This document shows positions 1 through 64,000 of a stretch of 64,000 nt of DNA, piece by piece. Source of the DNA: Kaistia adipata DSM 17808 (GTDB taxonomy: Bacteria > Pseudomonadota > Alphaproteobacteria > Rhizobiales > Kaistiaceae); assembly GCF_000423225.1 (NCBI RefSeq), contig NZ_AUHO01000007.1, forward strand, positions 248,001 through 312,000, given 5' to 3'. The first letter of the stretch is position 1. The number at the start of each line of letters is the position of its first letter. The notes beneath the pieces are model-generated. The model saw nothing but the letters and a program-made list of their open reading frames with translations, was not told the origin of the DNA and made no database searches. Position numbers and translations under genes: made by a program.

Positions 1-1
1 G

Positions 2-340
2 ATCTCCGCCGGTGGCACGTCCACGCACATCCCGCCAACGGTCGGCCAGCAGGTGGATGTCGTTTCGGAGAGCGGCGATCTGACCGACGGCGTGATCGAC
101 TTCTCGACCCATTCGAACGCCAACCCGCGCCCGCATGACGGGCCCGAGGCCGTCATCGTCCATGGCGGAACCCGGATGACCATCGGCAACGGGAAGGTCG
201 AGATCGTCGGCGATGTCACGATCAAGGGCGCCCTTGCCATTGAGGGGGAGGGCGTCGCGCACAACGGCACGAATATCGGTGACACGCACGTCCATAGCGG
301 CGTCACCCCCGGCGGGTCCGACACCAAGACCCCGCACTAG
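2..340 (+). CDS. V: Phage baseplate assembly protein V (tail spike), 3' part
   Basis: This is the C-terminal 112 residues of a gpV-type spike, the trimeric membrane-piercing tip at the centre of the baseplate. The frame is open to the left edge, so the start is outside the window. The visible part has the repetitive beta-helix pattern of the family (NGKVEIVGDVTIKGALAIEG) and ends in the tip signature HVHSGVTPGGSDTKTP. The HxH pair in the tip binds a metal ion in characterised spikes. A GTG at 53 could be mistaken for a start, but the frame reads through it. P2 V is about 211 residues, so roughly half is present. Confidence 0.85.
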   Translation: MSAGGTSTHIPPTVGQQVDVVSESGDLTDGVIDFSTHSNANPRPHDGPEAVIVHGGTRMTIGNGKVEIVGDVTIKGALAIEGEGVAHNGTNIGDTHVHSGVTPGGSDTKTPH

Positions 341-365
341 ATCCATGACCGCAAACGGGAGCCCC

Positions 366-545
366 ATGATGAAGGTCATCGTCAACACGTCCGGATTTTA
401 TGCCGGGACCTGGCATGCCGCCGGTCCCAAGGCCGTCGAGATGGCCGAGGCCGTGGCGCGGCCGTTCCTGCCGCCCTATGGCGATCAGCTTTCGCTGCCG
501 AAGGCGGAGCGGGCGGCACCCGCGACCGACAAGAAGGCCGGCTGA
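366..545 (+). CDS. Small phage protein between V and W, unknown function
   Basis: This 59-residue protein begins with a tandem ATG-ATG, preceded by GGGAG at 357-361. An upstream in-frame ATG at 345 has no ribosome binding site and is less likely. The product has a folded-looking N-terminal half (VIVNTSGFYAGTWHAAG) and an Ala/Lys-rich tail. It lies between the spike gene and W and ends two bases before the W start, so it is probably co-translated with the baseplate genes. I do not recognise a family. It may be a baseplate accessory or simply a phage-group-specific small protein. Confidence 0.55.
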   Translation: MMKVIVNTSGFYAGTWHAAGPKAVEMAEAVARPFLPPYGDQLSLPKAERAAPATDKKAG

Positions 546-546
546 C

Positions 547-930
547 ATGGCGTCCTCCGGCTTCGGTCGCGATGCCGGAGCGGTGCTTTCCGGCTTCGAT
601 CATGTCCGGCAGTCGATCGGCGTGATCCTGACGACGCCGATCGGTTCCCGCGTCATGCGGCGCGAGTTCGGGTCCGAGCTGTTCGACCTGATCGACCGCC
701 CGATGACGGATCAGGTCATCCTCGCGATCTATTCCGCGGCTGTGATGGCGATCGCGCGGTGGGAGCCGCGCTATGCGGTTCTCGGCTGCAAGCTGACCAC
801 GGCGTCGGCCAGCGGCGCCCTCTCTCTCGAATTGTCGGGCGTCTACTACCCGCGAGGCCATCTCGGCGATTTCACGCCTGAAGGCGGCGACGCGTCGATG
901 ATCATTCCGATTGCCGGGGGCGCGACATGA
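547..930 (+). CDS. W: Baseplate wedge protein W (GPW/gp25 family)
   Basis: The 127-residue product matches the GPW/gp25 lysozyme-like baseplate wedge family. The diagnostic stretch is near the N-terminus: SIGVILTTPIGSRVMRREFG, followed by ELFDLIDRP. In P2 and T4 these proteins join the central spike to the wedge and trigger sheath polymerisation. The family fold resembles lysozyme but has no enzymatic role. The ATG at 547 was chosen because it follows the previous stop by two bases and gives the usual length (P2 W is about 115 aa). The frame extends upstream to 400 only as an overlap with the preceding gene. The stop overlaps the J start by four bases (ATGA). Confidence 0.9.
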   Translation: MASSGFGRDAGAVLSGFDHVRQSIGVILTTPIGSRVMRREFGSELFDLIDRPMTDQVILAIYSAAVMAIARWEPRYAVLGCKLTTASASGALSLELSGVYYPRGHLGDFTPEGGDASMIIPIAGGAT

Positions 931-1784
931 CCACGATCGATCTTGCCGCCTTCCCGCCGCCGGAGGCGATCGCAACGCTCGACTTCGAGGCGCTCCTCGC
1001 CGCCGTCATGGCGGATGCGCAGGCGCGCTTCGATGCGGCCGGCATCGCCTATGACGTCGGCTCGCTGGAGACGGACCCGGTCAAGATCGTTGCCGAGGCG
1101 GCGGCCTATCGTGAACTGCTGCTGCGCGCCCGGATCAACGATGCGGTGCGGGCCAATCTGCTCGCCTTCGCGCGCGGCGCGGATCTCGATCATCTCGCCG
1201 CCTTCTATGACGCGGCGCGGTTGCCCGACGAGGGCGACGATCGCTTTCGGCTGCGGACGCAGCTCATCATCCAGGGGCGCTCGACCGGCGGCACCGAGCC
1301 GCGCTATCGCGCCGTCGCACTCGGCGCCTCGCTCCGGGTCGCCGATGCGGCGGTCTATCGCGACGGCACCTCGCCGCGGATCCAGATCGCGGTGATCGCC
1401 GCCGACAACAATGGCGTTGCCGACGCCGGCCTCCTGGCGCTCGTCGCGGCGGCCGTCAACGCGCCGGCCGTTCGCATGGTCAATGACACGATCCAGGTGA
1501 TCGCCGCCGTCACGGACACGATCGACGTCGCCGCGCGGATCTGGCTGCTGCCGGACGCGTCGGCATCGCTCGTCGAGGCACTTGTCCCGGCGCTGCGGAC
1601 GGACTGGGCAAACGAAGGCGGCCTCGGCTTCGACCTCACGCGCGAATGGCTGCTCTCCCGGCTGATGAAGTCCGGCGTCCAGCGCGTCGAGATCGTGACG
1701 CCGGCCGCGAACGTCATCGTGCCGCCCGGGCGTGCCGTGGCGCTTGGCGCGATCGACCTCGCGCTGATGGGGCGTGACCGGTGA
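927..1784 (+). CDS. J: Baseplate assembly protein J
   Basis: The 285-residue protein is a baseplate J-like (gpJ) wedge component; P2 J is about 302 aa. Recognisable family features are the N-terminal PPPEAIATLDFEALLAAVMA segment, the central helix with AYRELLLRARINDAVRANLLAFARGADLD, and the DEGDDRFRLR motif before the core domain. J polymerises around the tube and attaches the tail fibres through gpI and H. The start overlaps the W stop and the 3' end overlaps the start of I by four bases (GTGA), which indicates translational coupling across the W-J-I block. Confidence 0.9.
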   Translation: MTTIDLAAFPPPEAIATLDFEALLAAVMADAQARFDAAGIAYDVGSLETDPVKIVAEAAAYRELLLRARINDAVRANLLAFARGADLDHLAAFYDAARLPDEGDDRFRLRTQLIIQGRSTGGTEPRYRAVALGASLRVADAAVYRDGTSPRIQIAVIAADNNGVADAGLLALVAAAVNAPAVRMVNDTIQVIAAVTDTIDVAARIWLLPDASASLVEALVPALRTDWANEGGLGFDLTREWLLSRLMKSGVQRVEIVTPAANVIVPPGRAVALGAIDLALMGRDR

Positions 1785-2890
1785 TATCGCCCGTCCATCT
1801 GCTGCCATCCTCCTCGACGGCGTTCGAGCGGGCGCTGTCGGAGGCGATCGACGTGACGCCGCGCGTCCACGGCGCCATCACCGGTCTGCACGGCATCAAG
1901 TTCACGCCGACGCCGACGATGCTGCCCTATCTCGTCTACGAGTACGGCCTCGGCGAGCTGACGCCCTATGTTCCGAACCTCTACGAGCTGATCCCCGAGG
2001 GCATCGCCTGGACCCGCGTCCGTGGCACGCCGGCGGCCGTCGATCGCGCGCTCGGCTGGTTGGGCTATGCCGCCGAGATCGAGGAAGCGCCAGTCCGCCG
2101 CACGCGCTGGAACCTGTTCCAGCTCCATCTCGATCGCATCCGCGACGATGAGGTCGACCTGGAGCCGATCGAGGGCGTGGCCGAGTTGTCGACGCCGCTC
2201 CGCTCGGTCTTCTGGCGCGGCTTCCACGGCTATGACGTCCGGGCGCTGGAATATGGCCGAGGCCGCTGGAGCGGTTCGCGCTACGGCTCGTCCTCTGGCG
2301 TTGCGATTCGCGACGGCGGCGCCAAGTGGTCCTTCGGCCGGCGCAACAGCTTCGATCATGCGATGACCGAGGCAGACCTGGTCGCGCTCGGTGTCTGGAT
2401 CGAGCCGACCGGCGATGCCGAGCCGGCCTGGCTCGATATCGAATGGCCCGACATCGCCTGGGACGACCTCGGCGGCGATGCCCGCTCGGCCCTGATGCTG
2501 CTCGGCGTGCCGGTCGGCACCGCCTGGGCCTGCTTCCGCGACGCCGCCGGCGACGTCATCGGCTATCGCCGCTCCCGCGTGCATCGCCGCGTCGCCCAGG
2601 TCGCGAGCGGTCCCTACGAGTTCGGCGGCCTCAACTATGCGCCCGTCGCCTCCGGTGCCGAGATCGTCCTGGTCGAGGCGCTGACCGAGTTCGGCGACGG
2701 CTTCGGCAGTTCAGCTGCGTCCGTCTCCTTCATCCTTTCCGGCGTGCCGGCCGACCCGGCTCGCCCCGGCGCGCTCTGGCTCGGCCCCGGCGAACTCAAC
2801 GCCAGCCTGCCCGAGATTGCTTCGACCCCGATCGACATCGAGTTCGGCCGCACCGTGCGCGAGCGCGTGCGCATTCTTCTGAGGTTCTGA
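1781..2890 (+). CDS. I: Tail protein I with a C-terminal extension
   Basis: A GTG start at 1781 overlaps the J stop. Residues 1 to about 180 match the P2 gpI family: LLPSSSTAFERALSEAIDV, then LLPYLVYEYGL- and IPEGIAWTRVRGTPAAVDRAL-type motifs. The protein is 369 residues against about 176 for P2 I. The extra 190 residues contain WSFGR, aspartate-rich and beta-strand-rich segments that I cannot place in a family. gpI links the baseplate to the tail fibre, so the added domain is likely a fibre-docking or connector module. It is followed directly by the large DUF4815 fibre gene, whose ATG overlaps this stop by one base. Confidence 0.82.
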   Translation: MISPVHLLPSSSTAFERALSEAIDVTPRVHGAITGLHGIKFTPTPTMLPYLVYEYGLGELTPYVPNLYELIPEGIAWTRVRGTPAAVDRALGWLGYAAEIEEAPVRRTRWNLFQLHLDRIRDDEVDLEPIEGVAELSTPLRSVFWRGFHGYDVRALEYGRGRWSGSRYGSSSGVAIRDGGAKWSFGRRNSFDHAMTEADLVALGVWIEPTGDAEPAWLDIEWPDIAWDDLGGDARSALMLLGVPVGTAWACFRDAAGDVIGYRRSRVHRRVAQVASGPYEFGGLNYAPVASGAEIVLVEALTEFGDGFGSSAASVSFILSGVPADPARPGALWLGPGELNASLPEIASTPIDIEFGRTVRERVRILLRF

Positions 2891-5800
2891 TGGATCACGA
2901 GCATTCTTCCGGACTGCCCGCCGCCTATGATCGCGCTCCGGCCAATCCGGGCTGGACCGGCGTCATCGTGCGCGAGGATCGCCTTGCGCAAGGCGCCGAG
3001 ATCAATGAGGTCCAGACCATCCTCGGCCGCCGCGTGCAGCGGGTCGGCGACCTGGTGGCGCGGGACGGCGACCGGATCGAGGGCGCCGACGTCGTCGTCG
3101 ATGTCGCCGCGGGCACCGTCATCCTGGCGCCGGGCCGCATCTATGTGCGTGGCGATATCCGCAACATCGCCGCCGCCACGCTCACGGCCGTGCCGATGGC
3201 CGGCGATGTCGCGATCGGCGTGCGGCTGCTCACGACCGTCATCACCGAGGTGGAAGATCCGTCGCTGCTCGGCCTGCATCCCGGTCCCGAGGGCGAGGGC
3301 GAGGCCGGCGCCGCGCGCTCGGTCGAAAGCGTCGCTTGGGGCTTTGCCGGCGATGGCGAGGCCGGTGACCTCTATTCGGTCTATCTGCTCTCGGATGGCG
3401 TCATCATCGACCAGACGCCGCCGCCGAGCCTTTCCGGCATCAACCAGGCGATCGCCGCCTATGATCGCGACGCCAATGGCCCCTACATCGTCGATGGCTG
3501 CCGGGTGACGGCGCTCGGCAAGGTCGGCGATGACCAGGTCTTCTCGATCTCGGAAGGCGTCGCCAATATCTGGGGTTTCAAGCGATCGCGCGGCGCCGCC
3601 ATGCGGCATGCGCAGTTCGAGACCTTCGACCTTGAGCTGATCGCGTCCGAGCCGCACACATTCGACGGTAGCGGCACCATCACGCTGCCGCTCAACCATG
3701 GCCCGATCGCCTCGGTCTCGACCGTGATCGTCACCAAGGAAGTGACGGAGACCGTCACGCGCGGTACGCCGAACAACACCTCGGATCTGCTTTCCAATAC
3801 CGGCGTGACGCAGATCCTCGAAGTGAAGCAGGGCGGCACGACCTATGCCGCCGGCACGGACTATGTCCGCTCCGGCGATCATATCTCCTGGGCGCCGGGC
3901 GGCGCGGAGCCGCTCGGCGGGTCCAGCTACACGGTCAAGTATCGACATCTCGCGGCAGTCACGCCGAGCCAGGTCTTCGCCGATGCGATCGAGATCGCCG
4001 GCGGCGTCACCGGCGAGGCGGTTTTCGTCTCCTATGCCTGGAAGCTGCCGCGCATCGATCTTCTCTGCCTCGACCAGAACGGCCAGGCCGTCTATCTGCC
4101 CGGCAAGTCGAACCGCTCGCATCCCGTCGCGCCGCAGGCGCCGGCCGATCTGCTGCCGCTTGCCACGATCACCAACACCTGGACGGGCAAGCCGGGCGTC
4201 GTGAATGATGGCGTCCGCGCCTATCCGTTCTGGAAGATCGATCGCATGTACAACATGCTGATCGATCAGACCGACCTGATCGCGCTGGAGCGCCTGCGTC
4301 GCGATATCGACAGCCGAGAGCCGGTGGCGAAGCATGGTGTCTTCGTTGATCCCTTCACCTCGGATCGCTACCGCGACCCCGGCGAACCGCAGACGGCCGC
4401 CGTCTTCAACGGCTCCTGCCAGCTCGCTATCGACCCGACCTTCTACGCGACGCCGCTGACCGCGCCGGCGACGCTCGCCTGGACGGAAGAGGTGATCGTC
4501 CGGCAGGAGCGCGTCACCGCCTGCATGCTCATCAACCCCTATGCGAACTTCGAGCCGCTGCCGGGCGCGATGACGATCAATCCTGCCGTCGACTTCTGGA
4601 CCGAGGAGGCGACGGAATGGACGTCGCCGGTGACGCGGCAGTTCGGCTCCGGCAATTCCAGCCGGACCACCGTCGCGACCCAGCTGGTCGACGAGCGGAC
4701 CGAGCTGCTCGAGTTCCTGCGGCCGATCTCGATCGCGTTCCAGGTGAAGGGGTTTGGCGTTGGCGAGATCCTGGAAAGCCTGACCTTCGACGGGCTCGAC
4801 GTGACGCCCGCCGGCCCGCCGGTCGGTGACGCCAATGGCGAGATCGCCGGCAGCTTCACGATCCCCGCCAACGTCCCGGCCGGCTCCAAGTCGGTGAAGG
4901 CGACGGGCATGGCGGGCACCACGGCCGAGGCGGTCTTTGTCGGCCAGGGCACGATCGAGATCGACGTGATGCGTCGCGTCACGACGATCCAGCGCTGGCA
5001 GCAGCAGACGGTGCAGGGCACCTCCGGCGCCGATCCGCTGGCCCAGACCTTCACGCTGACCGAGGGTCGTCACCTCGCCGGTGTCGACCTGAAGTTCTGT
5101 GCCGCCGGCGACGCGGCGAAGGGCGTCCTGGTCGAGCTGGTCGAGGTCGAGAACGGCATCCCGACCACCAGCGTCATCACGTCGGCCTTCGTCGACATGG
5201 CAGCCGTCGTGCTCGGCGCCTGGACGGCGATCCGCTTCCCGATGCCGGTCTATCTGCCGGCCGACGTCGAATATGCTGTTGTCGTCAAGACCGACGACAT
5301 CAGGCATTCGCTCTCGATCGCCCGGATCGGCGATCTCGACACGGCGGCGCAGCAGTTCCTCTCCGCCCAGCCCTACACGATCGGCGTGCTGCTCTCGTCC
5401 TCCAACGCCAAGACCTGGACGCCGCATCAGGCGGAAGACCTGACGTTCCGCCTGGTGGCGGCGAAGTTCGATCCGGTGACGCGGGTCGTCAGCCTCGGCA
5501 CGCATGCGCTCGTTGACTGCTCCGACCTGATGGTGCGCGCCACGGCCGAGCTGCCGACCGCCGCAGCCTCGATCCGCTTCGAGATCGAGCGGCCGGGCGG
5601 CGAAGTGATCCGGCTCGACGCCGGCCAGGTGATGGAACTGACCAGCTACATCACCGAGAGCGTCGTGCTCCGTGCGATCCTCGCCGGCAGCGCCAAGGTC
5701 TCGCCGGTACTCTATCCGGGCGCCATGCTGGTCGCAGGCAAGCTGCGGCCGACCGGCACCTATGTCAGCCGCGCCATGCCGATGGGGTCGGCGATCCGCT

Positions 5801-6048
5801 TCGCCAATACGCTGAAGACCAAGCTGCCGGCCGGGTCGTCCCTCGTCGTCGAGATCGATGCGGCCGACGACAACTGGCAGGTGCTGGCCGCCACAGTCTC
5901 GGCCCCGCTCAACGATGGCTGGATCGAGCGCACCTATGAGCGCAACCCGCACACGGCCGTCGAGGGCCGGGTGCGCCTGACGCTGACCGGCACGCCTGCG
6001 GCGCGGCCCTCGGTGGCGGATGAACGCGCTGCGGCAACGGCGGTCTGA
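2890..6048 (+). CDS. DUF4815-type phage tail fibre/connector protein
   Basis: This 1,052-residue protein begins at the ATG overlapping the stop of gene I. The first roughly 330 residues match the DUF4815 region of phage tail proteins: PANPGWTGVIVREDRLAQG, EINEVQTILGRRVQRVGD, and VILAPGRIYVRGDIR. The rest is long, beta-rich and acidic with no enzymatic motif, as expected for an elongated fibre or baseplate connector. Its position between I and the glycine-rich fibre matches where P2 carries fibre gene H. It therefore probably forms the proximal fibre shaft. The frame is open on the opposite strand for more than 3 kb, but that is a high-GC shadow. Confidence 0.75.
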   Translation: MDHEHSSGLPAAYDRAPANPGWTGVIVREDRLAQGAEINEVQTILGRRVQRVGDLVARDGDRIEGADVVVDVAAGTVILAPGRIYVRGDIRNIAAATLTAVPMAGDVAIGVRLLTTVITEVEDPSLLGLHPGPEGEGEAGAARSVESVAWGFAGDGEAGDLYSVYLLSDGVIIDQTPPPSLSGINQAIAAYDRDANGPYIVDGCRVTALGKVGDDQVFSISEGVANIWGFKRSRGAAMRHAQFETFDLELIASEPHTFDGSGTITLPLNHGPIASVSTVIVTKEVTETVTRGTPNNTSDLLSNTGVTQILEVKQGGTTYAAGTDYVRSGDHISWAPGGAEPLGGSSYTVKYRHLAAVTPSQVFADAIEIAGGVTGEAVFVSYAWKLPRIDLLCLDQNGQAVYLPGKSNRSHPVAPQAPADLLPLATITNTWTGKPGVVNDGVRAYPFWKIDRMYNMLIDQTDLIALERLRRDIDSREPVAKHGVFVDPFTSDRYRDPGEPQTAAVFNGSCQLAIDPTFYATPLTAPATLAWTEEVIVRQERVTACMLINPYANFEPLPGAMTINPAVDFWTEEATEWTSPVTRQFGSGNSSRTTVATQLVDERTELLEFLRPISIAFQVKGFGVGEILESLTFDGLDVTPAGPPVGDANGEIAGSFTIPANVPAGSKSVKATGMAGTTAEAVFVGQGTIEIDVMRRVTTIQRWQQQTVQGTSGADPLAQTFTLTEGRHLAGVDLKFCAAGDAAKGVLVELVEVENGIPTTSVITSAFVDMAAVVLGAWTAIRFPMPVYLPADVEYAVVVKTDDIRHSLSIARIGDLDTAAQQFLSAQPYTIGVLLSSSNAKTWTPHQAEDLTFRLVAAKFDPVTRVVSLGTHALVDCSDLMVRATAELPTAAASIRFEIERPGGEVIRLDAGQVMELTSYITESVVLRAILAGSAKVSPVLYPGAMLVAGKLRPTGTYVSRAMPMGSAIRFANTLKTKLPAGSSLVVEIDAADDNWQVLAATVSAPLNDGWIERTYERNPHTAVEGRVRLTLTGTPAARPSVADERAAATAV

Positions 6049-6059
6049 GGAAGAGAAGA

Positions 6060-7331
6060 ATGGCGATCGACAACAGGACGCTGAACCGGGGCTACCGACT
6101 GCCGAATGTCGGCAATCTGATGAAGAGCGAGGATCTGCCTCGCCTCATCCTGTCGCTGGAGATGATCGACGAGGACATGGCGACGGTCGTGGCCGATGTG
6201 CTCGGCAAGGCTCCGTCCGATCACGAGCACACGATGGCGGCGATCATCGGCCTGGCCGATGCGCTCGCGGGCAAGGCGGCCTTCGTTCACAATCACAGCA
6301 TCGGAAGTCTTCAGGGCGTCGATTTCTCCGGCGCCGCGACCAACCAGTTCGCGAAGTTCAACGGCTCGCTCTGGATCCCGGCCTTCATCCAGGCTGCCGA
6401 CCTTGCGAACAAGATCATCACGAACGCCAAGCTGCGCGACAGCGACGCGCTGACGGTGATCGGCCGCGCGGCCGCCTCGATCGGCTCGCCGGGGGACATT
6501 TCGGCGCTGGCGAATGACACGTTCCTGCGCCGGGTTGGCGATGCGCTCGGCTTCGGCAGGCTGACCGCCGGCATGGTGCCGGACAACATCCTCACCTTCG
6601 CCATGCTGGCGTCGTCGGCGATCGCCACCAAGGCCGAGGCCGAGGCAGGTAATGCGCCAGACAAACTGCTGACGGTGGAGCGCGGCGCCGAGCAAATCGC
6701 CGCGCTGGGCGGCGGCGGCGTGAAGACTACGGTTTTCGGTATTGGCGGGACATTCGTCAAAGACCCGAAGGCGAAGAAAATACTGGTTCGGGGCGTCGGC
6801 GCTGGCGGTGGTGGCGGTGGAACCGCAAACGGAGCCAGTTGTAGAGGGGCTGGCGGGTGGGGTGCCTATGGTGGCGAGGCCCTCTTCGACGCGGCCGACG
6901 TCCCGTCTTCGGTCTCGGTTACAGTCGGAGCGGGCGGTCCCGGAGGGAGTTCCAGCGGCGGCAATGGAGGCAGTGGAGGAACCACCTCCTTTGGAGACCT
7001 CCTTGTGCTGCCCGGGGGGCCTGCGGGTAGCGGCGCGACGACCTCCGCTCAGATCCCTCCCCGGGCGGCGCCGCCCGGACCGGCGACGATCTCCGCGCTG
7101 GCCTTGTTCGGGTACGCTATGCTCGCGGTGCTCCCTGACTATCCGGACATCGACAATTCGCCGCTTCGCGGGTTGGGCTCACTTTGGGGGACTGGCGGCG
7201 CGCCGAGGGCTTCGCAGAACAACGGCATCGCTGGCACCGGGTACGGAGCAGGGGGCAGCGGAGCCTATGCGAACCTTCGAACGGGTGGGGCTGGTTCGGA
7301 CGGTCTGCTTGTAGTCGAGGAGCGTTTCTGA
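6060..7331 (+). CDS. Tail fibre protein with glycine-rich distal adhesin region
   Basis: This is a 423-residue protein with GAGGAAGAG upstream. The N-terminal part has two histidine pairs (SDHEHTM near residue 58 and FVHNHSI near residue 80), like the HxH metal-binding motifs of trimeric phage fibres. From about residue 240 the composition changes to glycine-rich loops (GAGGGGGG, GGSSSGGNGGSGG, GYGAGGSGAY) between short hydrophobic strands. This recalls the polyglycine-sandwich adhesin tips of T2/S16-type phages. It is inferred to bind the host receptor. The segment from 6770 to 7320 also has less biased codon use than its neighbours, which suggests a separately acquired, variable tip. Confidence 0.72.
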   Translation: MAIDNRTLNRGYRLPNVGNLMKSEDLPRLILSLEMIDEDMATVVADVLGKAPSDHEHTMAAIIGLADALAGKAAFVHNHSIGSLQGVDFSGAATNQFAKFNGSLWIPAFIQAADLANKIITNAKLRDSDALTVIGRAAASIGSPGDISALANDTFLRRVGDALGFGRLTAGMVPDNILTFAMLASSAIATKAEAEAGNAPDKLLTVERGAEQIAALGGGGVKTTVFGIGGTFVKDPKAKKILVRGVGAGGGGGGTANGASCRGAGGWGAYGGEALFDAADVPSSVSVTVGAGGPGGSSSGGNGGSGGTTSFGDLLVLPGGPAGSGATTSAQIPPRAAPPGPATISALALFGYAMLAVLPDYPDIDNSPLRGLGSLWGTGGAPRASQNNGIAGTGYGAGGSGAYANLRTGGAGSDGLLVVEERF

Positions 7332-7795
7332 TGCGCACTTCAGTCATCAATGGCGGCATCGTCACGAATGTTGTCCTCGCGGGCGATGGTTGGGTGCCGC
7401 CCGAGGGGGCCGCTGCCGTCGCGAGCGAGACGGCCAATATCGGCGACTTCTATGCCGATGGCGTCTTTACGCCGCCGCCGGCGCCGGAGCCGCCGCTACC
7501 GCCGCCGCCGAGCGAGATCTCGCGCCGGCAGTTCTTCCAGGCGCTCGCCATGCCGGACTATGGGCTGATCACCGAGGCGGAAGCGCTCGCGGCAGTGCAG
7601 GCCGGCGCCATTCCGGCCGCCTTCGAGGCGTTCATCACAACGCTGCCGGCCGGCCAGCAGTTCGGCGCCCGCATGCTCCTCGCCGGCGCCGGCACCTTCG
7701 AGTTCGAGCATCTGATCTCGATCACCTTCGGCGGCGTCCAGGGCTGGACCGACGAACAGCGCGCGGCGCTGTGGCGGTTCGCCGCCGCGCTCTGA
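7331..7795 (+). CDS. Small tail-fibre-associated protein, possible fibre chaperone
   Basis: This 154-residue protein has its ATG overlapping the stop of the fibre gene. It has a short N-terminal beta-rich domain (TSVINGGIVTNVVLAGDGWVPP), a proline hinge (PPPAPEPPLPPPP, residues 48-60), and a C-terminal helical region (EISRRQFFQALAMPDYGLIT...WTDEQRAALWRFAAAL). The layout resembles short proteins encoded just after fibre genes that assist trimerisation or cap the fibre. The C-terminal helical part resembles domains in fibre-assembly-like proteins of rhizobial phages. The function is inferred from position only. Confidence 0.6.
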   Translation: MRTSVINGGIVTNVVLAGDGWVPPEGAAAVASETANIGDFYADGVFTPPPAPEPPLPPPPSEISRRQFFQALAMPDYGLITEAEALAAVQAGAIPAAFEAFITTLPAGQQFGARMLLAGAGTFEFEHLISITFGGVQGWTDEQRAALWRFAAAL

Positions 7796-7873
7796 CGGCC
7801 GGCTGGCCCGGATAGCCAGCAACCAGCACGACATCCACCCGGCCGCAGGGCCGCCTCGAAAGGAGAGCCGAAT

Positions 7874-9304
7874 ATGGCTTCTGTGTCCTTCCACCATGGC
7901 ACGCGTGTATTCCAGAGCGCCGAAACGCCGGTGCTCGTCCGTACCGCGCAGACGGCCGTCATCGGCCTGATCGGCACGGCCGAGGACGCCGACGCGGTCA
8001 AGTTCCCGCTCAACAAGCCGATTCCGATCCTGCGGCCGCAGGATGCCGACGGCCTCGGCAGCGACGGAACGCTCGCCGATGCGATCGACAGCATCTTCGA
8101 CCAGGTCGGCTGCCCGATTGTGATGGTGCGCGTCGAGGAAGGCGCGACGGTCGCCGATACCTGGGCCAATCTCGTCGGCAGCCAGGTCGCCTTTTCCGGC
8201 GTGCATGCCTTTCGCCGCGCGGTCTCCGATGGGCTCTACAAGCCGAAGCTGCTTCTCGCGCCAGGCTTCACCCAGACTTCGCCGGCGGATGGTATCGCGT
8301 CCATCGCCGTGACGACCGGCGGAACGGGATATGTCGACGGAACGACCGTCGTGGCGATCGCGGGAACTGGCGGCGTTGGCGCCGAGGCCAAAGCCGTCAT
8401 CGAGGCCGGCGTGATCACGTCGATCCTCGTCACCAAGCCCGGCTACGGCTATACCGGGACGATCACGGTCACGATCACCGGGGCCGGCACCGGCGCCGCG
8501 GCGACGGCGACCAAGGGGGCGACCATCAATCCGGTCGTCGCCGAGCTGATGGGCGTCGCCGAAAGCCTCAAGGCGATGGCCTATGTCGACGGCCCGGACA
8601 CGACCGACCAGGCGGCGGTGCAGTATCGCGGCCTGATCAACTCGGGGCGCATCTTCATCTGCGATCCGAAGGTGCTGAAGTTCGACACCGAGCTTGCCGT
8701 CAATGTGCCGCAGCCGTCGTCGCCGATCTGGGCGGCCCGCCAGGCGAAGATGGATCTCGAGCAGGGCTTCTGGTGGGCCGGCTCGAACGTCGATGTCGCC
8801 GGCATCGTCGGCATCAACCGGCCGATCGAGTATGGCGCGCAGTCGAACTATCTGAACGAGAACCGCGTCAACACCATCGTCAACATCAACAATACCGGCT
8901 TCCGTTTGTGGGGTGTGTGGACCTGCGACAGCGATCTGCTCTGGCAGTTCGTCTCGGTTCGCCGCACGGCGGATGCCGTGAACGAGGCGCTCGAGGCGGC
9001 CTATATCGAATTCGTCGATCGCCCCTTCACCAAGGCCAACCTGAAGTTCCTGATCGAGGCCGGCCGCGCCTACCTCCGCACGATGGAGCTCGAGGGCGCG
9101 ATCCTGCCCGGCTCCGACGTCTGGCTTCTCGACAGCAACACCGACGAGGAGCTGGCGCAGGGAATCGTCAAGCTGGGCGTCAAGTTCGAGCCGCCGACGC
9201 CAATGGTCGATGTCCGGATCACCAGCCATCGCAACATCGCCGCCTATGAGTTGCTGCTCAACCAGGTGGCGCAGGAGATCAGCTCCGGCTCGCTGGGCAG
9301 CTGA
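7874..9304 (+). CDS. FI: Contractile tail sheath protein FI with inserted beta-repeat domain
   Basis: The 476-residue tail sheath protein is preceded by AAAGGAG. N-terminal (HHGTRVFQSAETP, VIGLIGTA) and C-terminal (WTCDSDLLWQFVSVRRTADAVNEALEAAYIEFVDRPF) segments are typical of the P2 FI/Mu sheath family. The sheath contracts to drive the tube through the envelope. P2 FI is 396 residues. The excess is accounted for by an inserted block at residues 137-220 made of two imperfect copies of an SIxVTxGGxGYxxGTxxVxIxGxGxG beta repeat. The insert probably decorates the sheath surface. A short hairpin and the tube gene follow. Confidence 0.92.
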   Translation: MASVSFHHGTRVFQSAETPVLVRTAQTAVIGLIGTAEDADAVKFPLNKPIPILRPQDADGLGSDGTLADAIDSIFDQVGCPIVMVRVEEGATVADTWANLVGSQVAFSGVHAFRRAVSDGLYKPKLLLAPGFTQTSPADGIASIAVTTGGTGYVDGTTVVAIAGTGGVGAEAKAVIEAGVITSILVTKPGYGYTGTITVTITGAGTGAAATATKGATINPVVAELMGVAESLKAMAYVDGPDTTDQAAVQYRGLINSGRIFICDPKVLKFDTELAVNVPQPSSPIWAARQAKMDLEQGFWWAGSNVDVAGIVGINRPIEYGAQSNYLNENRVNTIVNINNTGFRLWGVWTCDSDLLWQFVSVRRTADAVNEALEAAYIEFVDRPFTKANLKFLIEAGRAYLRTMELEGAILPGSDVWLLDSNTDEELAQGIVKLGVKFEPPTPMVDVRITSHRNIAAYELLLNQVAQEISSGSLGS

Positions 9305-9316
9305 CGCCTCCCCGGG

Positions 9317-9334
9317 CGCCGGTTTCTGCCGGCG
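9317..9334 (+). other. Small GC hairpin between sheath and tube genes
   Basis: Six-base arms CGCCGG and CCGGCG are separated by six bases in the 68-nt gap between FI and FII. There is no T tract, so it is not a convincing terminator. It could moderate or stabilise the mRNA to adjust the sheath-to-tube ratio. The tube gene has its own strong AAAGGAGG ribosome binding site just after it. Confidence 0.3.
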
Positions 9335-9372
9335 TCATCCTCATCCTTCCCCGCATCTGAAAGGAGGCCGCC

Positions 9373-9888
9373 ATGGCTTCGAACTCGGACATGCCGCGCT
9401 ACATCCTGCGCAACTGCACCATCTTCGCCGATCGCGTCTCCAAGATCGGCCAGGCCAGCGAGATCACCTTGCCGGTCCCGACCGTCAAGGTCGAGGAAAT
9501 GCGCAATGCCGGCATGATGATGCCGATCGACGTGAACATGGGCTACGAGAAGCCGGAGAGCTCCTTCAAGCTCGTCGGTTTCGACCCGCAGACCATCGTC
9601 CTGTTCGGCCTCGCCGTTGGGGTCGAGAAGGAATACATGGCGACCGGCGCGCTGGCGCACGAGGACGGCACGATCGTCAACGCCACTGCCTATATTCGCG
9701 GGATGCTGATCAAGAATGATCACGGCTCGTGGAAGCCGGGCGAGGTCGGCGAGAACGATCACGCGATCACGCTGCGCTACTACCGACTTGAGGTCGATGG
9801 CCGCGTCCTGATCGAGATGACACCGTTCGATGTTTCGATCGGCGGCGTCTCGCAGACGAGCGCCATCCGCGATGCGCTGTTGGCGTAA
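9373..9888 (+). CDS. FII: Major tail tube protein FII
   Basis: The 171-residue product has the length and motifs of the P2 FII tube family: RYILRNCTIFADR at the N-terminus, VKVEEMRNAGMMMPIDVNMGYEK, and the C-terminal DGRVLIEMTPFDVSIGG. Hexameric rings of this protein stack on the tape measure to form the inner tube. A strong AAAGGAGG lies nine bases before the ATG. It sits directly after the sheath gene as in P2. Confidence 0.92.
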   Translation: MASNSDMPRYILRNCTIFADRVSKIGQASEITLPVPTVKVEEMRNAGMMMPIDVNMGYEKPESSFKLVGFDPQTIVLFGLAVGVEKEYMATGALAHEDGTIVNATAYIRGMLIKNDHGSWKPGEVGENDHAITLRYYRLEVDGRVLIEMTPFDVSIGGVSQTSAIRDALLA

Positions 9889-9899
9889 GGGGCGGGATC

Positions 9900-10175
9900 A
9901 TGACCAACGCAATCGAAGTCAAGTTCTCTCGCACCTACAAGCTGGCGGGAAAGGATGCCGACAGCCTCAGCTTCCGCGAACCGAAGCTCGCGGATCTGAT
10001 CGCCATCGAGAATGTCGGCCGGGACGCGGGGCAGCATGGCGCCGCCGCCCTGCTGATGGCGCAGCTTTCCGGCGCGACCCAGCCGGAAATCGCCGAGCTG
10101 TCGCTGCCGGACTATGCGAAGTGCGACAAGGCGCTTCGCCCTTTCACAGTCATCGCCGAGGGTGGCGGCGACTGA
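9900..10175 (+). CDS. E: Tail assembly protein E
   Basis: The 91-residue protein occupies the gpE slot between tube and tape measure. It carries the family pattern of an N-terminal strand pair (VKFSRTYKLAGKDADSLSFREP) followed by a helical LADLIAIENVG and a C-terminal helix. Such proteins chaperone the tape measure during tail assembly. The slippery heptamer near its 3' end lets a fraction of ribosomes continue into E'. The unshifted product ends at 10175 with a Gly-Gly-Gly-Asp tail. Eleven bases separate its start from the tube stop. Confidence 0.85.
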   Translation: MTNAIEVKFSRTYKLAGKDADSLSFREPKLADLIAIENVGRDAGQHGAAALLMAQLSGATQPEIAELSLPDYAKCDKALRPFTVIAEGGGD

Positions 10176-10294
10176 CCGCCTGGCTCTGTCGGGAGCTCAA
10201 CACCCCTCTTTCCGAGATCACGGCCATGACGCCGACGGAGGCGATCCGCTGGCGTGACGAGGTCGCTGATCTGCTGACGCCGCGAAAGCCGTGA
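9900..10294 (+). CDS. E': E+E' tail assembly fusion made by -1 programmed frameshift
   Basis: Reading E in its frame through the TTC codon ending at 10145 and then slipping back one base gives a 131-residue fusion: 82 residues of E plus 49 of E'. The E' part (LNTPLSEITAMTPTEAIRWR) matches the short GpE' tail family, which has a helical P-x-E-x-x-x-M-x-x-x-E-x-x-x-W-R pattern. E' has no start codon or ribosome binding site of its own that fits, and its frame runs back under E without a stop. In P2 and lambda the equivalent extension is made by -1 frameshifting and recruits the tape measure. The stop lies one base before the T start. Confidence 0.8.
10139..10145 (+). other. -1 ribosomal frameshift slippery site CCCTTTC
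   Basis: The heptamer fits X-XXY-YYZ exactly in the E reading frame (C CCT TTC, Pro-Phe). A one-base backward slip leads directly into the open E' frame. Position and direction agree with the known E/E' shift of P2-like phages. A 28-base segment then reaches the zero-frame stop at 10175, leaving room for a stimulatory structure in the GC-rich GAGGGTGGCGGCG stretch. Confidence 0.75.
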
Positions 10295-10295
10295 C

Positions 10296-12590
10296 ATGAC
10301 GACACTCACCTCCAAGCTGATCGTTTCGCTCCAGGACATGGTGTCCGGTCCGGCCCGCGGCGTCGGCGCCGCGCTTGATCGCCTCAGTAATCGGGCGACC
10401 CGCATGAACGGCGCCCTCGTCGGGCGCACCAGTGCTTTCGGTGGCGGCATGCTGCGCGGCGCGCTGGCGATCGGCGCGGGCTATATCGGCGTCAGCAAGG
10501 CGGTGGGCGGGACGGTCGGGGCGGCGATCAAGTTCGAGGAAGCATTTGCCGATGTCCGCAAGGTCATCGACGGCACGCCAGCGCAGCTCTCGCAGATCCG
10601 CTCCGAGATCCTTGCGATGTCGAGGGTCCTGCCGAACTCGGCTGCCGGTATCGCATCGATCTACGCCGCGGCGGGGCAGTCCAACATTCCTATCAACGAG
10701 CTCGGCAAATTCTCCGAGATGGTCGCGAAGGTCGCTGTCGCCTGGGAGGTCAGCGAGGGCGAAACGTCGGAGGCCCTCGCCAAGATCAAGAACCAGCTCA
10801 ACATGAATGTCGACCAGGTCGGCCTCTATGCCGATGCGATCAACCAGCTCGGCAACAACACGGCCGCCTCCGCTCCCAATCTGGTCGACTTCTCGAAGCG
10901 GGTCGCCGCGCAGGGCGAGATGTTCGGATTCACCGCAACGCAGTCTCTGGCCTTTGGCGGCGCCATGATTGCTGCCGGCGGTGAAACCGAGGTTGCCGCG
11001 ACGTCGTTCCGCAACATGGGTATGGCGCTTGCGGACGCTGCCAACGCTCCGAAGCGGACGAGGGTCGCGTTCAAGGCTCTTGGCCTCGATGCGAGCAAGA
11101 TGGCGAAAGCGTTCAAGAGCGACGCCGTCGGCACGATGCTTGACGTGTTCGAGCGTATCAAAAAGTTGCCCGAGCACGAGCGGCTCTCCGCGGCGATTGG
11201 CGTCTTCGGCAAGGAGGCGCGGGCGCTCATGCCGTTGATCAACGATTCCCGCGAGCTGCGTCGCCAGCTCGCGCTCGTCGCCAACGAAGCCGACTATTCG
11301 GGGTCGGCCTTCCGGGAATATCTCGTCCGCGCGGAGACGACGGGCAACGCGCTCGCGATCATCGGCAACAAGTTCAAGGCCATCGGAATCGGGATTGGCG
11401 ACAGCTGGCTGCCGACAATCAAGGAGCTCGGCGCTGGCATCGGCGACGTGCTCGACACGCTGGAAAAGCGCGTCGGCGTGCTCGACCAGGTCAAGGTGGC
11501 GTTCCAGGGATTCATGGGTGGCATCGGCTATGGCGGCAGCGCCGGCCCGCGCGAACTGATGAACGATCTTGGCGATTTGCTTTTCGGCAAGGCGTTCGGC
11601 GGCAGCCTCCAGGAAGCCGATGATCGCGTTGTCGGCCTGGCTCGCCTGTCGAACCGGTTCCGCGGCATTGGCAAGGACCTGAAGTCGTTCGGGGAGAATG
11701 TGTCCGCCGGCAATGTCGGCGCCGCGTTCGCGAGCATCGGTAGCGCCATTGGCAAGCTGGGGGGCGAGTTGACGATGGGTGGGGCACTGGCGATCGGTGC
11801 GACGGGCGGTGCATTGCTCTGGCTTGCCAAGGGCGCGGCAGCGCTTGCGCTCTCGAAGACCGGGCAAATCTTCTTGATGGCGATGGCCGTCTCGACGCTG
11901 ATCAACGCAGTCCAGGAGGCAAGTAGCCTGGGCGAGTTCGTCGAGAATTTGAAGGAGTTGTCGGCTCTGGAGTGGGCTGGTGTGGCGGGCGGCCTCTTCA
12001 TGGCGGGCGGGCTGGTGCGGCGGCTCTGGAAGCGCCTGCCGGGCAGGGCGTCGGCAGGTGCTGGTGTTCCCGGTGCCGATGCGCCGGGTCCGGGCGAGAA
12101 GCCGCCCAAGGGAGGCGGATCTCCCAAGGGGCCCAATCGGTTCTGGGGCCCCTTGAGCCAATGGATGCTTTACCAGCTGGGCGAGTCCGCAATGAACTGG
12201 GGCTTCAACCAGCTGCCGCATCCGGAATATCCGGCGGGATATGACGTCGATGCCGAATTGAACAAGAGCACCTGGCAGCGCATCAAGGAGCTGATCGGCC
12301 GGCAGAGCGGCAGCGCCGAGCAGTCCTTCCTGTTCGGTCCCGAACCGGCGGGCGGCCCGCGCGATGTCAACCTCGTCGGTGTGCCGGAGATTTCGATCCC
12401 GGCTCCGGTGACGACGCAGCCGAGCGGGACGCAAGATGTCCGCGTGACCAACCCGCAACCGGCGCCGAACATCACCGTCAACGTGACAGCGGCGCCGGAT
12501 CCGCAGGCGACCGCGATGAGGGTGCTGTCGGAGCTGTCAACGAAGTTCGGAGCGCTCTCGCGGGGCGCCTATTCCGACGGAGCGAATTGA
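10296..12590 (+). CDS. T: Tail tape measure protein T
   Basis: The 764-residue protein has the architecture of phage tape measure proteins. The N-terminal TP901-type core includes GAAIKFEEAFADVRKVIDGT, AAAGQSNIPINELGKFSEMV and SFRNMGMALADAANAP. A hydrophobic stretch at about residues 490-540 (GGALAIGATGGALLWLAKG and following) can span a membrane during DNA injection. The C-terminus is Pro/Gly-rich and disordered. Length sets tail length; P2 T is 815 residues, so the tail should be of P2-like length. It starts one base after the E' stop and its own stop overlaps the U start by one base. Confidence 0.9.
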   Translation: MTTLTSKLIVSLQDMVSGPARGVGAALDRLSNRATRMNGALVGRTSAFGGGMLRGALAIGAGYIGVSKAVGGTVGAAIKFEEAFADVRKVIDGTPAQLSQIRSEILAMSRVLPNSAAGIASIYAAAGQSNIPINELGKFSEMVAKVAVAWEVSEGETSEALAKIKNQLNMNVDQVGLYADAINQLGNNTAASAPNLVDFSKRVAAQGEMFGFTATQSLAFGGAMIAAGGETEVAATSFRNMGMALADAANAPKRTRVAFKALGLDASKMAKAFKSDAVGTMLDVFERIKKLPEHERLSAAIGVFGKEARALMPLINDSRELRRQLALVANEADYSGSAFREYLVRAETTGNALAIIGNKFKAIGIGIGDSWLPTIKELGAGIGDVLDTLEKRVGVLDQVKVAFQGFMGGIGYGGSAGPRELMNDLGDLLFGKAFGGSLQEADDRVVGLARLSNRFRGIGKDLKSFGENVSAGNVGAAFASIGSAIGKLGGELTMGGALAIGATGGALLWLAKGAAALALSKTGQIFLMAMAVSTLINAVQEASSLGEFVENLKELSALEWAGVAGGLFMAGGLVRRLWKRLPGRASAGAGVPGADAPGPGEKPPKGGGSPKGPNRFWGPLSQWMLYQLGESAMNWGFNQLPHPEYPAGYDVDAELNKSTWQRIKELIGRQSGSAEQSFLFGPEPAGGPRDVNLVGVPEISIPAPVTTQPSGTQDVRVTNPQPAPNITVNVTAAPDPQATAMRVLSELSTKFGALSRGAYSDGAN

Positions 12591-13015
12591 TGGCGATCCC
12601 GATGGCGCTCGGGCCATTCATGTTCCACAGCCTGCGGTTCGGATACAACGGCATCCGCCGCGATCTGTCGACACGCTGGGCCGAGATCCCCACGGTCGGC
12701 GGGCTCAATCGCCTGCAATGGACCGGCGGCGACGACGATGCCATTCAGATCGAAGGCGTGATCTTCCCGCATGAGTTCGGCGGGCTCGCCACGCTGGAAG
12801 GGGTTCGCGGCGCGGCGGCGGCCGGCGCCGTCCTGCCGCTCGTCACGCTCGCCGGCAATGTCTACGGCATGCATGTGATCGAGGGCGTGAACGAGGACCA
12901 GTTCTTCCACGATGCCCTCGGCCGGCCGCGGCGAGATGTATTCCGGCTGCGGCTCCGACGCTATACCGGCGGCGGCTTCTCGCCGCTCTCCATCCTCGCG
13001 ACTTTGTTCGGGTGA
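12590..13015 (+). CDS. U: Tail completion protein U
   Basis: The 141-residue product is of the GpU family. Visible motifs are MALGPFMFHSLRFGYN at the N-terminus, DRxxR-like STRWAEIP, LQWTGGDDDAIQIEGVIFP and the C-terminal FRLRLRRYTGG. In P2, U is an essential tail component encoded between T and X. The ATG overlapping the T stop is the likely start; a TTG three bases upstream is less likely. The neighbouring X gene starts five bases after the stop. Confidence 0.88.
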   Translation: MAIPMALGPFMFHSLRFGYNGIRRDLSTRWAEIPTVGGLNRLQWTGGDDDAIQIEGVIFPHEFGGLATLEGVRGAAAAGAVLPLVTLAGNVYGMHVIEGVNEDQFFHDALGRPRRDVFRLRLRRYTGGGFSPLSILATLFG

Positions 13016-13019
13016 TCCG

Positions 13020-13229
13020 ATGGCCATCTACATCACCCGCCAGGGCGACATGATCGACGCCATCTGCACCCGCGCCTATGGCGATGAGAGTGGCTATGTC
13101 GAGATCGTGCTCGACGCCAATCCAGGCCTCGCGGCCCTCGGCGTGCCGCTGCCGATCGGCACGGTCATCGATCTGCCCGAGATCGCCAACGCGAAGGATG
13201 TTGTGGCCGTCGTCAGCCTCTGGGACTAG
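13020..13229 (+). CDS. X: Tail protein X
   Basis: This 69-residue GpX/LysM-like protein matches P2 X in size (67 aa) and motifs: YITRQGDMIDAICTRAYGDE, LDANPGLAALGVPLPIGTVIDLPE. The fold is a small LysM-type module that connects tail components during completion. The ATG at 13020 is preceded by the U stop. The longer upstream frame is only an overlap with U. A 55-bp gap separates it from D. Confidence 0.9.
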   Translation: MAIYITRQGDMIDAICTRAYGDESGYVEIVLDANPGLAALGVPLPIGTVIDLPEIANAKDVVAVVSLWD

Positions 13230-13284
13230 CTGAGAAACCCTAGCTTTCTGAAGGCCCAGCACAGGCTGGTAAAGTGGTAGAGAC

Positions 13285-14414
13285 ATGAAAACACCCGTCG
13301 CCGAAATAGAAGTCAATGGCCGGGCCGTCGCCTCGATCTTCAACGAGCGGTTGATCTGCGTCACCATCACGGACAAGGAGGGGGTGACGTCCGACACGAT
13401 TTCCTGCGAACTGAGCGACGGCAATCCATTTGCCGCGATCCCGCGGAAGGGGGACACCATCACCGCCTCGCTCGGTTATCTCGAGACCGGTCTCGCCTTC
13501 TTCGGCAGCTATACGGCCGATGATCCGGAGGTGCGGTGCCTGCCCTATGGCATGACCGTGAACGGCAAGGGGGCAAACGTCCGCGACCAGGCCAAGCAGC
13601 ACCGCTCCCGCCATTGGGACAAGAAGACGGTCAAGGACATCATCTCCGAGATCGCCTCGGAAAACGGCCTTTCGGCCATCGTCGACGACGAGATCGGCGC
13701 GCATGAATATGACTGGTTCGGCCAGCAGGATGAAAGCGACCTGCATGTCGTCGAACGCTTGGCGCGCCGCCACGGCGCACTCTTCTCGATCAAGGACGGC
13801 AAGCTGATCTTCGCGGCCAAGGGCAGCGGCAAATCGGCAAGCGGCAAGGGGCTGACCGCAGTCGTCGCGTCTCCCGCCAATATCGTCGAGGGAACCTGCC
13901 GCACGAATTTCGCGCACCGGAATCGGTTCGGGAAGGTGAAGGCGCGCCACCACGACCGCGACGAGGCCGAGCTGATCGAGGTCGAGGCGGAGAGCGACGA
14001 GGGGGGGCGGCGGACTACACGCTGGCCGAGCCCTTCGCCGACGAAGAGGAGGCGAGAAGGGCGGCGGCAGCCACGGCTCGGGATCTCAAATCCGAGACCA
14101 TCCGGACCTCCGTCACGCTGTTCGGCGACCCGTCCATTCGAGCCGGCGCGCCGTTCCGATACTCAGGTGTCCGGCCCGAGCTCGACGCGATCGAGTTCAT
14201 CATCGAGTCGGCGACGCATGTGATTTCCAAGGCAGGCTACACGGCGCAGGTGGAGGCGAAGCTGAAGCCGGAAGCGGAGGAAGTCGGCGGCAAGGGGCAG
14301 GGGACGGGCTCCGGATCCGACAAGCCCGCCGCGCCGGCCGGCAATGCGTCACCCACGCCGACGATCCCGGATCCCGTCGCGCCGTCCGGACAGGGCGGCA
14401 TCGGCAGCCGGTAG
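13285..14414 (+). pseudogene. D: Late control/baseplate hub protein D, frameshifted at a G7 run
   Basis: Two frames together encode one gpD-family protein of about 376 residues (P2 D is 387). Frame one runs from ATG 13285 and encodes the N-terminal hub domain (KTVKDIISEIASENGLS, YDWFGQQDESDLHVVERLARRHG). At 14001-14007 a run of seven G breaks the frame. The downstream frame then continues with ADYTLAEPFADEEEAR, GAPFRYSGVRPELDAIEF and a Pro/Gly tail ending at 14414. One extra G would restore the frame. If left uncorrected, the first frame ends at 14223 in an arginine-rich nonsense tail. The cause may be a homopolymer sequencing error, a true inactivating deletion, or a -1 slip on G GGG GGG. 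Confidence 0.82.
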
Positions 14415-14453
14415 GTCGACCTCGATCCTGAAGTAATCATGGCGCCCGAATAG

Positions 14454-14484
14454 AAAACCCGCCGGGCGGGGCAGCTCCGGCGGG
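14454..14484 (-). terminator. Rho-independent terminator of the small RiPP-like gene
   Basis: On the minus strand, arms CCCGCCGG and CCGGCGGG (8 bp, 11-nt loop) are followed by TTTTC, ten bases after the stop codon of the 31-residue gene. It also sits between two convergent transcription units and so insulates the phage D gene from the cargo genes. Confidence 0.75.
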
Positions 14485-14493
14485 CCTGTCAGA

Positions 14494-14589
14494 TTAGTCG
14501 CAGTTGTTGCTGCACAGCGGCACTTCTGCCGCGATCCGCTGCAGCAGCGCGCTCTTGTCGAGTATCGGCTTGGCATAGGTCTTCTTCAT
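14494..14589 (-). CDS. 31-aa RiPP-precursor-like peptide (lasso-type leader motif)
   Basis: This very short gene was found by reading the minus strand between D and the lysis genes. It has a textbook ribosome binding site, AAGGAGG, seven bases before the ATG, and an intrinsic terminator right after the stop. The peptide opens with MKKTYAKPILDKSALLQ, which fits the Y-x-x-P-x-L leader motif recognised by lasso-peptide RRE proteins and seen in many alphaproteobacterial 'putative RiPP precursor' proteins. It ends with VPLCSNNCD, a short two-cysteine core-like tail. No cyclase, protease or RRE gene is nearby, so maturation, if any, would need enzymes encoded elsewhere. The coding assignment is well supported; the RiPP role is an inference. 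Confidence 0.68.
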   Translation of the reverse strand: MKKTYAKPILDKSALLQRIAAEVPLCSNNCD

Positions 14590-14766
14590 TCTCAGCCCTC
14601 CTTGCTTCGTTGCTCGTACAGCCTGCCGTCCTCGGCGGTCTGTGTCGATGACGTGACGGCAACAGTCTTTCGAAAGATGAACGATCCCAAGTGGGTCGCG
14701 CAGGCGCGCGGCTACCTGCGAAGGTCTTGGGCTGCAGGGTCGGGCTCGGTGCAGTCCAGGTAGTCT

Positions 14767-14787
14767 AGGGGCGCTTGAGGCGCCCCT
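14767..14787 (-). terminator. Hairpin after the 190-aa cargo gene
   Basis: Eight-base perfect arms AGGGGCGC and GCGCCCCT with a five-base loop lie five bases beyond the stop of the 190-residue gene. No clear T tract follows on the minus strand, so termination would be partial, allowing some read-through into the small peptide gene downstream. Confidence 0.5.
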
Positions 14788-14791
14788 ATAA

Positions 14792-15364
14792 TTACTCGAT
14801 GCCTGCCTGGGTCAGCAATTCCATTGAGTCGTAATAGGCCCCTAATACTTGCAGCGCCTCGTCGATCGCCTGTCGGTTCGTGAAGCTTCCGCCATACAAG
14901 TTTGCGACCCGGGCGGGAACATTACCGAGGGATGCGACGTCGGCACTCAACTGCTCGGCCAGCTGAGGCGCGTGTTGCGCCAGCATTGTGGCCCAGCTGT
15001 GGGCGCCGCTCGTTTTGAGGCAGAGCCCTGACAGAATGCTATTGAATTCGCGAAGATCCTGCCCACCAAGCACAATGGAGCAGCTGCCCACTCTGAATGG
15101 GCGTTCCAGTGGACGCAGCGCGTCAGTTTCCAGCAAGCGGAGGGCTCGGTCCGCATGATGGATTAGGTCGAGCGTTGTCGTCACGAGCGGCTTCAGGCTG
15201 GTGCTGTTCTTGCTGAAGAAGCCGGCGGTCCCGGCGAGAGGACTAGACAGCTGTGCTACAGCAACTGCCCCCTGCAAGACCTGCGAGATGATGAGCCAAG
15301 GATCTACCTTCGCTCCTGAACGAATTCCGACGGTCGGGCCGGGGAGAGCGGTCTGCACGTTCAT
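14792..15364 (-). CDS. Hypothetical prophage cargo protein, 190 aa
   Basis: The frame is open upstream to 15532, but the protein-like part starts at ATG 15364 (MNVQTALPGPTV), giving 190 residues. It has a moderately hydrophobic helix near residues 25-50 (PWLIISQVLQGAVAVAQL), a helical middle, two cysteines in VGSCSIVLGG and SGLCLK, and an acidic C-terminus. I recognise no family. It is encoded against the late operon, has lower coding GC than its neighbours and lies immediately upstream of the RiPP-like gene on the same strand. This is the position typical of phage morons (cargo genes). A role in superinfection exclusion or immunity is possible but unproven. Confidence 0.55.
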   Translation of the reverse strand: MNVQTALPGPTVGIRSGAKVDPWLIISQVLQGAVAVAQLSSPLAGTAGFFSKNSTSLKPLVTTTLDLIHHADRALRLLETDALRPLERPFRVGSCSIVLGGQDLREFNSILSGLCLKTSGAHSWATMLAQHAPQLAEQLSADVASLGNVPARVANLYGGSFTNRQAIDEALQVLGAYYDSMELLTQAGIE

Positions 15365-15532
15365 CGCGACATCCCAATAGATCGTTGTTGTTGCCTTTCT
15401 GTCCGGCGGACCCCGGACGCTCGCGATATGGTCACTGTTTCCTGGAGCTTCAATTGCGCGTTCTCCAACTCGCCGAGATCGAGGCAATGGCGGCGCGCAC
15501 CGTGGTCGCCCGTGACTTCGTCCAGGTGGCAA

Positions 15533-15821
15533 TGAAGCACCGGAGCGCAGGTCTTGGTCGGATGCCGGCCTTCGTCAGTCGCCGTCTGTAGCGTTTCGTC
15601 CGATGGGGGGGCGCAGCCAGGAGGGTCGACTCTGACCAGTGCTAGAGAGACTTCCTGCGGAAGGCTGCCGCACGAAAAAATGCCCGCCTCGAAGGCGGGC
15701 AAGTCTGTCGATACGCATCACCGTAGTGCAGCCGGGCCGGAGGACGCCAGCCGCCCTACGCGCCCTTAACGCCGCCGACTGGCGAGCGTTCCCACCTCCT
15801 CACATCTCCCGGAGATAAGAC
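15533..15821. other. Gene-poor gap between cargo genes and the lysis cassette
   Basis: The 289 bases hold only weak open frames in inconsistent strands. The recognisable content is a minus-strand terminator at 15675-15701 and the holin ribosome binding site (CCGGAGATAAGAC before ATG 15822). A promoter for the 190-aa gene should also lie here or just right of 15364, but I cannot pick out a convincing one. Confidence 0.5.
15675..15701 (-). terminator. Strong intrinsic terminator on the minus strand without an obvious upstream gene
   Basis: Arms TGCCCGCCT and AGGCGGGCA (9 bp, 3-nt loop) are followed on the minus strand by six T. The polarity is clear because there is no T tract on the plus side. 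No convincing minus-strand gene lies between here and the lysis cassette. It may end a small RNA or antisense transcript, or block transcription into the cargo genes. Confidence 0.65.
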
Positions 15822-16034
15822 ATGCTCGTCAACAACTGGCGCGCGGTGCTTTGCCGTGCGTGGTCCATCCGTCTGCTTCTACTCGCCGGCGTGCTGTCTG
15901 GCGTCGAGGTGGCGCTTCCCCTGATCGGGATCGAAGTCATCCCGCCTCGTCTGTTCGCGGTCTTGTCCGGCATCGTCGCCGCGGCCGCCTTTGTTGCTCG
16001 TCTCCTCGCACAGAAAGGGATCACAGATGCGTAG
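15822..16034 (+). CDS. Holin-like membrane protein (DUF7940-like)
   Basis: The 70-residue protein has an N-terminal amphipathic segment (NNWRAVLCRAWSIR) and two hydrophobic helices: LLLLAGVLSGVEVALPLIGI and FAVLSGIVAAAAFVARLLAQ. Size, topology and position directly before the endolysin indicate a class II-type holin or a DUF7940-family lysis protein. It would let the endolysin act on the cell wall at the end of the lytic cycle. The ATG follows CCGGAG. The 3' end overlaps the endolysin start by eight bases. Confidence 0.75.
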   Translation: MLVNNWRAVLCRAWSIRLLLLAGVLSGVEVALPLIGIEVIPPRLFAVLSGIVAAAAFVARLLAQKGITDA

Positions 16035-16533
16035 CAAGCGCGCGCAGGCGGCGCTGGCCTCCGGGCTCGGCGTCGTGGCACTGACGGCCGCCTATCTCAC
16101 CGTGCCGTGGGAGGGCGTCGAGAACGCAGCCTACTGGGATGCCATCGGCAAGGCCTGGACGGTCTGCGCCGGAGAGACGAAGGGCGTGAAGCCGGGCGAC
16201 AGCTACACCGACAAGCAGTGCATCGACATGCTGCACCGGCGCATGGAGCGGGACTATCGCCAACCGCTGCAGCGATGCATTCGCGGCTTCGACGCGGCGC
16301 CGCTGAGCGTACAGGCCTCCTTCCTCGACCTCTCCTGGAATGTCGGCGTCAGCGCCGTCTGCCGGTCGACAGCAGCCCGGCGCGCGATGGCGAAAGACTG
16401 GCCGGGCGCCTGCGAGGCGATGACCTGGTTCAACCGGGCCAGCGGCCGTGTCGTGCGTGGTCTCGATCTTCGTCGCAAGGAAGGCGACGCGCATCGGATC
16501 GGCGATCGCGAACTCTGCCTGGCGGGGCTGTGA
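16027..16533 (+). CDS. SAR-type endolysin, GH24 lysozyme
   Basis: This 168-residue glycoside hydrolase family 24 lysozyme cleaves peptidoglycan. The N-terminal hydrophobic stretch (residues 8-26, ALASGLGVVALTAAYLTV) is rich in Ala/Gly with few bulky residues, like the signal-anchor-release helix of the P21 endolysin. The catalytic triad is visible as E29 (WEGVENAAY), D38 (YWDAIG) and T45 (WTVC). Six cysteines could form disulfides. It starts inside the end of the holin gene and stops overlapping the next ATG, so the lysis cassette is tightly coupled. Confidence 0.9.
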   Translation: MRSKRAQAALASGLGVVALTAAYLTVPWEGVENAAYWDAIGKAWTVCAGETKGVKPGDSYTDKQCIDMLHRRMERDYRQPLQRCIRGFDAAPLSVQASFLDLSWNVGVSAVCRSTAARRAMAKDWPGACEAMTWFNRASGRVVRGLDLRRKEGDAHRIGDRELCLAGL

Positions 16534-16850
16534 TGGGGGCGTTGTCGAAGATCCTGCGATCGACCGAGGGCGGACGTCTGATGTTTTGGTGTCCCGGATG
16601 CGATGGGGCGCATCAGGTCGGTGTCGGCGAGGGGGCCGGGCGGCGCTGGAGCTATAATGGCAATCCCGACGCTCCGACGTTCATGCCGTCCGTGCTGGTC
16701 ACCTACAACGGCGCTGATGCCGATACACCCGGTGGGGTTCCGTCCGTCTGCCATTCGTTCGTGACCGACGGGCGGATCCAGTTTCTGGGTGACTGCACTC
16801 ACGCGCTGGCCGGCCAGACGGTCGATATACCGGAATGGGAGGCGTCATGA
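16533..16850 (+). CDS. DUF6527-like small metal-binding phage protein
   Basis: The 105-residue protein carries two cysteine/histidine clusters: FWCPGCDGAHQV near residue 18 and VCHSFVTDGRIQFLGDCTHALAGQ near residue 72. Between them is the aromatic motif WSYNGNPDAPTFMPSVLV. This pattern fits the DUF6527 family, which is found in phage lysis regions and is often misnamed as ammonia monooxygenase. The residues suggest a zinc site; the function is unknown. Its ATG overlaps the endolysin stop, and its stop overlaps the Rz start. Confidence 0.78.
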   Translation: MGALSKILRSTEGGRLMFWCPGCDGAHQVGVGEGAGRRWSYNGNPDAPTFMPSVLVTYNGADADTPGGVPSVCHSFVTDGRIQFLGDCTHALAGQTVDIPEWEAS

Positions 16851-17200
16851 TTGCCTCGCCCCTCGGCCGCTGGCTCGCGGCCGGCGCGTTTGCTCTTGCG
16901 TTGATCGCGTTCGCATCCGTCACCGCCTATTTCGTCGGCCGCAGCGACGGCGCCGCCGGCTGCGAACAGCGCTGGCAGTCGAAGATGTCGGCCGAGCAGA
17001 CCAGGCAGGCCTATGCCCGTGCGCAGGCGCTCGACGCGGCGGTCGCCCGCGAACTCGCCCGCGCGGCCGAGAATGAAGCTCTGGAAAAGAAGGTGTCCGA
17101 CTATGAGGCTGAACTCGCACGCGAGCCGGCGCAGGCTGGCGGCTTTGATTGTCGTCTGCGCCCTGCCGATCTTGAGCGCCTTCGCCTGCTCCGACGATAG
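16847..17200 (+). CDS. Rz-like inner-membrane spanin
   Basis: The 117-residue protein has a short cytoplasmic start, one N-terminal membrane helix (WLAAGAFALALIAFASVTAYFVG, about residues 9-31) and a long charged periplasmic coiled coil (QALDAAVARELARAAENEALEKKVSDYEAEL). This is the layout of the i-spanin Rz, which together with the o-spanin Rz1 fuses inner and outer membranes in the last step of lysis. The start overlaps the previous stop (ATGA). Confidence 0.82.
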   Translation: MIASPLGRWLAAGAFALALIAFASVTAYFVGRSDGAAGCEQRWQSKMSAEQTRQAYARAQALDAAVARELARAAENEALEKKVSDYEAELAREPAQAGGFDCRLRPADLERLRLLRR

Positions 17201-17390
17201 ACCGGCGCTCGCGCTCGAGCTGCCGTCGATGCCGGCCGAAGTCCGCAAGCACTGCCGGCACCCCGATCTCGTGGAGATCGACTCGCGCGCGATGATCGGC
17301 CGCTATTCGCTGGCACTCGACCAGTGCGACGGCCGGCGGGCCGACGCCGTGGCGTTCGGCGATGATCTCAGGAAGGGGATGAGCCGGTGA
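17103..17390 (+). CDS. Rz1-like outer-membrane spanin, nested in Rz
   Basis: The 95-residue protein starts inside the 3' end of Rz in a different frame (98-nt overlap), the classical Rz/Rz1 arrangement. The N-terminus is a signal peptide (RRRLAALIVVCALPILSAFAC) ending at a candidate lipid-modified cysteine, though the SAFAC lipobox is non-canonical. The mature part is short and Pro-containing, with HCRHPDLVEID in the middle. It would form the outer-membrane half of the spanin complex. Confidence 0.75.
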   Translation: MRLNSHASRRRLAALIVVCALPILSAFACSDDRPALALELPSMPAEVRKHCRHPDLVEIDSRAMIGRYSLALDQCDGRRADAVAFGDDLRKGMSR

Positions 17391-17728
17391 CGACTGCCGA
17401 TAAAATCGCCGCAAACACCACCATTCTCGTCATGTCGCGCATCGCGATGCTGCTGACGCCGGCGCTGCTGAGCGCCATGGCGTTCCTGTTCTGGCTCTAT
17501 CTCGATGGGATCTCGGCAGACGCGAGCGCGGCGGTCAGCACCGCCAACAAGCTCGAGACGCGCGTGACGGTGCTCGAGGGAAACGAGGCGATCGGACGTC
17601 AGGATCGCATCCGGTACCAGGATCAGGTGCTGGCCCAGCTGATGAAGCTCACCGACAAAGTCGACAACCAGGCCGGCCAGATCGCAGCGCTCACCGCGAC
17701 GATCGAGGCGTTGAAGGGTAAGCGCTAA
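17387..17728 (+). CDS. Phage membrane protein with coiled coil, unknown function
   Basis: A GTG start overlaps the Rz1 stop by four bases (GTGA). The 113-residue product has one strong membrane segment (IAMLLTPALLSAMAFLFWLYL, about residues 19-39) and a C-terminal heptad-rich region (KLETRVTVLEG...LMKLTDKVDNQAGQIAALTATIEALKGKR). It resembles small tail-end proteins in lysis cassettes of rhizobial prophages. It may be a lysis accessory or an antiholin-like protein. It is the last gene I assign to the prophage. Confidence 0.7.
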   Translation: MTTADKIAANTTILVMSRIAMLLTPALLSAMAFLFWLYLDGISADASAAVSTANKLETRVTVLEGNEAIGRQDRIRYQDQVLAQLMKLTDKVDNQAGQIAALTATIEALKGKR

Positions 17729-17741
17729 GCGCGCGATGCGG

Positions 17742-17939
17742 TCATGATCCTTTTCGCGCCCTGGCTGCCTTTTTCTCAGGCATGGGATGCGCTGCTTGGT
17801 AGGCCAATCTCTGTGCGCGAAGGCGCTCTGTCTTGGCGGCGGTCAACGCCTGTTCTCGCCCGATAATCTCAAGGGCGGCTGATGTTGTTGCATCAGCCTT
17901 CTGTTCTCGCGACGGGCCTTTGACTATTCTGGTCGGCAT
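17742..17939 (-). CDS. Small conserved basic protein, 65 aa
   Basis: The ATG at 17939 has a strong AGGAGG four bases upstream, so the longer open frame to 18023 is rejected. The 65-residue product (TTSAALEIIGREQALTAAKTERLRAQRL, then a Lys/Arg-rich tail) looks like small helical hypothetical proteins common in Rhizobiales. It lies just after the terminator of the cold shock gene on the same strand, so it is transcribed from its own promoter or by read-through. The function is unknown; the basic tail could bind nucleic acid. Confidence 0.62.
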   Translation of the reverse strand: MPTRIVKGPSREQKADATTSAALEIIGREQALTAAKTERLRAQRLAYQAAHPMPEKKAARARKGS

Positions 17940-17954
17940 AGGTCCTCCTGAAAC

Positions 17955-17983
17955 AAAAAAAAGGCCGGGCAAAGCCCGACCTT
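17955..17983 (-). terminator. Terminator of the cold shock gene
   Basis: On the minus strand, arms AAGGTCGGGC and GCCCGGCCTT (one G-T pair, 3-nt loop) are followed by an uninterrupted T tract of eight. It lies about 55 bases after the cold shock stop and ends six bases before the AGGAGG of the 65-aa gene. Confidence 0.8.
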
Positions 17984-18039
17984 CTCCGGCAAACGAGCGG
18001 GGTGCCAGTACATCCGTGGTCACCGCTCAAGTTCGCGAA

Positions 18040-18249
18040 TCATGCAGCCCGAAGGTTTTCGGCCGTATTCTTTCCGTTCCGCCTATCGGGCACTGCGTCG
18101 TAGCTGACCTTCTGGCCCTCTTGCAGTGTCCGCATTCCGGATCGCTCTACCGCCGAAATGTGAACGAAGATGTCGGCGTTGCCGTCCTCGGGCTGAATGA
18201 AGCCAAAACCCTTGGTTTCGTTGAAGAACTTAACTGTTCCAATAGACAT
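18040..18249 (-). CDS. cspA: Cold shock protein, CspA family
   Basis: The 69-residue product is a single cold-shock (OB-fold) domain with both RNA-binding motifs: [17 protein letters not shown] (RNP1) and [10 protein letters not shown] (RNP2). These proteins melt RNA secondary structure after cold shock or in stationary phase. The start at 18249 has AAGGAA upstream; the longer frame reaching 18369 is only leader sequence. A terminator follows at 17955-17983. It has normal host-like sequence and is used here to mark the chromosome side of the prophage boundary. Confidence 0.92.
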
Positions 18250-18574
18250 ACGATTTCCTTGCAAAATCGAGTGTATAAATGGCGACACCGCCAAAGCAGT
18301 TCGCCGCGAATACCGAAGATGTGGGGGAAAACGTTGTGGCTTTATCGGCCAGAACAGAGCTCTTCGCACGTTCGATTTTCAAATCATACGGGTGGATTGT
18401 GTTTTAAGCAAGGTGATTTGCGAGCGACACAATCGATCGCGAATTTCTCACTGAGGTGCGAGCGAGATGAAGCTCGAAGGTGTCATGCAAACGCGACGAG
18501 CGCATGTCCGGGCGCCAACGCAGGATGGTGAACAGGGCTCGGCCGTATAATTCGGGGGGTGGGCGTCGCGGCAG
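18250..18574. other. Leader/intergenic region upstream of the cold shock gene
   Basis: I see no credible gene in these 325 bases. They contain the 5' leader of the cold shock gene. Long structured leaders are typical of this family, but I could not define a conserved fold by eye. Base composition is lower in GC than its surroundings. Confidence 0.4.
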
Positions 18575-18784
18575 GTGACCTGGCACGAGATGTTGCGCGC
18601 CGCATCGAAGACTCAGTTCGCCCTAATCGTTCACGTCGAGACGCGGATTGAAGGTGTCCGCGATACGCTCAAAGAGACGAACGACAAGCTAGATCGTTTG
18701 CTGGGATACCCGGCGCCGAAGCGCTGGCCGTGTAGGAGCATGGCTGCGCAAGAAGTTGATCTACCAGTGCGCCAGCTCGCGTAA
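18575..18784 (+). CDS. Possible small protein, 69 aa
   Basis: A GTG start gives a peptide with a helical, heptad-like middle (HVETRIEGVRDTLKETNDKLDRLLG). No ribosome binding site stands out. It overlaps the end of the opposite-strand frame at 18761-18988 by 24 bases. It could be a decayed phage-derived gene. Low confidence. Confidence 0.3.
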   Translation: MTWHEMLRAASKTQFALIVHVETRIEGVRDTLKETNDKLDRLLGYPAPKRWPCRSMAAQEVDLPVRQLA

Positions 18785-18988
18785 GGCCCATACGACGACG
18801 AGGCCCAAGACGCCCCCCCGAAGCACTACGATGCGATCCTTCAAATCGACGATCTGCACGTCACGTTTCGCAAGTTCACGCTCCAGTTCAGCGATCCGAT
18901 TGCGGCTGCCGGCGACTTCATCGCGCTGGAATTCTCTATCAGCTAACGCTGTCGCAGCAGGCCTGAAGAAGACGTCGCGTTCCGACAC
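18761..18988 (-). CDS. Possible small tail-anchored coiled-coil protein, 75 aa
   Basis: A GTG start at 18988 with GAGGG about twelve bases upstream gives a charged coiled coil (NRIAELERELAKRDVQIVDL) followed by a C-terminal hydrophobic helix (VLRGGVLGLVVVWALREL). This layout looks protein-like and resembles small phage membrane proteins. No family is recognised. It may be a remnant of the neighbouring prophage. Confidence 0.42.
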   Translation of the reverse strand: MSERDVFFRPAATALADREFQRDEVAGSRNRIAELERELAKRDVQIVDLKDRIVVLRGGVLGLVVVWALRELAHW

Positions 18989-19434
18989 TGTGCCTAAACC
19001 CTCGATAGTTCATGCCTGAAACTAGATTTGGCGGAATCTTGATACTTTTCAATCAGCATCCTGATTATCGGCTCCTGCCCGGCGCGGCCTTGCATCTTGA
19101 GGATGGGCGAGTCCCGGTGGATCGGCGAGCGAGCTGAGACCGAGCCTTAACGAGAGGTTAATGGCCCGGAGTCGCTCTTCATCCTCACTGTGGCATTTCT
19201 GTCATAGCGCGCGATCAGGCCTTCGGTAATAGTCAATCACAGGAATCGCGAGAAGAGATTCCGGTTGGATCTGTCGGTCACCCTGGGGTGGGGGCCAAAA
19301 AACAGAAACAGCTGAACGGGGATTAGGACGGACTTCATACGAGCTAGCGAGAAGGGGTGATCCGCAAGGGTCTACTCGGTAGCGACGAGAAGAATGGAAT
19401 ACTCTCCTGGTTTTACCTTTTTGGAGGTCAGGAT
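18989..19434. other. Porin upstream region
   Basis: These 446 bases contain no gene. I can see a perfect TTAA-N7-TTAA box at 19147-19161, a small inverted repeat AATCAG/CTGATT at 19051-19066, and the porin ribosome binding site GGAGGTCAGGAT before ATG 19435. The promoter itself is not obvious. Confidence 0.5.
19147..19161. promoter_or_regulatory. Candidate CtrA binding site (TTAA-N7-TTAA)
   Basis: TTAA, seven bases, TTAA: an exact match to the CtrA consensus of alphaproteobacteria. It lies 274 bases before the porin start, further than usual, unless the transcript has a long leader. CtrA is the cell-cycle master regulator. One exact match in a 64-kb high-GC window is unlikely but possible by chance. 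Confidence 0.45.
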
Positions 19435-20670
19435 ATGAACTTTAAGACCCTTCTCCTCGGCTCTGCGGCCGCCATGCTCGTGGCTGGCAGCGCTCAGGCG
19501 GCGGATCTCACGGTCGCCGAGCCGGTCGACTACGTGAAGGTCTGCGACGCTTTCGGCACGGGCTTCTTCTACTCCCCCGGCACCGACACCTGCATCAAGA
19601 TCGGCGGCTATGTGAAGTTCGGCACCTCCTTCGGTGACCGTTCGGATCTCGGCGACTTCAATAACATCTACCCGAACAGCAGCTGGGGCAACTTCTTCAC
19701 GGAAGTGTCGATCCAGGCGACGGCTTCGTCGGTCACCGAATTCGGTAACCTGACCGGCTTCATCGACATGCGCGCCAAGACCGGCAACACGACCGGTTCG
19801 GACGAGACGCTGACCGACTACATCAACGCTTCGACCAACTCCGCTTACGTCGACAGCGCCTACCTCGAGCTCGGTCCGCTCAAGGCCGGTTACTTCACCT
19901 CGCTGTTCGATTTCGGCCGCGGCTACAACGACACCGGCATGTTCGGTTCGGACTCGACCGTCGACCACATCCAGCTGACCTACGCCGTCAACGGCTTCGG
20001 TCTGGCGATCTCGGTCGAAGACCAGCGTGATCGTGGTCAGCTCGGCCCGTACGTTGACCTCGTCGAGGAAGTCAACACCGACAATATCCCGGACATCGTC
20101 GGTGCCATCACCTACGCTTCGGGCATCTTCTCGGCCAAGATCGCTGCGGCCTACACCAACCAGGCCATCGAAGAGACCAACGTGCTTGACGTCTACGACG
20201 GAAAGTCGGGTTGGGCCGTCGGCGGCGGTCTCGAGGTCGCCCTCGACAGCTTCTCGGCTGGCGATCGCTTCTTCGTGTCGGCTGCCTATGGCGACAATGC
20301 CAACTCCTTCACCGGCATCGCCGGCGGCACCTCGGTGGCTGGCTTCATCGGCCCGATCCAGAGCGCCGCTATCTCGGTCCTGCCGGGCTCGAGCTGGAGC
20401 GCGCTGGCTTCGTACAAGCATGTCTGGACTCCGAACCTGTGGTCGTCGCTCTCGGGCGGCTACGCCAGCTTCGACGGTTCGAACTTCGTCGACGATTACG
20501 GCATCGACGCTTGGCGCGTTGGCTTCACGACCGCCTACACCCCGGTCAAGGGTCTCGACCTGGTCGGTGACGTCTTCTACACGGATGTCAACGTCACGCG
20601 CGACAACTTCGTCGATCCGGTCGACGGCAATGGCTGGACGTTCAACCTGTTCCTGAAGCGCTCCTGGTAA
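19435..20670 (+). CDS. Outer-membrane porin (alphaproteobacterial porin family)
   Basis: The 411-residue porin begins with a clear signal peptide (NFKTLLLGSAAAMLVAGSAQA, cleavage before ADLTVAEP). The mature start continues with VDYVKVCDAFGTGFFYSPGTDTCIKIGGYVKFG, the signature of the Omp2b-type family. The two cysteines there usually form a disulfide. The rest alternates beta strands and ends in LKRSW, with an aromatic C-terminal residue for BAM recognition. It forms a trimeric general diffusion pore. GGAGGTCAGGAT precedes the ATG, so the longer frame to 19357 is rejected. A strong terminator follows. Codon use is strongly biased, suggesting high expression. Confidence 0.93.
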   Translation: MNFKTLLLGSAAAMLVAGSAQAADLTVAEPVDYVKVCDAFGTGFFYSPGTDTCIKIGGYVKFGTSFGDRSDLGDFNNIYPNSSWGNFFTEVSIQATASSVTEFGNLTGFIDMRAKTGNTTGSDETLTDYINASTNSAYVDSAYLELGPLKAGYFTSLFDFGRGYNDTGMFGSDSTVDHIQLTYAVNGFGLAISVEDQRDRGQLGPYVDLVEEVNTDNIPDIVGAITYASGIFSAKIAAAYTNQAIEETNVLDVYDGKSGWAVGGGLEVALDSFSAGDRFFVSAAYGDNANSFTGIAGGTSVAGFIGPIQSAAISVLPGSSWSALASYKHVWTPNLWSSLSGGYASFDGSNFVDDYGIDAWRVGFTTAYTPVKGLDLVGDVFYTDVNVTRDNFVDPVDGNGWTFNLFLKRSW

Positions 20671-20695
20671 TCCCAGGCTCGTTTGAGTGACACGA

Positions 20696-20730
20696 GGCCC
20701 GGCGGAGAAATCCGCCGGGCCTTTTCTTTT
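20696..20730 (+). terminator. Strong intrinsic terminator after the porin
   Basis: Eleven-base perfect arms GGCCCGGCGGA and TCCGCCGGGCC with a GAAA tetraloop are followed by TTTTCTTTT. This should end the highly expressed porin transcript efficiently, just before the integrase-like gene. Confidence 0.92.
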
Positions 20731-20734
20731 GGGT

Positions 20735-21817
20735 ATGAAGAAGTTCGCCACCATCACCGTCGCCGGCAGATTGCTGGAGCTGGACGCGCCCGGCCTTAAG
20801 AGCCGGACGCGCAAGAACGGCTCGGTCTATGTGTATTGGGAAGCTCCGCCCTGGGCGCCGGACTTTCGGCCGCGCACGGTCGGCTTCCAGCCGGACTGGA
20901 ACGAGCCGTCGGATTTTGAACGCATCGCGGCCGAGTGCCGGGCGCTGCAGCGACGCGCCGAAGAGATGGCGGGCCGCGTGGCTCTCTCCGCTGATCCGCC
21001 GGCGAGAGAAGGAACGCTCGGCCAACTCCTCAACGACTACCGATCAGCCGCCGACTCGCCCATGCGCGCCCTTCGAGGTGGCACGCGCGATACGTATGAG
21101 CGCTGGATAGGTCTGCTCGCTCCGTTTCGCGATGTCGGTTTGCGCGAGGTCGACCTTGAGGGGCTTCGCGCCTGGTTCGCCGCCATCGGCGCGCCTTCCG
21201 GTCCCGGCGCCGCGCCGAGGGGGCGCCGGGCAACGGCAGCCTTCCAGATGCTGCGCATGGTGCTTGCCTTCGGTGCCGCGCGTGGCAGGCCTTTTTGCGC
21301 CGATCTGGAGCGCCTCGCGAGGCGAAGCGAGTTTGATCCGTCCGGCGCGCGCCGTGATGCGATGAAGCCGGCGCAGGCAAACCGATTCGTACGCCACGCC
21401 CTATCGGCGGGTGAGATCCGGCTTGCGCTTTCCCAGGCCTGCCAGTTCGAACTCGGCCTGAGCCAGGCGGAGGTAATCGGGGATTGGCTGGAGGTCGAGG
21501 CGGGCTATGTGCCGCAGGCGGGAGAGATACTCTTCCAGCGTCGGCGCTGGACCGGCGGCCTTACCTTCGAGATGCTGAACGGGCATGTGCTGACCGTGCC
21601 TTCGCCAGGTGGTGATTTGGTTTTCGATCTCAGCAAGCATCAGCTCGTGCTCGCCTGCCTCGAGCGCATCCCGGATCGGGCCGGTCCCTTCATCGTGCGC
21701 AAGGATGGCCGCCCCTATGACAGATTTACCTTCGCGCGCGCTTGGAGGGCGCTCGCGGACGAGGCGGGCTTGCCGGCTGATCTGTGGAATAGCGACAGCT
21801 CGCGGCTGCGGGGATAA
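20735..21817 (+). CDS. Tyrosine recombinase/integrase-like protein, C-terminus missing
   Basis: This 360-residue protein resembles integrases of alphaproteobacterial mobile elements. It has an N-terminal arm-like domain (RKNGSVYVYWEAPPWAPDFRP), a core-binding helical domain (LGQLLNDYRSAADSPMRAL...TRDTYERW), and the start of the catalytic domain (AGEIRLALSQACQFELGLSQAEVIGDWLEVEAG). It stops at NSDSSRLRG, where related proteins continue into GIT and then the H-x-x-R and tyrosine motifs. In another frame the sequence LAAAGITG appears at the same point, so a frameshift probably removed the catalytic tail. It is unlikely to be active. The start lies only five bases after the porin terminator and has no good ribosome binding site. 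Confidence 0.65.
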   Translation: MKKFATITVAGRLLELDAPGLKSRTRKNGSVYVYWEAPPWAPDFRPRTVGFQPDWNEPSDFERIAAECRALQRRAEEMAGRVALSADPPAREGTLGQLLNDYRSAADSPMRALRGGTRDTYERWIGLLAPFRDVGLREVDLEGLRAWFAAIGAPSGPGAAPRGRRATAAFQMLRMVLAFGAARGRPFCADLERLARRSEFDPSGARRDAMKPAQANRFVRHALSAGEIRLALSQACQFELGLSQAEVIGDWLEVEAGYVPQAGEILFQRRRWTGGLTFEMLNGHVLTVPSPGGDLVFDLSKHQLVLACLERIPDRAGPFIVRKDGRPYDRFTFARAWRALADEAGLPADLWNSDSSRLRG

Positions 21818-22299
21818 CAGGCCCCCGGGGCCGGGCTTGGCGAGGCGGATGCGCTTCCCACGTCCCGATTCCCAGAACTTGGCTGATCTCTGGCTGCGCG
21901 GTGCAAGAGTGGCAACTCAAGGCCGCAATCCTCGCCTTCAAGCTGCAATGAGGCGATTTGGCTGTTGGACAAAGATGCAAAAAGCCAAAGGAAATCAATG
22001 CTGGACTTTTGTGTCCCACAGAGCGCTAACGCTCTGATATAATTGCAAAAATGTAGTCTACCATTGAACTACACCCGCATCGCCAGCATTGAAAAAACGC
22101 CGACCTTTTCGCGGATCGTTCGCTGGTGCGCCGAATCCGGAAATGCATGGGAATATGTAGCCGCTTCACCCGGTCGTGATCAAGGCCGCCGGACCGGGCC
22201 GGCCCGGTACCGGGTCCGCGTGCCGTTGAAAACCGGCGATGCCCTGGCCCGCAAGGGAGGATGGCGGTCGCGTCGGTTGCCGGCGAAGGCGGGAGCCGC
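21818..22299. other. Non-coding debris after the integrase
   Basis: No credible gene. The first part carries frame-scrambled remains of the integrase C-terminus. A 7-bp inverted repeat (CAGAGCG/CGCTCTG) lies at 22019-22036, followed by an AT-richer stretch and the tRNA-Gly fragment at 22057-22078. The GC-rich tail from 22170 is the 3' flank of the minus-strand gene. Confidence 0.45.
22057..22078 (-). other. 5' fragment of a tRNA-Gly gene
   Basis: Read on the minus strand, the 22 bases are GCGGGTGTAGTTCAATGGTA plus GA, which is the acceptor strand and D-arm of a typical alphaproteobacterial tRNA-Gly. The similarity stops in the D-stem; no anticodon, T arm or 3' acceptor follows. It is not a functional tRNA. 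It may mark a recombination or attachment event of the adjacent element. Confidence 0.55.
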
Positions 22300-22722
22300 T
22301 CAGGATTCGTCTCGCCCGATCGCCGCGGTCGGGCCGGTCCGGAGGATGTCCGGCTCGCTGCCTTCAGCCCCCTTCGCCGGCGGTGCGTCTTCCTGCGGAG
22401 CGCTTCGCGTGGGACGTGCGGCCGCAGGGCCTTCCGGATGGATTCGCGCGGGCTTCGTCTTCCCGGCGGGGCGCGCGCGGCTCGGCGCGGGGCGTCCGCG
22501 CGCGGACCTGGCCGGCCGAGGCGTCCGCGGCGCGTGCCCGGTGGAGAGGGCGGGGCCCAGCTCGTCGAAACGGTCGGCGATCCAGTGCATGTGGGACACG
22601 ACCGTCGCGGAGCCTCCGCTTCGGAGCGGGGTCTCGGCGAGCTCGATCAGGTCGGATCGCAGCAGCCCCATCAGCGCCGAGATTTCCTGCAGGCTTTCCT
22701 TCAATCCGGTGCGCGCGGCCAT
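22300..22722 (-). CDS. Hypothetical protein, second gene of an SOS-box operon
   Basis: ATG 22722 is preceded by AGAGGAGGA, so the longer frame to 22827 is rejected. The 140-residue product has an N-terminal helical domain of about 60 residues (LKESLQEISALMGLLRSDLI, then HMHWIADRFDELG). A Pro/Ala/Arg/Lys-rich, probably disordered tail follows. I recognise no family. It lies about 100 bases after the 65-aa gene on the same strand and most likely shares its SOS-controlled promoter. A nucleic-acid-associated role is compatible with the basic tail but unproven. Confidence 0.62.
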   Translation of the reverse strand: MAARTGLKESLQEISALMGLLRSDLIELAETPLRSGGSATVVSHMHWIADRFDELGPALSTGHAPRTPRPARSARGRPAPSRARPAGKTKPARIHPEGPAAARPTRSAPQEDAPPAKGAEGSEPDILRTGPTAAIGRDES

Positions 22723-22820
22723 GCTGGCGGTCCTCCTCTGCTGGCCGGGATCAACGCCGGCGCCGCGCCGGCGTTCCCGGCGGAGTTCCGGGCGAACCTG
22801 GCCCCACTGCGCCAGAGGGA

Positions 22821-23018
22821 TCAGCAAGGGCGGTGCCCAATGTCGCCGAGGCGCCCGCGCACGAAGCCAAAGGATATACGAGCCGTCCTGGCGTCGATCG
22901 CCAGAAGCAGCGTCTCGATCACCGCGCGGGCGTCGCCCTGATGCGCCGTGACGAGGCTCTCGACCCGAGCCTGCAATGCCGCCTCGGCGCTGTCGATCCG
23001 TTCCGCTGTCTCTGCCAT
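22821..23018 (-). CDS. Hypothetical protein, 65 aa, first gene after an SOS box
   Basis: ATG 23018 has TAGGAG upstream and gives a 65-residue helical protein (MAETAERIDSAEAALQARVE, then GDARAVIETLLLAIDARTARI and a short basic end). No family is recognised. An alphaproteobacterial LexA-type box lies 23 bases before the start, so the gene should be induced by DNA damage. The second, larger gene follows on the same strand. Confidence 0.6.
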   Translation of the reverse strand: MAETAERIDSAEAALQARVESLVTAHQGDARAVIETLLLAIDARTARISFGFVRGRLGDIGHRPC

Positions 23019-23040
23019 ACGCCTTACTCCTACCAATGAT

Positions 23041-23055
23041 GTTCCTATTTTGTTC
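23041..23055 (-). promoter_or_regulatory. Alphaproteobacterial SOS box (GTTC-N7-GTTC)
   Basis: GTTC CTATTTT GTTC on the plus strand reads GAAC-N7-GAAC on the minus strand, the exact LexA-binding motif of alphaproteobacteria. It is centred about 30 bases before ATG 23018 of the minus-strand pair, where LexA would block the promoter. The divergent plus side carries no gene. Confidence 0.72.
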
Positions 23056-23164
23056 TCATCGGGGTCGGAGTCAATCGGGTATCGCGCCGCTGTCCAGAGC
23101 GAAGTGCGCCGAAGGTGCGGAGGGCCGGCTGCGGCTGGTGTCGCTAGCTGGCCGGCCTCGACGG

Positions 23165-23842
23165 TCAGGCCTCGGCGGCCTGCTCGAACACCTCGGCCGC
23201 GGCCTCGGTCAGCGGCTCGGCGAACAGCGCGGCGGCGACCTTGGGCGAGAAGGTGAAGGTGTCGACGCCGAGGCGGCCAAGCCGGACGAGATCGTCGGCG
23301 GCGCGCAGGCTGGCGACGAGGATGCGCATCGGGCTGCCGGTGCCGCGCACGATCTCCTGCATGGCGGCGATCTCGGCGAAGCCGTCGCGGCCCGAATCGT
23401 TCATGCGGCCGAGATAGGGCGCGGCATAGTCGGCGCCGAGCGCCGCGGCGCTGAACGCCTGATGCGCCGTGTAGACGGCGGTCATGGTGATGCGCACGCC
23501 CTCAGCCTTGAGCGTCGCGGCGGCGAGCGCGCCATCGCGCGTGATCGGCACCTTGACGACGATGCGCGGGTCGAGCGCGGCGATCAGGCGGCCGTTGATG
23601 ATCAGCGCCTCGGCGGTGCGCCCCCAGGTCTGGACCTGGAATTCCTGCATGCCGGAGGCGAAGGCGAACATGGATAGCCCCTTCAGCTCGGCCAGTGTGT
23701 TGGCGATCCCGGCATTGGCGAGGATCGTCGGGTTGGTGGTGATGCCGTGGAAAAGGCCGGTCGGCAGCCATTCGTCCCAGGCGGCTCGATCGGCGCTGTC
23801 GAGAAAGAGGCGCGGGCGCTTCATCGGGGTCTGCTCGGTCAT
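23165..23842 (-). CDS. Transaldolase / fructose-6-phosphate aldolase-like protein
   Basis: The 225-residue protein belongs to the small (TalC/FSA-type) transaldolase family, class I aldolases that form a Schiff base on lysine. Visible motifs are FLDSADRAAWDEW and GITTNPTILANAG at the N-terminus, the lysine in RIVVKVPIT, then GVRITMTAVYTAHQA and YAAPYLGRMND. Known members transfer or cleave dihydroxyacetone units from sugar phosphates. ATG 23842 is used; a GTG three bases upstream is possible. It stands alone after the islet, 178 bases from the sulfonate monooxygenase end. The exact substrate cannot be told. Confidence 0.85.
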   Translation of the reverse strand: MTEQTPMKRPRLFLDSADRAAWDEWLPTGLFHGITTNPTILANAGIANTLAELKGLSMFAFASGMQEFQVQTWGRTAEALIINGRLIAALDPRIVVKVPITRDGALAAATLKAEGVRITMTAVYTAHQAFSAAALGADYAAPYLGRMNDSGRDGFAEIAAMQEIVRGTGSPMRILVASLRAADDLVRLGRLGVDTFTFSPKVAAALFAEPLTEAAAEVFEQAAEA

Positions 23843-24019
23843 CACTGCCTGTCGGTCATCTTCAAGGAAGTGGCAGTCTAGCAGCGTCGCCCGTGGCGGG
23901 AAGGGGGATTTCGCGTCTTGCCGCCGCCCTCCACGCCTCCGCCGCGGCGGGATGCTTGGCGGAAGCCGGCTGGTGCGGGCGGGTGCTTCCCGGGCGATGA
24001 AGATGGCGGTGCGCTGCTG

Positions 24020-25178
24020 TCACGAGGCGGAGGCCAGCTTGCGTGCCGCCTCGTCGACGCCGAACTCGTTCTGGATCGCCCGGCTGACGCCAGGGCGGCG
24101 GAGGCTGTCGATGCCGAGCTCGGGAAACAGCAGCTCGGCGACGCGATAGGCCTCCTCGAGATGCGGGTAGCCGGATCCGATCACCGGTGTCGATGCCGAG
24201 CGCCTGGTATTCGCCGAGCCGGGCGGCCACCTGCGCCGGCGTGCCGACGAGCGCCGTGCCGGCGCCGCCGCGCACCAGTCCGACGCCGGCCCAGAGATTG
24301 GGGCCGACGAGGAGCCTGTCGCGCCGGCCGCCATGCAGTTCCGCCATCCGGCGCTGGCCGACCGAATCCATCTCCTTGGTGAAGCGCCTGTACGCGATCT
24401 CGATCTGCTCGTCGGAGATGCGGCTGATCAGCCTGTCGGCCGCTGCCCAGGCTTCCTCCTCGGTCTCGCGCACGATGAAATGCAGCCGGATGCCGAAGCG
24501 CAGCCGCCGTCCCTTCGCGGTGGCACGGGCACGCGCCGCGGCGATCTTCTCGGCGACGGCGTCGAGCGGCTCGCCCCAGGTGAGATAGAGCTCCGTCTTC
24601 TCGGCCGCGAGCTCGATGCCGGCCTCCGACGAGCCGCCGAAATAGAGCGGCGGCGGCGTCTGCGCGGGCGGGAAATCGAGTCGGCCCTTCTCGATGCGAT
24701 AGTGCTTGCCCTCGAAATCGACCCGCTCTCCAGAGACCAGGCCCTGCCAGATGGTCAGGAACTCGTTGGCCTGCTCGTAGCGCTGGTCATGCGGCAGGAA
24801 CACGCCGTCGCCGGCGAGCTCGACCGGATTGCCGCCGACCACGACATTGAGCCGTAGCCGGCCGTTCGACAGGCGGTCGAGCGCCGCCGTCTGCCGCGCC
24901 GCATAGGCGGGCTGCACCACGCCGGGGCGCAGCGCGACGAGGAATTTGAGCTTCTCCGTCGCCGTCGCCAGCCCCGCTGCCGTCACCCAGCTCTCCTCGC
25001 AGGCCTGTCCCGTCGGCAGCAGCACGCCGCCATAGCCGAGGCGGTCGACGGCCTGCGCGATCTCGCGGAAATAGGCGAATTCCGGCGGCCGCTGCTGCGT
25101 CTCGGAGCCGAGATAACGGCCGTCGCCATAGGTCGGGATGAACCAGAAGAAGTCGAGCGGGGGGCGACGTGGGCCCAT
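24020..25178 (-). pseudogene. ssuD: FMNH2-dependent alkanesulfonate monooxygenase-like LLM enzyme, frameshifted
   Basis: The luciferase-like monooxygenase has SsuD hallmarks: [54 protein letters not shown] and [18 protein letters not shown]. SsuD oxidises alkanesulfonates to aldehyde and sulfite with reduced FMN. The frame breaks near 24185, after YQALGIDT; the normal ending [20 protein letters not shown] continues in another frame to the stop at 24020. Uncorrected, translation runs to 23862 in an Arg/Pro-rich nonsense tail. The flavin reductase gene lies just upstream. Either a recent frameshift or a sequence error is possible; the rest of the protein looks intact. Confidence 0.85.
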
Positions 25179-25194
25179 CGGGAAGCTCCGAGGC

Positions 25195-25791
25195 TCAGGC
25201 GGGTTGCAGGGAGGGATGCGGGGCGATCAGGCGCACGAGCTGGCCGGCGGCGAGGTCGATCCGGGCCGAGAGAACAGGGCCGACGGCATAGCCGTCGAAG
25301 TCCTTCTCGGTCGCGTAGAGGCCGGTCGGCACGATCTGGGTGCTGAAGAAGCTGAAGAGCGGACGCAGTTGATGCTCGATCACCAGGGCGTGGCGCTCGC
25401 TGCCGCCGGTGGCGCCGAGGATCACCGGCTTGCCGACCAGCTGCTTGGGATCGACGAGATCGAAGAGGTGCTTGAACAGGCCGAGATACGAGCCCTTGTA
25501 GACGGGCGAGGCGACGACCAGGGCATCGGCCGCCAGGATCGCCTCGAAGGCTTCGCGTGCCGACCCGCTGAGATCCTGGGCGGAATAGGCTGTGCCGAGC
25601 GCGGGCTGCAGGTCGAGAATGTCATAGACGGCGCTCTGGCCGTCCGCCTGCTGTGCTGCCCGCGCGACGGTCGTCTCGACCAGGGTGCGAGTGCGGGACG
25701 GATTGGAGATGTTGCCGGAAATGCCGACGATGAAGGGGGAGGGCGCGAAGGCCCCGGGGCTGATCGGCTGCTGGCTTTCGAGTGCTGGCAC
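25195..25791 (-). CDS. ssuE: NADPH-dependent FMN reductase, SsuE/MsuE family
   Basis: The flavodoxin-fold reductase supplies FMNH2 to the neighbouring monooxygenase. Motifs are [20 protein letters not shown] (phosphate loop), [26 protein letters not shown] and [22 protein letters not shown]. The frame opens with TTG at 25830, without a ribosome binding site. The GTG at 25791 with GGGACG upstream gives a more usual 198 residues and is preferred here. The gap to the monooxygenase is only 16 bases, so the two form an operon for sulfur scavenging from sulfonates. No transporter genes (SsuABC) are in view. Confidence 0.85.
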
Positions 25792-26057
25792 TATGCTGCG
25801 TCCCAATAACGACGATGCGCTATTGGACAAATGACGACCAATCTTATCAAGAAAACCTGGTATTGCAGTCGCGCGCTTCCTTGAAAAGGAAAACCCCGTT
25901 CGGCCGGAGCTCTAGTTCGAGCCGCCTTTCCAGCCATGCACCTCGTTCTGTGAACCCCGTCACTGACGATGACGCAGCGTCATGGTGAAACGCGGCCAGG
26001 CAGACGACGCAGGGTTCGTCGGGAAACAGGGGGCGCCGCAGCGCGGCGCGGAACGAA

Positions 26058-26315
26058 ATGGCAGCCTTCAGCATGCGCACGATGATCAGCGTCGTCGGCT
26101 CCGCCGCCGTGCTCGCCTTCGCCATCACCGCCCATAGCAACCCGGCCGCGAGCCGCACCAGCGGCGCCGTGGATCCCACGGCCTTGTCGCTCTTCGCGAA
26201 GGCCTCCGTCGGCGGTCGCGTCGGCTGCGAGGTGCAGTCCTGGCCCTATATCGCGCCGGCCTGTCTCGTCGCCAGCGATGGGCGGGCCGCCGCCAAGGTC
26301 GCGCGTCGCATCTGA
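26058..26315 (+). CDS. Small secreted protein, unknown function
   Basis: The 85-residue protein has a signal peptide (MRTMISVVGSAAVLAFAITA; the in-frame ATG at 26073 may be the true start). The mature domain is short and contains two cysteines in VGCEVQSWPYIAPACLVASDG, likely disulfide bonded. Similar short exported proteins are common in Rhizobiales; none has a known role. It is monocistronic, and convergent with the deacetylase gene that ends six bases later. Confidence 0.65.
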   Translation: MAAFSMRTMISVVGSAAVLAFAITAHSNPAASRTSGAVDPTALSLFAKASVGGRVGCEVQSWPYIAPACLVASDGRAAAKVARRI

Positions 26316-26320
26316 ATTCG

Positions 26321-27223
26321 CTACGCCGCGAAGGCGGCTGCCGCGTGGTGCAGCAGCGCGTGGCGGCGAGCGATCGGTTCCACGTCGGCGCCGTAGCCGC
26401 CGCCGATGACTCCGGCCAGCGGGATGTCGCGCCCGCGCACCGCGCCGATCACCATCCGGTCGCGCGCCGCGAGGCCGGCATCGGTGAGCGACAGCCGGCC
26501 GAGCCGGTCCTCTTCATGCGGGTCGACACCGGCATTGTAGAAGACGATGTCGGGCTGCGCCCGGTCGAGCAGCGGAGTCAGGATCGCTTCGAGGGCTTCC
26601 AGATAGGCCTGATCGTCCGTGCGGTCGGCGAGGCCGATGTCGATCGTCGATTGCCGCTTTCGGACGGGATAGTTCTTCTCGGCATGCAGCGACAGCGTCA
26701 GGACGTTGGCATCGCCGGAAAAGATCTCGGCCGTGCCGTCGCCCTGGTGCACGTCGCAATCGACCACCAGCGCCGTGCCGATCAGGCCCTCCCGCATCAG
26801 CACGCGGATCGCCACCGCGACATCGTTGAAGGTGCAGAAACCGGCGCCCTGGCTCGAGCGCGCATGGTGGCTGCCGCCGGCCGTGTTGGTGGCGAGGCCA
26901 TGCGCGAGCGCCAGCCGTCCGGTCAGGATGGTGCCGCCGGCGGCGGCGCAGGCGCGCCGCACCACCGTCTCGTTCATCGGCAGCCCGATCTCGCGTTCGA
27001 TATTGGGCGGTACAGCGAGCGCCAGCACGGCGTCGACATAGGCGGGGTCGTGTGCCAGGGAAAGCTCGGCCGCCGTCGCCGGTTCCGGCGTCGCAAAGCC
27101 TGACGGCGCGAGGCCGTCCGCCGCCACCAGTTCGGCAAGCCGCCGGTATTTCTGCATCGGAAAGCGATGCTCGGCCGGGATGTCGGCGGTGTAGGCGGGG
27201 TGGTGGACGATGGGTGGCGGCAT
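26321..27223 (-). CDS. Histone deacetylase family protein (AcuC/acetylpolyamine amidohydrolase-like)
   Basis: The 300-residue zinc hydrolase has the family motifs in order: [20 protein letters not shown] at the start, the catalytic pair in [19 protein letters not shown], the zinc-binding [32 protein letters not shown] and the C-terminal GVIGGGYG. Such enzymes remove acetyl groups from acetylpolyamines, acetoin-related compounds or protein lysines; the substrate cannot be told from sequence. ATG 27223 is chosen; the longer frame to 27358 is leader. It is divergent from the MATE transporter with a shared 91-bp promoter region. Confidence 0.9.
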
Positions 27224-27314
27224 GGCGCGATCATAGGGACGAAGCACGGGCGCGTCGACGCGGACGCGCGAAGCAGCTATCGCTCCTCCCGCACCATCTC
27301 GACACGACGGGACC

Positions 27315-28640
27315 ATGACCACCACCATCCGCCCCTTCGAAGTCACGCATCGCGGCATTCTCTCGATCGCCGTGCCGATGACGCTCGCCTATCTGACGAC
27401 GCCGCTGCTCGGGCTGGTCGGCATGGGCGTGATCGGCCGCCTCGGTGACGCCGCGCTGCTCGGCGCCGTGGCGCTGGGCGCGGTGATCTTCGACTTCGTC
27501 TTCGCGACCTTCAATTTCCTCCGGAGCGGCACGACGGGGCTGGTGGCGCAGGCGCTCGGCGCCGACGACCGTACCGAGATCCAGGCTACCTTCTACCGCG
27601 CCCTGATCGTCGCCGTCGCGGTCGGGCTCGCGATCATCCTCCTGTCCCAGCCGATCCTGTCGGTGGCGCTCGCGGCGCTCGGCGGCAGTCCGGCCGTGCA
27701 GGCGGCGACGACGGAGTACTATTCCGTCCGCATCTTCTCGACGCCGTTCGCGCTGGCGAACTACGTCATGCTGGGCTGGCTGATCGGGCTGGGGCGCTCG
27801 ACGCTCGGCCTGTTCCTGCAGACCTTTCTGAACGGCCTCAACATCCTGCTGAACATCCTGTTTGTGCTCGGCCTCGGCTGGGGCATCGCCGGCTCGGCGC
27901 TGGGAACGACGATCGGCGAGGCCGTGACCGCCATTCTCGGCCTGGCGCTGGTGGTTTCCCGCCTCGACCGGGCGCATCGCCCGTCCATGGCGCGCATTCT
28001 CGACCGCACCCAGGTCATGCGCATGATCGCCGTCAATCGCGACATCATGATCCGCTCGTTCACGCTGCTGTTCGCGTTCGGCTTCTTCGCCTCGCGTGGC
28101 GCCAAGATGGGTGACGTGGTGCTGGCGGCCAATGCCGTCTTGATGAACTTCTTCCTGGTCGGCGGCTATTTCCTCGACGGCTTCGCGGCGGCTGCCGAGC
28201 AATATGCAGGTCGTGCCATCGGCGCGCGCTATCGCCCGGCCTTCATCCGCTCGCTAAAGCTGACGCTCGGCTGGGGCTATGTGCTGGCGCTGATCGCCGC
28301 CGCCTGCTTCTGGTTCGGCGGCCCCTATCTGATCGACTGGATGACGGTGAACCAGGCCGTGCGCGACACGGCGCGGCACTATCTCGCCTGGACCGCGCTG
28401 ACACCGATCGCCGGCGTGCTCGCCTTCGAGATGGACGGCGTCTTCATCGGCGCCACCTGGTCGGAGGACATGCGGAACATGATGCTGCTGTCGCTCGCGC
28501 TCTATCTCGCCGTCTGGGCGCTGGCCGAGCCGCTCTGGGGCGCGCACGGCCTCTGGCTCGCCATGCTCGTCTTCCTGTCGGCGCGCGGCTTCACGCTCGC
28601 CTGGCGCTGCCGCGCCCGGACGCAGGCGGCGTTCGCCTAA
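27315..28640 (+). CDS. MATE family efflux transporter (DinF-like)
   Basis: The 441-residue membrane protein has about twelve hydrophobic segments and the MATE pattern: [22 protein letters not shown] with VIGRLG early, [20 protein letters not shown], and a second half repeat starting near residue 235 ([24 protein letters not shown]). MATE proteins export cationic drugs or metabolites using sodium or proton gradients. The DinF branch is suggested by FLRSGTTG and [18 protein letters not shown]. The 3' end overlaps the convergent pyrD stop by four bases. Confidence 0.9.
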
Positions 28641-29713
28641 GGCGTCTCGGCCGCCCACTTCTCCGTCTCGATACCGACGGCGTCGGCGATCGAGGGCAGG
28701 CCGCGGCGGTCGAGGAGGCGCGAGAGGCCCGAGAGCATCGCCGCCGGCAGGCCGGGGCCGCCATAGACGAAGCCGGTATACATCTGCACCAGGTCCGCGC
28801 CGGCCGCGATCTTGGCGAAGGCGGTCTCGGCGGATTCGATGCCGCCGACGCCGATCAGCGGCAGGTCGGGACCGACCAGCTTGCGGAAACGGGCGAGCTG
28901 GATGGTCGAGAGGCGGAACAGCGGCCGGCCGGAAAGGCCGCCGGCCTCCTTCGCCGACGCCGCGTCGACGAGCTTCGGCCGGCTGATGGTGGTGTTCGAG
29001 ACGATGACGCCGTCGATCTTCCGCGCCAGCGCCACCTCGGCGACATCGGCGAGCCCGGCCTCGTCCATGTCGGGCGCGATCTTCAGCAGCACCGGCACGC
29101 GCCGCGCCTTGCCGTCGCGCGCCGCCAGCACGCGTTCCAGCAATTCGTCGAGGGCGCCCCTGGCCTGCAGGTCGCGCAGGCCCGGCGTGTTGGGCGAGGA
29201 AACGTTGACGGTGAAATAAGAGGCGAGGTCGGCGAAGCCGACGATGCCGGCGACATAGTCGGCGACGCGGTCGGTCGCGTCCTTGTTGGCGCCGATGTTG
29301 ACGCCGACGATGCCGCCCCGGGACCGGCGGGCCTCGAGCCGGCGTCGCGCCAGGGCATGGCCCTCATTGTTGAAGCCGAGGCGGTTGATCACGCCGTGGT
29401 CCTCGACCAGGCGGAACATGCGTGGCTTCGGATTGCCGGGCTGGGCGCGCGGCGTGATCGTGCCGACCTCGACGAAGCCGAAGCCGAGGGCCAGCAGCGC
29501 GTCTGGCACCTCGGCGTTCTTGTCGAGCCCGGCGGCGATGCCGAGCGGATTGGCGAAGTCGAGTCCGAACAGCTTGCGCGCCAGCCGCGGATCGCGGTCC
29601 GGCCGGGCCGACGGGTGCAGTCCCGACGACAACACCTTGATCGAGAGGCCGTGGGCGGCTTCGGGATCCATCTGGAACAGGAGCGGTCGGACGAGGCTGC
29701 GGAAGACGCTCAT
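28637..29713 (-). CDS. pyrD: Dihydroorotate dehydrogenase (quinone)
   Basis: This 358-residue class 2 dihydroorotate dehydrogenase carries out the fourth step of pyrimidine synthesis, passing electrons to quinone at the inner membrane. The N-terminal membrane-associating helix (LVRPLLFQMDPEAAHGLSIK) is present. Class 2 features are NPLGIAAGLDKNAE, the catalytic serine in FTVNVSSPNTPGLRDLQ, LLKIAPDMDE and the FMN-phosphate loop IGVGGIESAETAF. It overlaps the upstream DUF952 gene by four bases, a pairing common in Rhizobiales. Confidence 0.95.
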   Translation of the reverse strand: MSVFRSLVRPLLFQMDPEAAHGLSIKVLSSGLHPSARPDRDPRLARKLFGLDFANPLGIAAGLDKNAEVPDALLALGFGFVEVGTITPRAQPGNPKPRMFRLVEDHGVINRLGFNNEGHALARRRLEARRSRGGIVGVNIGANKDATDRVADYVAGIVGFADLASYFTVNVSSPNTPGLRDLQARGALDELLERVLAARDGKARRVPVLLKIAPDMDEAGLADVAEVALARKIDGVIVSNTTISRPKLVDAASAKEAGGLSGRPLFRLSTIQLARFRKLVGPDLPLIGVGGIESAETAFAKIAAGADLVQMYTGFVYGGPGLPAAMLSGLSRLLDRRGLPSIADAVGIETEKWAAETP

Positions 29714-30054
29714 GCGGCGAGCTCCGGGAATACGTGGCGGCCATCATTGCCGACCGGCAGCGCCTTGGTCCAGATCACGGCGGAAAGGTCGAGCGGACCG
29801 TAGAGATGCGGGAACAGCGCGCCACCGCGCGACGGCTCCCACTTCAGGCCATCGCCCAGCTTGTCGCCATCGACCGCGACGAGCACCAGGTTGGACTGGC
29901 CGCCGAAATAGCGCTCGGCGGTCTCGCGCACCTGATCGGCGGCCGAGAAATGGATGTAGCCATCGGCGATGTCGATCGGGGCGCCTGTGAACACGCCCGC
30001 GTCGAGCGCGTCGCGCCAGAGCGTATCCGGAGCGATCTTGAAAATGACGGTCAT
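29710..30054 (-). CDS. DUF952 family protein
   Basis: The 114-residue protein has DUF952 landmarks: an early IFKIAP, DGYIHFSAADQVRETAERYF and LKWEPSRGGALFPHLYGPLD. The family occurs beside pyrD in many alphaproteobacteria and has a fold related to ADP-ribosyl-binding or transferase-like proteins, but no proven activity. The stop overlaps the pyrD start by four bases, so the two are translationally coupled. Confidence 0.9.
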   Translation of the reverse strand: MTVIFKIAPDTLWRDALDAGVFTGAPIDIADGYIHFSAADQVRETAERYFGGQSNLVLVAVDGDKLGDGLKWEPSRGGALFPHLYGPLDLSAVIWTKALPVGNDGRHVFPELAA

Positions 30055-30277
30055 GATGAATCCTTGACGGTTGCGCGGAACCTAGTGGCGGTGCTGTCGC
30101 CGAACAAGGGGCGGCAGCGGTCAGCGGCAAAATGCCGGTGTCGCCGCTGGACACGCGGCCGATCCGGGGATAATGCTTGCGGAAAGGGATTTATTCCTGT
30201 TTCCGGCCATGGCCGGCGGCATGAAGGCGCGGTCTGGGTCGGCCGAGGGCGCGCTGCGTGCAGGAGGAGGCTCCGCC

Positions 30278-30925
30278 ATGTTGTCGCACGCGCGGATCTG
30301 GGCGGCGATCGATCGCCTGGCGGCCCGCCATGACTTGTCCGCCTCCGGGCTGGCCCGCAAGGCGGGCCTTGACCCGACGACGTTCAACCGATCGAAGCGC
30401 CATGCCGGCGATGGAAGGCCGCGCTGGCCGTCGACGGAGAGCATCGCCAAGATCCTCGAGGCGACGGGCGAGCGGCTCGATGCGTTCCTCGAAGTGACGG
30501 TGACGCGCGTGATCCCGCCCGCGCAGTCCGGTCCCTTCCGCCATGTTCCGCTGCTTGGCTTCGCGCAGGCGGGCGCGGGCGGCTTCTTCGATGATGGCGG
30601 TTTCCCCGTCGGACAGGGCTGGGACGAGGTGGCCATTCCCGAGACGCGATCGACCGAGGGCGTCTACGCCCTGCAGGTCTCGGGCGAATCCATGATGCCG
30701 CTCTATCGCGACGGCGACATCGTCATCGTCTCGCCGAGCGAGACCTGCCGGCGCGGCGACCGCGTCGTCGTCCGCACGCGGGACGGGGAGGTGATGGCCA
30801 AGGTCCTCGCGCGCAAGACGGCGCGCACCGTCGAGCTGCTGTCGCTCAATCCGGAGCATCCAAATCGCGAGATCGCCATGCGCGAGGTCGACTGGATCGC
30901 CCGGATCATCTGGGCGAGCCAGTGA
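30278..30925 (+). CDS. S24 peptidase-type (LexA-like) transcriptional regulator
   Basis: The 215-residue protein begins with an XRE-type helix-turn-helix (HARIWAAIDRLAARHDLSASGLARKAGLDP...STESIAKILEAT). An S24 domain follows with the serine of SGESMMPLYRDGDIV near residue 139 and the lysine of VMAKVLAR near residue 173. This is the Ser-Lys dyad of LexA/CI-like repressors. It could autocleave or use the fold only for dimerisation. It is far from the prophage and linked to a host gene, so it is probably a chromosomal stress regulator. CAGGAGGAGG precedes ATG 30278. The stop overlaps the next start (GTGA). Confidence 0.88.
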   Translation: MLSHARIWAAIDRLAARHDLSASGLARKAGLDPTTFNRSKRHAGDGRPRWPSTESIAKILEATGERLDAFLEVTVTRVIPPAQSGPFRHVPLLGFAQAGAGGFFDDGGFPVGQGWDEVAIPETRSTEGVYALQVSGESMMPLYRDGDIVIVSPSETCRRGDRVVVRTRDGEVMAKVLARKTARTVELLSLNPEHPNREIAMREVDWIARIIWASQ

Positions 30926-31722
30926 GGACGGGGACAACCGTTGTCGGCGTCTTCGCGGTGGCCGCCGTGGCCTTCTTCGTGGTCTCGCAGTTCGGTGGCC
31001 TGGACCGGCCGGAGTTCATCGAGTTGATGAACGGCCCGAAGCCGGAGCAGGCGCGGCTCACGCCGGAGCCCGATGAAGGGACCGGCGATGATCTGCCAGG
31101 CAAGCCGGCGCCGGTCGCTCGTCCGCCCGAAGCGCCTCCGCCGGCGTCCGAGGCGCCAGAAGTCGTCGCGCCGCCGCAATCCGATCTCGTCACCTCGACG
31201 GTTCGCGGCGTGCGCAATGTCACGGCGCCGGGCATGACGCCGGCGCCGCCCGCGACCGGGCGGCTGGAGCGCGAGGCGGAGGCGAAACGGCCATCCGCGC
31301 CGTTGCGCTGGAGAGTGTTCTCGCCGGTCCGGGTGGTCGAGGCGGGGCAGCTCGACGTCGGCCCCCGCACCCTTCGCCTCGCCGGCATCGTGTCGCCGGC
31401 CGAGGACCGCCGATGCCGGCGTCCGGCGACCGATGCGGTGGTCGAGATGTCCTGCGCGCGGCTGGCCATGCTGGCGCTGCGCAGTCGCATCCGCGCCTTC
31501 GGCGTCGAATGCCAGGTCTCCGCCGATGATGGCAAGGACCTCGCCGTCGCGCCTTGCCGGATCGGCAAGACCGATCTGTCGTTCTGGCTCATCGAGCAGG
31601 GCTGGGCCGAAGCCGGGCCCAAGGCGCCGGAGGGCTATGCCGTCGCCGAGAAGGCAGCGCGCTGCGCCCGGCGCGGCATGTGGCAGGCGGATGCACCGCC
31701 GGCCGACTGCCTGCAGAACTAG
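30922..31722 (+). CDS. Membrane-anchored thermonuclease (SNase)-fold protein
   Basis: A GTG start overlaps the S24 gene stop. The 266-residue protein has an N-terminal membrane anchor (TTVVGVFAVAAVAFFVVSQF), a Pro-rich linker (residues 50-115) and a C-terminal thermonuclease-type domain: VEAGQLDVGPRTLRLAGI, SWLIEQGWAE-like SFWLIEQGWAEAG and AEKAARCARRGMW. Several cysteines are present. The usual catalytic arginines and acidic residues of staphylococcal nuclease are not fully evident, so activity is uncertain. Domain order resembles ExoI-like exported proteins of rhizobia. The coupling to an S24 regulator suggests stress-linked expression. Confidence 0.8.
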   Translation: MRTGTTVVGVFAVAAVAFFVVSQFGGLDRPEFIELMNGPKPEQARLTPEPDEGTGDDLPGKPAPVARPPEAPPPASEAPEVVAPPQSDLVTSTVRGVRNVTAPGMTPAPPATGRLEREAEAKRPSAPLRWRVFSPVRVVEAGQLDVGPRTLRLAGIVSPAEDRRCRRPATDAVVEMSCARLAMLALRSRIRAFGVECQVSADDGKDLAVAPCRIGKTDLSFWLIEQGWAEAGPKAPEGYAVAEKAARCARRGMWQADAPPADCLQN

Positions 31723-31750
31723 CTCCCTGTCGGCCAAGCCCCCGAGCGAG

Positions 31751-31770
31751 CCTCGCTCGAAAACGCTCTA
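31751..31770. repeat. Short intergenic repeat containing TCGCTCGAAAACGCT
   Basis: The 15-base core TCGCTCGAAAACGCT recurs exactly at 46755-46769, and both copies lie in short gaps next to 3' ends. The second copy is part of a longer element typical of rhizobial intergenic palindromes. This copy appears to be a truncated one. Confidence 0.55.
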
Positions 31771-32394
31771 GGCGGCCGCCCTGCGCCAGCCGGCGGCGAG
31801 GACGCCGGCACCGACTAGCAGGCCGCCGCCAACGCGGTTGACGACGCGCTGCACGGCCGGCCTGCGGATCGTCTTGCGCGCGCCGGCCGCGATCAGCGCG
31901 TAGCTCGCGGCGTTGAGCGTCGCCAGCACCAGGAAGGTCGCTTCGAACAGGATCATCTGCGGCAGCAGCGGTTCGCTGGCGACGAGGAACTGCGGCAGGA
32001 AGGCGACGAAGAACACGATGCTCTTCGGGTTGAGCGCGGTCACGGCATAGGCGTGCAGGAAGATGCGCAAAGGCCGCGCTTCGCGCGTGTCGACGGCGCC
32101 CGGCTCGCTGATCGGAGCCCGCCAGAGCTTGATGCCCAGATAGATCAGATAGGCGCCGCCGATCCATTTCAGCGCCGTGAACAGCGCCGCCGAAGTGGCG
32201 AGCAGGGCGCCGAGCCCCAGCATCGAGGCGGTCATGGCGGTGAAGTCGCCGAGCGCGACGCCGGCGACCGTGGCGCCGGCCGACCGGCGGCCATGGCCGA
32301 GCGCGTAGGAGATGACGAGCAGCACGGTCGGTCCCGGAATGGCGAGCATCACGGCGGAGGCGGCCGCGAAGGCCAGCCAGATTTCGAAGGTCAT
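31768..32394 (-). CDS. LysE/RhtB family amino-acid exporter
   Basis: The 208-residue membrane protein has six hydrophobic segments and LysE-family signatures: AIPGPTVLLVISYALGHGRR, AGVALGDFTAM, WIGGAYLIYLGIKLWR, and YAVTALNPKSIVFFVAFLPQF. These exporters use proton antiport to expel amino acids such as homoserine or threonine. The substrate is not deducible. ATG 32394 is chosen because it fits the family start (TFEIWLAF); the upstream open frame to 32568 is leader. Confidence 0.9.
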   Translation of the reverse strand: MTFEIWLAFAAASAVMLAIPGPTVLLVISYALGHGRRSAGATVAGVALGDFTAMTASMLGLGALLATSAALFTALKWIGGAYLIYLGIKLWRAPISEPGAVDTREARPLRIFLHAYAVTALNPKSIVFFVAFLPQFLVASEPLLPQMILFEATFLVLATLNAASYALIAAGARKTIRRPAVQRVVNRVGGGLLVGAGVLAAGWRRAAA

Positions 32395-32470
32395 GGCGAG
32401 TTCCCCGAAGGCAGGTTCGCCATCAATCCACCGAATGGGAAGGGTTGCAAGCCGGATGGACGGGAACGCG

Positions 32471-32989
32471 TCAGCTCTTGTTGAAGACGAGGTTCGAGAG
32501 CGTCGTCGCCGGCGCGTCCGGGCTCGGGCGGCTGACAACGCGGATCCGGAGCGTGCCGTGCCCGTCATTGACGATGGTCATCTGCGCCTTGGTGCTGCCA
32601 TTGACCGGCTTCGGCCAGTTGATGGTGAAGTTGACGCTGTCGCCATTGCGCCGGCCGGAGATGGCGGCGGGACCGACGCGGGCGCCGATATAGGTGCCGC
32701 TATAGATGCCGGTCGCCGCGTCGTAGCGGACCTGCGCACCGATCTCGCGCGTCACCACGATGGCGCCCCGGCAATTGCCGTCGATGGCCATGCGGATGGC
32801 GGCGCGGTCGCCGGCGACCGTGCAGGTCACATTGAAGACAGGGGACTGGGCGTTGCGGCGCACCTGGCCGCTGCCCGACCAGGTGCCGTCGAAGCGGTTT
32901 ATGAAGTCCTGCTCATCGGCCTGCGCAAGCGGGGTGCCGAGGCCCGACAGAAGGCAAAGCGCGGCGCAGCGGGTCCAGAAGCGGGGCAT
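32471..32989 (-). CDS. Exported protein, conserved in Rhizobiales, unknown function
   Basis: The 172-residue protein has a signal peptide (RFWTRCAALCLLSGLGTPLAQA). The beta-rich domain starts with FINRFDGTWSGSGQVRRNA and continues with VTCTVAGDRAAIRMAIDGNCRGAIVV and SGRRNGDSVNFTINWP. The GTWSGSG start resembles lipocalin-like exported proteins, but no function is known. GGGAGGAACAGCC precedes the ATG. It is monocistronic between the LysE exporter and lysyl-tRNA synthetase genes. Confidence 0.75.
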   Translation of the reverse strand: MPRFWTRCAALCLLSGLGTPLAQADEQDFINRFDGTWSGSGQVRRNAQSPVFNVTCTVAGDRAAIRMAIDGNCRGAIVVTREIGAQVRYDAATGIYSGTYIGARVGPAAISGRRNGDSVNFTINWPKPVNGSTKAQMTIVNDGHGTLRIRVVSRPSPDAPATTLSNLVFNKS

Positions 32990-33103
32990 GGCTGTTCCTC
33001 CCGGCGAGAGAACAGCCAGCTTAGTCCCGAAGTTCCCGCTGTCCGGGCGGGACGTGATCACGATCCGTTCAAAAGAACCGGATCAGGATCCGCCGTCGGG
33101 GGC

Positions 33104-34774
33104 TTAGCCCTGGGCCGCCGCCAGCTCGCCCTTGAGCGCCTTGGCGATGCGGTCGCGCGTCTCGGGAATGCCGTAGATCGCGACGAACGAGCCGAAGCGC
33201 GGGCCTTGGTCCTGGCCGAGCAGAACCTGGTAGAGGCCGCGGAACCAGTCGAGCGAGACGCCGGGCGGGTTGCCGTCCGGGCCCTTCTTGTTCGGGTCCG
33301 GGAAATACTTGCGGCCGATGTCGAACACGACGGTCTGGATCTCGTCGGCATCCGCCGTGGCGGGCATCTCGGCCAATGCCGCGTCGAGCGCCACGAGCGC
33401 CTCGCGGATCGCGCCCTCCGGCACGACATAGTGCTTGCCGGCCTTCAGCACGTCGTTGAAGTAGCGGATCGCGTAGCCGGCGAGGCGATCGAGCTTCTCG
33501 TGCGTCGCCGCCGTCAGATGCGGCATGTAGCGCGAGATATAGGCCCAGAGCACGCCCTTGTCGGTGGCGTCCGAAACGCTGACCAGATTGAGCAGCATGG
33601 CGAACGGGATCGGCGAGCCTTCCGCCGGCGGATGGCCGGAATGGATGTGCCAGGCCGGATTGCCGAGGCGCTGCTCGATGGGCTGGCGCGGATAGGCGTC
33701 GACGAAGCCGAAATACTCGTCGACCGTGCGCGGGATCACCTCGAAGGAGAGCCGCTTCGCCGTCTTCGGCTTCTGGTACATGTAGAGGGCGAGGCTATCG
33801 TTGTCGGCGTAGGTCAGCCACTGCTCGATCGTCAGGCCGTTGCCCTTCGACTTCGAGATCTTCTCGCCGTTCTCGGCCAGGAAATGCTCGTAGGTGAAGC
33901 TCTCCGGCGGCTCGCCGCCGAGCGCGCGGCAGATCTTGGTCGAGAGCTTGACGCTGTCGATCAGGTCCTTGCCGCTCATCTCGTAGTCGACGCCGAGCGC
34001 GAACCAGCGCATCGCCCAGTCGGCCTTCCACTGGCACTTGACGGCGCCGCCGGTGACCGGGACCTCGACGCGCTCGTTGCTGTCCGGGTCGACATAGGTG
34101 ACGGTGCCCTTCTCGACATTGCGGTCGACCATCGGCACCTGCAGCACGACGCCGGTCGTCGGCGAGATCGGCAGGAAGGGCGAATAGGTGGCGCGACGAT
34201 CGGGCCCGAGCGTCGGCAGGATGATCTCCATCACCTCGTCATAGACCTCGAGCATGCGCTTGAGCGCCTTGTCGAAGCGGCCGGAGGTGTAATAGTCGGT
34301 CGCGCTGGCGAATTCGTATTCGAAGCCGAAACCGTCGAGGAAGGCGCGCAGGCGGGCGTTGTTGGCCGCGCCGAACGAGGGATATTCGTTCGAGAACGGG
34401 TCCGGCACGCGGGTCAGCGGCTTGCCGATATAGGCCTGCATCATCTCCTGGTTCGGCACGTTGGTCGGCACCTTGCGGAGGCCGTCCAGATCGTCCGAGA
34501 AGGAAAGCAGGCGGGTCGGGATCTTGTCCTCGGTCAGCAGGCGAAAGGCGTTGCGCACCATGGTCGTGCGGGCGACCTCGCCGAAGGTGCCGATATGCGG
34601 CAGGCCCGAGGGGCCATAGCCGGTCTCGAACAGCACCGGGCCGGCCGGCCGATTCTGCCGCTTCAACCGCTCGACGATCCGGCGCGCTTCCTCGAACGGC
34701 CATGCTTTCGAAACCTGCGCCGCCTGGACGAGCTCTGGCGCAAGATCGAGAACAGGGAGCGTGCCGGTCGACAT
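33104..34774 (-). CDS. lysK: Lysyl-tRNA synthetase, class I (archaeal type)
   Basis: The 556-residue enzyme charges tRNA-Lys. It is a class I LysRS: the HIGH-type motif appears as [13 protein letters not shown] (residues 54-66) and the KMSKS-type loop as [10 protein letters not shown] (around residue 305). Class II LysRS motifs are absent. This archaeal-type enzyme replaces the common class II form in most alphaproteobacteria, which supports the taxonomic reading. Length is normal. The start at 34774 is preceded by CCAAAGAGG. No T-box is present or expected. Confidence 0.95.
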
Positions 34775-35000
34775 CGAAAACCTCTTTGGGGAAGCGCGCG
34801 CGGGAATGGTTTGAAGATGCGCGCGTGGGCGCGGACCCTAGGGAGCGCTCGCGCGCGCGTCAATGGTCGCGTTGAGCGGGCTCGGCCGGTCACGCCGCGT
34901 CCCGTCGCGACAAGCCGCCCCGGTTGAACGCCGGCGCAAGAGATCTTACGCTGATCGCAGTCATCAGAGCGGGCATTTCCGCATGCAGGAGCGTATCGAC

Positions 35001-35426
35001 ATGGACAAGCCGACCGGCAGCACGGTCTCCCCGCAGGAGGCCCTGATCTATGCGATGGTGACGCTCTCCGCCGTCGATCGTCGGATGACTGACCGCGAGC
35101 TGCGCAAGATCGGCGACGTCGTCAACACGCTGCCGATCTTCGGGGGCTTCGACACCGATCGGCTGGTCGCGGTGGCGGAAGCCTGCGCCACGATCACCCG
35201 CGAGGAGGACGGCCTGCACGCGGTGCTCGCCACCATCGCCACCTCGCTGCCGAAGAAGCTGCACGAGACCGCCTATGCGCTCGCCGTCGAGGTGGCTGCG
35301 GCCGATCTGCATGTCGAGCAGGAGGAGCTGCGCTTCCTCGAGCTGCTGCGCGACGTTCTGGACGTCGACGCGCTGACGGCGGCGGCGATCGAGCGCGGCG
35401 CCCGGGCGCGTTACCGCACGCTCTGA
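35001..35426 (+). CDS. TerB-like (tellurite resistance/Co-chaperone-like helical) protein
   Basis: This 141-residue all-helical protein fits the TerB family: SPQEALIYAMVTLSAVDRRMTDREL, then IGDVVNTLP and the second repeat ALAVEVAAADLHVEQEELRFLELLRDVL. Acidic residues in the loops resemble the metal-binding sites of TerB. The start at ATG 35001 follows CAGGAG; an earlier in-frame ATG at 34983 is less likely. In Rhizobiales stand-alone TerB proteins are common and their role is unclear. It is convergent with the solute-binding protein gene. Confidence 0.85.
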   Translation: MDKPTGSTVSPQEALIYAMVTLSAVDRRMTDRELRKIGDVVNTLPIFGGFDTDRLVAVAEACATITREEDGLHAVLATIATSLPKKLHETAYALAVEVAAADLHVEQEELRFLELLRDVLDVDALTAAAIERGARARYRTL

Positions 35427-35475
35427 CCGACGGTTTGGCCGGGCTTTTTCAAGGCGAACGCCTCGTCCCTCCCTC

Positions 35476-35503
35476 GGGGAGGGGGGGGGGGGGGGGGGGG
35501 GGG
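35476..35503. repeat. Homopolymer of 23 G in a convergent intergenic gap
   Basis: After CTCCCTCGGGGA an uninterrupted run of 23 G (35481-35503) fills the gap between the convergent TerB and solute-binding protein genes. The flank resembles the C-rich/G-rich arms of intergenic palindromes seen elsewhere in the window (48321-48343). The length may be a sequencing or assembly artefact. Confidence 0.8.
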
Positions 35504-35526
35504 CCGGGTCTGGATTCAGCCTCGAC

Positions 35527-36405
35527 CTAGAAGTAGCCGACCGGGAAGTAGCGAAGGTAGAGCTCGGCGAAGGCCCCCTTGTCGTAGAGGCTGTCCAGCG
35601 CCCAGTTGAGCGCCAGCCGCAGGTCCTTGCGCTCGGGCGGCAGCGCGATGGCGAGGCCGGGCCCGAAGAAGCGCGGCTCGACATAGGGGCCGCCGACGAA
35701 GGCGCAGCATTGCGCGGCCGGCTCGGACTGGAGCCAGAAGGCGAGCTGCACGCCGTCGCCGAAGACGAAATCCACCGTGCCGGCCTTGAGCGCGTCGCGC
35801 GCGGCGGCGGGCGTTTCCATCGCCACGATCGTCGCCTTCGGGAAGAACGCGGCGAGATAGGCTTCGTGCGCGCTGCCCTTGGCGACGCCGATCTTGCGGC
35901 CGGTGAGGCTCTCCGCGTCGAGCCGGGCCGGCGCGCCGGCCTTGCGCGCGGCGAAGCGGGCGGCCGGGCGCAGATAGACATCCGAGAAATCGAGCTTGGC
36001 GCGGTTGTCCGGCGTGATAGCGATGCCGGCGATGGCGGCATCGACCCGGCCTGCCGCGACCGTGTCCACCAGGCCGTCCCAGGGGCGTGCCTGGATGGTG
36101 CAGGGCACGCTGAGCTCGCGGCAGATGGCGCGCGCGAGATCGACGTTGAAGCCGGTCAGCCGACCATCCGGCCCCTTGAAATTGTAGGGCGGGAAATCGT
36201 CGGTGGTGGTGAAGCGGATGCCGGTCAGCGAGGTGGTCGGCGGCTTGTCCAGCCGGCGATTGGGATCCCAGAGATTGGGGATGGTGACCGCGCCGGAGGC
36301 GGACGATGTCGTCATGTTCTGGGCGGCGGCCGGAACGGACAGCAGAGGAAGCAGCGCGACCATCATGCTCGCCATAATTGCAAACCTTGCCAAGGGCCGC
36401 CTCAT
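35527..36405 (-). CDS. Periplasmic solute-binding protein, family 3
   Basis: The 292-residue protein has a signal peptide (FAIMASMMVALLPLLSVPAAAQ) and a family 3 binding domain. Diagnostic pieces are GIRFTTTDDFPPYNFKGPDG, LTGFNVDLARAICRELSV, PWDGLVDTVAAGRVDAAIAG, and LTGRKIGVAKGSAHEAYL. Such proteins deliver amino acids or related compounds to ABC importers. No permease or ATPase gene is adjacent, so it is an orphan or works with distant partners. The start at 36405 was chosen over the longer frame to 36546 because it begins the signal peptide. Confidence 0.88.
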   Translation of the reverse strand: MRRPLARFAIMASMMVALLPLLSVPAAAQNMTTSSASGAVTIPNLWDPNRRLDKPPTTSLTGIRFTTTDDFPPYNFKGPDGRLTGFNVDLARAICRELSVPCTIQARPWDGLVDTVAAGRVDAAIAGIAITPDNRAKLDFSDVYLRPAARFAARKAGAPARLDAESLTGRKIGVAKGSAHEAYLAAFFPKATIVAMETPAAARDALKAGTVDFVFGDGVQLAFWLQSEPAAQCCAFVGGPYVEPRFFGPGLAIALPPERKDLRLALNWALDSLYDKGAFAELYLRYFPVGYF

Positions 36406-36523
36406 GCCTGTATCTCTTTCGGTCCTGGGTGACGCTACGGAATGCCGCGCAAGGCGACGATGGACTATAGACCATTTTGCCGGGCGGGAATGATCCCGGC
36501 AGATCGGACCAGCGGGGGCTGGC

Positions 36524-38326
36524 ATGGATGTCGGGGAAGGGGACAATCCTCGCCGTGACGACCCCGACGAGGCGCTGCGCTATGCGCGTCTCGCGGCTCG
36601 GCTGGGCGTGGAGTTCGATCCGTCGCCGCGCAAGAGCTGGGAGCGCGCCACCGCCGTCGAGGGCGGCGGGAGTACGAGCGGAATCGCCGATGCGATCCGG
36701 AATGGCGGCGCCGCGCGGATCGAGGATGGCAACACGCGCCGGTTGTTGGTCGCGCCGACGGCGGAGATGGGCGAACGGCTGGAGGCTGTGCTTCAGCGCC
36801 GCCCGGAGCTGGCCGACGGGCTGGTCGTGACCCTGCCCGCGGTGATCCGTCAGTCCCTGACCGAGACGGCGGGACCCCGGCTTGTCTGGCGCGCGGTGAA
36901 CTGGCTCGACCGGAATTTTCCCGAGCTCTCGGCGCGGCGGCTGCTGACCCGCGGCCAGATGATCGCCGGCATCGTCCTGGTCCTGCTGATCGCCGTGGCA
37001 GGCTGGGCTGGAGGCTGGATGGTCCTGGCGGGCTTCAACCTCGTCGCCGGGCTGTTCTTCCTGGCGCTCGTCCTGTTGCGGCTGCTGGCGGTGAGCGTCG
37101 TGCTGGAGCGATCCCGGCGCGCGCCGCCGCCGCTCGACGTCGATCGGGAGACCTTGCCGGTCTACAGCATTCTGGTGCCGCTCTACGACGAGGCCCACAT
37201 GGTGCCGGAGCTGGCGCGGGCGCTCGGCCGGCTCGATTGGCCGAAGGACCGGCTCGACATCAAGTTCATCGTCGAGGCGTGCGATCCGACGACGCGGCTC
37301 GCCATCGAGCGGCTCGGCCTCGGCCCGCCCTTCGAGATGCTGGTCGTGCCGGAGTGCATGCCGCGCACCAAGCCGAAGGCGCTCAGTTTCGCGCTCCCGC
37401 TGGCGCGCGGGCGGTTCGTCACCGTCTATGACGCCGAGGACAGGCCCGATCCCGGCCAGTTGCTCGAGGCCTATCTCGCTTTTGCGGCCGAGGACGAGCG
37501 CCTCGCCTGCGTCCAGGCGCCGCTCCTGATCGACAATGGCGACGCCAATGTGCTGACCGCCTTCTTCGCGATGGAATATTCGATGCAGTTCGACGGCGTC
37601 CTGCCCATGCTGGCGGCATTCGACATGCCGTTGCCGCTCGGCGGGACATCCAATCATTTCCGCACGCGTGCCCTGAAGGCGGTCGGCGGCTGGGATCCGC
37701 ACAATGTGACCGAGGATGCCGATCTCGGCGTCCGCTTCGCGCGCTTCGGCTACCGGACGGGCACCATCACCCGGCCGACCTGTGAGGAGGCGCCGCATAC
37801 GCTGAAACTCTGGTTGAAGCAGCGGACGCGCTGGCTGAAAGGCTGGATGCAGACCTCGCTGGTCCATTCGCGCCAGCCGCGCCGTCTCTGGCGCGAGCTC
37901 GGGCCACGGCGGACGCTCGGCTTTCTCCTGACTGGCTTCGGCGGCGTCCTCGCCGCGGCCCTGCATCCGCTCTATATCGGCACGACCCTCGGATTGCTGA
38001 TCGATCCGTCGGCGCTTTGGCGAGCGGGGACGCCGCTCGTGTCGGCGATGATGTTTCTGAACGTGTTCAACTTCGTCGCCGCCTATGTCGCCTTCGTGGT
38101 GCTGTCGGGCGCCACGCTGCGATTGCGCCGGAGCCGGCGCCGGCCCGCGGTCCTGCTGTTGCTGCCGGCCTACTGGCTGCTGCTCTCGCTCGCCTGCTAT
38201 CGCGCCTTGCTGCAGCTGATCGTCGCGCCGCATCGCTGGGAGAAGACGCGTCATCGCGGACATCGTTCGCGCCGCCCTTTCGGCGCGTCGGAACCGGTCC
38301 GCGCCGCGGCGCGGTCGCTGGCATAA
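36524..38326 (+). CDS. Family 2 glycosyltransferase, membrane-bound and processive-like
   Basis: The 600-residue protein has an N-terminal soluble region, two membrane helices (about residues 146-191), a GT-A domain and four C-terminal helices. The catalytic motifs are YSILVPLYDEAHMV, the DxD-like DAED (about 302), TED (about 396) and the Q-x-x-R-W motif QRTRWLKG (about 432). These mark a cellulose/hyaluronan-synthase-like enzyme that extrudes a polysaccharide from a nucleotide sugar. The N-terminal extension resembles the GSPII_E-like N domain of rhizobial exopolysaccharide transferases. The product is unknown, and no other polysaccharide genes are near. Confidence 0.87.
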   Translation: MDVGEGDNPRRDDPDEALRYARLAARLGVEFDPSPRKSWERATAVEGGGSTSGIADAIRNGGAARIEDGNTRRLLVAPTAEMGERLEAVLQRRPELADGLVVTLPAVIRQSLTETAGPRLVWRAVNWLDRNFPELSARRLLTRGQMIAGIVLVLLIAVAGWAGGWMVLAGFNLVAGLFFLALVLLRLLAVSVVLERSRRAPPPLDVDRETLPVYSILVPLYDEAHMVPELARALGRLDWPKDRLDIKFIVEACDPTTRLAIERLGLGPPFEMLVVPECMPRTKPKALSFALPLARGRFVTVYDAEDRPDPGQLLEAYLAFAAEDERLACVQAPLLIDNGDANVLTAFFAMEYSMQFDGVLPMLAAFDMPLPLGGTSNHFRTRALKAVGGWDPHNVTEDADLGVRFARFGYRTGTITRPTCEEAPHTLKLWLKQRTRWLKGWMQTSLVHSRQPRRLWRELGPRRTLGFLLTGFGGVLAAALHPLYIGTTLGLLIDPSALWRAGTPLVSAMMFLNVFNFVAAYVAFVVLSGATLRLRRSRRRPAVLLLLPAYWLLLSLACYRALLQLIVAPHRWEKTRHRGHRSRRPFGASEPVRAAARSLA

Positions 38327-38518
38327 CACCGCCTCGGGCCGGTCCGACCCATTCGCCGGGCGCATCGCCGATCGCCCCTGAGATCCGAAGCCGCGATGGC
38401 GGATCTTGCGAACCGTCGCGCGCTCCCGCAAGGATGGAAGGACCTACACCGAAGGCGGCGCGGACCAACGGGGACCGTCCGACTTTGCGACGAGGATCGA
38501 TCCGACAGGGGGCGCCCG

Positions 38519-39322
38519 ATGCCAGCAAGGCCGATTGTCCATCATATCCCGGTCTGCCCCTTCAGCCAGCGGCTCGAGATCCTGCTGCAGCTCAAGGGGC
38601 GTCGCGATGCCGTGGAGTTTCGCGTCGTCGACATCACCCGGCCGCGCGATCCGGATCTCCTGCGGAAGACGCGCGGAACCACGGCGCTCCCGGTCCTGGA
38701 ACTGGCGGATGGCCGCGTCCTGAAGGAAAGCCTGGTCATCCTGCAATATCTCGACGAGACGCTGCCGGGCGGTCCGGTGCGGCGGGCCGATCCGTTCGAG
38801 CACGCGGTCGAGCGGATGCTGATTGCCAGGGAGGGCGCCTTCACGACGGCCGGCTATGGGTTCGTGATGAACCAGGACCGAGCGGCGCGTCGGGCGCATG
38901 AGGAGAAGCTGCTCGGCCTGTTCGCCCGGATCGACGATTTCCTGCGCGAGCACAGCCCCGGCGGCGTGTTCCTGTATCCGGAGTTCGGGCTTGCCGAGAC
39001 CGTCTTCACGCCCCTCTTCATGCGGTTCTGGTTCCTCGAATATTTCGAGGGCTTCGATCTGCCGGCAGAGGAAGGGTTCGCGCGCGTGCGGCGCTGGCGC
39101 GAGGCCTGCCTCGCCCATCCCGCCGCGCAGCAGGTCTCGCGCGAGGAAATCGTGAAGCTCTACTACGACTACGCGCTCGGAGCCGGCAATGGCAGCCTGC
39201 CTCCCGGCCGGACCCGGTCGAGCTTCGTCTTCGAACCGGACTTCCGGATGCGCCCCTGGCCGCCCGCCGACAAATACGGACAGCCGGCCAGCGACCGGGC
39301 GCTCGGACTCTTGGTGGACTAG
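38519..39322 (+). CDS. Glutathione S-transferase family protein
   Basis: The 267-residue protein has a thioredoxin-like N-terminal domain with CPFSQRLEILLQLKG (cysteine in the usual active position) and TTALPVLELADGRVLKESLVILQYLDE, which carries the cis-proline and glutathione-binding ES. The C-terminal half is all helical as in GSTs. It is longer than typical bacterial GSTs (about 210) because of a C-terminal extension of about 40 residues with an Arg/Pro-rich end. The start at 38519 has CAGGGGG upstream. It could act in detoxification or redox repair; the substrate is unknown. Confidence 0.85.
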   Translation: MPARPIVHHIPVCPFSQRLEILLQLKGRRDAVEFRVVDITRPRDPDLLRKTRGTTALPVLELADGRVLKESLVILQYLDETLPGGPVRRADPFEHAVERMLIAREGAFTTAGYGFVMNQDRAARRAHEEKLLGLFARIDDFLREHSPGGVFLYPEFGLAETVFTPLFMRFWFLEYFEGFDLPAEEGFARVRRWREACLAHPAAQQVSREEIVKLYYDYALGAGNGSLPPGRTRSSFVFEPDFRMRPWPPADKYGQPASDRALGLLVD

Positions 39323-39343
39323 CCGTTCGCTCCTTCGGGTACG

Positions 39344-40030
39344 TCAGCCGGGCGGCCGGATGGCGATCCAGATCACGTGCCGGGCGCCGCGCCGGCCGCG
39401 ATGCGCCTTGACCCGTTCCTCGGTCGCCTCGAAGCCCGCCTTGCGCAGGCGTTGCGTGAAGGCGGCGTCGGGGCCCGACGACCAGACGGCGAGCACGCCG
39501 CCGGGACGCAGCGCCGCATAGGCGGCTCCGAGCCCGGCGAGCGTGTAGAGGCTGTCGTTGGATTCGCGCGTCAGGCCGTCGGGACCATTGTCGACATCGA
39601 GCAGGATGGCGTCGAAGCGGGCACGGCCGGCGCGGATCAGCGCTCCGACGTCGCCGACATGGATCGTCGTCCGTGGGTCGTCGAGGCAGGTGCCGAACAC
39701 CTCGGCCATCGGCCCGCGCGCCCAGGCGACCACGGCGGGGACCAGCTCGGCGACGGTGATCGACGCGTCGGCGCCGAACTCGGCGAGCGCGGCGCGCAGC
39801 GTGAAGCCCATGCCGAGGCCGCCGATCAGGATCTGGGGCGTCGCGCGCCCCGTGATCCGGGCTGCGCTGAGCGAGGCGAGCGCCTCCTCCGAGCCGCTGA
39901 GGCGGCTGTTCATCAGCTCGTTCGAGCCGATCATGATCGAGAATTCGGCGCCGCGGCGCATCAGCCGCAATTCGCCGCCGCAATCGGGGATTTCTGCCGT
40001 GTCGAGCCGGACCCAGGGTATCAAGTGCAT
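39344..40030 (-). CDS. Spermidine-synthase-like SAM-binding methyltransferase fold protein
   Basis: The 228-residue protein has a Rossmann SAM-binding core with ILIGGLGMGFTLRAAL (motif I), ITVAELVPAVVAWAR and DDPRTTIHVGDV, plus FDAILLDVDNGPDGLT (active-site loop). This pattern matches the spermidine synthase-like branch, although the full polyamine-binding residues are not clear. It may use decarboxylated SAM or be a methyltransferase. It is monocistronic and ends 21 bases from the GST gene (convergent). Confidence 0.82.
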   Translation of the reverse strand: MHLIPWVRLDTAEIPDCGGELRLMRRGAEFSIMIGSNELMNSRLSGSEEALASLSAARITGRATPQILIGGLGMGFTLRAALAEFGADASITVAELVPAVVAWARGPMAEVFGTCLDDPRTTIHVGDVGALIRAGRARFDAILLDVDNGPDGLTRESNDSLYTLAGLGAAYAALRPGGVLAVWSSGPDAAFTQRLRKAGFEATEERVKAHRGRRGARHVIWIAIRPPG

Positions 40031-40163
40031 CTTCCGTGGCTGAGATCAAAAACGTCGGCACCATACACGGATCCCGCAGCGCGGGGCAGGCGCGCGAAGG
40101 GTCGCTTTCGTCGCGCGGCTAGGGAAAGGGCCGGCGGTGGATCCGGAGGCGGCAAGTGGCGAA

Positions 40164-40925
40164 CTAGTCGCCGGCGAGGCGGTGGCTGGCGATGGCGTGG
40201 ACGGTGTCGTTCAGCATGAAGGCGTGGAACGAAGGGCCGTCGAAGAGCGGGCGGAAGGCGGCGTCGAGGACGTTCAGGCCGCCGGCGAGGGCACCGAAGG
40301 CGGGCAGGACCAGCCGCCGGCCGTTTCCGACGAAGCAGCGCCGCCGTATCGAGCGGCCGCGACCGACCAGCCGGGCGGCGGGGTGGAGGTGACCGGCGAT
40401 CTCACCCGGTTCCGCGTCGGGGCGGGGCTCGTGCCGGAAGGTGAGCGGTCCGACGGCGAGTTCGTGCGTCGACCAGCCGCCGAGCTCGCGCGGCGGCTCC
40501 GGGTCATGGTTGCCGGCGATCCAGATCCATTCCGTCGCGGCGGCCAGCGCCTTGAGCGCGGCCCGGTCAGCCTCGTTCAGGCGCTGGTTGCCCGTCCGGT
40601 CGTGAAAACTGTCGCCAAGCGCGATGATGCGATCCGGCGCCAGCCGCGCGACAAGCCCGCCGAGGCGCCGGAGCGTCGCCATCGTGTCGTAGGGCGGCAG
40701 CATCTGGCCCCGGCGGGCGAAGGACGAGCCCTTCTCGAGATGCAGGTCGGCGACGACGAGCGTCCGTTCGTCCGGCCACCACAGCGCGCCCTCGACCAGC
40801 GGCACTAGCGGCACGGTGGCGACCGAAAGCGCCGATGTCGCCGTGTCCGTCGTGTCGATGGCCGTGTTCGCGCGCTGCATGTCGACCGGGATCCTTGCGG
40901 AGCGGAGCGCTCCGAGGCGATTCAT
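40164..40925 (-). CDS. pdeM: Ligase-associated DNA repair metallophosphoesterase PdeM
   Basis: The 253-residue calcineurin-like phosphoesterase shows the metal-binding series VVADLHLEKG, IIALGDSFHD, WIAGNHDPE and IAGHLHPAA. The short family with DLHLEKGSSFA is PdeM, the endonuclease-like partner of the ligase-associated repair set (with the Lhr helicase, MBL exonuclease and ATP-dependent ligase also present in this window). Here it is 2.1 kb from the helicase, on the same strand, with the sigma operon between. An internal ATG at 40880 is an alternative start. Confidence 0.88.
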   Translation of the reverse strand: MNRLGALRSARIPVDMQRANTAIDTTDTATSALSVATVPLVPLVEGALWWPDERTLVVADLHLEKGSSFARRGQMLPPYDTMATLRRLGGLVARLAPDRIIALGDSFHDRTGNQRLNEADRAALKALAAATEWIWIAGNHDPEPPRELGGWSTHELAVGPLTFRHEPRPDAEPGEIAGHLHPAARLVGRGRSIRRRCFVGNGRRLVLPAFGALAGGLNVLDAAFRPLFDGPSFHAFMLNDTVHAIASHRLAGD

Positions 40926-41123
40926 GCCGCCATTCTAGCAGCCACGTCCCGGCACGAAACCGCCTGCGAATGCGCGCATCGTCGCGCCACCGATTGGGCC
41001 GGAAAAGGCGTATGATCTCGCAGGAGCTGTTTCGGGTTCCCGGGAACCCTTTGGTGGCGCCTGCATCCAACGGGCGTCGATGCATCGCGCATCGCGGTTG
41101 CGGCCGGACCCAGGAGGCAGAGC

Positions 41124-41846
41124 ATGGCCAGTCACGAACTTGCCCGGATCGAACTCGGCGAGGCCGACCTGATCCTTCGGGCGCTCCGCCACGACGAGGC
41201 GGCGGTGCGCACCATCATCCGCCAGAACAACCGGCGCCTGTTCCGCCTCGCGCGCGGCATGACCGGCAATGACGACGAGGCCGAGGATGTCGTGCAGGCC
41301 GCCTATGTGCGCGCCTTCGCACGGCTCGCCAGCTTCCGCCGCGAATCGAGCCTCGGCACCTGGCTGTCGCGCATCGTCATCAACGAGGTGCTTGGCCGCC
41401 GCCGCCGGCATCATCCGACCGTCGAGCTGACCGCCGTCATCGAAGCCGATGTCGCGGAAGCCGATATCATCCCGTTCCCGCTGGCGGCCGCCGGCCCCGA
41501 CCCGGAGAGGAGCATGGCCCAGCGTGAAATCCGCCAGCTGGTCGAGGCCGCCATCGATGCGCTGCCCGAGCCGTTCCGCATCGTCCTCGTCGCCCGTCTG
41601 GTCGAGGATCTCTCGGTCGAGGAGACGGCGTTGCTGTTCGATCTGCGTCCGGAGACGGTGAAGACCCGCCTGTTCCGGGCGCGCAAGTTGCTGCGGCAAT
41701 CGCTCGAGGCCAAGGTCGGCGACGTGCTGGGCGACGCCTTCCCGTTCGGTGGCGCGCGCTGCGAGCGTACCGCGGATCGCGTCGTGGCGCTTCTCGCCGC
41801 CGGCGCCGCATCGTCGCGGGAACCTTCGCCGGACGACGGCATCTAA
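41124..41846 (+). CDS. ECF-type RNA polymerase sigma factor
   Basis: This 240-residue sigma-70 family protein has region 2 (RLFRLARGMTGNDDEAEDVVQAAYVRAFARL, SSLGTWLSRIVINEVLGRRRR) and region 4 (DALPEPFRIVLVARLVEDLS, then ETVKTRLFRARKLLR). It is longer than usual for ECF factors because of an Ala/Glu-rich linker and a C-terminal extension. CCAGGAGGCAGAGC precedes the ATG. It lies upstream of two exported proteins (DUF4142 and a cupredoxin), and the trio likely forms one envelope-stress regulon. No anti-sigma factor is evident, although the DUF4142 protein is a candidate sensor. Confidence 0.9.
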   Translation: MASHELARIELGEADLILRALRHDEAAVRTIIRQNNRRLFRLARGMTGNDDEAEDVVQAAYVRAFARLASFRRESSLGTWLSRIVINEVLGRRRRHHPTVELTAVIEADVAEADIIPFPLAAAGPDPERSMAQREIRQLVEAAIDALPEPFRIVLVARLVEDLSVEETALLFDLRPETVKTRLFRARKLLRQSLEAKVGDVLGDAFPFGGARCERTADRVVALLAAGAASSREPSPDDGI

Positions 41847-41884
41847 CGGAATGTCGCGGGGCAGACGCCCGCTATCGACTGGAG

Positions 41885-42421
41885 ATGACCATGAATACGC
41901 TGAAGAGACTGGGCATCGGCCTCGCCGGGCTGATGCTGACGACGACGCTTGGCCTCGCGGCGGAGGCGACGAAGCCGACCGATCCCGAGATCGCCCATAT
42001 CGCCTATACGGCCGACAACATCGACATCCAGGCAGCCGAGCATGCCGTGAAGGTGTCGAAGAACAAGGCGGTGCAGGATTTCGCCAGGGACATGATCCGC
42101 GACCATGAGGCGGTCAACAAGCAGGCGCTGGCGCTGCTCGCCAAGCTCAAGGTCGAGCCGAAGGACAATGCCACCAGCCAGGCGCTGGTGAATCAGGCCG
42201 ACGCCACGCAGGCGCATCTCGCGACGTTGAAGGGGGCCGCCTTCGACAAGGCCTATGTCGACAACGAGGTCGCCTATCACCATGCCGTCAACACGGCGCT
42301 GGAAACGACGCTGATCCCGGCGGCGCAGAACGCGGAACTGAAGGACCTGCTGACGACGGGGCTGCAGATCTTCAAGGGCCACGAGGACCATGCCCGCATG
42401 GTCGCGGGAGAACTGAAGTGA
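41885..42421 (+). CDS. DUF4142 periplasmic protein
   Basis: The 178-residue protein has a signal peptide (MNTLKRLGIGLAGLMLTTTL, ending near LAAEA); the second ATG at 41891 may be the true start. The helical DUF4142 domain shows PEIAHIAYTADNIDIQAAEHAV, DFARDMIRDHEAVNKQALALLAKL and YVDNEVAYHHAVNTALETTLI. DUF4142 proteins are ferritin-like four-helix bundles of unknown role, often under stress sigma factors. The stop overlaps the start of the cupredoxin gene (GTGA). Confidence 0.92.
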   Translation: MTMNTLKRLGIGLAGLMLTTTLGLAAEATKPTDPEIAHIAYTADNIDIQAAEHAVKVSKNKAVQDFARDMIRDHEAVNKQALALLAKLKVEPKDNATSQALVNQADATQAHLATLKGAAFDKAYVDNEVAYHHAVNTALETTLIPAAQNAELKDLLTTGLQIFKGHEDHARMVAGELK

Positions 42422-42750
42422 CGGCCGGTCGGGGGCGTCGGCGGGCGTGCGTCTTGGCGGCGCTCGCCGGCGTGGTTTTGCTGCCGGCCATGGCGGCAGC
42501 CGAAACCATCACCGTCCAGGTGACCAAGTTCAGCTTTGTTCCGGCCAGTGTCACGGCGAAGGTCGGCGACACGATCGAATGGGTGAACGCCGACTTCGTC
42601 GACCACACGGCGACGGCCGCCAACAAGGGATTCGACGTGAAGCTGCCGGCCAACAAGAGCGGTAGCGTGACCGTGAAGAAGGCCGGCACGTTCCCGTATT
42701 TCTGCCGGTTCCATCCCATGATGAAAGGGACGATCACCGTGAAGAAGTAG
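42418..42750 (+). CDS. Periplasmic cupredoxin (plastocyanin/azurin-like)
   Basis: A GTG start overlaps the DUF4142 stop. The 110-residue product has a signal peptide (ACVLAALAGVVLLPAMAAAE). It carries the type 1 copper ligands of small cupredoxins: His in FVDHTATA, Cys and His in FPYFCRFHPMM, and the nearby Met. It likely transfers electrons in the periplasm or protects against copper or oxidative damage. Co-translation with the DUF4142 protein and the upstream sigma factor points to a shared stress function. Confidence 0.92.
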   Translation: MTAGRGRRRACVLAALAGVVLLPAMAAAETITVQVTKFSFVPASVTAKVGDTIEWVNADFVDHTATAANKGFDVKLPANKSGSVTVKKAGTFPYFCRFHPMMKGTITVKK

Positions 42751-43052
42751 GAGCTTGACCTGTGGGCGCAGACGCCGGCGCCTCCTGCTGCACGGAGGTG
42801 TGGCTCCGCCGGTTGTCCACCCTCGCCGTCATCCCCGCGAAGGCGGGGAACCATGCAGCCCAAGTCTTAGCAGCCCAAGTCTTGGCGGTGCGAGTCTTGG
42901 CGGCGCGAGCCTCCGCGGAACTCGGTTGCATGGATGCTGGGTCAAGCCCGGGATGACGGCGAGTGGGGGCTGGCGAGGGTACCTGAAGATCGGAGAACCA
43001 AGACAGGGAGCCAAGACAGGGAGCCAAGACGCTATCGGCGAGCGCGGAGTCC
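42751..43052. repeat. Intergenic REP-like palindromic and short direct repeats
   Basis: No gene. The gap holds two inverted modules: CGTCATCCCCGCGAAGGCGG around 42827 and a TGCTGGGTCAAGCCCGGGAT module followed by GACG around 42930. Both are widespread rhizobial-type extragenic palindromes. Between and after them are short tandem units: AGCCCAAGTCTT repeated with small changes near 42860-42905, and AGACAGGGAGCCA repeated near 42999-43028. It separates the cupredoxin and helicase genes, which are convergent. Confidence 0.65.
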
Positions 43053-45593
43053 TCAATTCACCTCGGACCTTTCCACTACCTCGCCCATCGCCTCGCGCAC
43101 GAGGTCCTCGGCGTTCTCGCGCAGGATGGCCTCGTTCGCCTCGCCGCCGACCGGCTCCTTGCCGATGTCGAGCATCACCGGCACGGCGAGCGGCGAGATG
43201 CGGTCGAGCGGCTGGTGGCGGATATGGTCCTTCACCCGCGCCAGCATGTCGGAGAGGCGGCGCACGTCGAGAAGCCCTGTCGCGGCGTCGGCCCAGGTCG
43301 CCTGCAGCAGGATGTGGTCCGGCTCGTGGCTTCGGAGCACGTCGTAGATCAGATCCGTCGAAATCGTCACCTGCCGACCGGTCTTCTCCTTGCCGGGATG
43401 GCGGCGCTCGATCAGGCCGGAGATCAGCGCGCAACTGCGGAAGGTGCGCTTCAGCAGGTGGCTTTCCGCCAGCCAGGCGTCGAGATCGTCGCCCAGCATG
43501 TCCTGGTCGAACAGCTCGCCGACGGACGGCTTCCCTTTCGCGAACGCCGCGCCCATGTCGCCGAGGCCCCAGACGGCGAGCGCATAGTCCGAAGCGACGA
43601 AGCCCATCGGTTTCAATCGTGCCCGTTCGAGCCGTCGCGTCAGCAGCATGCCGAGCGTCTGGTGCGCCAGCCGCCCTTCGAACGGATAGGCGACCATGTA
43701 GAAGCGGTCGCCGCGCGGAAACGTCTCGACGAGAAGCTCGTCACGTTTCGGCAGGACGGAGGCCGATTTCTGCAAGGCGAGCCAGCCCGAGACCTGCGGC
43801 GGCAACCGGCTCCAGGCCGTCTCGTCGGCGAGGAGCCGGCGCACGCCATCCGCCAGATAGGTCGAAAGCGGAAACTTGCCGCCGAAATAGGACGGCACTT
43901 TCGGCGCCTCGTTCACCGTGCGGCTGACGATCGCCTCGTTGTCGCGAATGCCCTCGAGCCGCAGCACGAGGCCGGCGAACAGGAAGGTGTCGCCCGGCAC
44001 CAGCGTCTCGAGGAAGTACTCCTCCACCTCGCCGAGCACGCGCCCGCCCATGCCGAGCGGCCCGCCGCGTCTTCGCGAGGTGAGCCGCACCTTCAGCATC
44101 GGGTCGGCGACGATGGTGCCGACATTCAGCCGGTATTGCTGCGCGACGGAGGGATGGGTAATGCGCCAGAGATCGTCCGCACCGCGCCGGATCTTGGCGA
44201 AGCGCTCATAGGTCCGGAGCGCATAGCCGCCGGTGGCGACAAAATCCACGACGCGGTCGAAGGTCTCGCGCGGCAGTTTTTTGTAAGGAGCGGCGGAGCA
44301 AACCTCTTCATACAGCGCATCGGACGAAAAGGGCGCGGCGCAGGCCATGCCCAGCACGTGCTGCGCCAGCACGTCGAGCGCGCCGCCGATCGGCCGGGGC
44401 GTGTCCTGCGCGCCGATCGTGCTCGCCTCGAGCGCCACGGTGCACTCCATCACCTCGAAGCGGTTGGCCGGCACGAGGAGCGCGCGCGACGGCTCGTCCA
44501 TGCGGTGGTTGGCGCGGCCGATCCGCTGCGCCAGCCGGCTCGCGCCCTTCGGCGCGCCGACATTGACGACGAGGTCGACATTGCCCCAGTCGATGCCGAG
44601 ATCGAGGGTCGAGGTGCAGACGACGCAGCGCAGGCTCCCCGCCGCCATCGCCTGCTCCACCCGCCGGCGCTGCGCGACGTCGAGCGAGCCGTGATGCAGC
44701 GCGATGGGCAGCGCGTCCTCGTTGACCTGCCAGAGTTCCTGGAACACGCGCTCGGCCTGGCTGCGCGTGTTGACGAAGACCAGCACCATGCCGTTCGCCT
44801 GGATCGCCGCGTAGATCTCGCCGATCGCGTGCACGGCCGAGTGCCCGGCCCAGGGCAGGCGCTCTTCGGTGTCGAGGATGGTGATCTCGGGCTTGGCGCC
44901 GCCGGCGACGGTGACGAGGTCCGACAGGCTGGCCGGCTCGCCGAAACGCTGCGGTATCAGCCAGGCGCGCAGATCGTCCGGCTCGGAGACGGTGGCCGAC
45001 AGGCCGACGGTGCGCAAGTCCGGCGCCAGTTTTCGCAGCCGGGCGAGGCCGAGCGACAGCAGCTCGCCGCGCTTCGCCGTCACCAGCGCGTGCAGCTCGT
45101 CGAAGATGACCGTCTTCAGGTCGCCGAAGAAGCGACCGGCATCCGGATTGGAGAGAAGCAGCGCCAGCTGCTCCGGCGTCGTCAGCAGGATTTCCGGCGG
45201 TTTCAGTTTCTGGCGCTGGCGCTTGTGCGCCGGCGTGTCGCCCGTCCGCGTCTCGATCGCGATGTCGAGGCCGATCTCGGCAGCCGGCGCCTCGAGATTG
45301 CGGGCGATGTCGACGGCGAGCGCCTTCAGCGGCGAGATGTAGAGCGTATGCGGCCCGCGCCCACCTTTTCCCGCCGGCGGGCGCGTCGCGAGATCGACGA
45401 GGCTCGGCAGGAAACCGGCCAGCGTCTTGCCGGCGCCGGTCGGCGCGATCAGCAGCGCCGATCGTCCCTCGCGCGCCTTCTCCAGAAGCGCGAGCTGATG
45501 CGGCCGCGGCGCCCAGCCGCGACGGGCGAACCAGTCGAGGAAGGCAGGCGGCAGCAGCTCGGGGGAGGATCCGGTCTCGGCGCGCAGGGTCAC
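43053..45593 (-). CDS. lhr: Ligase-associated DEXH-box helicase (Lhr type)
   Basis: The 846-residue superfamily 2 helicase contains RPHQLALLEKAREG, Walker A APTGAGKT (residues 50-57), DELH (about 165), the SAT motif in LSATVSEPDD, GLSATV and the Lhr-family C-terminal domains. Lhr-type helicases unwind DNA in repair; this short (about 850 aa) form is the ligase-associated type. It is divergent from the MBL exonuclease with 77 bases between, and PdeM and the ligase lie nearby. Together they match the four-protein LHR-MPE-ATL-EXO repair set. Opposite-strand open frames across the gene are shadows. Confidence 0.93.
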   Translation of the reverse strand: MTLRAETGSSPELLPPAFLDWFARRGWAPRPHQLALLEKAREGRSALLIAPTGAGKTLAGFLPSLVDLATRPPAGKGGRGPHTLYISPLKALAVDIARNLEAPAAEIGLDIAIETRTGDTPAHKRQRQKLKPPEILLTTPEQLALLLSNPDAGRFFGDLKTVIFDELHALVTAKRGELLSLGLARLRKLAPDLRTVGLSATVSEPDDLRAWLIPQRFGEPASLSDLVTVAGGAKPEITILDTEERLPWAGHSAVHAIGEIYAAIQANGMVLVFVNTRSQAERVFQELWQVNEDALPIALHHGSLDVAQRRRVEQAMAAGSLRCVVCTSTLDLGIDWGNVDLVVNVGAPKGASRLAQRIGRANHRMDEPSRALLVPANRFEVMECTVALEASTIGAQDTPRPIGGALDVLAQHVLGMACAAPFSSDALYEEVCSAAPYKKLPRETFDRVVDFVATGGYALRTYERFAKIRRGADDLWRITHPSVAQQYRLNVGTIVADPMLKVRLTSRRRGGPLGMGGRVLGEVEEYFLETLVPGDTFLFAGLVLRLEGIRDNEAIVSRTVNEAPKVPSYFGGKFPLSTYLADGVRRLLADETAWSRLPPQVSGWLALQKSASVLPKRDELLVETFPRGDRFYMVAYPFEGRLAHQTLGMLLTRRLERARLKPMGFVASDYALAVWGLGDMGAAFAKGKPSVGELFDQDMLGDDLDAWLAESHLLKRTFRSCALISGLIERRHPGKEKTGRQVTISTDLIYDVLRSHEPDHILLQATWADAATGLLDVRRLSDMLARVKDHIRHQPLDRISPLAVPVMLDIGKEPVGGEANEAILRENAEDLVREAMGEVVERSEVN

Positions 45594-45670
45594 GCGCTAG
45601 AGGTAGGGGAGGCGAACAGCGAAGTCGAGGACACGCTTCCCTTGTCCGGGCGCGCGCCTATCTTGGGGGC

Positions 45671-46696
45671 ATGATCCGTCCCGAAGAACTCCTCTGCCCG
45701 ACGCCGGAAGGTCTCTGGTGCCCGCCCGGCGGCTTCCACATCGATCCCGTGCGGCCGGTGGCGCGTGCGCTCATAACCCATGGTCATTCCGACCATGCCC
45801 GGCCCGGGCATGGCGCCGTGATGGCGACGCGCGAAACGCTCCGGATCATGGCCGAGCGCTATGGCCCCGGTTTCGCCGGTAGCGAGACGGTGGCGCGCCT
45901 CGGCGAGGCGGTGACAATCGGCGACGTGACGGTTCAATTCCATCCGGCCGGGCATGTGCTCGGCTCGGCTCAGATCGCCGTCGAGACGAAGGGGATGCGC
46001 ATCGTCGCGTCCGGCGACTACAAGCGCCGGCGCGACCCGACCTGCGCGCCGTTCGAGCCGGTTCCCTGCGATGTCTTCATCACCGAGGCGACGTTCGGCC
46101 TGCCGGTGTTCCGTCATCCCGACGACATCAACGAGATCGGCAAGCTGCTGTCGTCGCTCGCCGCCTTCCCGGAACGGGCGCATCTCGTCGGCGCCTATGC
46201 GCTCGGCAAGGCGCAGCGGGTGATCAGGCGGCTGCGCGAGGAGGGCTACGACCGGCCGATCTACATCCACGGCGCGCTGGAACGGCTCTGCCGTCTCTAT
46301 CAGGAAGAGGGCATCGACCTCGGGCGCCTGGAGCCGGCTACCGTGGAGGCTGGTCGCGGATCGAACGCCAGCGTCGACTTTGCCGGCGCGGTCGTGGTCG
46401 GGCCGCCCTCGGCCTTTGCCGATCTCTGGGCGCGGCGTTTTCCCGATCCCGTTTCCTGCTTCGCGTCCGGCTGGATGTCGATCCGCCAGCGCGCCAAGCA
46501 GCGCGGCGTCGAGCTGCCGCTGATCATCTCCGACCATTGCGACTGGGCCGAGCTGACCCAGACGATCGCCGAGATCGCGCCCGCCGAGGTCTGGGTCACG
46601 CATGGCCGCGAGGAGGCGCTGGTGCGCTGGTGCGAGCTGGCCGGGATCCGCGCCCGGCCGCTGCACATGGTCGGCTACGAGGACGAGGCGGAATAG
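45671..46696 (+). CDS. Ligase-associated MBL-fold DNA exonuclease
   Basis: The 341-residue metallo-beta-lactamase fold nuclease has the metal-binding motif THGHSDHARPGH (residues 36-47), VQFHPAGHVLGSAQI, VASGDYKRRRDPTC and WVTHGREEALV. This is the ligase-associated exonuclease family, which acts with the neighbouring Lhr helicase and ATP-dependent ligase. It is divergent from lhr. The ATG at 45671 follows GGGGGC. It resembles SNM1/Pso2-like repair nucleases in fold. Confidence 0.92.
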   Translation: MIRPEELLCPTPEGLWCPPGGFHIDPVRPVARALITHGHSDHARPGHGAVMATRETLRIMAERYGPGFAGSETVARLGEAVTIGDVTVQFHPAGHVLGSAQIAVETKGMRIVASGDYKRRRDPTCAPFEPVPCDVFITEATFGLPVFRHPDDINEIGKLLSSLAAFPERAHLVGAYALGKAQRVIRRLREEGYDRPIYIHGALERLCRLYQEEGIDLGRLEPATVEAGRGSNASVDFAGAVVVGPPSAFADLWARRFPDPVSCFASGWMSIRQRAKQRGVELPLIISDHCDWAELTQTIAEIAPAEVWVTHGREEALVRWCELAGIRARPLHMVGYEDEAE

Positions 46697-46726
46697 GACG
46701 CCTTGGCGCTCATGCCTCTCTGGATC

Positions 46727-46769
46727 GCGTTTTCTTCACGCGAACCGGCACCCACTTCGCTCGAAAACG
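46727..46769. repeat. Rhizobial intergenic palindrome (GCGTTTTC...GAAAACGC)
   Basis: Arms GCGTTTTCTTCACGCGAACC and TCGCTCGAAAACGCT bracket the motif GGCACCCACTTCGCTCG. This arrangement occurs widely in Rhizobiales intergenic DNA. It lies between the exonuclease gene and the convergent ribN. Its core recurs at 31751-31770. Confidence 0.6.
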
Positions 46770-46771
46770 CT

Positions 46772-47680
46772 TCAGCGCCGGCTCTCGCGCCAGAGCAGGA
46801 ACATCGACGCCCCGACGATCAGCGCCGCGCCGAGCCAGAGATGGCTGGGCGGAATCCAGCCGAACACCAGCCAGCCGGCCAGCACGTTGAGCGGCAGCTT
46901 CACGTGGTCGAAGGGCTGCACATAGGCGGCGTCGGCGCGGGCATAGGCGAGCGCCAGGAAGCCCTGCGCGGCGGCGGTCAGCACGCCGACGGCGAGGATC
47001 GCGATCCAGGCGTCGCCGGACGGCATGGAGATGCCGGAGGGGAGCGCCAGCACCAGGTTGACCGGCGCCAGCAGCAGCAACAGCCAGGCGGTGACCGCCT
47101 CGGGGCTGTCCTCGGCGAGCAGCTTCTTCTGGGTCAGCGAGACGCCGGCCCAGAGCACGGAGGCCGCCAGCGGATAAAGGCTGGCGGTCGTGAAGCTCTC
47201 CGAGAACGGATCGAGGATGATCAGGCCGCCAGCGAAGCCGACGATGACGGCGAGCCAGCGCTCCAGCGACACCTTCTCGCCGAGGAACAGCCCGGCGCCG
47301 AGCGTGACGATGAAGGGCGAGGTCATGACGAGCGCGATCGCCTGGCCGATCGGCACGGCATGGGCGAGGCCGGCGACCCAGAACTGCACGCCGACGGCGG
47401 CGAGCAGCACGCGAAAGGCCTGCAGGCCGGGCCGGCGGGTTTTCAGCGACGGCAGGCCGCGCCGCGCCGCCCAGGGCAGCACGACGACGAGCGCGATCGC
47501 ATATTGCAGGAAGGCGGCCGTCGGCGCCGGCAGGTGCAGGCTGACGGTGGCGATCTGTTCGAGGGTGTTGACGCCGGCGAAGGCGACACCGGCAAGCACC
47601 ATCCAGAACGCGCCGGCGATAGGCGCGCTGACCGGGGTGTTGGCGGGGGAAAGGCTGGACTGACTCATGTTGGTTCCCAT
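46772..47680 (-). CDS. ribN: Riboflavin transporter RibN (EamA/DMT family)
   Basis: The 302-residue protein is a ten-helix drug/metabolite transporter with two EamA repeats: GAFWMVLAGVAFAGVNTLEQI at the N-terminus and SLYPLAASVLWAGVSLTQKK at the midpoint. RibN identity rests on context: an FMN riboswitch at 47764-47900 lies directly upstream on the same strand, and RibN is the DMT-type riboflavin importer of rhizobia and Vibrio. Expression would drop when FMN is plentiful. Start codon choices are 47680 (MGTNMSQ) or 47668 (MSQSS). The gene lies within the ligase-associated repair cluster. Confidence 0.87.
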   Translation of the reverse strand: MGTNMSQSSLSPANTPVSAPIAGAFWMVLAGVAFAGVNTLEQIATVSLHLPAPTAAFLQYAIALVVVLPWAARRGLPSLKTRRPGLQAFRVLLAAVGVQFWVAGLAHAVPIGQAIALVMTSPFIVTLGAGLFLGEKVSLERWLAVIVGFAGGLIILDPFSESFTTASLYPLAASVLWAGVSLTQKKLLAEDSPEAVTAWLLLLLAPVNLVLALPSGISMPSGDAWIAILAVGVLTAAAQGFLALAYARADAAYVQPFDHVKLPLNVLAGWLVFGWIPPSHLWLGAALIVGASMFLLWRESRR

Positions 47681-47699
47681 CGGGTGCGACAACACGAAA

Positions 47700-47740
47700 T
47701 CAGGGCATGAGCGAAAAAGCGCGCGCCAGCCCGCAAGGGC
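47700..47740 (-). terminator. Possible riboswitch-linked terminator
   Basis: Downstream of the aptamer on the minus strand, arms GGCCC and GGGCT with a TTGC loop are followed by GCGCGCGC and TTTTTC before the ribN start. It could be the expression platform that ends transcription when FMN is bound; alternatively control is at translation. Confidence 0.4.
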
Positions 47741-47763
47741 CGGTTCACGTTGTCTTCGCCGTT

Positions 47764-47900
47764 CTCTTCCATCCGGACTATGACCGTCGGCTTCGGATTC
47801 GCACCGAATCTGCTGACCCCTTCCGCTGGAACGGAAGGGCGCTCGCGGGCTTGAAGGAGAACCTTCTTACCGCCGGTGGGGAATTTCACCCCGCCCTGAG
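47764..47900 (-). promoter_or_regulatory. FMN riboswitch (RFN element)
   Basis: The minus strand contains the conserved RFN blocks in order. They are AGGGCGGGGTGAAATTCCCC with ACCGGCGGTAAG, the GCCCGCGAGCGCC helix, and GGTCAGCAGATTCGGTGCGA with ATCCGAAGCCGACGGTCATA, ending in GTCCGGATGGAAGAGAAC. All six helices of the family can be paired. FMN binding to the leader represses the downstream ribN. Confidence 0.95.
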
Positions 47901-48005
47901 AACGAGATCCGGCCGCAGGCCGGACCGCCCACATCTAGGGCCTCCGGCGGCCGATCGCAAGAACGCGGGCTTTCGCAGTCTCGCTCCCATACCTAGATTG
48001 GCGCC

Positions 48006-49799
48006 ATGCAGGACTTCGCCGCGTTCCTCGATCGCCTGATCCTGACGCCGTCGCGCAACACGAAGCTGCGGCTGATGGTCGACTATTTCCGCGCGACGCC
48101 GGATCCGGACCGCGGCTGGGCGCTGGCGGCGCTGACCGGCACGCTCGACGTGCCCTCGGTCAAGCCGGCCATGCTCCGGGCGCTGGTCGCCGAGCGCATC
48201 GACGAAGTGCTCTTCGCCTATTCCTACGACTATGTCGGCGATCTCGCCGAGACGATCGCCCTGGTCTGGGACGAGCGCGGTGTCGCGTCCGGTGGGATGG
48301 AGCCGGTACCCCCCACCCAACCCTCCCCCGCAAGGGGGGAGGGCTCTTCTCCCCAGCTTGTTGAGGCGTCGAGGACACCCTCAGGCGGGCCCTCTCCCCC
48401 CTCGTGGGGGAGAGTTGGAGAGAGGGGGGCGGTCGTCGCACGCGATGCCTCTCGGCAAAACCTCCCCTCGCTCTCCGCCATTGTCGAGACGCTGCTCGCG
48501 TCCTCCCGCGCCGACGGGCCGAAGCGGGTCGCCGCCTTCCTCGACGCGCTCGACGCCGACGGGCGTTGGGCGCTTTTGAAGCTCGTCACCGGCGGCCTGC
48601 GCATCGGTGTCTCGGCCCGCCTCGCCAAGCAGGCACTGGCCGATTTCGGCGGCGAAAAGGTAGAAGGGCTCCAGGTCAACGAGATCGAGGAGCTCTGGCA
48701 CGGGCTGAAACCGCCTTTTCTGCCGCTCTTCGCCTGGCTGGAGGGGAGGGCGGGGAAGCCGGCCTCCTCGGCCCGCGCGCCGTTCCGCCCGGTGATGCTG
48801 GCGCAGCCGCTGGAGGAAGACGACCTCGACCGCGTGACGCCGGAAATCTACGCGGCCGAGTGGAAATGGGACGGCATCCGTGTCCAGGCTGTCTCGGACC
48901 AGGGCGTGCGCCGGCTCTATACGCGCACCGGCGAGGACATCGGCGACACCTTTCCCGACATGCTGGAGGCGCTCGATTTCGACGGCGCCATCGACGGCGA
49001 ACTGCTGGTTGGCCGGCGCGCCGGCGAAGCGATCGAGCCGGGCTCGTTCTCGGAACTGCAGCAGCGTCTGAACCGCAAGACCGTGTCGGGAAAGTTGATC
49101 GCCAGCCATCCTGCCTTCATCCGCGCCTATGACTGCCTCGTCTCGGGCGGCGAGGACCTGCGCGATCTCGCCTTTCGGGAGCGGCGCGGCAGGCTGGAGG
49201 CGCTCGTCGCCGGCTCGCTCGCCCGTCGCGTCGATCTCTCGCCGCTGGTCGCATACGGGACGGCGGACGATCTGATGCTGAAGCGCGCGACGCCGCCGGC
49301 GCCTGTGATCGAGGGGCTGATGCTGAAGCGCTGGGATTCGGTCTACGAGCCGGGCCGGCCGAAGGGGCCCTGGTTCAAGTGGAAGCGCGATCCCTACACC
49401 GTCGATGCTGTGTTGATGTATGCTCAGCGCGGCCACGGCAAGCGCTCGTCCTTCTATTCCGACTACACGTTCGGCGTCTGGAAGGCGGGCGAGGCGGGCG
49501 ACGAGTTGGTGCCGGTCGGCAAGGCCTATTTCGGTTTCACCGACGCCGAACTGGTCGAGATCGACCGCTTCGTCCGCCGCAACACGCTGAACCGCTTCGG
49601 CCCGGTGCGCGAGGTGGCGCACAGCGCCCAGACGGGCCTCGTCTTCGAGGTGGCGTTCGAGGGATTGAATCGCTCGACCCGGCACAAGTCGGGCGTCGCC
49701 ATGCGCTTTCCCCGCATCAGCCGGTTGCGCTGGGACAAGCCGCCGGCCGAGGCGGACCGGATCGAGACGCTCGTGGCGCTGCTGGACATGCGGGGCTGA
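48006..49799 (+). CDS. ATP-dependent DNA ligase (ligase-associated repair cluster)
   Basis: The 597-residue ligase belongs to the ATP-dependent PP_1105-like family. The nucleotidyltransferase core has AEWKWDGIRVQAVSDQGVRR (the lysine is the adenylated residue), GAIDGELLV, SFSELQQRLNRKT and the later GPWFKWKRDPYTVDAV. The OB-like end follows. At residues 97-158 a low-complexity block rich in PSPARGEG and PSPPSWGRVGER is encoded by a palindromic repeat insertion. It is in frame and lies between two normally adjacent conserved segments. It acts with the Lhr helicase, exonuclease and PdeM of this cluster. Confidence 0.92.
   Translation: MQDFAAFLDRLILTPSRNTKLRLMVDYFRATPDPDRGWALAALTGTLDVPSVKPAMLRALVAERIDEVLFAYSYDYVGDLAETIALVWDERGVASGGMEPVPPTQPSPARGEGSSPQLVEASRTPSGGPSPPSWGRVGERGAVVARDASRQNLPSLSAIVETLLASSRADGPKRVAAFLDALDADGRWALLKLVTGGLRIGVSARLAKQALADFGGEKVEGLQVNEIEELWHGLKPPFLPLFAWLEGRAGKPASSARAPFRPVMLAQPLEEDDLDRVTPEIYAAEWKWDGIRVQAVSDQGVRRLYTRTGEDIGDTFPDMLEALDFDGAIDGELLVGRRAGEAIEPGSFSELQQRLNRKTVSGKLIASHPAFIRAYDCLVSGGEDLRDLAFRERRGRLEALVAGSLARRVDLSPLVAYGTADDLMLKRATPPAPVIEGLMLKRWDSVYEPGRPKGPWFKWKRDPYTVDAVLMYAQRGHGKRSSFYSDYTFGVWKAGEAGDELVPVGKAYFGFTDAELVEIDRFVRRNTLNRFGPVREVAHSAQTGLVFEVAFEGLNRSTRHKSGVAMRFPRISRLRWDKPPAEADRIETLVALLDMRG
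48306..48475. repeat. Palindromic repeat element inserted in frame in the ligase gene
   Basis: Two hairpins are visible: CCCTCCCCC/GGGGGAGGG at 48321-48343 and CTCTCCCCC/GGGGGAGAG around 48391-48413. The flanks have the composition of extragenic palindromes. The reading frame stays open through it. Such insertions in coding DNA resemble the in-frame palindromic elements known in Rickettsia. Confidence 0.75.
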
Positions 49800-49909
49800 T
49801 GCCGGATCCCGATCGCTTTTGCCTCGTCTCGATGCGGCGATCGGCTATCATCGCCGCGATTCGAACGCCAGGAGGCGCAGTCCGCGCCCGGCGTCACGGG
49901 AGATGACGA

Positions 49910-50179
49910 ATGAACGGCCTTCAACGCTTCATGGGCGGCTCGCCCGCTCAGGTCCTGCTCCGCCTGGTCGTCATCTCGCTGATCGTCGGCATCGTGCTCT
50001 CGGCGCTCGGCATCTCGCCCTATGACATCATCGAAACGGCGCAGCAGTTCATCCGGCGGATCTGGAACATGGGCTTCGGCGCCATCGAATGGATCTGGCG
50101 CTACTTCCTGCTCGGCGCGGTGATCGTGGTTCCGGTCTGGCTGATCATCCGCCTGCTCAATCTCGGCAAGGGTGGCTGA
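49910..50179 (+). CDS. DUF6460 small membrane protein
   Basis: The 89-residue protein has two hydrophobic segments (LRLVVISLIVGIVLSALGI and FLLGAVIVVPVWLIIRLL) and a motif common to Rhizobiales DUF6460 proteins: SPYDIIETAQQFIRRIWNMG. The function is unknown. It starts 110 bases after the ligase gene; ATG 49910 follows GGGAGATGACGA. It may be part of the same transcript or independent. Confidence 0.82.
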   Translation: MNGLQRFMGGSPAQVLLRLVVISLIVGIVLSALGISPYDIIETAQQFIRRIWNMGFGAIEWIWRYFLLGAVIVVPVWLIIRLLNLGKGG

Positions 50180-50185
50180 GGGGCA

Positions 50186-50962
50186 TCAGTCCCTTCGGAA
50201 GATCACTCCGGCGAGCCAGCCGGTGAAGACGGCGAGGATGACGCAGATCACGCCGTAGAGCAGGCCCTGATTCTGGGCGAGGTCGAAGGTGAACTGCTCG
50301 AAACCCATCTTGGCGATGCGGATCTCCGACTGGTCGGTGGCCAGCAGCGCGCCGTCGCGGAAGAGATAGACCATCACGACATAGCGCCCGACCGGCACGT
50401 TCGCCGGGATCTGCACGGCGGTCTGGAAGATCTCCGTGCCGGGGAAGGTGACGCCATAGGCCTGGCTGCGGAACAGTCCGTCCTCGCGCTTCAGCCGGAG
50501 GAAGGCCTGGCGGAACTCGTCGTCGGCGCCGGACGACACGGCGCCCGCGTCGGCGGAGACGGGGAAGACGAGGTCGTCGGCGCCGATCTGGAAGCGCTTC
50601 AGGATCTGCGGTGTCGTCACCTCGGACAAGGGCCGCGAAGAGTTGATCGCGTAGAAGGACGGGATGTTGACGAAGGTGCGCGAGGCGCTGTTCAGCCAGA
50701 TGCCGAGGATGCGCTCCTTCTGGCGGGTGACGACCGTTTCCGGCGGCCCCTTGACCGCGACGACGACGTCGTAGAATTCGGCGCGTGACACGGTCGCGGC
50801 GTCGCGCTCGATCGCACCGAACACGGTGATGCTGGTGCCGGTGAAGTTGGACGTGATCCGCACTTCTTCCGACGACAGCGCGACGATCAGCTGCTCGGAC
50901 CGGGCGGGCGCCGCGCCGAGCCAGAGCAGGGCGAGGCAGGCGAGGGCGGCGGCGCGGATCAT
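50186..50962 (-). CDS. TIGR02186 family exported/membrane protein
   Basis: The 258-residue protein has a signal peptide (RAAALACLALLWLGAAPARS), a beta-rich domain starting EQLIVALSSEEVRITSNFTG, and a C-terminal membrane helix (LLYGVICVILAVFTGWLAGV). This matches the TIGR02186 family, which is encoded next to TauE/SafE permeases in alphaproteobacteria. Its start overlaps the TauE stop by four bases. It may assist sulfur-compound export, but the function is unproven. Confidence 0.88.
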   Translation of the reverse strand: MIRAAALACLALLWLGAAPARSEQLIVALSSEEVRITSNFTGTSITVFGAIERDAATVSRAEFYDVVVAVKGPPETVVTRQKERILGIWLNSASRTFVNIPSFYAINSSRPLSEVTTPQILKRFQIGADDLVFPVSADAGAVSSGADDEFRQAFLRLKREDGLFRSQAYGVTFPGTEIFQTAVQIPANVPVGRYVVMVYLFRDGALLATDQSEIRIAKMGFEQFTFDLAQNQGLLYGVICVILAVFTGWLAGVIFRRD

Positions 50963-51888
50963 CGCGTATCGCCTGTCAGCGTCGCCAGCGAGAACAGCTC
51001 CGCCGGCGTGTGCACGAGGTCGACCAGGAAGCGGATGCCGACGGCGAGCACCAGCAGCGCCAGCATGGCGCGGAGCTGGTCGCCGCGCACGACCGCGCCG
51101 ACGCGGGTGCCGAACTGGGCGCCGATGACGCCGCCGACCATCAGGATCAGGGCGAGCACGCCGTCGACCGTGTGGTTGGTGGTCGATTGCAGCACGGTGG
51201 CGACCGCCATGGTGCCGGTCATCTGGATCAGCGACGTGCCGATGACGATGTTGGTGGGGACCCTGAGCAGGTAGATCAGCGCCGGCACCAGGATGAAGCC
51301 GCCGCCGATTCCGAGCAGCGCCCCGAGCGCGCCGATGCCGACGCCGATCGCGATGATCGGGATGACGCTGATATAGAGCTTGGAACGCGGGAAGCGCACC
51401 TTGAAGGGCAGGCCATGCGCCCAGTTGTGCTGGCCGGGCTTGCGCAAGGGCGCCGGCCGGCCGCGCCGCGCGTTGATCATGGCGCGGATCGATTCCGTCA
51501 GCATCAGCCCACCGACCAGGCCGAGGAAGGTGACGTAGCAGATGGCGATGACCAGATCGAGCTGGCCCCAGCGCCGCAGCAGGCTGAAGATGCCGACGCC
51601 GATCGAGGAGCCGACGATGCCGGAGGCCACCAGAAAGGCGGCGAGTTTCATGTCGATCAGCCGCCGCCGCCAGAAGGTGATGGCGGCCGAGGCCGAGGAG
51701 GCCACGACCTGCGCCGTCGTGCTGGCGACCGCGACGGCCGGCGAGATGCCGGAAAAGATCAAGAGTGGCGTCAGCAGGAAGCCGCCGCCGACGCCGAACA
51801 GGCCCGACAGGAAGCCGACGGCGCCACCCATGCCGAAGATGATGAACATGTTCACCGGCAGTTCGGCTATGGGAAGATAGATCTGCAC
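50959..51888 (-). CDS. TauE/SafE (TSUP) family sulfite exporter-like protein
   Basis: The 309-residue membrane protein has about eight hydrophobic segments and the duplicated TSUP motif: GGAVGFLSGLFGVGGGFLLTP in the first half and GALGALLGIGGGFILVPALI in the second. Members carry sulfite, sulfoacetate or other organosulfur anions. It overlaps the TIGR02186 gene (ATGA), and this pair is typical of Rhizobiales. The sulfonate monooxygenase at 24-25 kb produces sulfite, so a metabolic link is possible but not shown by proximity. Confidence 0.9.
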   Translation of the reverse strand: MQIYLPIAELPVNMFIIFGMGGAVGFLSGLFGVGGGFLLTPLLIFSGISPAVAVASTTAQVVASSASAAITFWRRRLIDMKLAAFLVASGIVGSSIGVGIFSLLRRWGQLDLVIAICYVTFLGLVGGLMLTESIRAMINARRGRPAPLRKPGQHNWAHGLPFKVRFPRSKLYISVIPIIAIGVGIGALGALLGIGGGFILVPALIYLLRVPTNIVIGTSLIQMTGTMAVATVLQSTTNHTVDGVLALILMVGGVIGAQFGTRVGAVVRGDQLRAMLALLVLAVGIRFLVDLVHTPAELFSLATLTGDTR

Positions 51889-52089
51889 GGCGACAGAACC
51901 GCTGGCATGGGGTGACGTGGAAGCGGCGGACCGCCATGAGCCGGGCCGGGCCCGTGTCGCGGCCAGCGCGAATCCTGATCAGGGCAGAGCCATGACAGTG
52001 CGATGGCCGTTGCGACCCGATAAAGCCGCTCGACCCCCGCGTGTCAATCTCCGTTCCCGCCCGCGCGCTTCCGCGCCGGCGACCGCTCG

Positions 52090-55000
52090 TCAGCCGCGCG
52101 GCGCCTGCACCTTGCCGGCATCGCGCATCGTCGTCTGCGCGACCGTGTTCTTCCACTCCGGCCGGAGGCGCGGCTCCGAGTTGGCGGTGGTGTCGAGCGG
52201 CTGGGCCTTGAAGGTCTGGACGACGGCGCGGGCGGCGGCGAGCGCGTCCGGCTTCATCGCCTTGCCGACCTCGTCGCGGCGCTTGCCGGCGTCACGGTCG
52301 CCCTGCTGGGCGGCCAGCGCGAACCACTTGTAGGACTGCACCAGATCGACGCCAACGCCGAGGCCGCGAGCATAGAGCACGCCGAGATTGTACTGGCTGT
52401 CGGCGACGCCGAGATTAGCGGCCTGGGTGAAATATTGGGCGGCGCGAACGTAGTCGGGATCGCCGGTCGCGCCTTCGCTCATCAGCACGGCGAGATTGTG
52501 GGTGGCGCGGGCATTGCCCTGCGCGCTCGCCTTCTCGTACCAGCCCTGGGCGGCGGCGAGGTCGCGTTGCACGCCGTCACCGCGCTCGTAGAGGCTGCCG
52601 ATCCGGTACTGCGCGACGGCGAGCCCGGCTTCTGCCGATTTCAGGTACCAGTCGGCAGCGGCCGGGGCGTCCTTGGCCTGGCCGTTGCTGCCCTTGGAGA
52701 GGCGTCGGCCCATCTCGAAAGCGGCGACGGCGTCGCCCTTCGCCGCGGCGGTCTCGAGATCGAGCCCGGCGGTCGCGGCCGGCGTGCTGAAGCTGGAGGC
52801 GGAGGGCGCATCCGGCACCAGCGCCGCGAAGCGGTTGTCGGTTTCGGCCGCCGGCGCGAAGGCGAGCGCCCCGCTGCCGTCCTGGCTCGGGGCGACCATG
52901 GCGTTCGGCGCCGGCTTGGCGGCCGGGGTCGACGGCGTCGCGGGACGGGCCGGCTTCGCGGGGATCGAGCCGGTGGCGAGCGGATCGGTCGCCGGCGATT
53001 TCGCGGCCTGGCGTCCGGGCGGGTCGGTCAGCTGCATCGCGCCGAGCGCGAGCACGATCGCGGCGATCGCCAGCACCAGCGGGCGCTTGCGGGCCCGCAG
53101 CGCGTCGCCGATGCGGGTGAAGGTGTTCGGACGGTCACCGTCGGAGGCGCTGTCCGCGATCTGGCCCGCGGTTTCGGACTGCGCGGCCTGGGCGGCGCGG
53201 CGCGCCGCGGCGATGAAATCGGCCTTGCGGTCGCCGGGACGCGCGGTCTGAGGCGCGACCGGAGGCGCGCTCGCCTGCGGGGCGGGACGGCCGGAACCGG
53301 GCGCCAGCGGCCGGTGCTCCTCCGGCAAGCCGCCCTCGAGCCGCGCGGTGATCGTCATGGCCTCACGCGGCGGATGCGCGGCGGCGGCCAGTTCGTCGAT
53401 CTCGAGCTGCGCGATCCGGTCCACGACCTTGGCCAGCGTGTCGTGAACGGCCTCCAGCGTGTCGTGCGTCTGCCGGTCGGAGCGCTCGGCCGCCGCCTGG
53501 AGGGCGCGCATGTCCTCGCGCAGCGCCTGGACCAGCTGGTCGTCGGCCGCCGGATGGCTGCCGGCGAACTCGCGGAAGGTCGCGCGCGCCGCCTCGCGGG
53601 CGGCCTCGATCGTGTCCTGCCGGCTGCTGCCGATCAGTGACTGCAGGCGATCGAGATTTTCCTCGACGCGGGCGAGCCCGCGCGGGTCGGGCCCGACCGA
53701 GATCTGCTTCGCCAGCGCGCCGACCTGGGCCTCGAGCTGCGCCAGCGCCTTGTTGTCGCCGGGCCGGCTCGTCTCGTCGAGCCGACGAACCAGCGCCTGC
53801 ATCTGCGCTTCGATCGCATCGAGACGCACGGGCTCGCGGGCGGCGAAGTCCTGCCGCATCCGGGTGACCTCGGCGCGCAGCCCGTCGAAGGCGTCGGGCG
53901 GGGCGGGGGCGCGCAGCGTCGGCAGCTCGGCCAGCGCGTCGAAGCGCCCGGCCAGCGCGTCGAGACGATCCTCGAGGCGCGAGAGCGCGGTGGAATCGAT
54001 GCCCGGCGTGCGCGGCTCGAACGTATCGAGCGCGTTGCGGATGCCGTCGATCTGCTTTTCGAGCCTGGCGAGCGCCATCGGGTCGGCGCCGCGCGAAAGG
54101 CCGTCCATGTCGCGGCGCAGCGCGTCGATCTCGCGCTCGATGCCGGAGAAGTCGATCGCCGGCGCCGGGCGGGCGGCCAGGGCGTCGATCGCCGCCTGCA
54201 GCTTGGCGATCTGGCGTTCGACCGCGGCGTCCGGTCGCGAAAGGGTGAGCGAGGCGACGGCGTTGCGGATGTCCTCGATCTCGGTTTCGAGCTCGCGTGC
54301 CGGCGTCGCGGATTCGATCGAGGCCGACAGCGCGGCGATGTCGCGCGTCAGGCGGTCGAAGCGGTCGGTCTCCGGCGCGTGGCGGACGATGTCGTCGAGC
54401 CGCTCGATGATGTGCCGATAGCCGGATTCGAGGCTGGCGAGCGTCGTTTCGCGCGCCGCCTGCGCCATGGCCTGCTTGACCTCTACAAGCTCGCGGCGAA
54501 GCTCCTCGACTGCGCCCGTCTCCGGGACGGGTCGCGTCTCGGCCAGTGCCTGGATGCGGGTCGCTAGCTCGGCCTTCAGCGACTGGCCGCTCTCGTCGCT
54601 GCGGCGGGCTTCGGCATTGATGCGGCGGCCGAGCAGCGCGATGTCGTCGCGCAGCGACGCGATGGCGTCCTCGATGGCGACGGCGTCGAAGGCGTTGGGA
54701 GGCGTGCTCCGTTCGGCGTCGATCGCGCGCTGGCGGGAGGCGATCTCGGCGATGGCCGCCTGCAGGCCGCCGAACGCATCGGCGCGCGGCCGCACCGGCG
54801 CGCCGTTCACCGGGCCGGGGGTGACCTGGGCCGCCGCGACCGGGGCGCTGGCCGGCTCCTGCGCCGGGGGGACGGATCGCGCGGCGGCGATCTGGCTCGC
54901 CAGCGTGGCGAGACGCGTCTCGATCCCGCTCAGGCGTTCCGACTGCTGATTGTCGAGCTGCCGGCCGAGCGCCTCGAAGCGATCGTCGAGGGCCGCGCGC

Positions 55001-55224
55001 TGGGGAGGCTGCGGCGGCTGGGCCGGGGGCTTCGGAGGCTGGCGCTGCGTGGCATCCTCCATGACGTCGATCTGTCGGGTGAGATTGTCGACGAGCGCCG
55101 ACAGGGCGGCCAGACGCTGCGCGCCGTCCGGCTCGTTCCGCGACGCGAAGGCGCCCGGCGCGCGCGGCGGAAGGTCGGAGCCGGAACGGCCCGTGCCAAA
55201 GTCCAGCCTGTTGCCCGGCTTCAT
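52090..55224 (-). CDS. PodJ-like coiled-coil / Sel1-repeat membrane protein
   Basis: The 1,044-residue protein has a long N-terminal coiled-coil region (about residues 40-650, many ELxxEI/RLDxLxxR heptads), one membrane helix (about 705-730, RKRPLVLAIAAIVLALGAMQ), and a periplasmic part ending in four to five Sel1 repeats (A-x-x-x-YRIGSLYERGDGVQRDLAAA type). This order matches PodJ polar localisation factors of alphaproteobacteria. ATG 55224 is the start; the longer frame is leader. Candidate CtrA sites lie upstream, consistent with cell-cycle control. It may organise a cell pole. Confidence 0.85.
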   Translation of the reverse strand: MKPGNRLDFGTGRSGSDLPPRAPGAFASRNEPDGAQRLAALSALVDNLTRQIDVMEDATQRQPPKPPAQPPQPPQRAALDDRFEALGRQLDNQQSERLSGIETRLATLASQIAAARSVPPAQEPASAPVAAAQVTPGPVNGAPVRPRADAFGGLQAAIAEIASRQRAIDAERSTPPNAFDAVAIEDAIASLRDDIALLGRRINAEARRSDESGQSLKAELATRIQALAETRPVPETGAVEELRRELVEVKQAMAQAARETTLASLESGYRHIIERLDDIVRHAPETDRFDRLTRDIAALSASIESATPARELETEIEDIRNAVASLTLSRPDAAVERQIAKLQAAIDALAARPAPAIDFSGIEREIDALRRDMDGLSRGADPMALARLEKQIDGIRNALDTFEPRTPGIDSTALSRLEDRLDALAGRFDALAELPTLRAPAPPDAFDGLRAEVTRMRQDFAAREPVRLDAIEAQMQALVRRLDETSRPGDNKALAQLEAQVGALAKQISVGPDPRGLARVEENLDRLQSLIGSSRQDTIEAAREAARATFREFAGSHPAADDQLVQALREDMRALQAAAERSDRQTHDTLEAVHDTLAKVVDRIAQLEIDELAAAAHPPREAMTITARLEGGLPEEHRPLAPGSGRPAPQASAPPVAPQTARPGDRKADFIAAARRAAQAAQSETAGQIADSASDGDRPNTFTRIGDALRARKRPLVLAIAAIVLALGAMQLTDPPGRQAAKSPATDPLATGSIPAKPARPATPSTPAAKPAPNAMVAPSQDGSGALAFAPAAETDNRFAALVPDAPSASSFSTPAATAGLDLETAAAKGDAVAAFEMGRRLSKGSNGQAKDAPAAADWYLKSAEAGLAVAQYRIGSLYERGDGVQRDLAAAQGWYEKASAQGNARATHNLAVLMSEGATGDPDYVRAAQYFTQAANLGVADSQYNLGVLYARGLGVGVDLVQSYKWFALAAQQGDRDAGKRRDEVGKAMKPDALAAARAVVQTFKAQPLDTTANSEPRLRPEWKNTVAQTTMRDAGKVQAPRG

Positions 55225-55626
55225 GTCCCAAAACCCCCGGATGCCACGCGCATGGGCATCATTCCCGTCTGCGATCGATTCACTGCCGTTTCCGGCGCGA
55301 CGCCGGACCCGGACGTGGCCCGATTCATGACCCGGACCTCGGCGGGAGCTTCGCGCCGCTATGGTAAACAAGCGGTTAACCACCCCTTGCGTTCTACACA
55401 CTTCGGTAAGGTGGTTTAACGAAATGCTCGCCGGAATCCGGGAAACAGGCCGCCGCGGCGCCGAAAACCGCGCCATTTAACAGTTATCGGGAAATGAAAT
55501 TTCCGTTAGGTGACGCTAAAGCGCTTTACCTGACGCTGCGACACCTGCATGACGGAGAGACGCATTCCGGCAGCACCGGGCGACTCGATTACCCCGGTAC
55601 AACCAAGAATAAGGATAGCTTTCTCG
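55225..55626. other. Divergent regulatory region between PodJ-like and MerR genes
   Basis: No gene in these 402 bases. Three TTAAC half-sites occur between 55360 and 55490 in otherwise high-GC DNA, including the near-consensus pair at 55363-55379. Promoters for both flanking genes should lie here; a clear -10/-35 is not recognised. Confidence 0.5.
55363..55379 (-). promoter_or_regulatory. Candidate CtrA site (TTAA-N7-TTTA, one mismatch)
   Basis: The minus strand reads TTAACCGCTTGTTTACC, one mismatch from TTAACC-N5-TTAACC. It is about 140 bases before the PodJ-like start. Two further TTAAC half-sites follow at about 55415 and 55480. The clustering makes a CtrA role plausible. Confidence 0.45.
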
Positions 55627-56085
55627 ATGAGCATGGCCCAACTGGCGGGTATTTCCCGCGAAGATCTCGACAGCAATGGCGCCGCCGACGGCAACAAGCA
55701 GACTACGTTCACGATCGGCGATCTGTCGCGCGAGTTCGACGTCACCTTGCGTACCCTGCGGTTCTACGAGGACAAGGGTCTGCTCCATCCGCGCCGCGAG
55801 GGACTGAACCGCATCTATTCGCGCCGGGATCGCTCGCGTCTCAAGCTCGTCCTGATGGGCAAGAAGGTCGGCTTCTCGCTGACCGAGATCAAGGAAATGC
55901 TCGATCTCTACGACCTGAAGGACGGCCAGGTGCTGCAGATGCGGCTGGCGCTTCGCAAGTTCAACGAGCAGATCGAGGTGCTGGAGCGCCAGAAGGTCGA
56001 CATCGAGCAGGCGCTGGACGAACTGCGCCGCACCGTCGACGTCGTGGCCGGCCTGCTCCGCCAGAAGGAAGCCGGCGCCGCCTGA
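55627..56085 (+). CDS. MerR family transcriptional regulator
   Basis: The 152-residue protein has an N-terminal winged helix-turn-helix of the MerR type (FTIGDLSREFDVTLRTLRFYEDKGLLHPRREG) and a dimerising coiled coil (VLQMRLALRKFNEQIEVLERQKVDIEQAL). It has no metal-binding cysteines, so it is of the LiuR/amino-acid-catabolism or drug type rather than a metal sensor. ATG 55627 was chosen after a short leader. No operon partner lies downstream on this strand for 175 bases, so it may act at a distant target. Confidence 0.88.
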   Translation: MSMAQLAGISREDLDSNGAADGNKQTTFTIGDLSREFDVTLRTLRFYEDKGLLHPRREGLNRIYSRRDRSRLKLVLMGKKVGFSLTEIKEMLDLYDLKDGQVLQMRLALRKFNEQIEVLERQKVDIEQALDELRRTVDVVAGLLRQKEAGAA

Positions 56086-56260
56086 GGCGTCCCTGGCTTC
56101 GCCGCGCCGACTGGATCGGTCGCGGCTGCCGAGGTCGGCACCCTATTCTCCTCCCTGGGGTGCCGACCTCTTCTTTCGCCGACGCGTTCGCGCGTCCGCA
56201 TGGCCCATGCTATGGTCGCCCCAGGGGGCGCCAAGGCGTGGGACCAAAGGGAGCAAGCCG

Positions 56261-56824
56261 ATGCCGCTGACGTTCAGATCCGGATCGCCCGATGCGCGCC
56301 GTTGGCGCGATGCTGTTCTGGCGAGCGTGCTTCTCGTCGCGTCGCTGTTCGGCGCTTCTGTCGTCGCCCGGGCCGAGAGCCCGACTCCTCCCGCCGCCGC
56401 CGTCCCTTCCGACAAGGTCCCGCCCGATGCCGGCCCGCGCGCTGGCCGCTACACCATGGTTCCGGCCGAGGGCGGTTTCGTGCGCCTCGATACCGAGACT
56501 GGCGCGGTCTCGCATTGCCGGCGCGGCGACGCCGTGTCGGGTGGCGTGTGGCAGTGCGCGGCCATCCCGGAAGCGGTGATCGCGAAGCCGCAGGCGGAAG
56601 AGAAGGGCGCCGACGACAATGCCGTGCTGCGGCGCGAGGTGGCCGATCTGCGCGCCCGAATCAAGGCGATCGAGCGGCGCACCGCCATGGCGGCCGCGCC
56701 GCCGGCGTCGGGATCGGGCGATCCCGAGCTCGACCGGGCGATGAATTTCAGCGAGGAGCTGATGCGGCGTTTCTTCGGCCTCGTGCGCGAACTCAAGCAG
56801 GACGCCGATCAGGGGCGCATCTGA
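56261..56824 (+). CDS. Exported protein with coiled coil, unknown function
   Basis: The 187-residue protein has a signal peptide or anchor (RDAVLASVLLVASLFGASVVARA), then a small beta-rich motif (GRYTMVPAEGGFVRLDTETGAVSHC...GGVWQC), found in several alphaproteobacterial exported proteins. A helical region follows (NAVLRREVADLRARIKAIERR). AAGGGAGC precedes the ATG. It ends four bases before the convergent proline iminopeptidase stop. The function is not known. Confidence 0.72.
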   Translation: MPLTFRSGSPDARRWRDAVLASVLLVASLFGASVVARAESPTPPAAAVPSDKVPPDAGPRAGRYTMVPAEGGFVRLDTETGAVSHCRRGDAVSGGVWQCAAIPEAVIAKPQAEEKGADDNAVLRREVADLRARIKAIERRTAMAAAPPASGSGDPELDRAMNFSEELMRRFFGLVRELKQDADQGRI

Positions 56825-56827
56825 GCC

Positions 56828-57808
56828 TCACGCGCGCCGCGTCTTGTAGCGCTCCGTGGCGGTGATCAATTCGTGGATGTTGCCAGGCTCCGACATGGCA
56901 TGGCCGGCATCGGGCACGATCTTCAGTTCCGCGCCCGGCCAGACCTTCGACAGATCCCAGGCGATCGCCGCCGGCGTGCACAGGTCATAGCGGCCATGCA
57001 CGATGACGCCGGGAATGCCGTCGATCCTGCCGGCATTGGCGAGCAGTTGGTCGTCGCGGTCGAAGAACCCCTTGTTGACGAAATAATGCGCTTCGATGCG
57101 GGCGAAGGCGATTGCGTAGTGCGGCGAACCGAAGGCGGAGACGCGCAACGGGTCCGGCAGAAGCGACAGTGCGTTGCCTTCCCACATGCTCCAGGCCCTG
57201 GCCGCCTCCATCCGGGCCGCGTCGTCCTCGTCGACAAGGCGCCGGTGGTAGGCGCCGATCATGTCGTGTCGTTCTTCCGGCGGGATCGGGGCCTGATAGG
57301 CCTCGAACGCTTCAGGCAGCAGCCAGGAGGCGCCTTCCTGGTAGAACCAGAGCAGTTCGCGCCGGCGCAGGGTGAAGATGCCGCGCAGCACCAGTTCCGT
57401 CACTCGCTCGGGATGGGTCTCGGCATAGGCGAGCGCCAGGCAGGAGCCCCACGAACCGCCGAGCAGCTGCCAGCGCTCGATGCCGAGCCGGGTGCGGATC
57501 GTCTCCATGTCGGCGACGAGGTCCCAGGTCGTGTTTTCGCGCAGCTCCGCATGGGGCGTGGAGCGGCCGCAGCCGCGCTGGTCGAACAGGATGATCCGGT
57601 AGGCCTCAGGGTCGTGATAGCGCCGCATGTTGGGATTGCTGCCGGCGCCGGGGCCGCCATGCACCATCAGCACCGGCTTGCCGTCCGGGTTGCCGCATTC
57701 CTCGACGTGGATCTCGTGCAGCGCCGAGACCTTGAGGCGGTGCACGGCGTAGGGCTCGATGGGCGGAAAGAGCTGCAGGCGGTTCTGCGCGAGCGAATCG
57801 GCGGGCAT
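56828..57808 (-). CDS. pip: Proline iminopeptidase
   Basis: The 326-residue alpha/beta hydrolase removes N-terminal proline from peptides. It has the Pip pattern: VLMVHGGPGAGSNPNMRRYH, IILFDQRGCGRSTPHAELREN, the nucleophile in LLGGSWGSCLALAYAE, and the catalytic acid and histidine in VHGRYDLCTP and DAGHAMSEP. Length is normal (about 315-330). It follows the symporter gene on the same strand with 14 bases between, so the two may be co-transcribed. Its frame is open far upstream only as a GC artefact. Confidence 0.93.
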   Translation of the reverse strand: MPADSLAQNRLQLFPPIEPYAVHRLKVSALHEIHVEECGNPDGKPVLMVHGGPGAGSNPNMRRYHDPEAYRIILFDQRGCGRSTPHAELRENTTWDLVADMETIRTRLGIERWQLLGGSWGSCLALAYAETHPERVTELVLRGIFTLRRRELLWFYQEGASWLLPEAFEAYQAPIPPEERHDMIGAYHRRLVDEDDAARMEAARAWSMWEGNALSLLPDPLRVSAFGSPHYAIAFARIEAHYFVNKGFFDRDDQLLANAGRIDGIPGVIVHGRYDLCTPAAIAWDLSKVWPGAELKIVPDAGHAMSEPGNIHELITATERYKTRRA

Positions 57809-57822
57809 GGGCGGTCTCCGGT

Positions 57823-59676
57823 TCAGGTCCCGGTCGCGGCCGGACCGGTCGCGAGCGCGTCGTCGGGATCGGGATCGGGCTTGGAACCGGACGCCGAGGC
57901 GGGCGGGGGCGCGGACCCCCGCGTGAAGGCAGGCAGCGGCCCGAACAACGCCGCCGGCGTGGCGATCGGCGCCGAATGGGACGGCGCCTCCGGCATGGCG
58001 AGGGTCGGCGGTGGCGCGGCCTCGGCGGTGGTCGTTGCGCTGGCCGGCACCGTCTTCGGTTGCTGCGCGAGGCGGCGCTTCAGGCGGCGCGCGGCGTGGC
58101 GCAGGCGGAGCCAGATCAACGGCCAGGGCAGCCCCGGCAACAACGACAGGCCGAGCAGCGTCGCCAGCCCGCAGACCATGCCGATCGGGCCCGACAGGCC
58201 CACGGGAAGCCCGAACCATCCGGTCGGCCCGAGCACGGACGGCGTCACCGTTCCCATGCCGAGAAAGCGTCCGGCGAAGTCGGGAACGAAGCGGGCGAGC
58301 AGGACGTTGGCGACCGTTAGCCATAGGCCGACGGCGATGGCGGCGACGGCCGCGCGCGTGGTGGCGCGCCGCATCCGCCAGCCAACGAGCAGGAGCGGGG
58401 CGAGGCTCGCCGCCGCGACCGAGAGCGCGACGCCGGCCAGCATGGCGATGCTGCCGATCGCGAGCCGGCTCATGCCGAGGACCGCCGCGACCGCCAGGAG
58501 GATCGAGAGCCGGGTGATGAAGATGCGCCGGCCGGTCGGCGCCCGTCGCTCGACGACGGTGCCATAGAGGTCCTGCCCGACAGTGGTGGCGATCGTCGCG
58601 AGACCCATGGAAAGGGTGATCAGCGACGCCGAGATCAGGCCGCCGATCAGAAGCACGGCCGGCATCGCCGAGAGCCCGACGCGGGTCGGGAAGGAGACGA
58701 CCAGCCCGAGCGGGTCGATCGTCGCGTCGATCCCGGCGACGCGGCCGTAAACGGCATAGCTCGGCGCCGCCAGCAGGATCACCGCCGTCCCAGCGACGCC
58801 GAGCAGGAGATGGCGGCGGGCCGCCGGTCGGCGCGCGGTCTGCCAGGCCGGAAAGGCGAGCGTCGGCATGGCGGCGACGCCGGCCACGAGCGAGATGATG
58901 AAGGCTGTGATGACGAAGGCGGGAATGCGAGCCGCCGCCGTCCGCGCCTCGGGATCGAGCAGGCCGACCCAGGGCATGGGCAACCACGTTTCTCCGATCG
59001 AGGCCGCCGTCACCGGCGCGAGATAGGCGAGGGCGACGATCGGCCCGAGCACGGCGGTGATGGCGATGGCGGCGCGCTGGCCGCCGACGACGCAGCCAAG
59101 CGCGGCAAGGCCGAGAAGGATGTCGGCGGCGAGCTGCGGCGGCAGGCCCAGCATGCGGGCCGCGACGGTGCCGGCGAGCGCCGCCTCTGCGGTCAGGAGC
59201 GGCAGCAGGGTCAGGATCACGGCCAGCGCCGCCACGGCGCGCACGGGTGCCCCGAAGCGGATGCCGAGCGCCTCGGCCAGCGTCGCCGCCGATACCGAGC
59301 GGGCCGAAGGGGCGACGACGAAGGTCGCGAGCGCCAGCCCGACGACGAAGGCACCGACGAGGATCAGGCCGCGTCCTCCGCCCAGCGCCGTTCCGACGGG
59401 GGCGGCGACCAGGACGATGGTGGAGAGCGCCGTGCCGACGACGGCCCATGCGATCGTCACGGAGCCGAGCTTGCCGCCGCGCATGATGTCGCCGAAATCG
59501 AGCGAGCGAACTCGCAGTGCGACCACGGCGGCGACGGCGAGTGGAACGATCGGGAAGAGCGCCGGCAGGACGGGCCAGGCGCCATAGCGGTCGAGCGCCT
59601 CGACGAGGCCGAGGCTCGCCAGCACGATGACGAAGGCCGCCACCGCCATTGTCCCGAGGCGCGCTTCTCCGACCAA
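57823..59676 (-). CDS. Sodium:solute symporter family protein (VC_2705/ActP-like branch)
   Basis: The roughly 617-residue membrane protein has about 13 hydrophobic helices and an SSS-like fold: RLGTMAVAAFVIVLASLGLVE at the start, GGGRGLILVGAFVVGLALATF, VSAATLAEALGIRFG, and a Pro/Ala-rich C-terminal tail. The similarity is to acetate/organic-acid symporters of the DUF4212-associated type, but key sodium-site residues are weakly conserved, so transport is likely but the substrate is open. A TTG start at 59676 with GAGAGGG upstream is preferred; an ATG lies at 59649. It has an unusually long disordered tail (about 100 residues). Confidence 0.72.
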   Translation of the reverse strand: MVGEARLGTMAVAAFVIVLASLGLVEALDRYGAWPVLPALFPIVPLAVAAVVALRVRSLDFGDIMRGGKLGSVTIAWAVVGTALSTIVLVAAPVGTALGGGRGLILVGAFVVGLALATFVVAPSARSVSAATLAEALGIRFGAPVRAVAALAVILTLLPLLTAEAALAGTVAARMLGLPPQLAADILLGLAALGCVVGGQRAAIAITAVLGPIVALAYLAPVTAASIGETWLPMPWVGLLDPEARTAAARIPAFVITAFIISLVAGVAAMPTLAFPAWQTARRPAARRHLLLGVAGTAVILLAAPSYAVYGRVAGIDATIDPLGLVVSFPTRVGLSAMPAVLLIGGLISASLITLSMGLATIATTVGQDLYGTVVERRAPTGRRIFITRLSILLAVAAVLGMSRLAIGSIAMLAGVALSVAAASLAPLLLVGWRMRRATTRAAVAAIAVGLWLTVANVLLARFVPDFAGRFLGMGTVTPSVLGPTGWFGLPVGLSGPIGMVCGLATLLGLSLLPGLPWPLIWLRLRHAARRLKRRLAQQPKTVPASATTTAEAAPPPTLAMPEAPSHSAPIATPAALFGPLPAFTRGSAPPPASASGSKPDPDPDDALATGPAATGT

Positions 59677-59804
59677 TTGACCCTCTCGGCCTGCAGATGG
59701 GAGAGCGATCGGACAGGAGCCGGCGTGGCTTGTCAACGCCGGGGCCGTCGCCCGGGGGGAGACGGCGCGATCCCCGGTTGCATCGATCCCGATTGTCGCT
59801 CATT

Positions 59805-59850
59805 GAAGGCAAGGGCCGCATGGCCGTGCCGCCTTGCGGCCCTTGCCTTC
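59805..59850. repeat. Perfect 16-bp inverted repeat upstream of the hydrolase
   Basis: GAAGGCAAGGGCCGCA and TGCGGCCCTTGCCTTC form a perfect 16-bp stem with a 14-base loop, 20 bases before ATG 59870. No T tract follows on either side. It could be a transcription/mRNA-stability element or a binding site between the divergent symporter and hydrolase genes. Confidence 0.65.
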
Positions 59851-59869
59851 ATTCGGGGATCCTTGCTTC

Positions 59870-61345
59870 ATGACACGCTGGTTTCTGCGCAATCTGAAGC
59901 GCGCCGCGGTGCTGGTCGCCGTGGTCGCGGTGACCGCCCTGTCGGTCCGTGTCGTGGATGTCCTGCAGGGGCCGCCGCTGCAGCTCTGGCACAAGCACGC
60001 GCCGCACGAGCTGACGGTGAAGCAACTCGATGGCGCGACATGGGCGGACTATCTGAAGGCCGAGGACACGGTGTTCGAGGATGTCCGCACCGCCGTGACC
60101 GCCAAGCTGAAGCCGGCGCAGCGCGTGGCGTCCAATCGCTATTTCGACGGCAGCGCGCTCTATACGCCCGCCTTCCAGACCGACTGGAACCGTTCCTTCG
60201 TGCTCGCGCCGGATGGGCCGCCGGTGGGGGCGGTCGTGCTGCTGCACGGGCTGACCGATTCACCCTACAGCCTGCGCCATATCGCCAAGCTCTATCGCGA
60301 TCGCGGCTTCGTCGCGATCGGCCTCCGCGTGCCCGGGCACGGCACAATCCCGGCCGGCCTGACCAACGTCAACTGGGAGCACTGGCTGGCGGCGACCCGC
60401 CTCGCGGTGCGCGAGGCGCGGCGGCTGGTCGGCGGCGAGGCGCCGCTGCACATGGTCGGCTATTCGAATGGCGGCGCGCTGGCGCTGCTCTATGCGCTGG
60501 ACGCACTCGAGGATCCCGCGCTCGCCCGGCCGGACAGGCTGGTGCTGTTCTCGCCGATGGTGGGCGTCACGCGATTTGCCCGTTTCGCCGGCCTCGCAGG
60601 CCTGCCCTCGATCTTCCCGCCCTTCGCCAAGGCGGCCTGGCTCGGCATCGTGCCGGAGTTCAACCCGTTCAAGTACAACTCGTTTCCGGTGAATGCCGCG
60701 CGCCAGTCCTATGAGCTGACGGCCGTCCTGCAGGATCGGATCGCCCGGCTCGCCCGCGAGAACAAGCTTGCGGACTTGGCGCCGGTGCTGACCTTCCAGT
60801 CGATTGTCGACTTCACGGTCAGCGCGCCCGCCGTCGTGTCGATGCTCTATGCCAACCTGCCCGCGAATGGCAGCGAACTGGTGCTGTTCGACATCAACCG
60901 CAATGCCGATCTCGGTCCGCTCCTGAACGAGGCGGCCGAGACCGCGGTCGAGCGTATCCTTCCGCCGGCGCCGCGCCGCTACCGGACGACGGTGATCACC
61001 AATGTGACTCCGGATAGCGATCCGGTCGAGGCGCGCGTCCTCGAACCCGGCCAGACGGAGCCACGGGTCCAGCCGCTCGGCCTGGTCTATCCATCCGACA
61101 TCTATTCGCTGTCGCATGTCGCGCTGCCATTCCCCGCCGATGACGGGCTCTACGGCACCGATCCCGATCCCGCCGACAATTTCGGGATTCGACTGGGCGA
61201 CATCGCATCGCGCGGCGAACGCGGCACGCTGATCGTCGGCCTCGACACGCTGATGCGGATCTCGTCGAATCCGTTCTACCCGTATCTGGCGGAGCGGATC
61301 GAGGCGCTGATCGAGCCGGGCGCGCGCGGTGGCGCGGCGCCCTGA
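59870..61345 (+). CDS. Membrane-anchored alpha/beta hydrolase
   Basis: The 491-residue protein has an N-terminal membrane anchor (AAVLVAVVAVTALSVRVVDV) and a serine hydrolase domain with VVLLHGLTDSPYSLRHIAKLY, the nucleophile in VGYSNGGALALLYAL, and long inserted segments before a likely acid/His region. It resembles large alpha/beta hydrolases with a LYSOPHOSPHOLIPASE-like N-terminal core, and the substrate cannot be told. The start at 59870 begins the anchor. A perfect inverted repeat lies in the leader. It is convergent with gltS. Confidence 0.8.
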   Translation: MTRWFLRNLKRAAVLVAVVAVTALSVRVVDVLQGPPLQLWHKHAPHELTVKQLDGATWADYLKAEDTVFEDVRTAVTAKLKPAQRVASNRYFDGSALYTPAFQTDWNRSFVLAPDGPPVGAVVLLHGLTDSPYSLRHIAKLYRDRGFVAIGLRVPGHGTIPAGLTNVNWEHWLAATRLAVREARRLVGGEAPLHMVGYSNGGALALLYALDALEDPALARPDRLVLFSPMVGVTRFARFAGLAGLPSIFPPFAKAAWLGIVPEFNPFKYNSFPVNAARQSYELTAVLQDRIARLARENKLADLAPVLTFQSIVDFTVSAPAVVSMLYANLPANGSELVLFDINRNADLGPLLNEAAETAVERILPPAPRRYRTTVITNVTPDSDPVEARVLEPGQTEPRVQPLGLVYPSDIYSLSHVALPFPADDGLYGTDPDPADNFGIRLGDIASRGERGTLIVGLDTLMRISSNPFYPYLAERIEALIEPGARGGAAP

Positions 61346-61362
61346 CGGGCGATCGCCGTCGC

Positions 61363-62568
61363 TCAGCGCATCAGGAAGCCGATCACGACCGCATTGGCGA
61401 TGTCGATGAAGAAGGCCGAGACTAGCGGCAGGATGATGAAGGCGCGCGGCGCGGCGCCATGCGCCTTGGTCACGGCCGTCATGTTGGCGATGGCGGTCGG
61501 CGTGGCGCCCAGGCTGATGCCGCTGAAGCCGGCGGAGATCACCGCCGCCTCGTAGTTTCGGCCCATGGCCGGGAAGACGACGAACAGCATGTAGAGCACG
61601 GCCGCGAGCGTCTGGATGCCCAGCACCAGGACGAGCGAGGGGCCGAGGCCGCCGATCGTCCAGAGCTGCATGCTCATCAGCGACATGGCGAGGAAGATGT
61701 TGAGCGACAGGTCGGAAACCAGCGCCAGCGCCTTGGTGCGGGTCGGCCAGTTCAGGCGCGGCAGCAGGCGCGGGATCGTGTTGGTGAGGACGATCGCCAC
61801 CATCAGGCAGGAGACGAAGAGCGGCAGCCGGATGCCGAGATCATCCAGGATCTCGTCGACGGTGAAGCCGATCAGGACGGCCACGTTCATGATCAGGATG
61901 GTGCGCAGCAGGCTGACATGGCTGATCTCGTCGGCGGGCGACTCCGCCGCCGCGCTCTCGACGCCGAACACCGGCGGGACATCATGAGGGCCGCTCAGGC
62001 CGTTTCGCGCGATCAGGAGGCGGGCCACCGGACCGCCGACCAGGCTGGCGACGACCAGGCCGAGCGTCGCGGCGGCGACGCCCACCTCGACGGCATAGGG
62101 GAGGCCGAAGCGCTCGGCGATGATCGGTCCCCAGGCGATCGTGGTGCCATGGCCGCCGATCAGCGAGGCGGAGCCGAGCAGCACGGTCATGCCCTCGGGC
62201 AGGCCGAGCAGGGAGACGCTGCCGGCGGCGATCAGGTTCTGGATCACGAGGAAGGCGATGGTCAAAAGCAGCAGGATCAGCAGCGGCTTGCCGCCCGACA
62301 GCAGGTCGTCCAGCCGGGCATTGAGCCCGATGCCGGTGAAGAAGTAGAGCAGCAGCATGTCGCGCGCGGCGAGGTCGAACGTCACCGACACGTTGAAATA
62401 GCGATGGGCGCAGAGGGTCGCGAGCGCGGCGAGCAGGCCGCCCGTGACGGCCTCGGGAATGTTCCACTGGCGGAGCACCGCCACGGAGTTGTTGATGCCC
62501 GCCCCGATGAAGAACACGACGATGGCGATCGTCAGGCTGAGAAATCCTGGAACCTGAAAGGTCGTCAC
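61363..62568 (-). CDS. gltS: Sodium/glutamate symporter
   Basis: The 401-residue inner-membrane protein matches GltS: VFFIGAGINNSVAVLRQWNIPE, MTVLLGSASLIGGHGTTIAWGP with the conserved GGHGTT, and FSGISLGATPTAIANMTAVT with GATPTA in the second half. GltS imports glutamate with sodium. Ten to twelve helices are visible. It is monocistronic and divergent from the AraC-type gene, with a 207-bp gap. Confidence 0.93.
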   Translation of the reverse strand: MTTFQVPGFLSLTIAIVVFFIGAGINNSVAVLRQWNIPEAVTGGLLAALATLCAHRYFNVSVTFDLAARDMLLLYFFTGIGLNARLDDLLSGGKPLLILLLLTIAFLVIQNLIAAGSVSLLGLPEGMTVLLGSASLIGGHGTTIAWGPIIAERFGLPYAVEVGVAAATLGLVVASLVGGPVARLLIARNGLSGPHDVPPVFGVESAAAESPADEISHVSLLRTILIMNVAVLIGFTVDEILDDLGIRLPLFVSCLMVAIVLTNTIPRLLPRLNWPTRTKALALVSDLSLNIFLAMSLMSMQLWTIGGLGPSLVLVLGIQTLAAVLYMLFVVFPAMGRNYEAAVISAGFSGISLGATPTAIANMTAVTKAHGAAPRAFIILPLVSAFFIDIANAVVIGFLMR

Positions 62569-62775
62569 GGCAACCGCTACCTCATGTGGGGCGGCGAATC
62601 ACCGCCGCATCGGCCAGTGCTATAGCGTGATCCGATCCGGCCGAGCTGAAAAAGGCTGCCTCCGCCACGGCGGCGCCGGGCGCTCCGAATTGATCCAAGT
62701 CATTTGTCGCGTGATACACGTCTTGGTAGAGGAGGCCCCAAAGGGTAGACTTGCCCTCGGAGGCATCAGCTTGGC
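62569..62775. other. Divergent promoter region gltS / AraC gene
   Basis: The 207-bp gap holds no gene. It must carry the promoters for both directions. The AraC-type product may bind here, but I cannot define an operator by eye. Confidence 0.4.
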
Positions 62776-63798
62776 ATGCACGTGAATCCAAGACCGGCGA
62801 GCGACGGGCCCATCGAGCCGCTGCTGTTCAGCACGCGGGCGCTTTCGCCGCGCGACCAGTTCGACGCCTGGCGGAGCTTCATGGCGCCGGCCATCACGCT
62901 CGACGTCGATGGCATGCGGCAGGCGCCGTTCGGCGCCGATCAGACCGTGTGGGATGTCGGCAGCTTCGCCCTGACGCGCGCCGCAATGCCGAACGACGGA
63001 CGCGTCCGCAACTGGACGCATCTGCGCAAGAATGCGCTGGACCATTGGTGCTTCGTCGTGGTGGACGACGATGCGTCGACGAGCCGAGGCCTGTTCTTTC
63101 GTTCGCTCGGCGAGCGATTCGAGGGCACGGCTTCTGACACCGGCGTTCTCAGCCTCTACCTGCCGCGCGAGTTGTTCGACGATGGGCTCAGCCGCATCGA
63201 CGGCACCACGGCGGTGCCGGATCAGGGGATCGGCGCGTTGCTCGCCGACTATTTCGTCAGCCTCGAGCGCCGCTTGCCGGAAATTCCCCGGTCGGAACTG
63301 CCGCAGGTCGTCGAGGCGACGCGCGCGATGATCGCGGCCTGCGTGCAGCCCAGCCGCGACAGGCTCGACATGGCGCAGGGCGCGATCGTCGCGACCCTGA
63401 TGGAGCGCGCGCGCGTTGTCGTCCGGCAGAATTTCGGCGCGCCGGGTTTCGGTCCCGATCAGCTGGCGCATGCGCTGGGCGTTTCCCGATCGCGGCTCTA
63501 TCGTCTGTTCGAGCCGCATGGCGGCGTCGCGCGCTACGTCCATCGCCAGCGCATGCTGGCCGCCCATGCGGCGCTTTCCGATGCCGCTGACGCGCGGTCG
63601 ATCGGCCGCATCGCCGAGGCATTTGGCTTTGGCGACGCCTCGGGGTTCAGCCGTGGCTTCAAGCAGCAGTTCGGCTACAGCCCCAGCGAGGCTCGCGTCG
63701 CCGGATTGGCGCGGGCGCCGGCACGGACACTTCCCCAGCGCCGGCATTCCAGCGAGACGGCGGAGTTCGCGGCCATCCTGCAGCGCCTTGCGGCCTGA
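62776..63798 (+). CDS. AraC family transcriptional regulator
   Basis: The 340-residue protein has an N-terminal ligand-sensing-like domain (AraC-binding-like, ARASEHAR-type FSTRALSPRDQFDAWRSFMA) and a C-terminal double helix-turn-helix: HALGVSRSRLYRLFEPHGGVARYVHRQR and IAEAFGFGDASGFSRGFKQQFGYSP. It likely activates a nearby or distant catabolic gene in response to an effector. It is the last complete gene in the window; gltS is the divergent neighbour. Confidence 0.9.
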   Translation: MHVNPRPASDGPIEPLLFSTRALSPRDQFDAWRSFMAPAITLDVDGMRQAPFGADQTVWDVGSFALTRAAMPNDGRVRNWTHLRKNALDHWCFVVVDDDASTSRGLFFRSLGERFEGTASDTGVLSLYLPRELFDDGLSRIDGTTAVPDQGIGALLADYFVSLERRLPEIPRSELPQVVEATRAMIAACVQPSRDRLDMAQGAIVATLMERARVVVRQNFGAPGFGPDQLAHALGVSRSRLYRLFEPHGGVARYVHRQRMLAAHAALSDAADARSIGRIAEAFGFGDASGFSRGFKQQFGYSPSEARVAGLARAPARTLPQRRHSSETAEFAAILQRLAA

Positions 63799-64000
63799 GC
63801 CGCGACGCACCGTTTGGGATGGCGCGCACAAGCCTGGGATAGGCTGCTCATCACAGTGCTCGGAGGACGCCGTATATGGTCGCGGATGTCTGCGTTTCTG
63901 CGCGCATTGGCGGGTTGGTCGACGCGGCTTGACTGTGACTTGTGCTGACCGCACACAAGAAATTACGCGGCGCGAGCTGGGGCTTTTTGATTCTGGTTTG
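63799..64000. other. Right edge of the window, no gene seen
   Basis: The last 202 bases contain only short frames typical of high-GC shadows. A short AT-rich patch (AAGAAATTAC) near 63959 may belong to a promoter of a gene outside the window. Confidence 0.4.

Follow-up and report, generated by a model that had tools for sequence, protein, structure and literature searches.

A 31-codon gene on the reverse strand of the window, a stretch of 64,000 nucleotides from Kaistia adipata DSM 17808, very probably belongs to a phage moron and encodes a RiPP precursor which is matured in trans by a lasso-like cassette of the host that lacks a cyclase. By computation, the gene belongs to a family with members throughout the genome, the family co-occurs with the cassette, and a serine is constant in the parsed cores from Kaistia and phages. 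The features are listed in Table 1.

Table 1. Features of the window and of the host cassette (window positions, or positions on contig 2 of the same genome, G000:C2)
Feature	Position	Strand	Basis or remark
Precursor peptide gene, 31 aa	14494..14589	(-)	reads MKKTYAKPILDKSALLQRIAAEVPLCSNNCD-stop; leader MKKTYAKPILDKSALLQRIAA, predicted core EVPLCSNNCD
Shine-Dalgarno AAGGAGG	14597..14603	(-)	sequence; 7 nt 5' of ATG
Intrinsic-terminator-like hairpin and T-rich tract	14447..14487	(-)	folding
Element TGTTGCC-N8-ATCGAC	14644..14664	(-)	54 nt before ATG
D-like baseplate/tail gene, neighbour	13285..14414	(+)	reads in two frames
Lysis genes: holin, endolysin, Rz-like spanin	15822..17200	(+)	PHROGs
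13-codon relic VDLDPEVIMAPE-stop	14415..14453	(+)	like 3' tip of the L010 gene facing the peptide gene
Relic of 5' end of TIGR02594-family, tail-lysozyme-like gene (MNDPKWVAQARGYL)	14671..14717	(+)
NTP_transf_5 protein	G000:C2 741264-742364		94.0 bits
PqqD-like leader binder (predicted)	G000:C2 742766-743059		PqqD 42.1 bits
B2 protease (lasso-type)	G000:C2 743056-743484		Transglut_core3 52.2 bits; lasso_biosyn_B2 57.4 vs cut-off 33
HprK-like kinase	G000:C2 743484-744494

The precursor gene and its prophage

The preliminary description had regarded the gene as real, and the open reading frame, the ribosome binding site, the hairpin and the leader motif (Y5-xx-P8-x-L10) were all confirmed; the paralogues described below lift it beyond chance and, together with signs of selection, ruled out a chance open reading frame. 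The hairpin folds with -24.6 kcal/mol (z -2.59), and 2 of 200 shuffled sequences were equally good. Rfam gave no match in window 13800-15400, and a tRNA scan of the whole window found none. The suggested comparison with lasso and RiPP precursor models was run against NCBIfam and stayed below cut-off throughout: the best model for the window peptide was NF033528 with 11.4 bits versus 33, and no curated model reached its cut-off with any of the precursors tested. What stands of the original assignment is a RiPP-precursor-like gene; its lasso type does not, given the lack of a model match, a cassette without cyclase and a tail of 10 residues.

Upstream of the gene lies the element TGTTGCC-N8-ATCGAC, which recurs without mismatch 9 times across 14 Kaistia genomes. 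Eight of these occurrences are in the six genomes that are positive for the peptide, and 7 of the 8, the window copy included, are placed 54-57 bases 5' of a precursor start (G000, G002, G007, G010 and G012; none was found exact in G011). In the window's own genome (G000) there are only two exact matches, both at precursors. The exceptions are found in the negative genome G009 (one copy) and in G010 (one copy with no known precursor adjoining). Allowing one mismatch makes the pattern frequent and unspecific. Of 42 upstream regions, 8 have a looser form (background 0.0038); most family members, tandem arrays included, thus do not carry the element. It may act as a promoter or as an operator.

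The placement of the gene as prophage cargo between the D gene and the lysis genes was borne out by PHROGs, which assigned baseplate-hub (gpX-like) and D-like tail proteins to one flank. The prophage was also correctly described as devoid of a maturation gene, the only PF13471 match of the genome being on another contig. The D-like gene changes frame near a homopolymer run around 13990-14030, so that either a defect of the prophage or an error of the assembly is possible. A 189-aa protein (window 14792-15361, reverse strand) adjoins the peptide gene and is possibly further cargo; it has no match in PHROGs or NCBIfam and only sub-threshold ones in Pfam.

Two gene relics flank the unit. L010 is a second prophage of the same genome, in which a gene of unknown function converges on the peptide gene; the window aligns with L010 at 81% over 85 bases, from the peptide stop through the 13-codon relic. 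We had considered the facing gene of L010 and L012 to be a tail gene, which was dropped for want of a PHROGs match. The second relic (47 bases, 81%) corresponds to a TIGR02594-family gene; in L247, the prophage most closely related to this one, that gene is intact and directly follows D (L242 is contained identically within L247). The unit probably arrived together with a segment of another phage.

By the D protein, the nearest relative (L247, 90%) lies in the Kaistia genome G003, which has neither peptide family nor cassette; this nearest P2-like prophage has no peptide gene, and the TIGR02594-family gene directly follows D there. The D protein relates 24 phage loci, one of them the window's own prophage. 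The suggested search of related prophages for the same gene covered the other 23 loci, the nearest relative included and several of them short: tblastn gave no convincing copy there and one partial match at E 0.6. With the gene missing from the closely related P2-like phages, a single prophage pair is the basis for its history. The unit has the look of a moron that was inserted close to the lysis genes: it is absent from the nearest relative and has the hairpin, and on the promoter side there is the conserved element only.

The peptide family and the host cassette

Members of the family are peptides of about 28-40 residues with a K-x-Y-x-x-P-x-L...AA leader and a variable, Ser-containing tail. 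A search of the genome (12 contigs) with the single peptide gave 8 places, seven of them non-self at E 4.5e-7 to 0.7; L008 proved not to be a member when its sequence was read. A nine-row profile gave 11 places, namely the window gene and ten more, among which one lies in the second prophage, five are in tandem on contig 3 and one (L057) is beside the cassette. At the array loci L043, L044, L046 and L050, tandem genes lie between an FGGY-type sugar kinase and an adenine deaminase-like gene, both named by sequence reading. With paralogues across its own genome and relatives in other Hyphomicrobiales, the peptide is no "orphan", as it had been called. The leader is conserved and the tail varies; Tyr and Pro are invariant in 42 aligned members, and the penultimate leader residue is Ala in the window copy (IAA) and Thr in some relatives. 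For the leader, pN was 0.28 versus a pS of 0.51 near saturation (538 pairs), and the close pair L054/L060 differs by 9 synonymous versus 3 nonsynonymous changes.

Outside Kaistia, a Mesorhizobium relative (WP_258589706.1) carries the NCBI name "putative RiPP precursor". In the PLSDB plasmids, the query P0001 gave two weak matches, one of which was a true relative when read, and a Mesorhizobium peptide as query retrieved four Mesorhizobium records. At L235 (Aquibium, 7662-8268), four precursors have Thr in a VT(L/V)I tail motif, and three of these tails lack Ser; this is perhaps a Thr-modified branch. At L282 (G251:C69, 2077-2588, reverse strand), a tandem group of three YxxP precursors, whose tails are longer, adjoins a B2 and a cyclase relative; these are apparently true lasso precursors.

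Scans of IMG/VR found ten phage contigs with precursors (4, then 6 more; two of the first 4 apparently represent the window's own genome); the INPHARED phages gave no peptide match. All seven phage-type loci tested with PHROGs, window included, have an endolysin gene within 2 kb of the precursor (L012, L272, L273 and L275 were left out). A scan of IMG/VR for the cassette-type B2 yielded 10 pattern matches, of which 0 were confirmed.

The clearest cis arrangement observed is that of L119 (G298:C256, 6735-8110), where five tandem precursors lie directly upstream of genes for PqqD, a B2-type transglutaminase, an HprK-like protein and NTP_transf_5. This arrangement led to a genome-wide test of co-occurrence. 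Within the genus, six of the 14 Kaistia genomes were positive with the profile, and PF13471 is present in 6/6 positive and 0/8 negative genomes (Fisher 3.3e-4); note that the six positive genomes may be one clade and hence do not count as six independent events. For the order, 297 genomes were searched with the peptide profile and for B2: 14 were profile-positive and 13 had a B2 scoring 42-52 bits, with 12 having both, 2 the peptide only, 1 B2 only and 282 neither (p 1.5e-18). G102, the one genome with B2 only, carries three divergent precursors next to that B2. The two profile-positive genomes without B2 have weak partial matches (E 0.004-0.007) with no precursor readable in the fetched stretches, and G182, one of the 12, has weak matches (E 9e-4 and 0.005) and a readable peptide without the YxxP proline.

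The B2 proteins were divided into those with 42-52 bits and those with 57 bits or more, a boundary set after seeing the scores; a cassette-type locus outside the sample, G015, has a B2 with 57.1 bits. Six genomes with only higher-scoring B2 had no match to the peptide profile. None of the seven higher-scoring loci that were fetched has all four cassette genes, and 6/7 have a relative of a lasso cyclase (Asn-synthetase-like) by tblastn; PF00733 lies within 4 kb in five and nowhere on the contig in two. One of them, G105, has a cyclase together with relatives of HprK and NTP, the combination found in lasso clusters with tailoring. In the five Mesorhizobium-like genomes, which are additional to these seven loci, an Asn_synthase match is at most 1 kb away from the higher-scoring B2.

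The host genome has one such cassette (PqqD-like, B2, HprK-like and NTP_transf_5), with no lasso cyclase in it. Relatives of its four proteins are present in 19/19 cassettes examined, and the Mesorhizobium lasso cluster L155 matches none of them. Among the named cassette loci (the best 80 of 85, mostly Mesorhizobium), PqqD was found in 80, HprK in 80, NTP in 79 and a relative of the lasso cyclase query in 1 (L232). A precursor was present in the fetched stretch of 39 of these 80; a relaxed scan added none. In the other 41, regular expressions detected no precursor in the fetched flanks, where genes may have been missed; with the same proviso, we read these loci as candidates for use in trans. 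Around 18 cassettes there is no Asn_synthase match up to 9 kb away; the closest one, at 9.5 kb in G159, is part of a separate lasso cluster. The nineteenth cassette, G102, has no match at E 1e-10 or better on the cassette contig. In five Mesorhizobium-like genomes (G129:C67, G094:C45, G159:C1, G229:C33 and G248:C1), some 12-29 kb separate the cyclase-less cassette from a lasso-type cluster that has a cyclase. The B2 Cys and His are invariant in 19/19 cassettes, and the third catalytic residue is not conserved by eye. Beside the cassette of the host no exporter gene was recognised; the next large gene is an acyltransferase. A literature search which mostly did not extend to subscription journals found no paper on a cyclase-less PqqD-B2-HprK-NTP class and none on phage-borne precursors of this kind.

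The host cassette and its co-occurrence with the family strongly support the earlier suggestion that the peptide borrows host enzymes. Of the genes proposed for a search in the host genome, one for an RRE-type PqqD was located; one for a cyclase near the cassette was not.

Proposed maturation and alternative readings

Serine occurs in 44/44 parsed cores from Kaistia and phages, where shuffling gives a mean of 32.9 and 0/2000 shuffles reach the observed number; 8 further Kaistia or phage cores bring the total to 52/52. Outside Kaistia, Ser is present in 79/86 cores and Ser or Thr in 86/86. This constancy of Ser (or Ser/Thr) suggests the hydroxyl group as a candidate target of modification. The core Ser, which is internal and not C-terminal, is a likely target of the kinase, and we lean towards phosphorylation as the specific modification. 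In the kinase, the His-Lys-Asp-Asp motif of the paeninodin type is invariant in 19/19 cassettes. Its scores are below cut-off in Pfam (13.5 vs 33.3) and NCBIfam (28.4 vs 200). For a structural model of the kinase (mean pLDDT 89.1), the matches are to phosphoenolpyruvate carboxykinases (best E 1.1e-8, TM about 0.5), whose fold is common to HPr kinase.

We consider it highly probable that the precursor is matured by this cassette. The peptide would be made from its own transcription unit and its YxxPxL leader bound by the PqqD-like protein of the host. The HprK-like kinase would then phosphorylate the core Ser, the NTP_transf_5 protein may decorate the core further, and the B2 protease would cut after ...IAA. 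The predicted product is short and linear, close to EVPLCSNNCD, and may contain a disulfide.

A genuine lasso peptide whose cyclase is encoded elsewhere in the host is highly improbable, although the YxxPxL leader and a B2 above the lasso_biosyn_B2 cut-off would suit it. The absence of Asn_synthase around the cassettes argues against it, as do the genomes themselves: in five of the six positive Kaistia genomes, all Asn_synthase matches are weak and partial (strongest 28.6 bits), and G000 has its one strong match (375 bits) on contig 1 and its cassette on contig 2. Moreover, a lasso core needs length for ring and tail, with Asp or Glu at 7-9, and cores of 7-13 residues are too short for a threaded ring. 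A lasso precursor was rejected on these grounds, the missing cyclase and the short core, and on the lack of a model match.

Other readings accept the family and dispute the role of the prophage copy. It could act unmodified, or as a decoy occupying PqqD and B2 of the host, which would fit phage contigs that carry the leader without the enzymes and tails that vary widely; the Ser in every parsed Kaistia or phage core and the small number of nonsynonymous differences over the full gene length of one closely related pair suggest, however, that the tail matters, and we regard this reading as unlikely. A decaying passenger of recombination in a damaged prophage, with no present role, is suggested by the two frames of the D gene and the two relics; the intact reading frame, ribosome site, upstream element and terminator-like hairpin speak against it, as do the homologues that other phage contigs have close to endolysin genes, and it appears quite unlikely. 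Maturation in trans of a moron-encoded precursor remains our preferred reading.

If it is true, the 80 named loci (the best 80 of 85, mostly Mesorhizobium) would represent a lasso-derived RiPP type without ring closure, and phages would add only a substrate to a peptide-modifying pathway of the host, which would be a new kind of phage cargo. One cassette with many substrates is, moreover, a directly testable system. A tentative proposal goes further: short linear, Ser-phosphorylated and perhaps nucleotidylated or glycosylated peptides from cyclase-less lasso-like cassettes of Hyphomicrobiales could form a separate RiPP class. Temperate phages of various hosts would exploit it by carrying nothing but precursor genes, placed close to their lysis genes, and the peptides might serve as signals or in lysogenic conversion.

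Comparison with known systems

Judged by its genes, the system would resemble the front end and the tailoring of phosphorylated lasso peptides, yet its product would not be a lasso peptide. With lasso systems it shares the YxxPxL leader and the B1 (RRE) and B2 proteins, both encoded in the host genome and not in the prophage; the penultimate Thr, the Asn-synthetase-like macrolactam cyclase and the core length are lacking. The closest likeness is to paeninodin (PadeK) and pseudomycoidin (PsmK/PsmN): in common are the leader motif, the split B1/B2, a His-Lys-Asp-Asp kinase, a nucleotidyltransferase-like protein and a constant core Ser. In published work on them, His-Lys-Asp-Asp is the motif of the tailoring kinases, kinases of this kind phosphorylate a C-terminal Ser in both peptides, and PsmN leads to the addition of hexose (PMC9266682). 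Unlike those systems, the one described here has no cyclase, a short core whose Ser is internal, so that a substrate with C-terminal Ser is lacking, many scattered precursors, and carriage by phages.

The HPr-rel-A models (TIGR04352, TIGR04353) likewise name an HprK-related kinase together with a PqqD-family chaperone. Neither protein of the host exceeds their cut-offs, the kinase having the 28.4 versus 200 bits given above and PqqD not being listed for TIGR04353; a B2 and a precursor family are present here in addition. WP_258589706.1 has the same leader and a short Ser-containing tail; it is known by its product name only, and the 8 kb around it have no annotated maturation gene. Phage morons are similar in that a small reverse-strand unit lies between tail and lysis genes and is absent from the nearest relative, but the cargo here is a precursor that would need host enzymes. 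In prochlorosins, one maturation set serves many scattered substrates; the present system differs from them in its enzymes and in having some of its substrates on phages.
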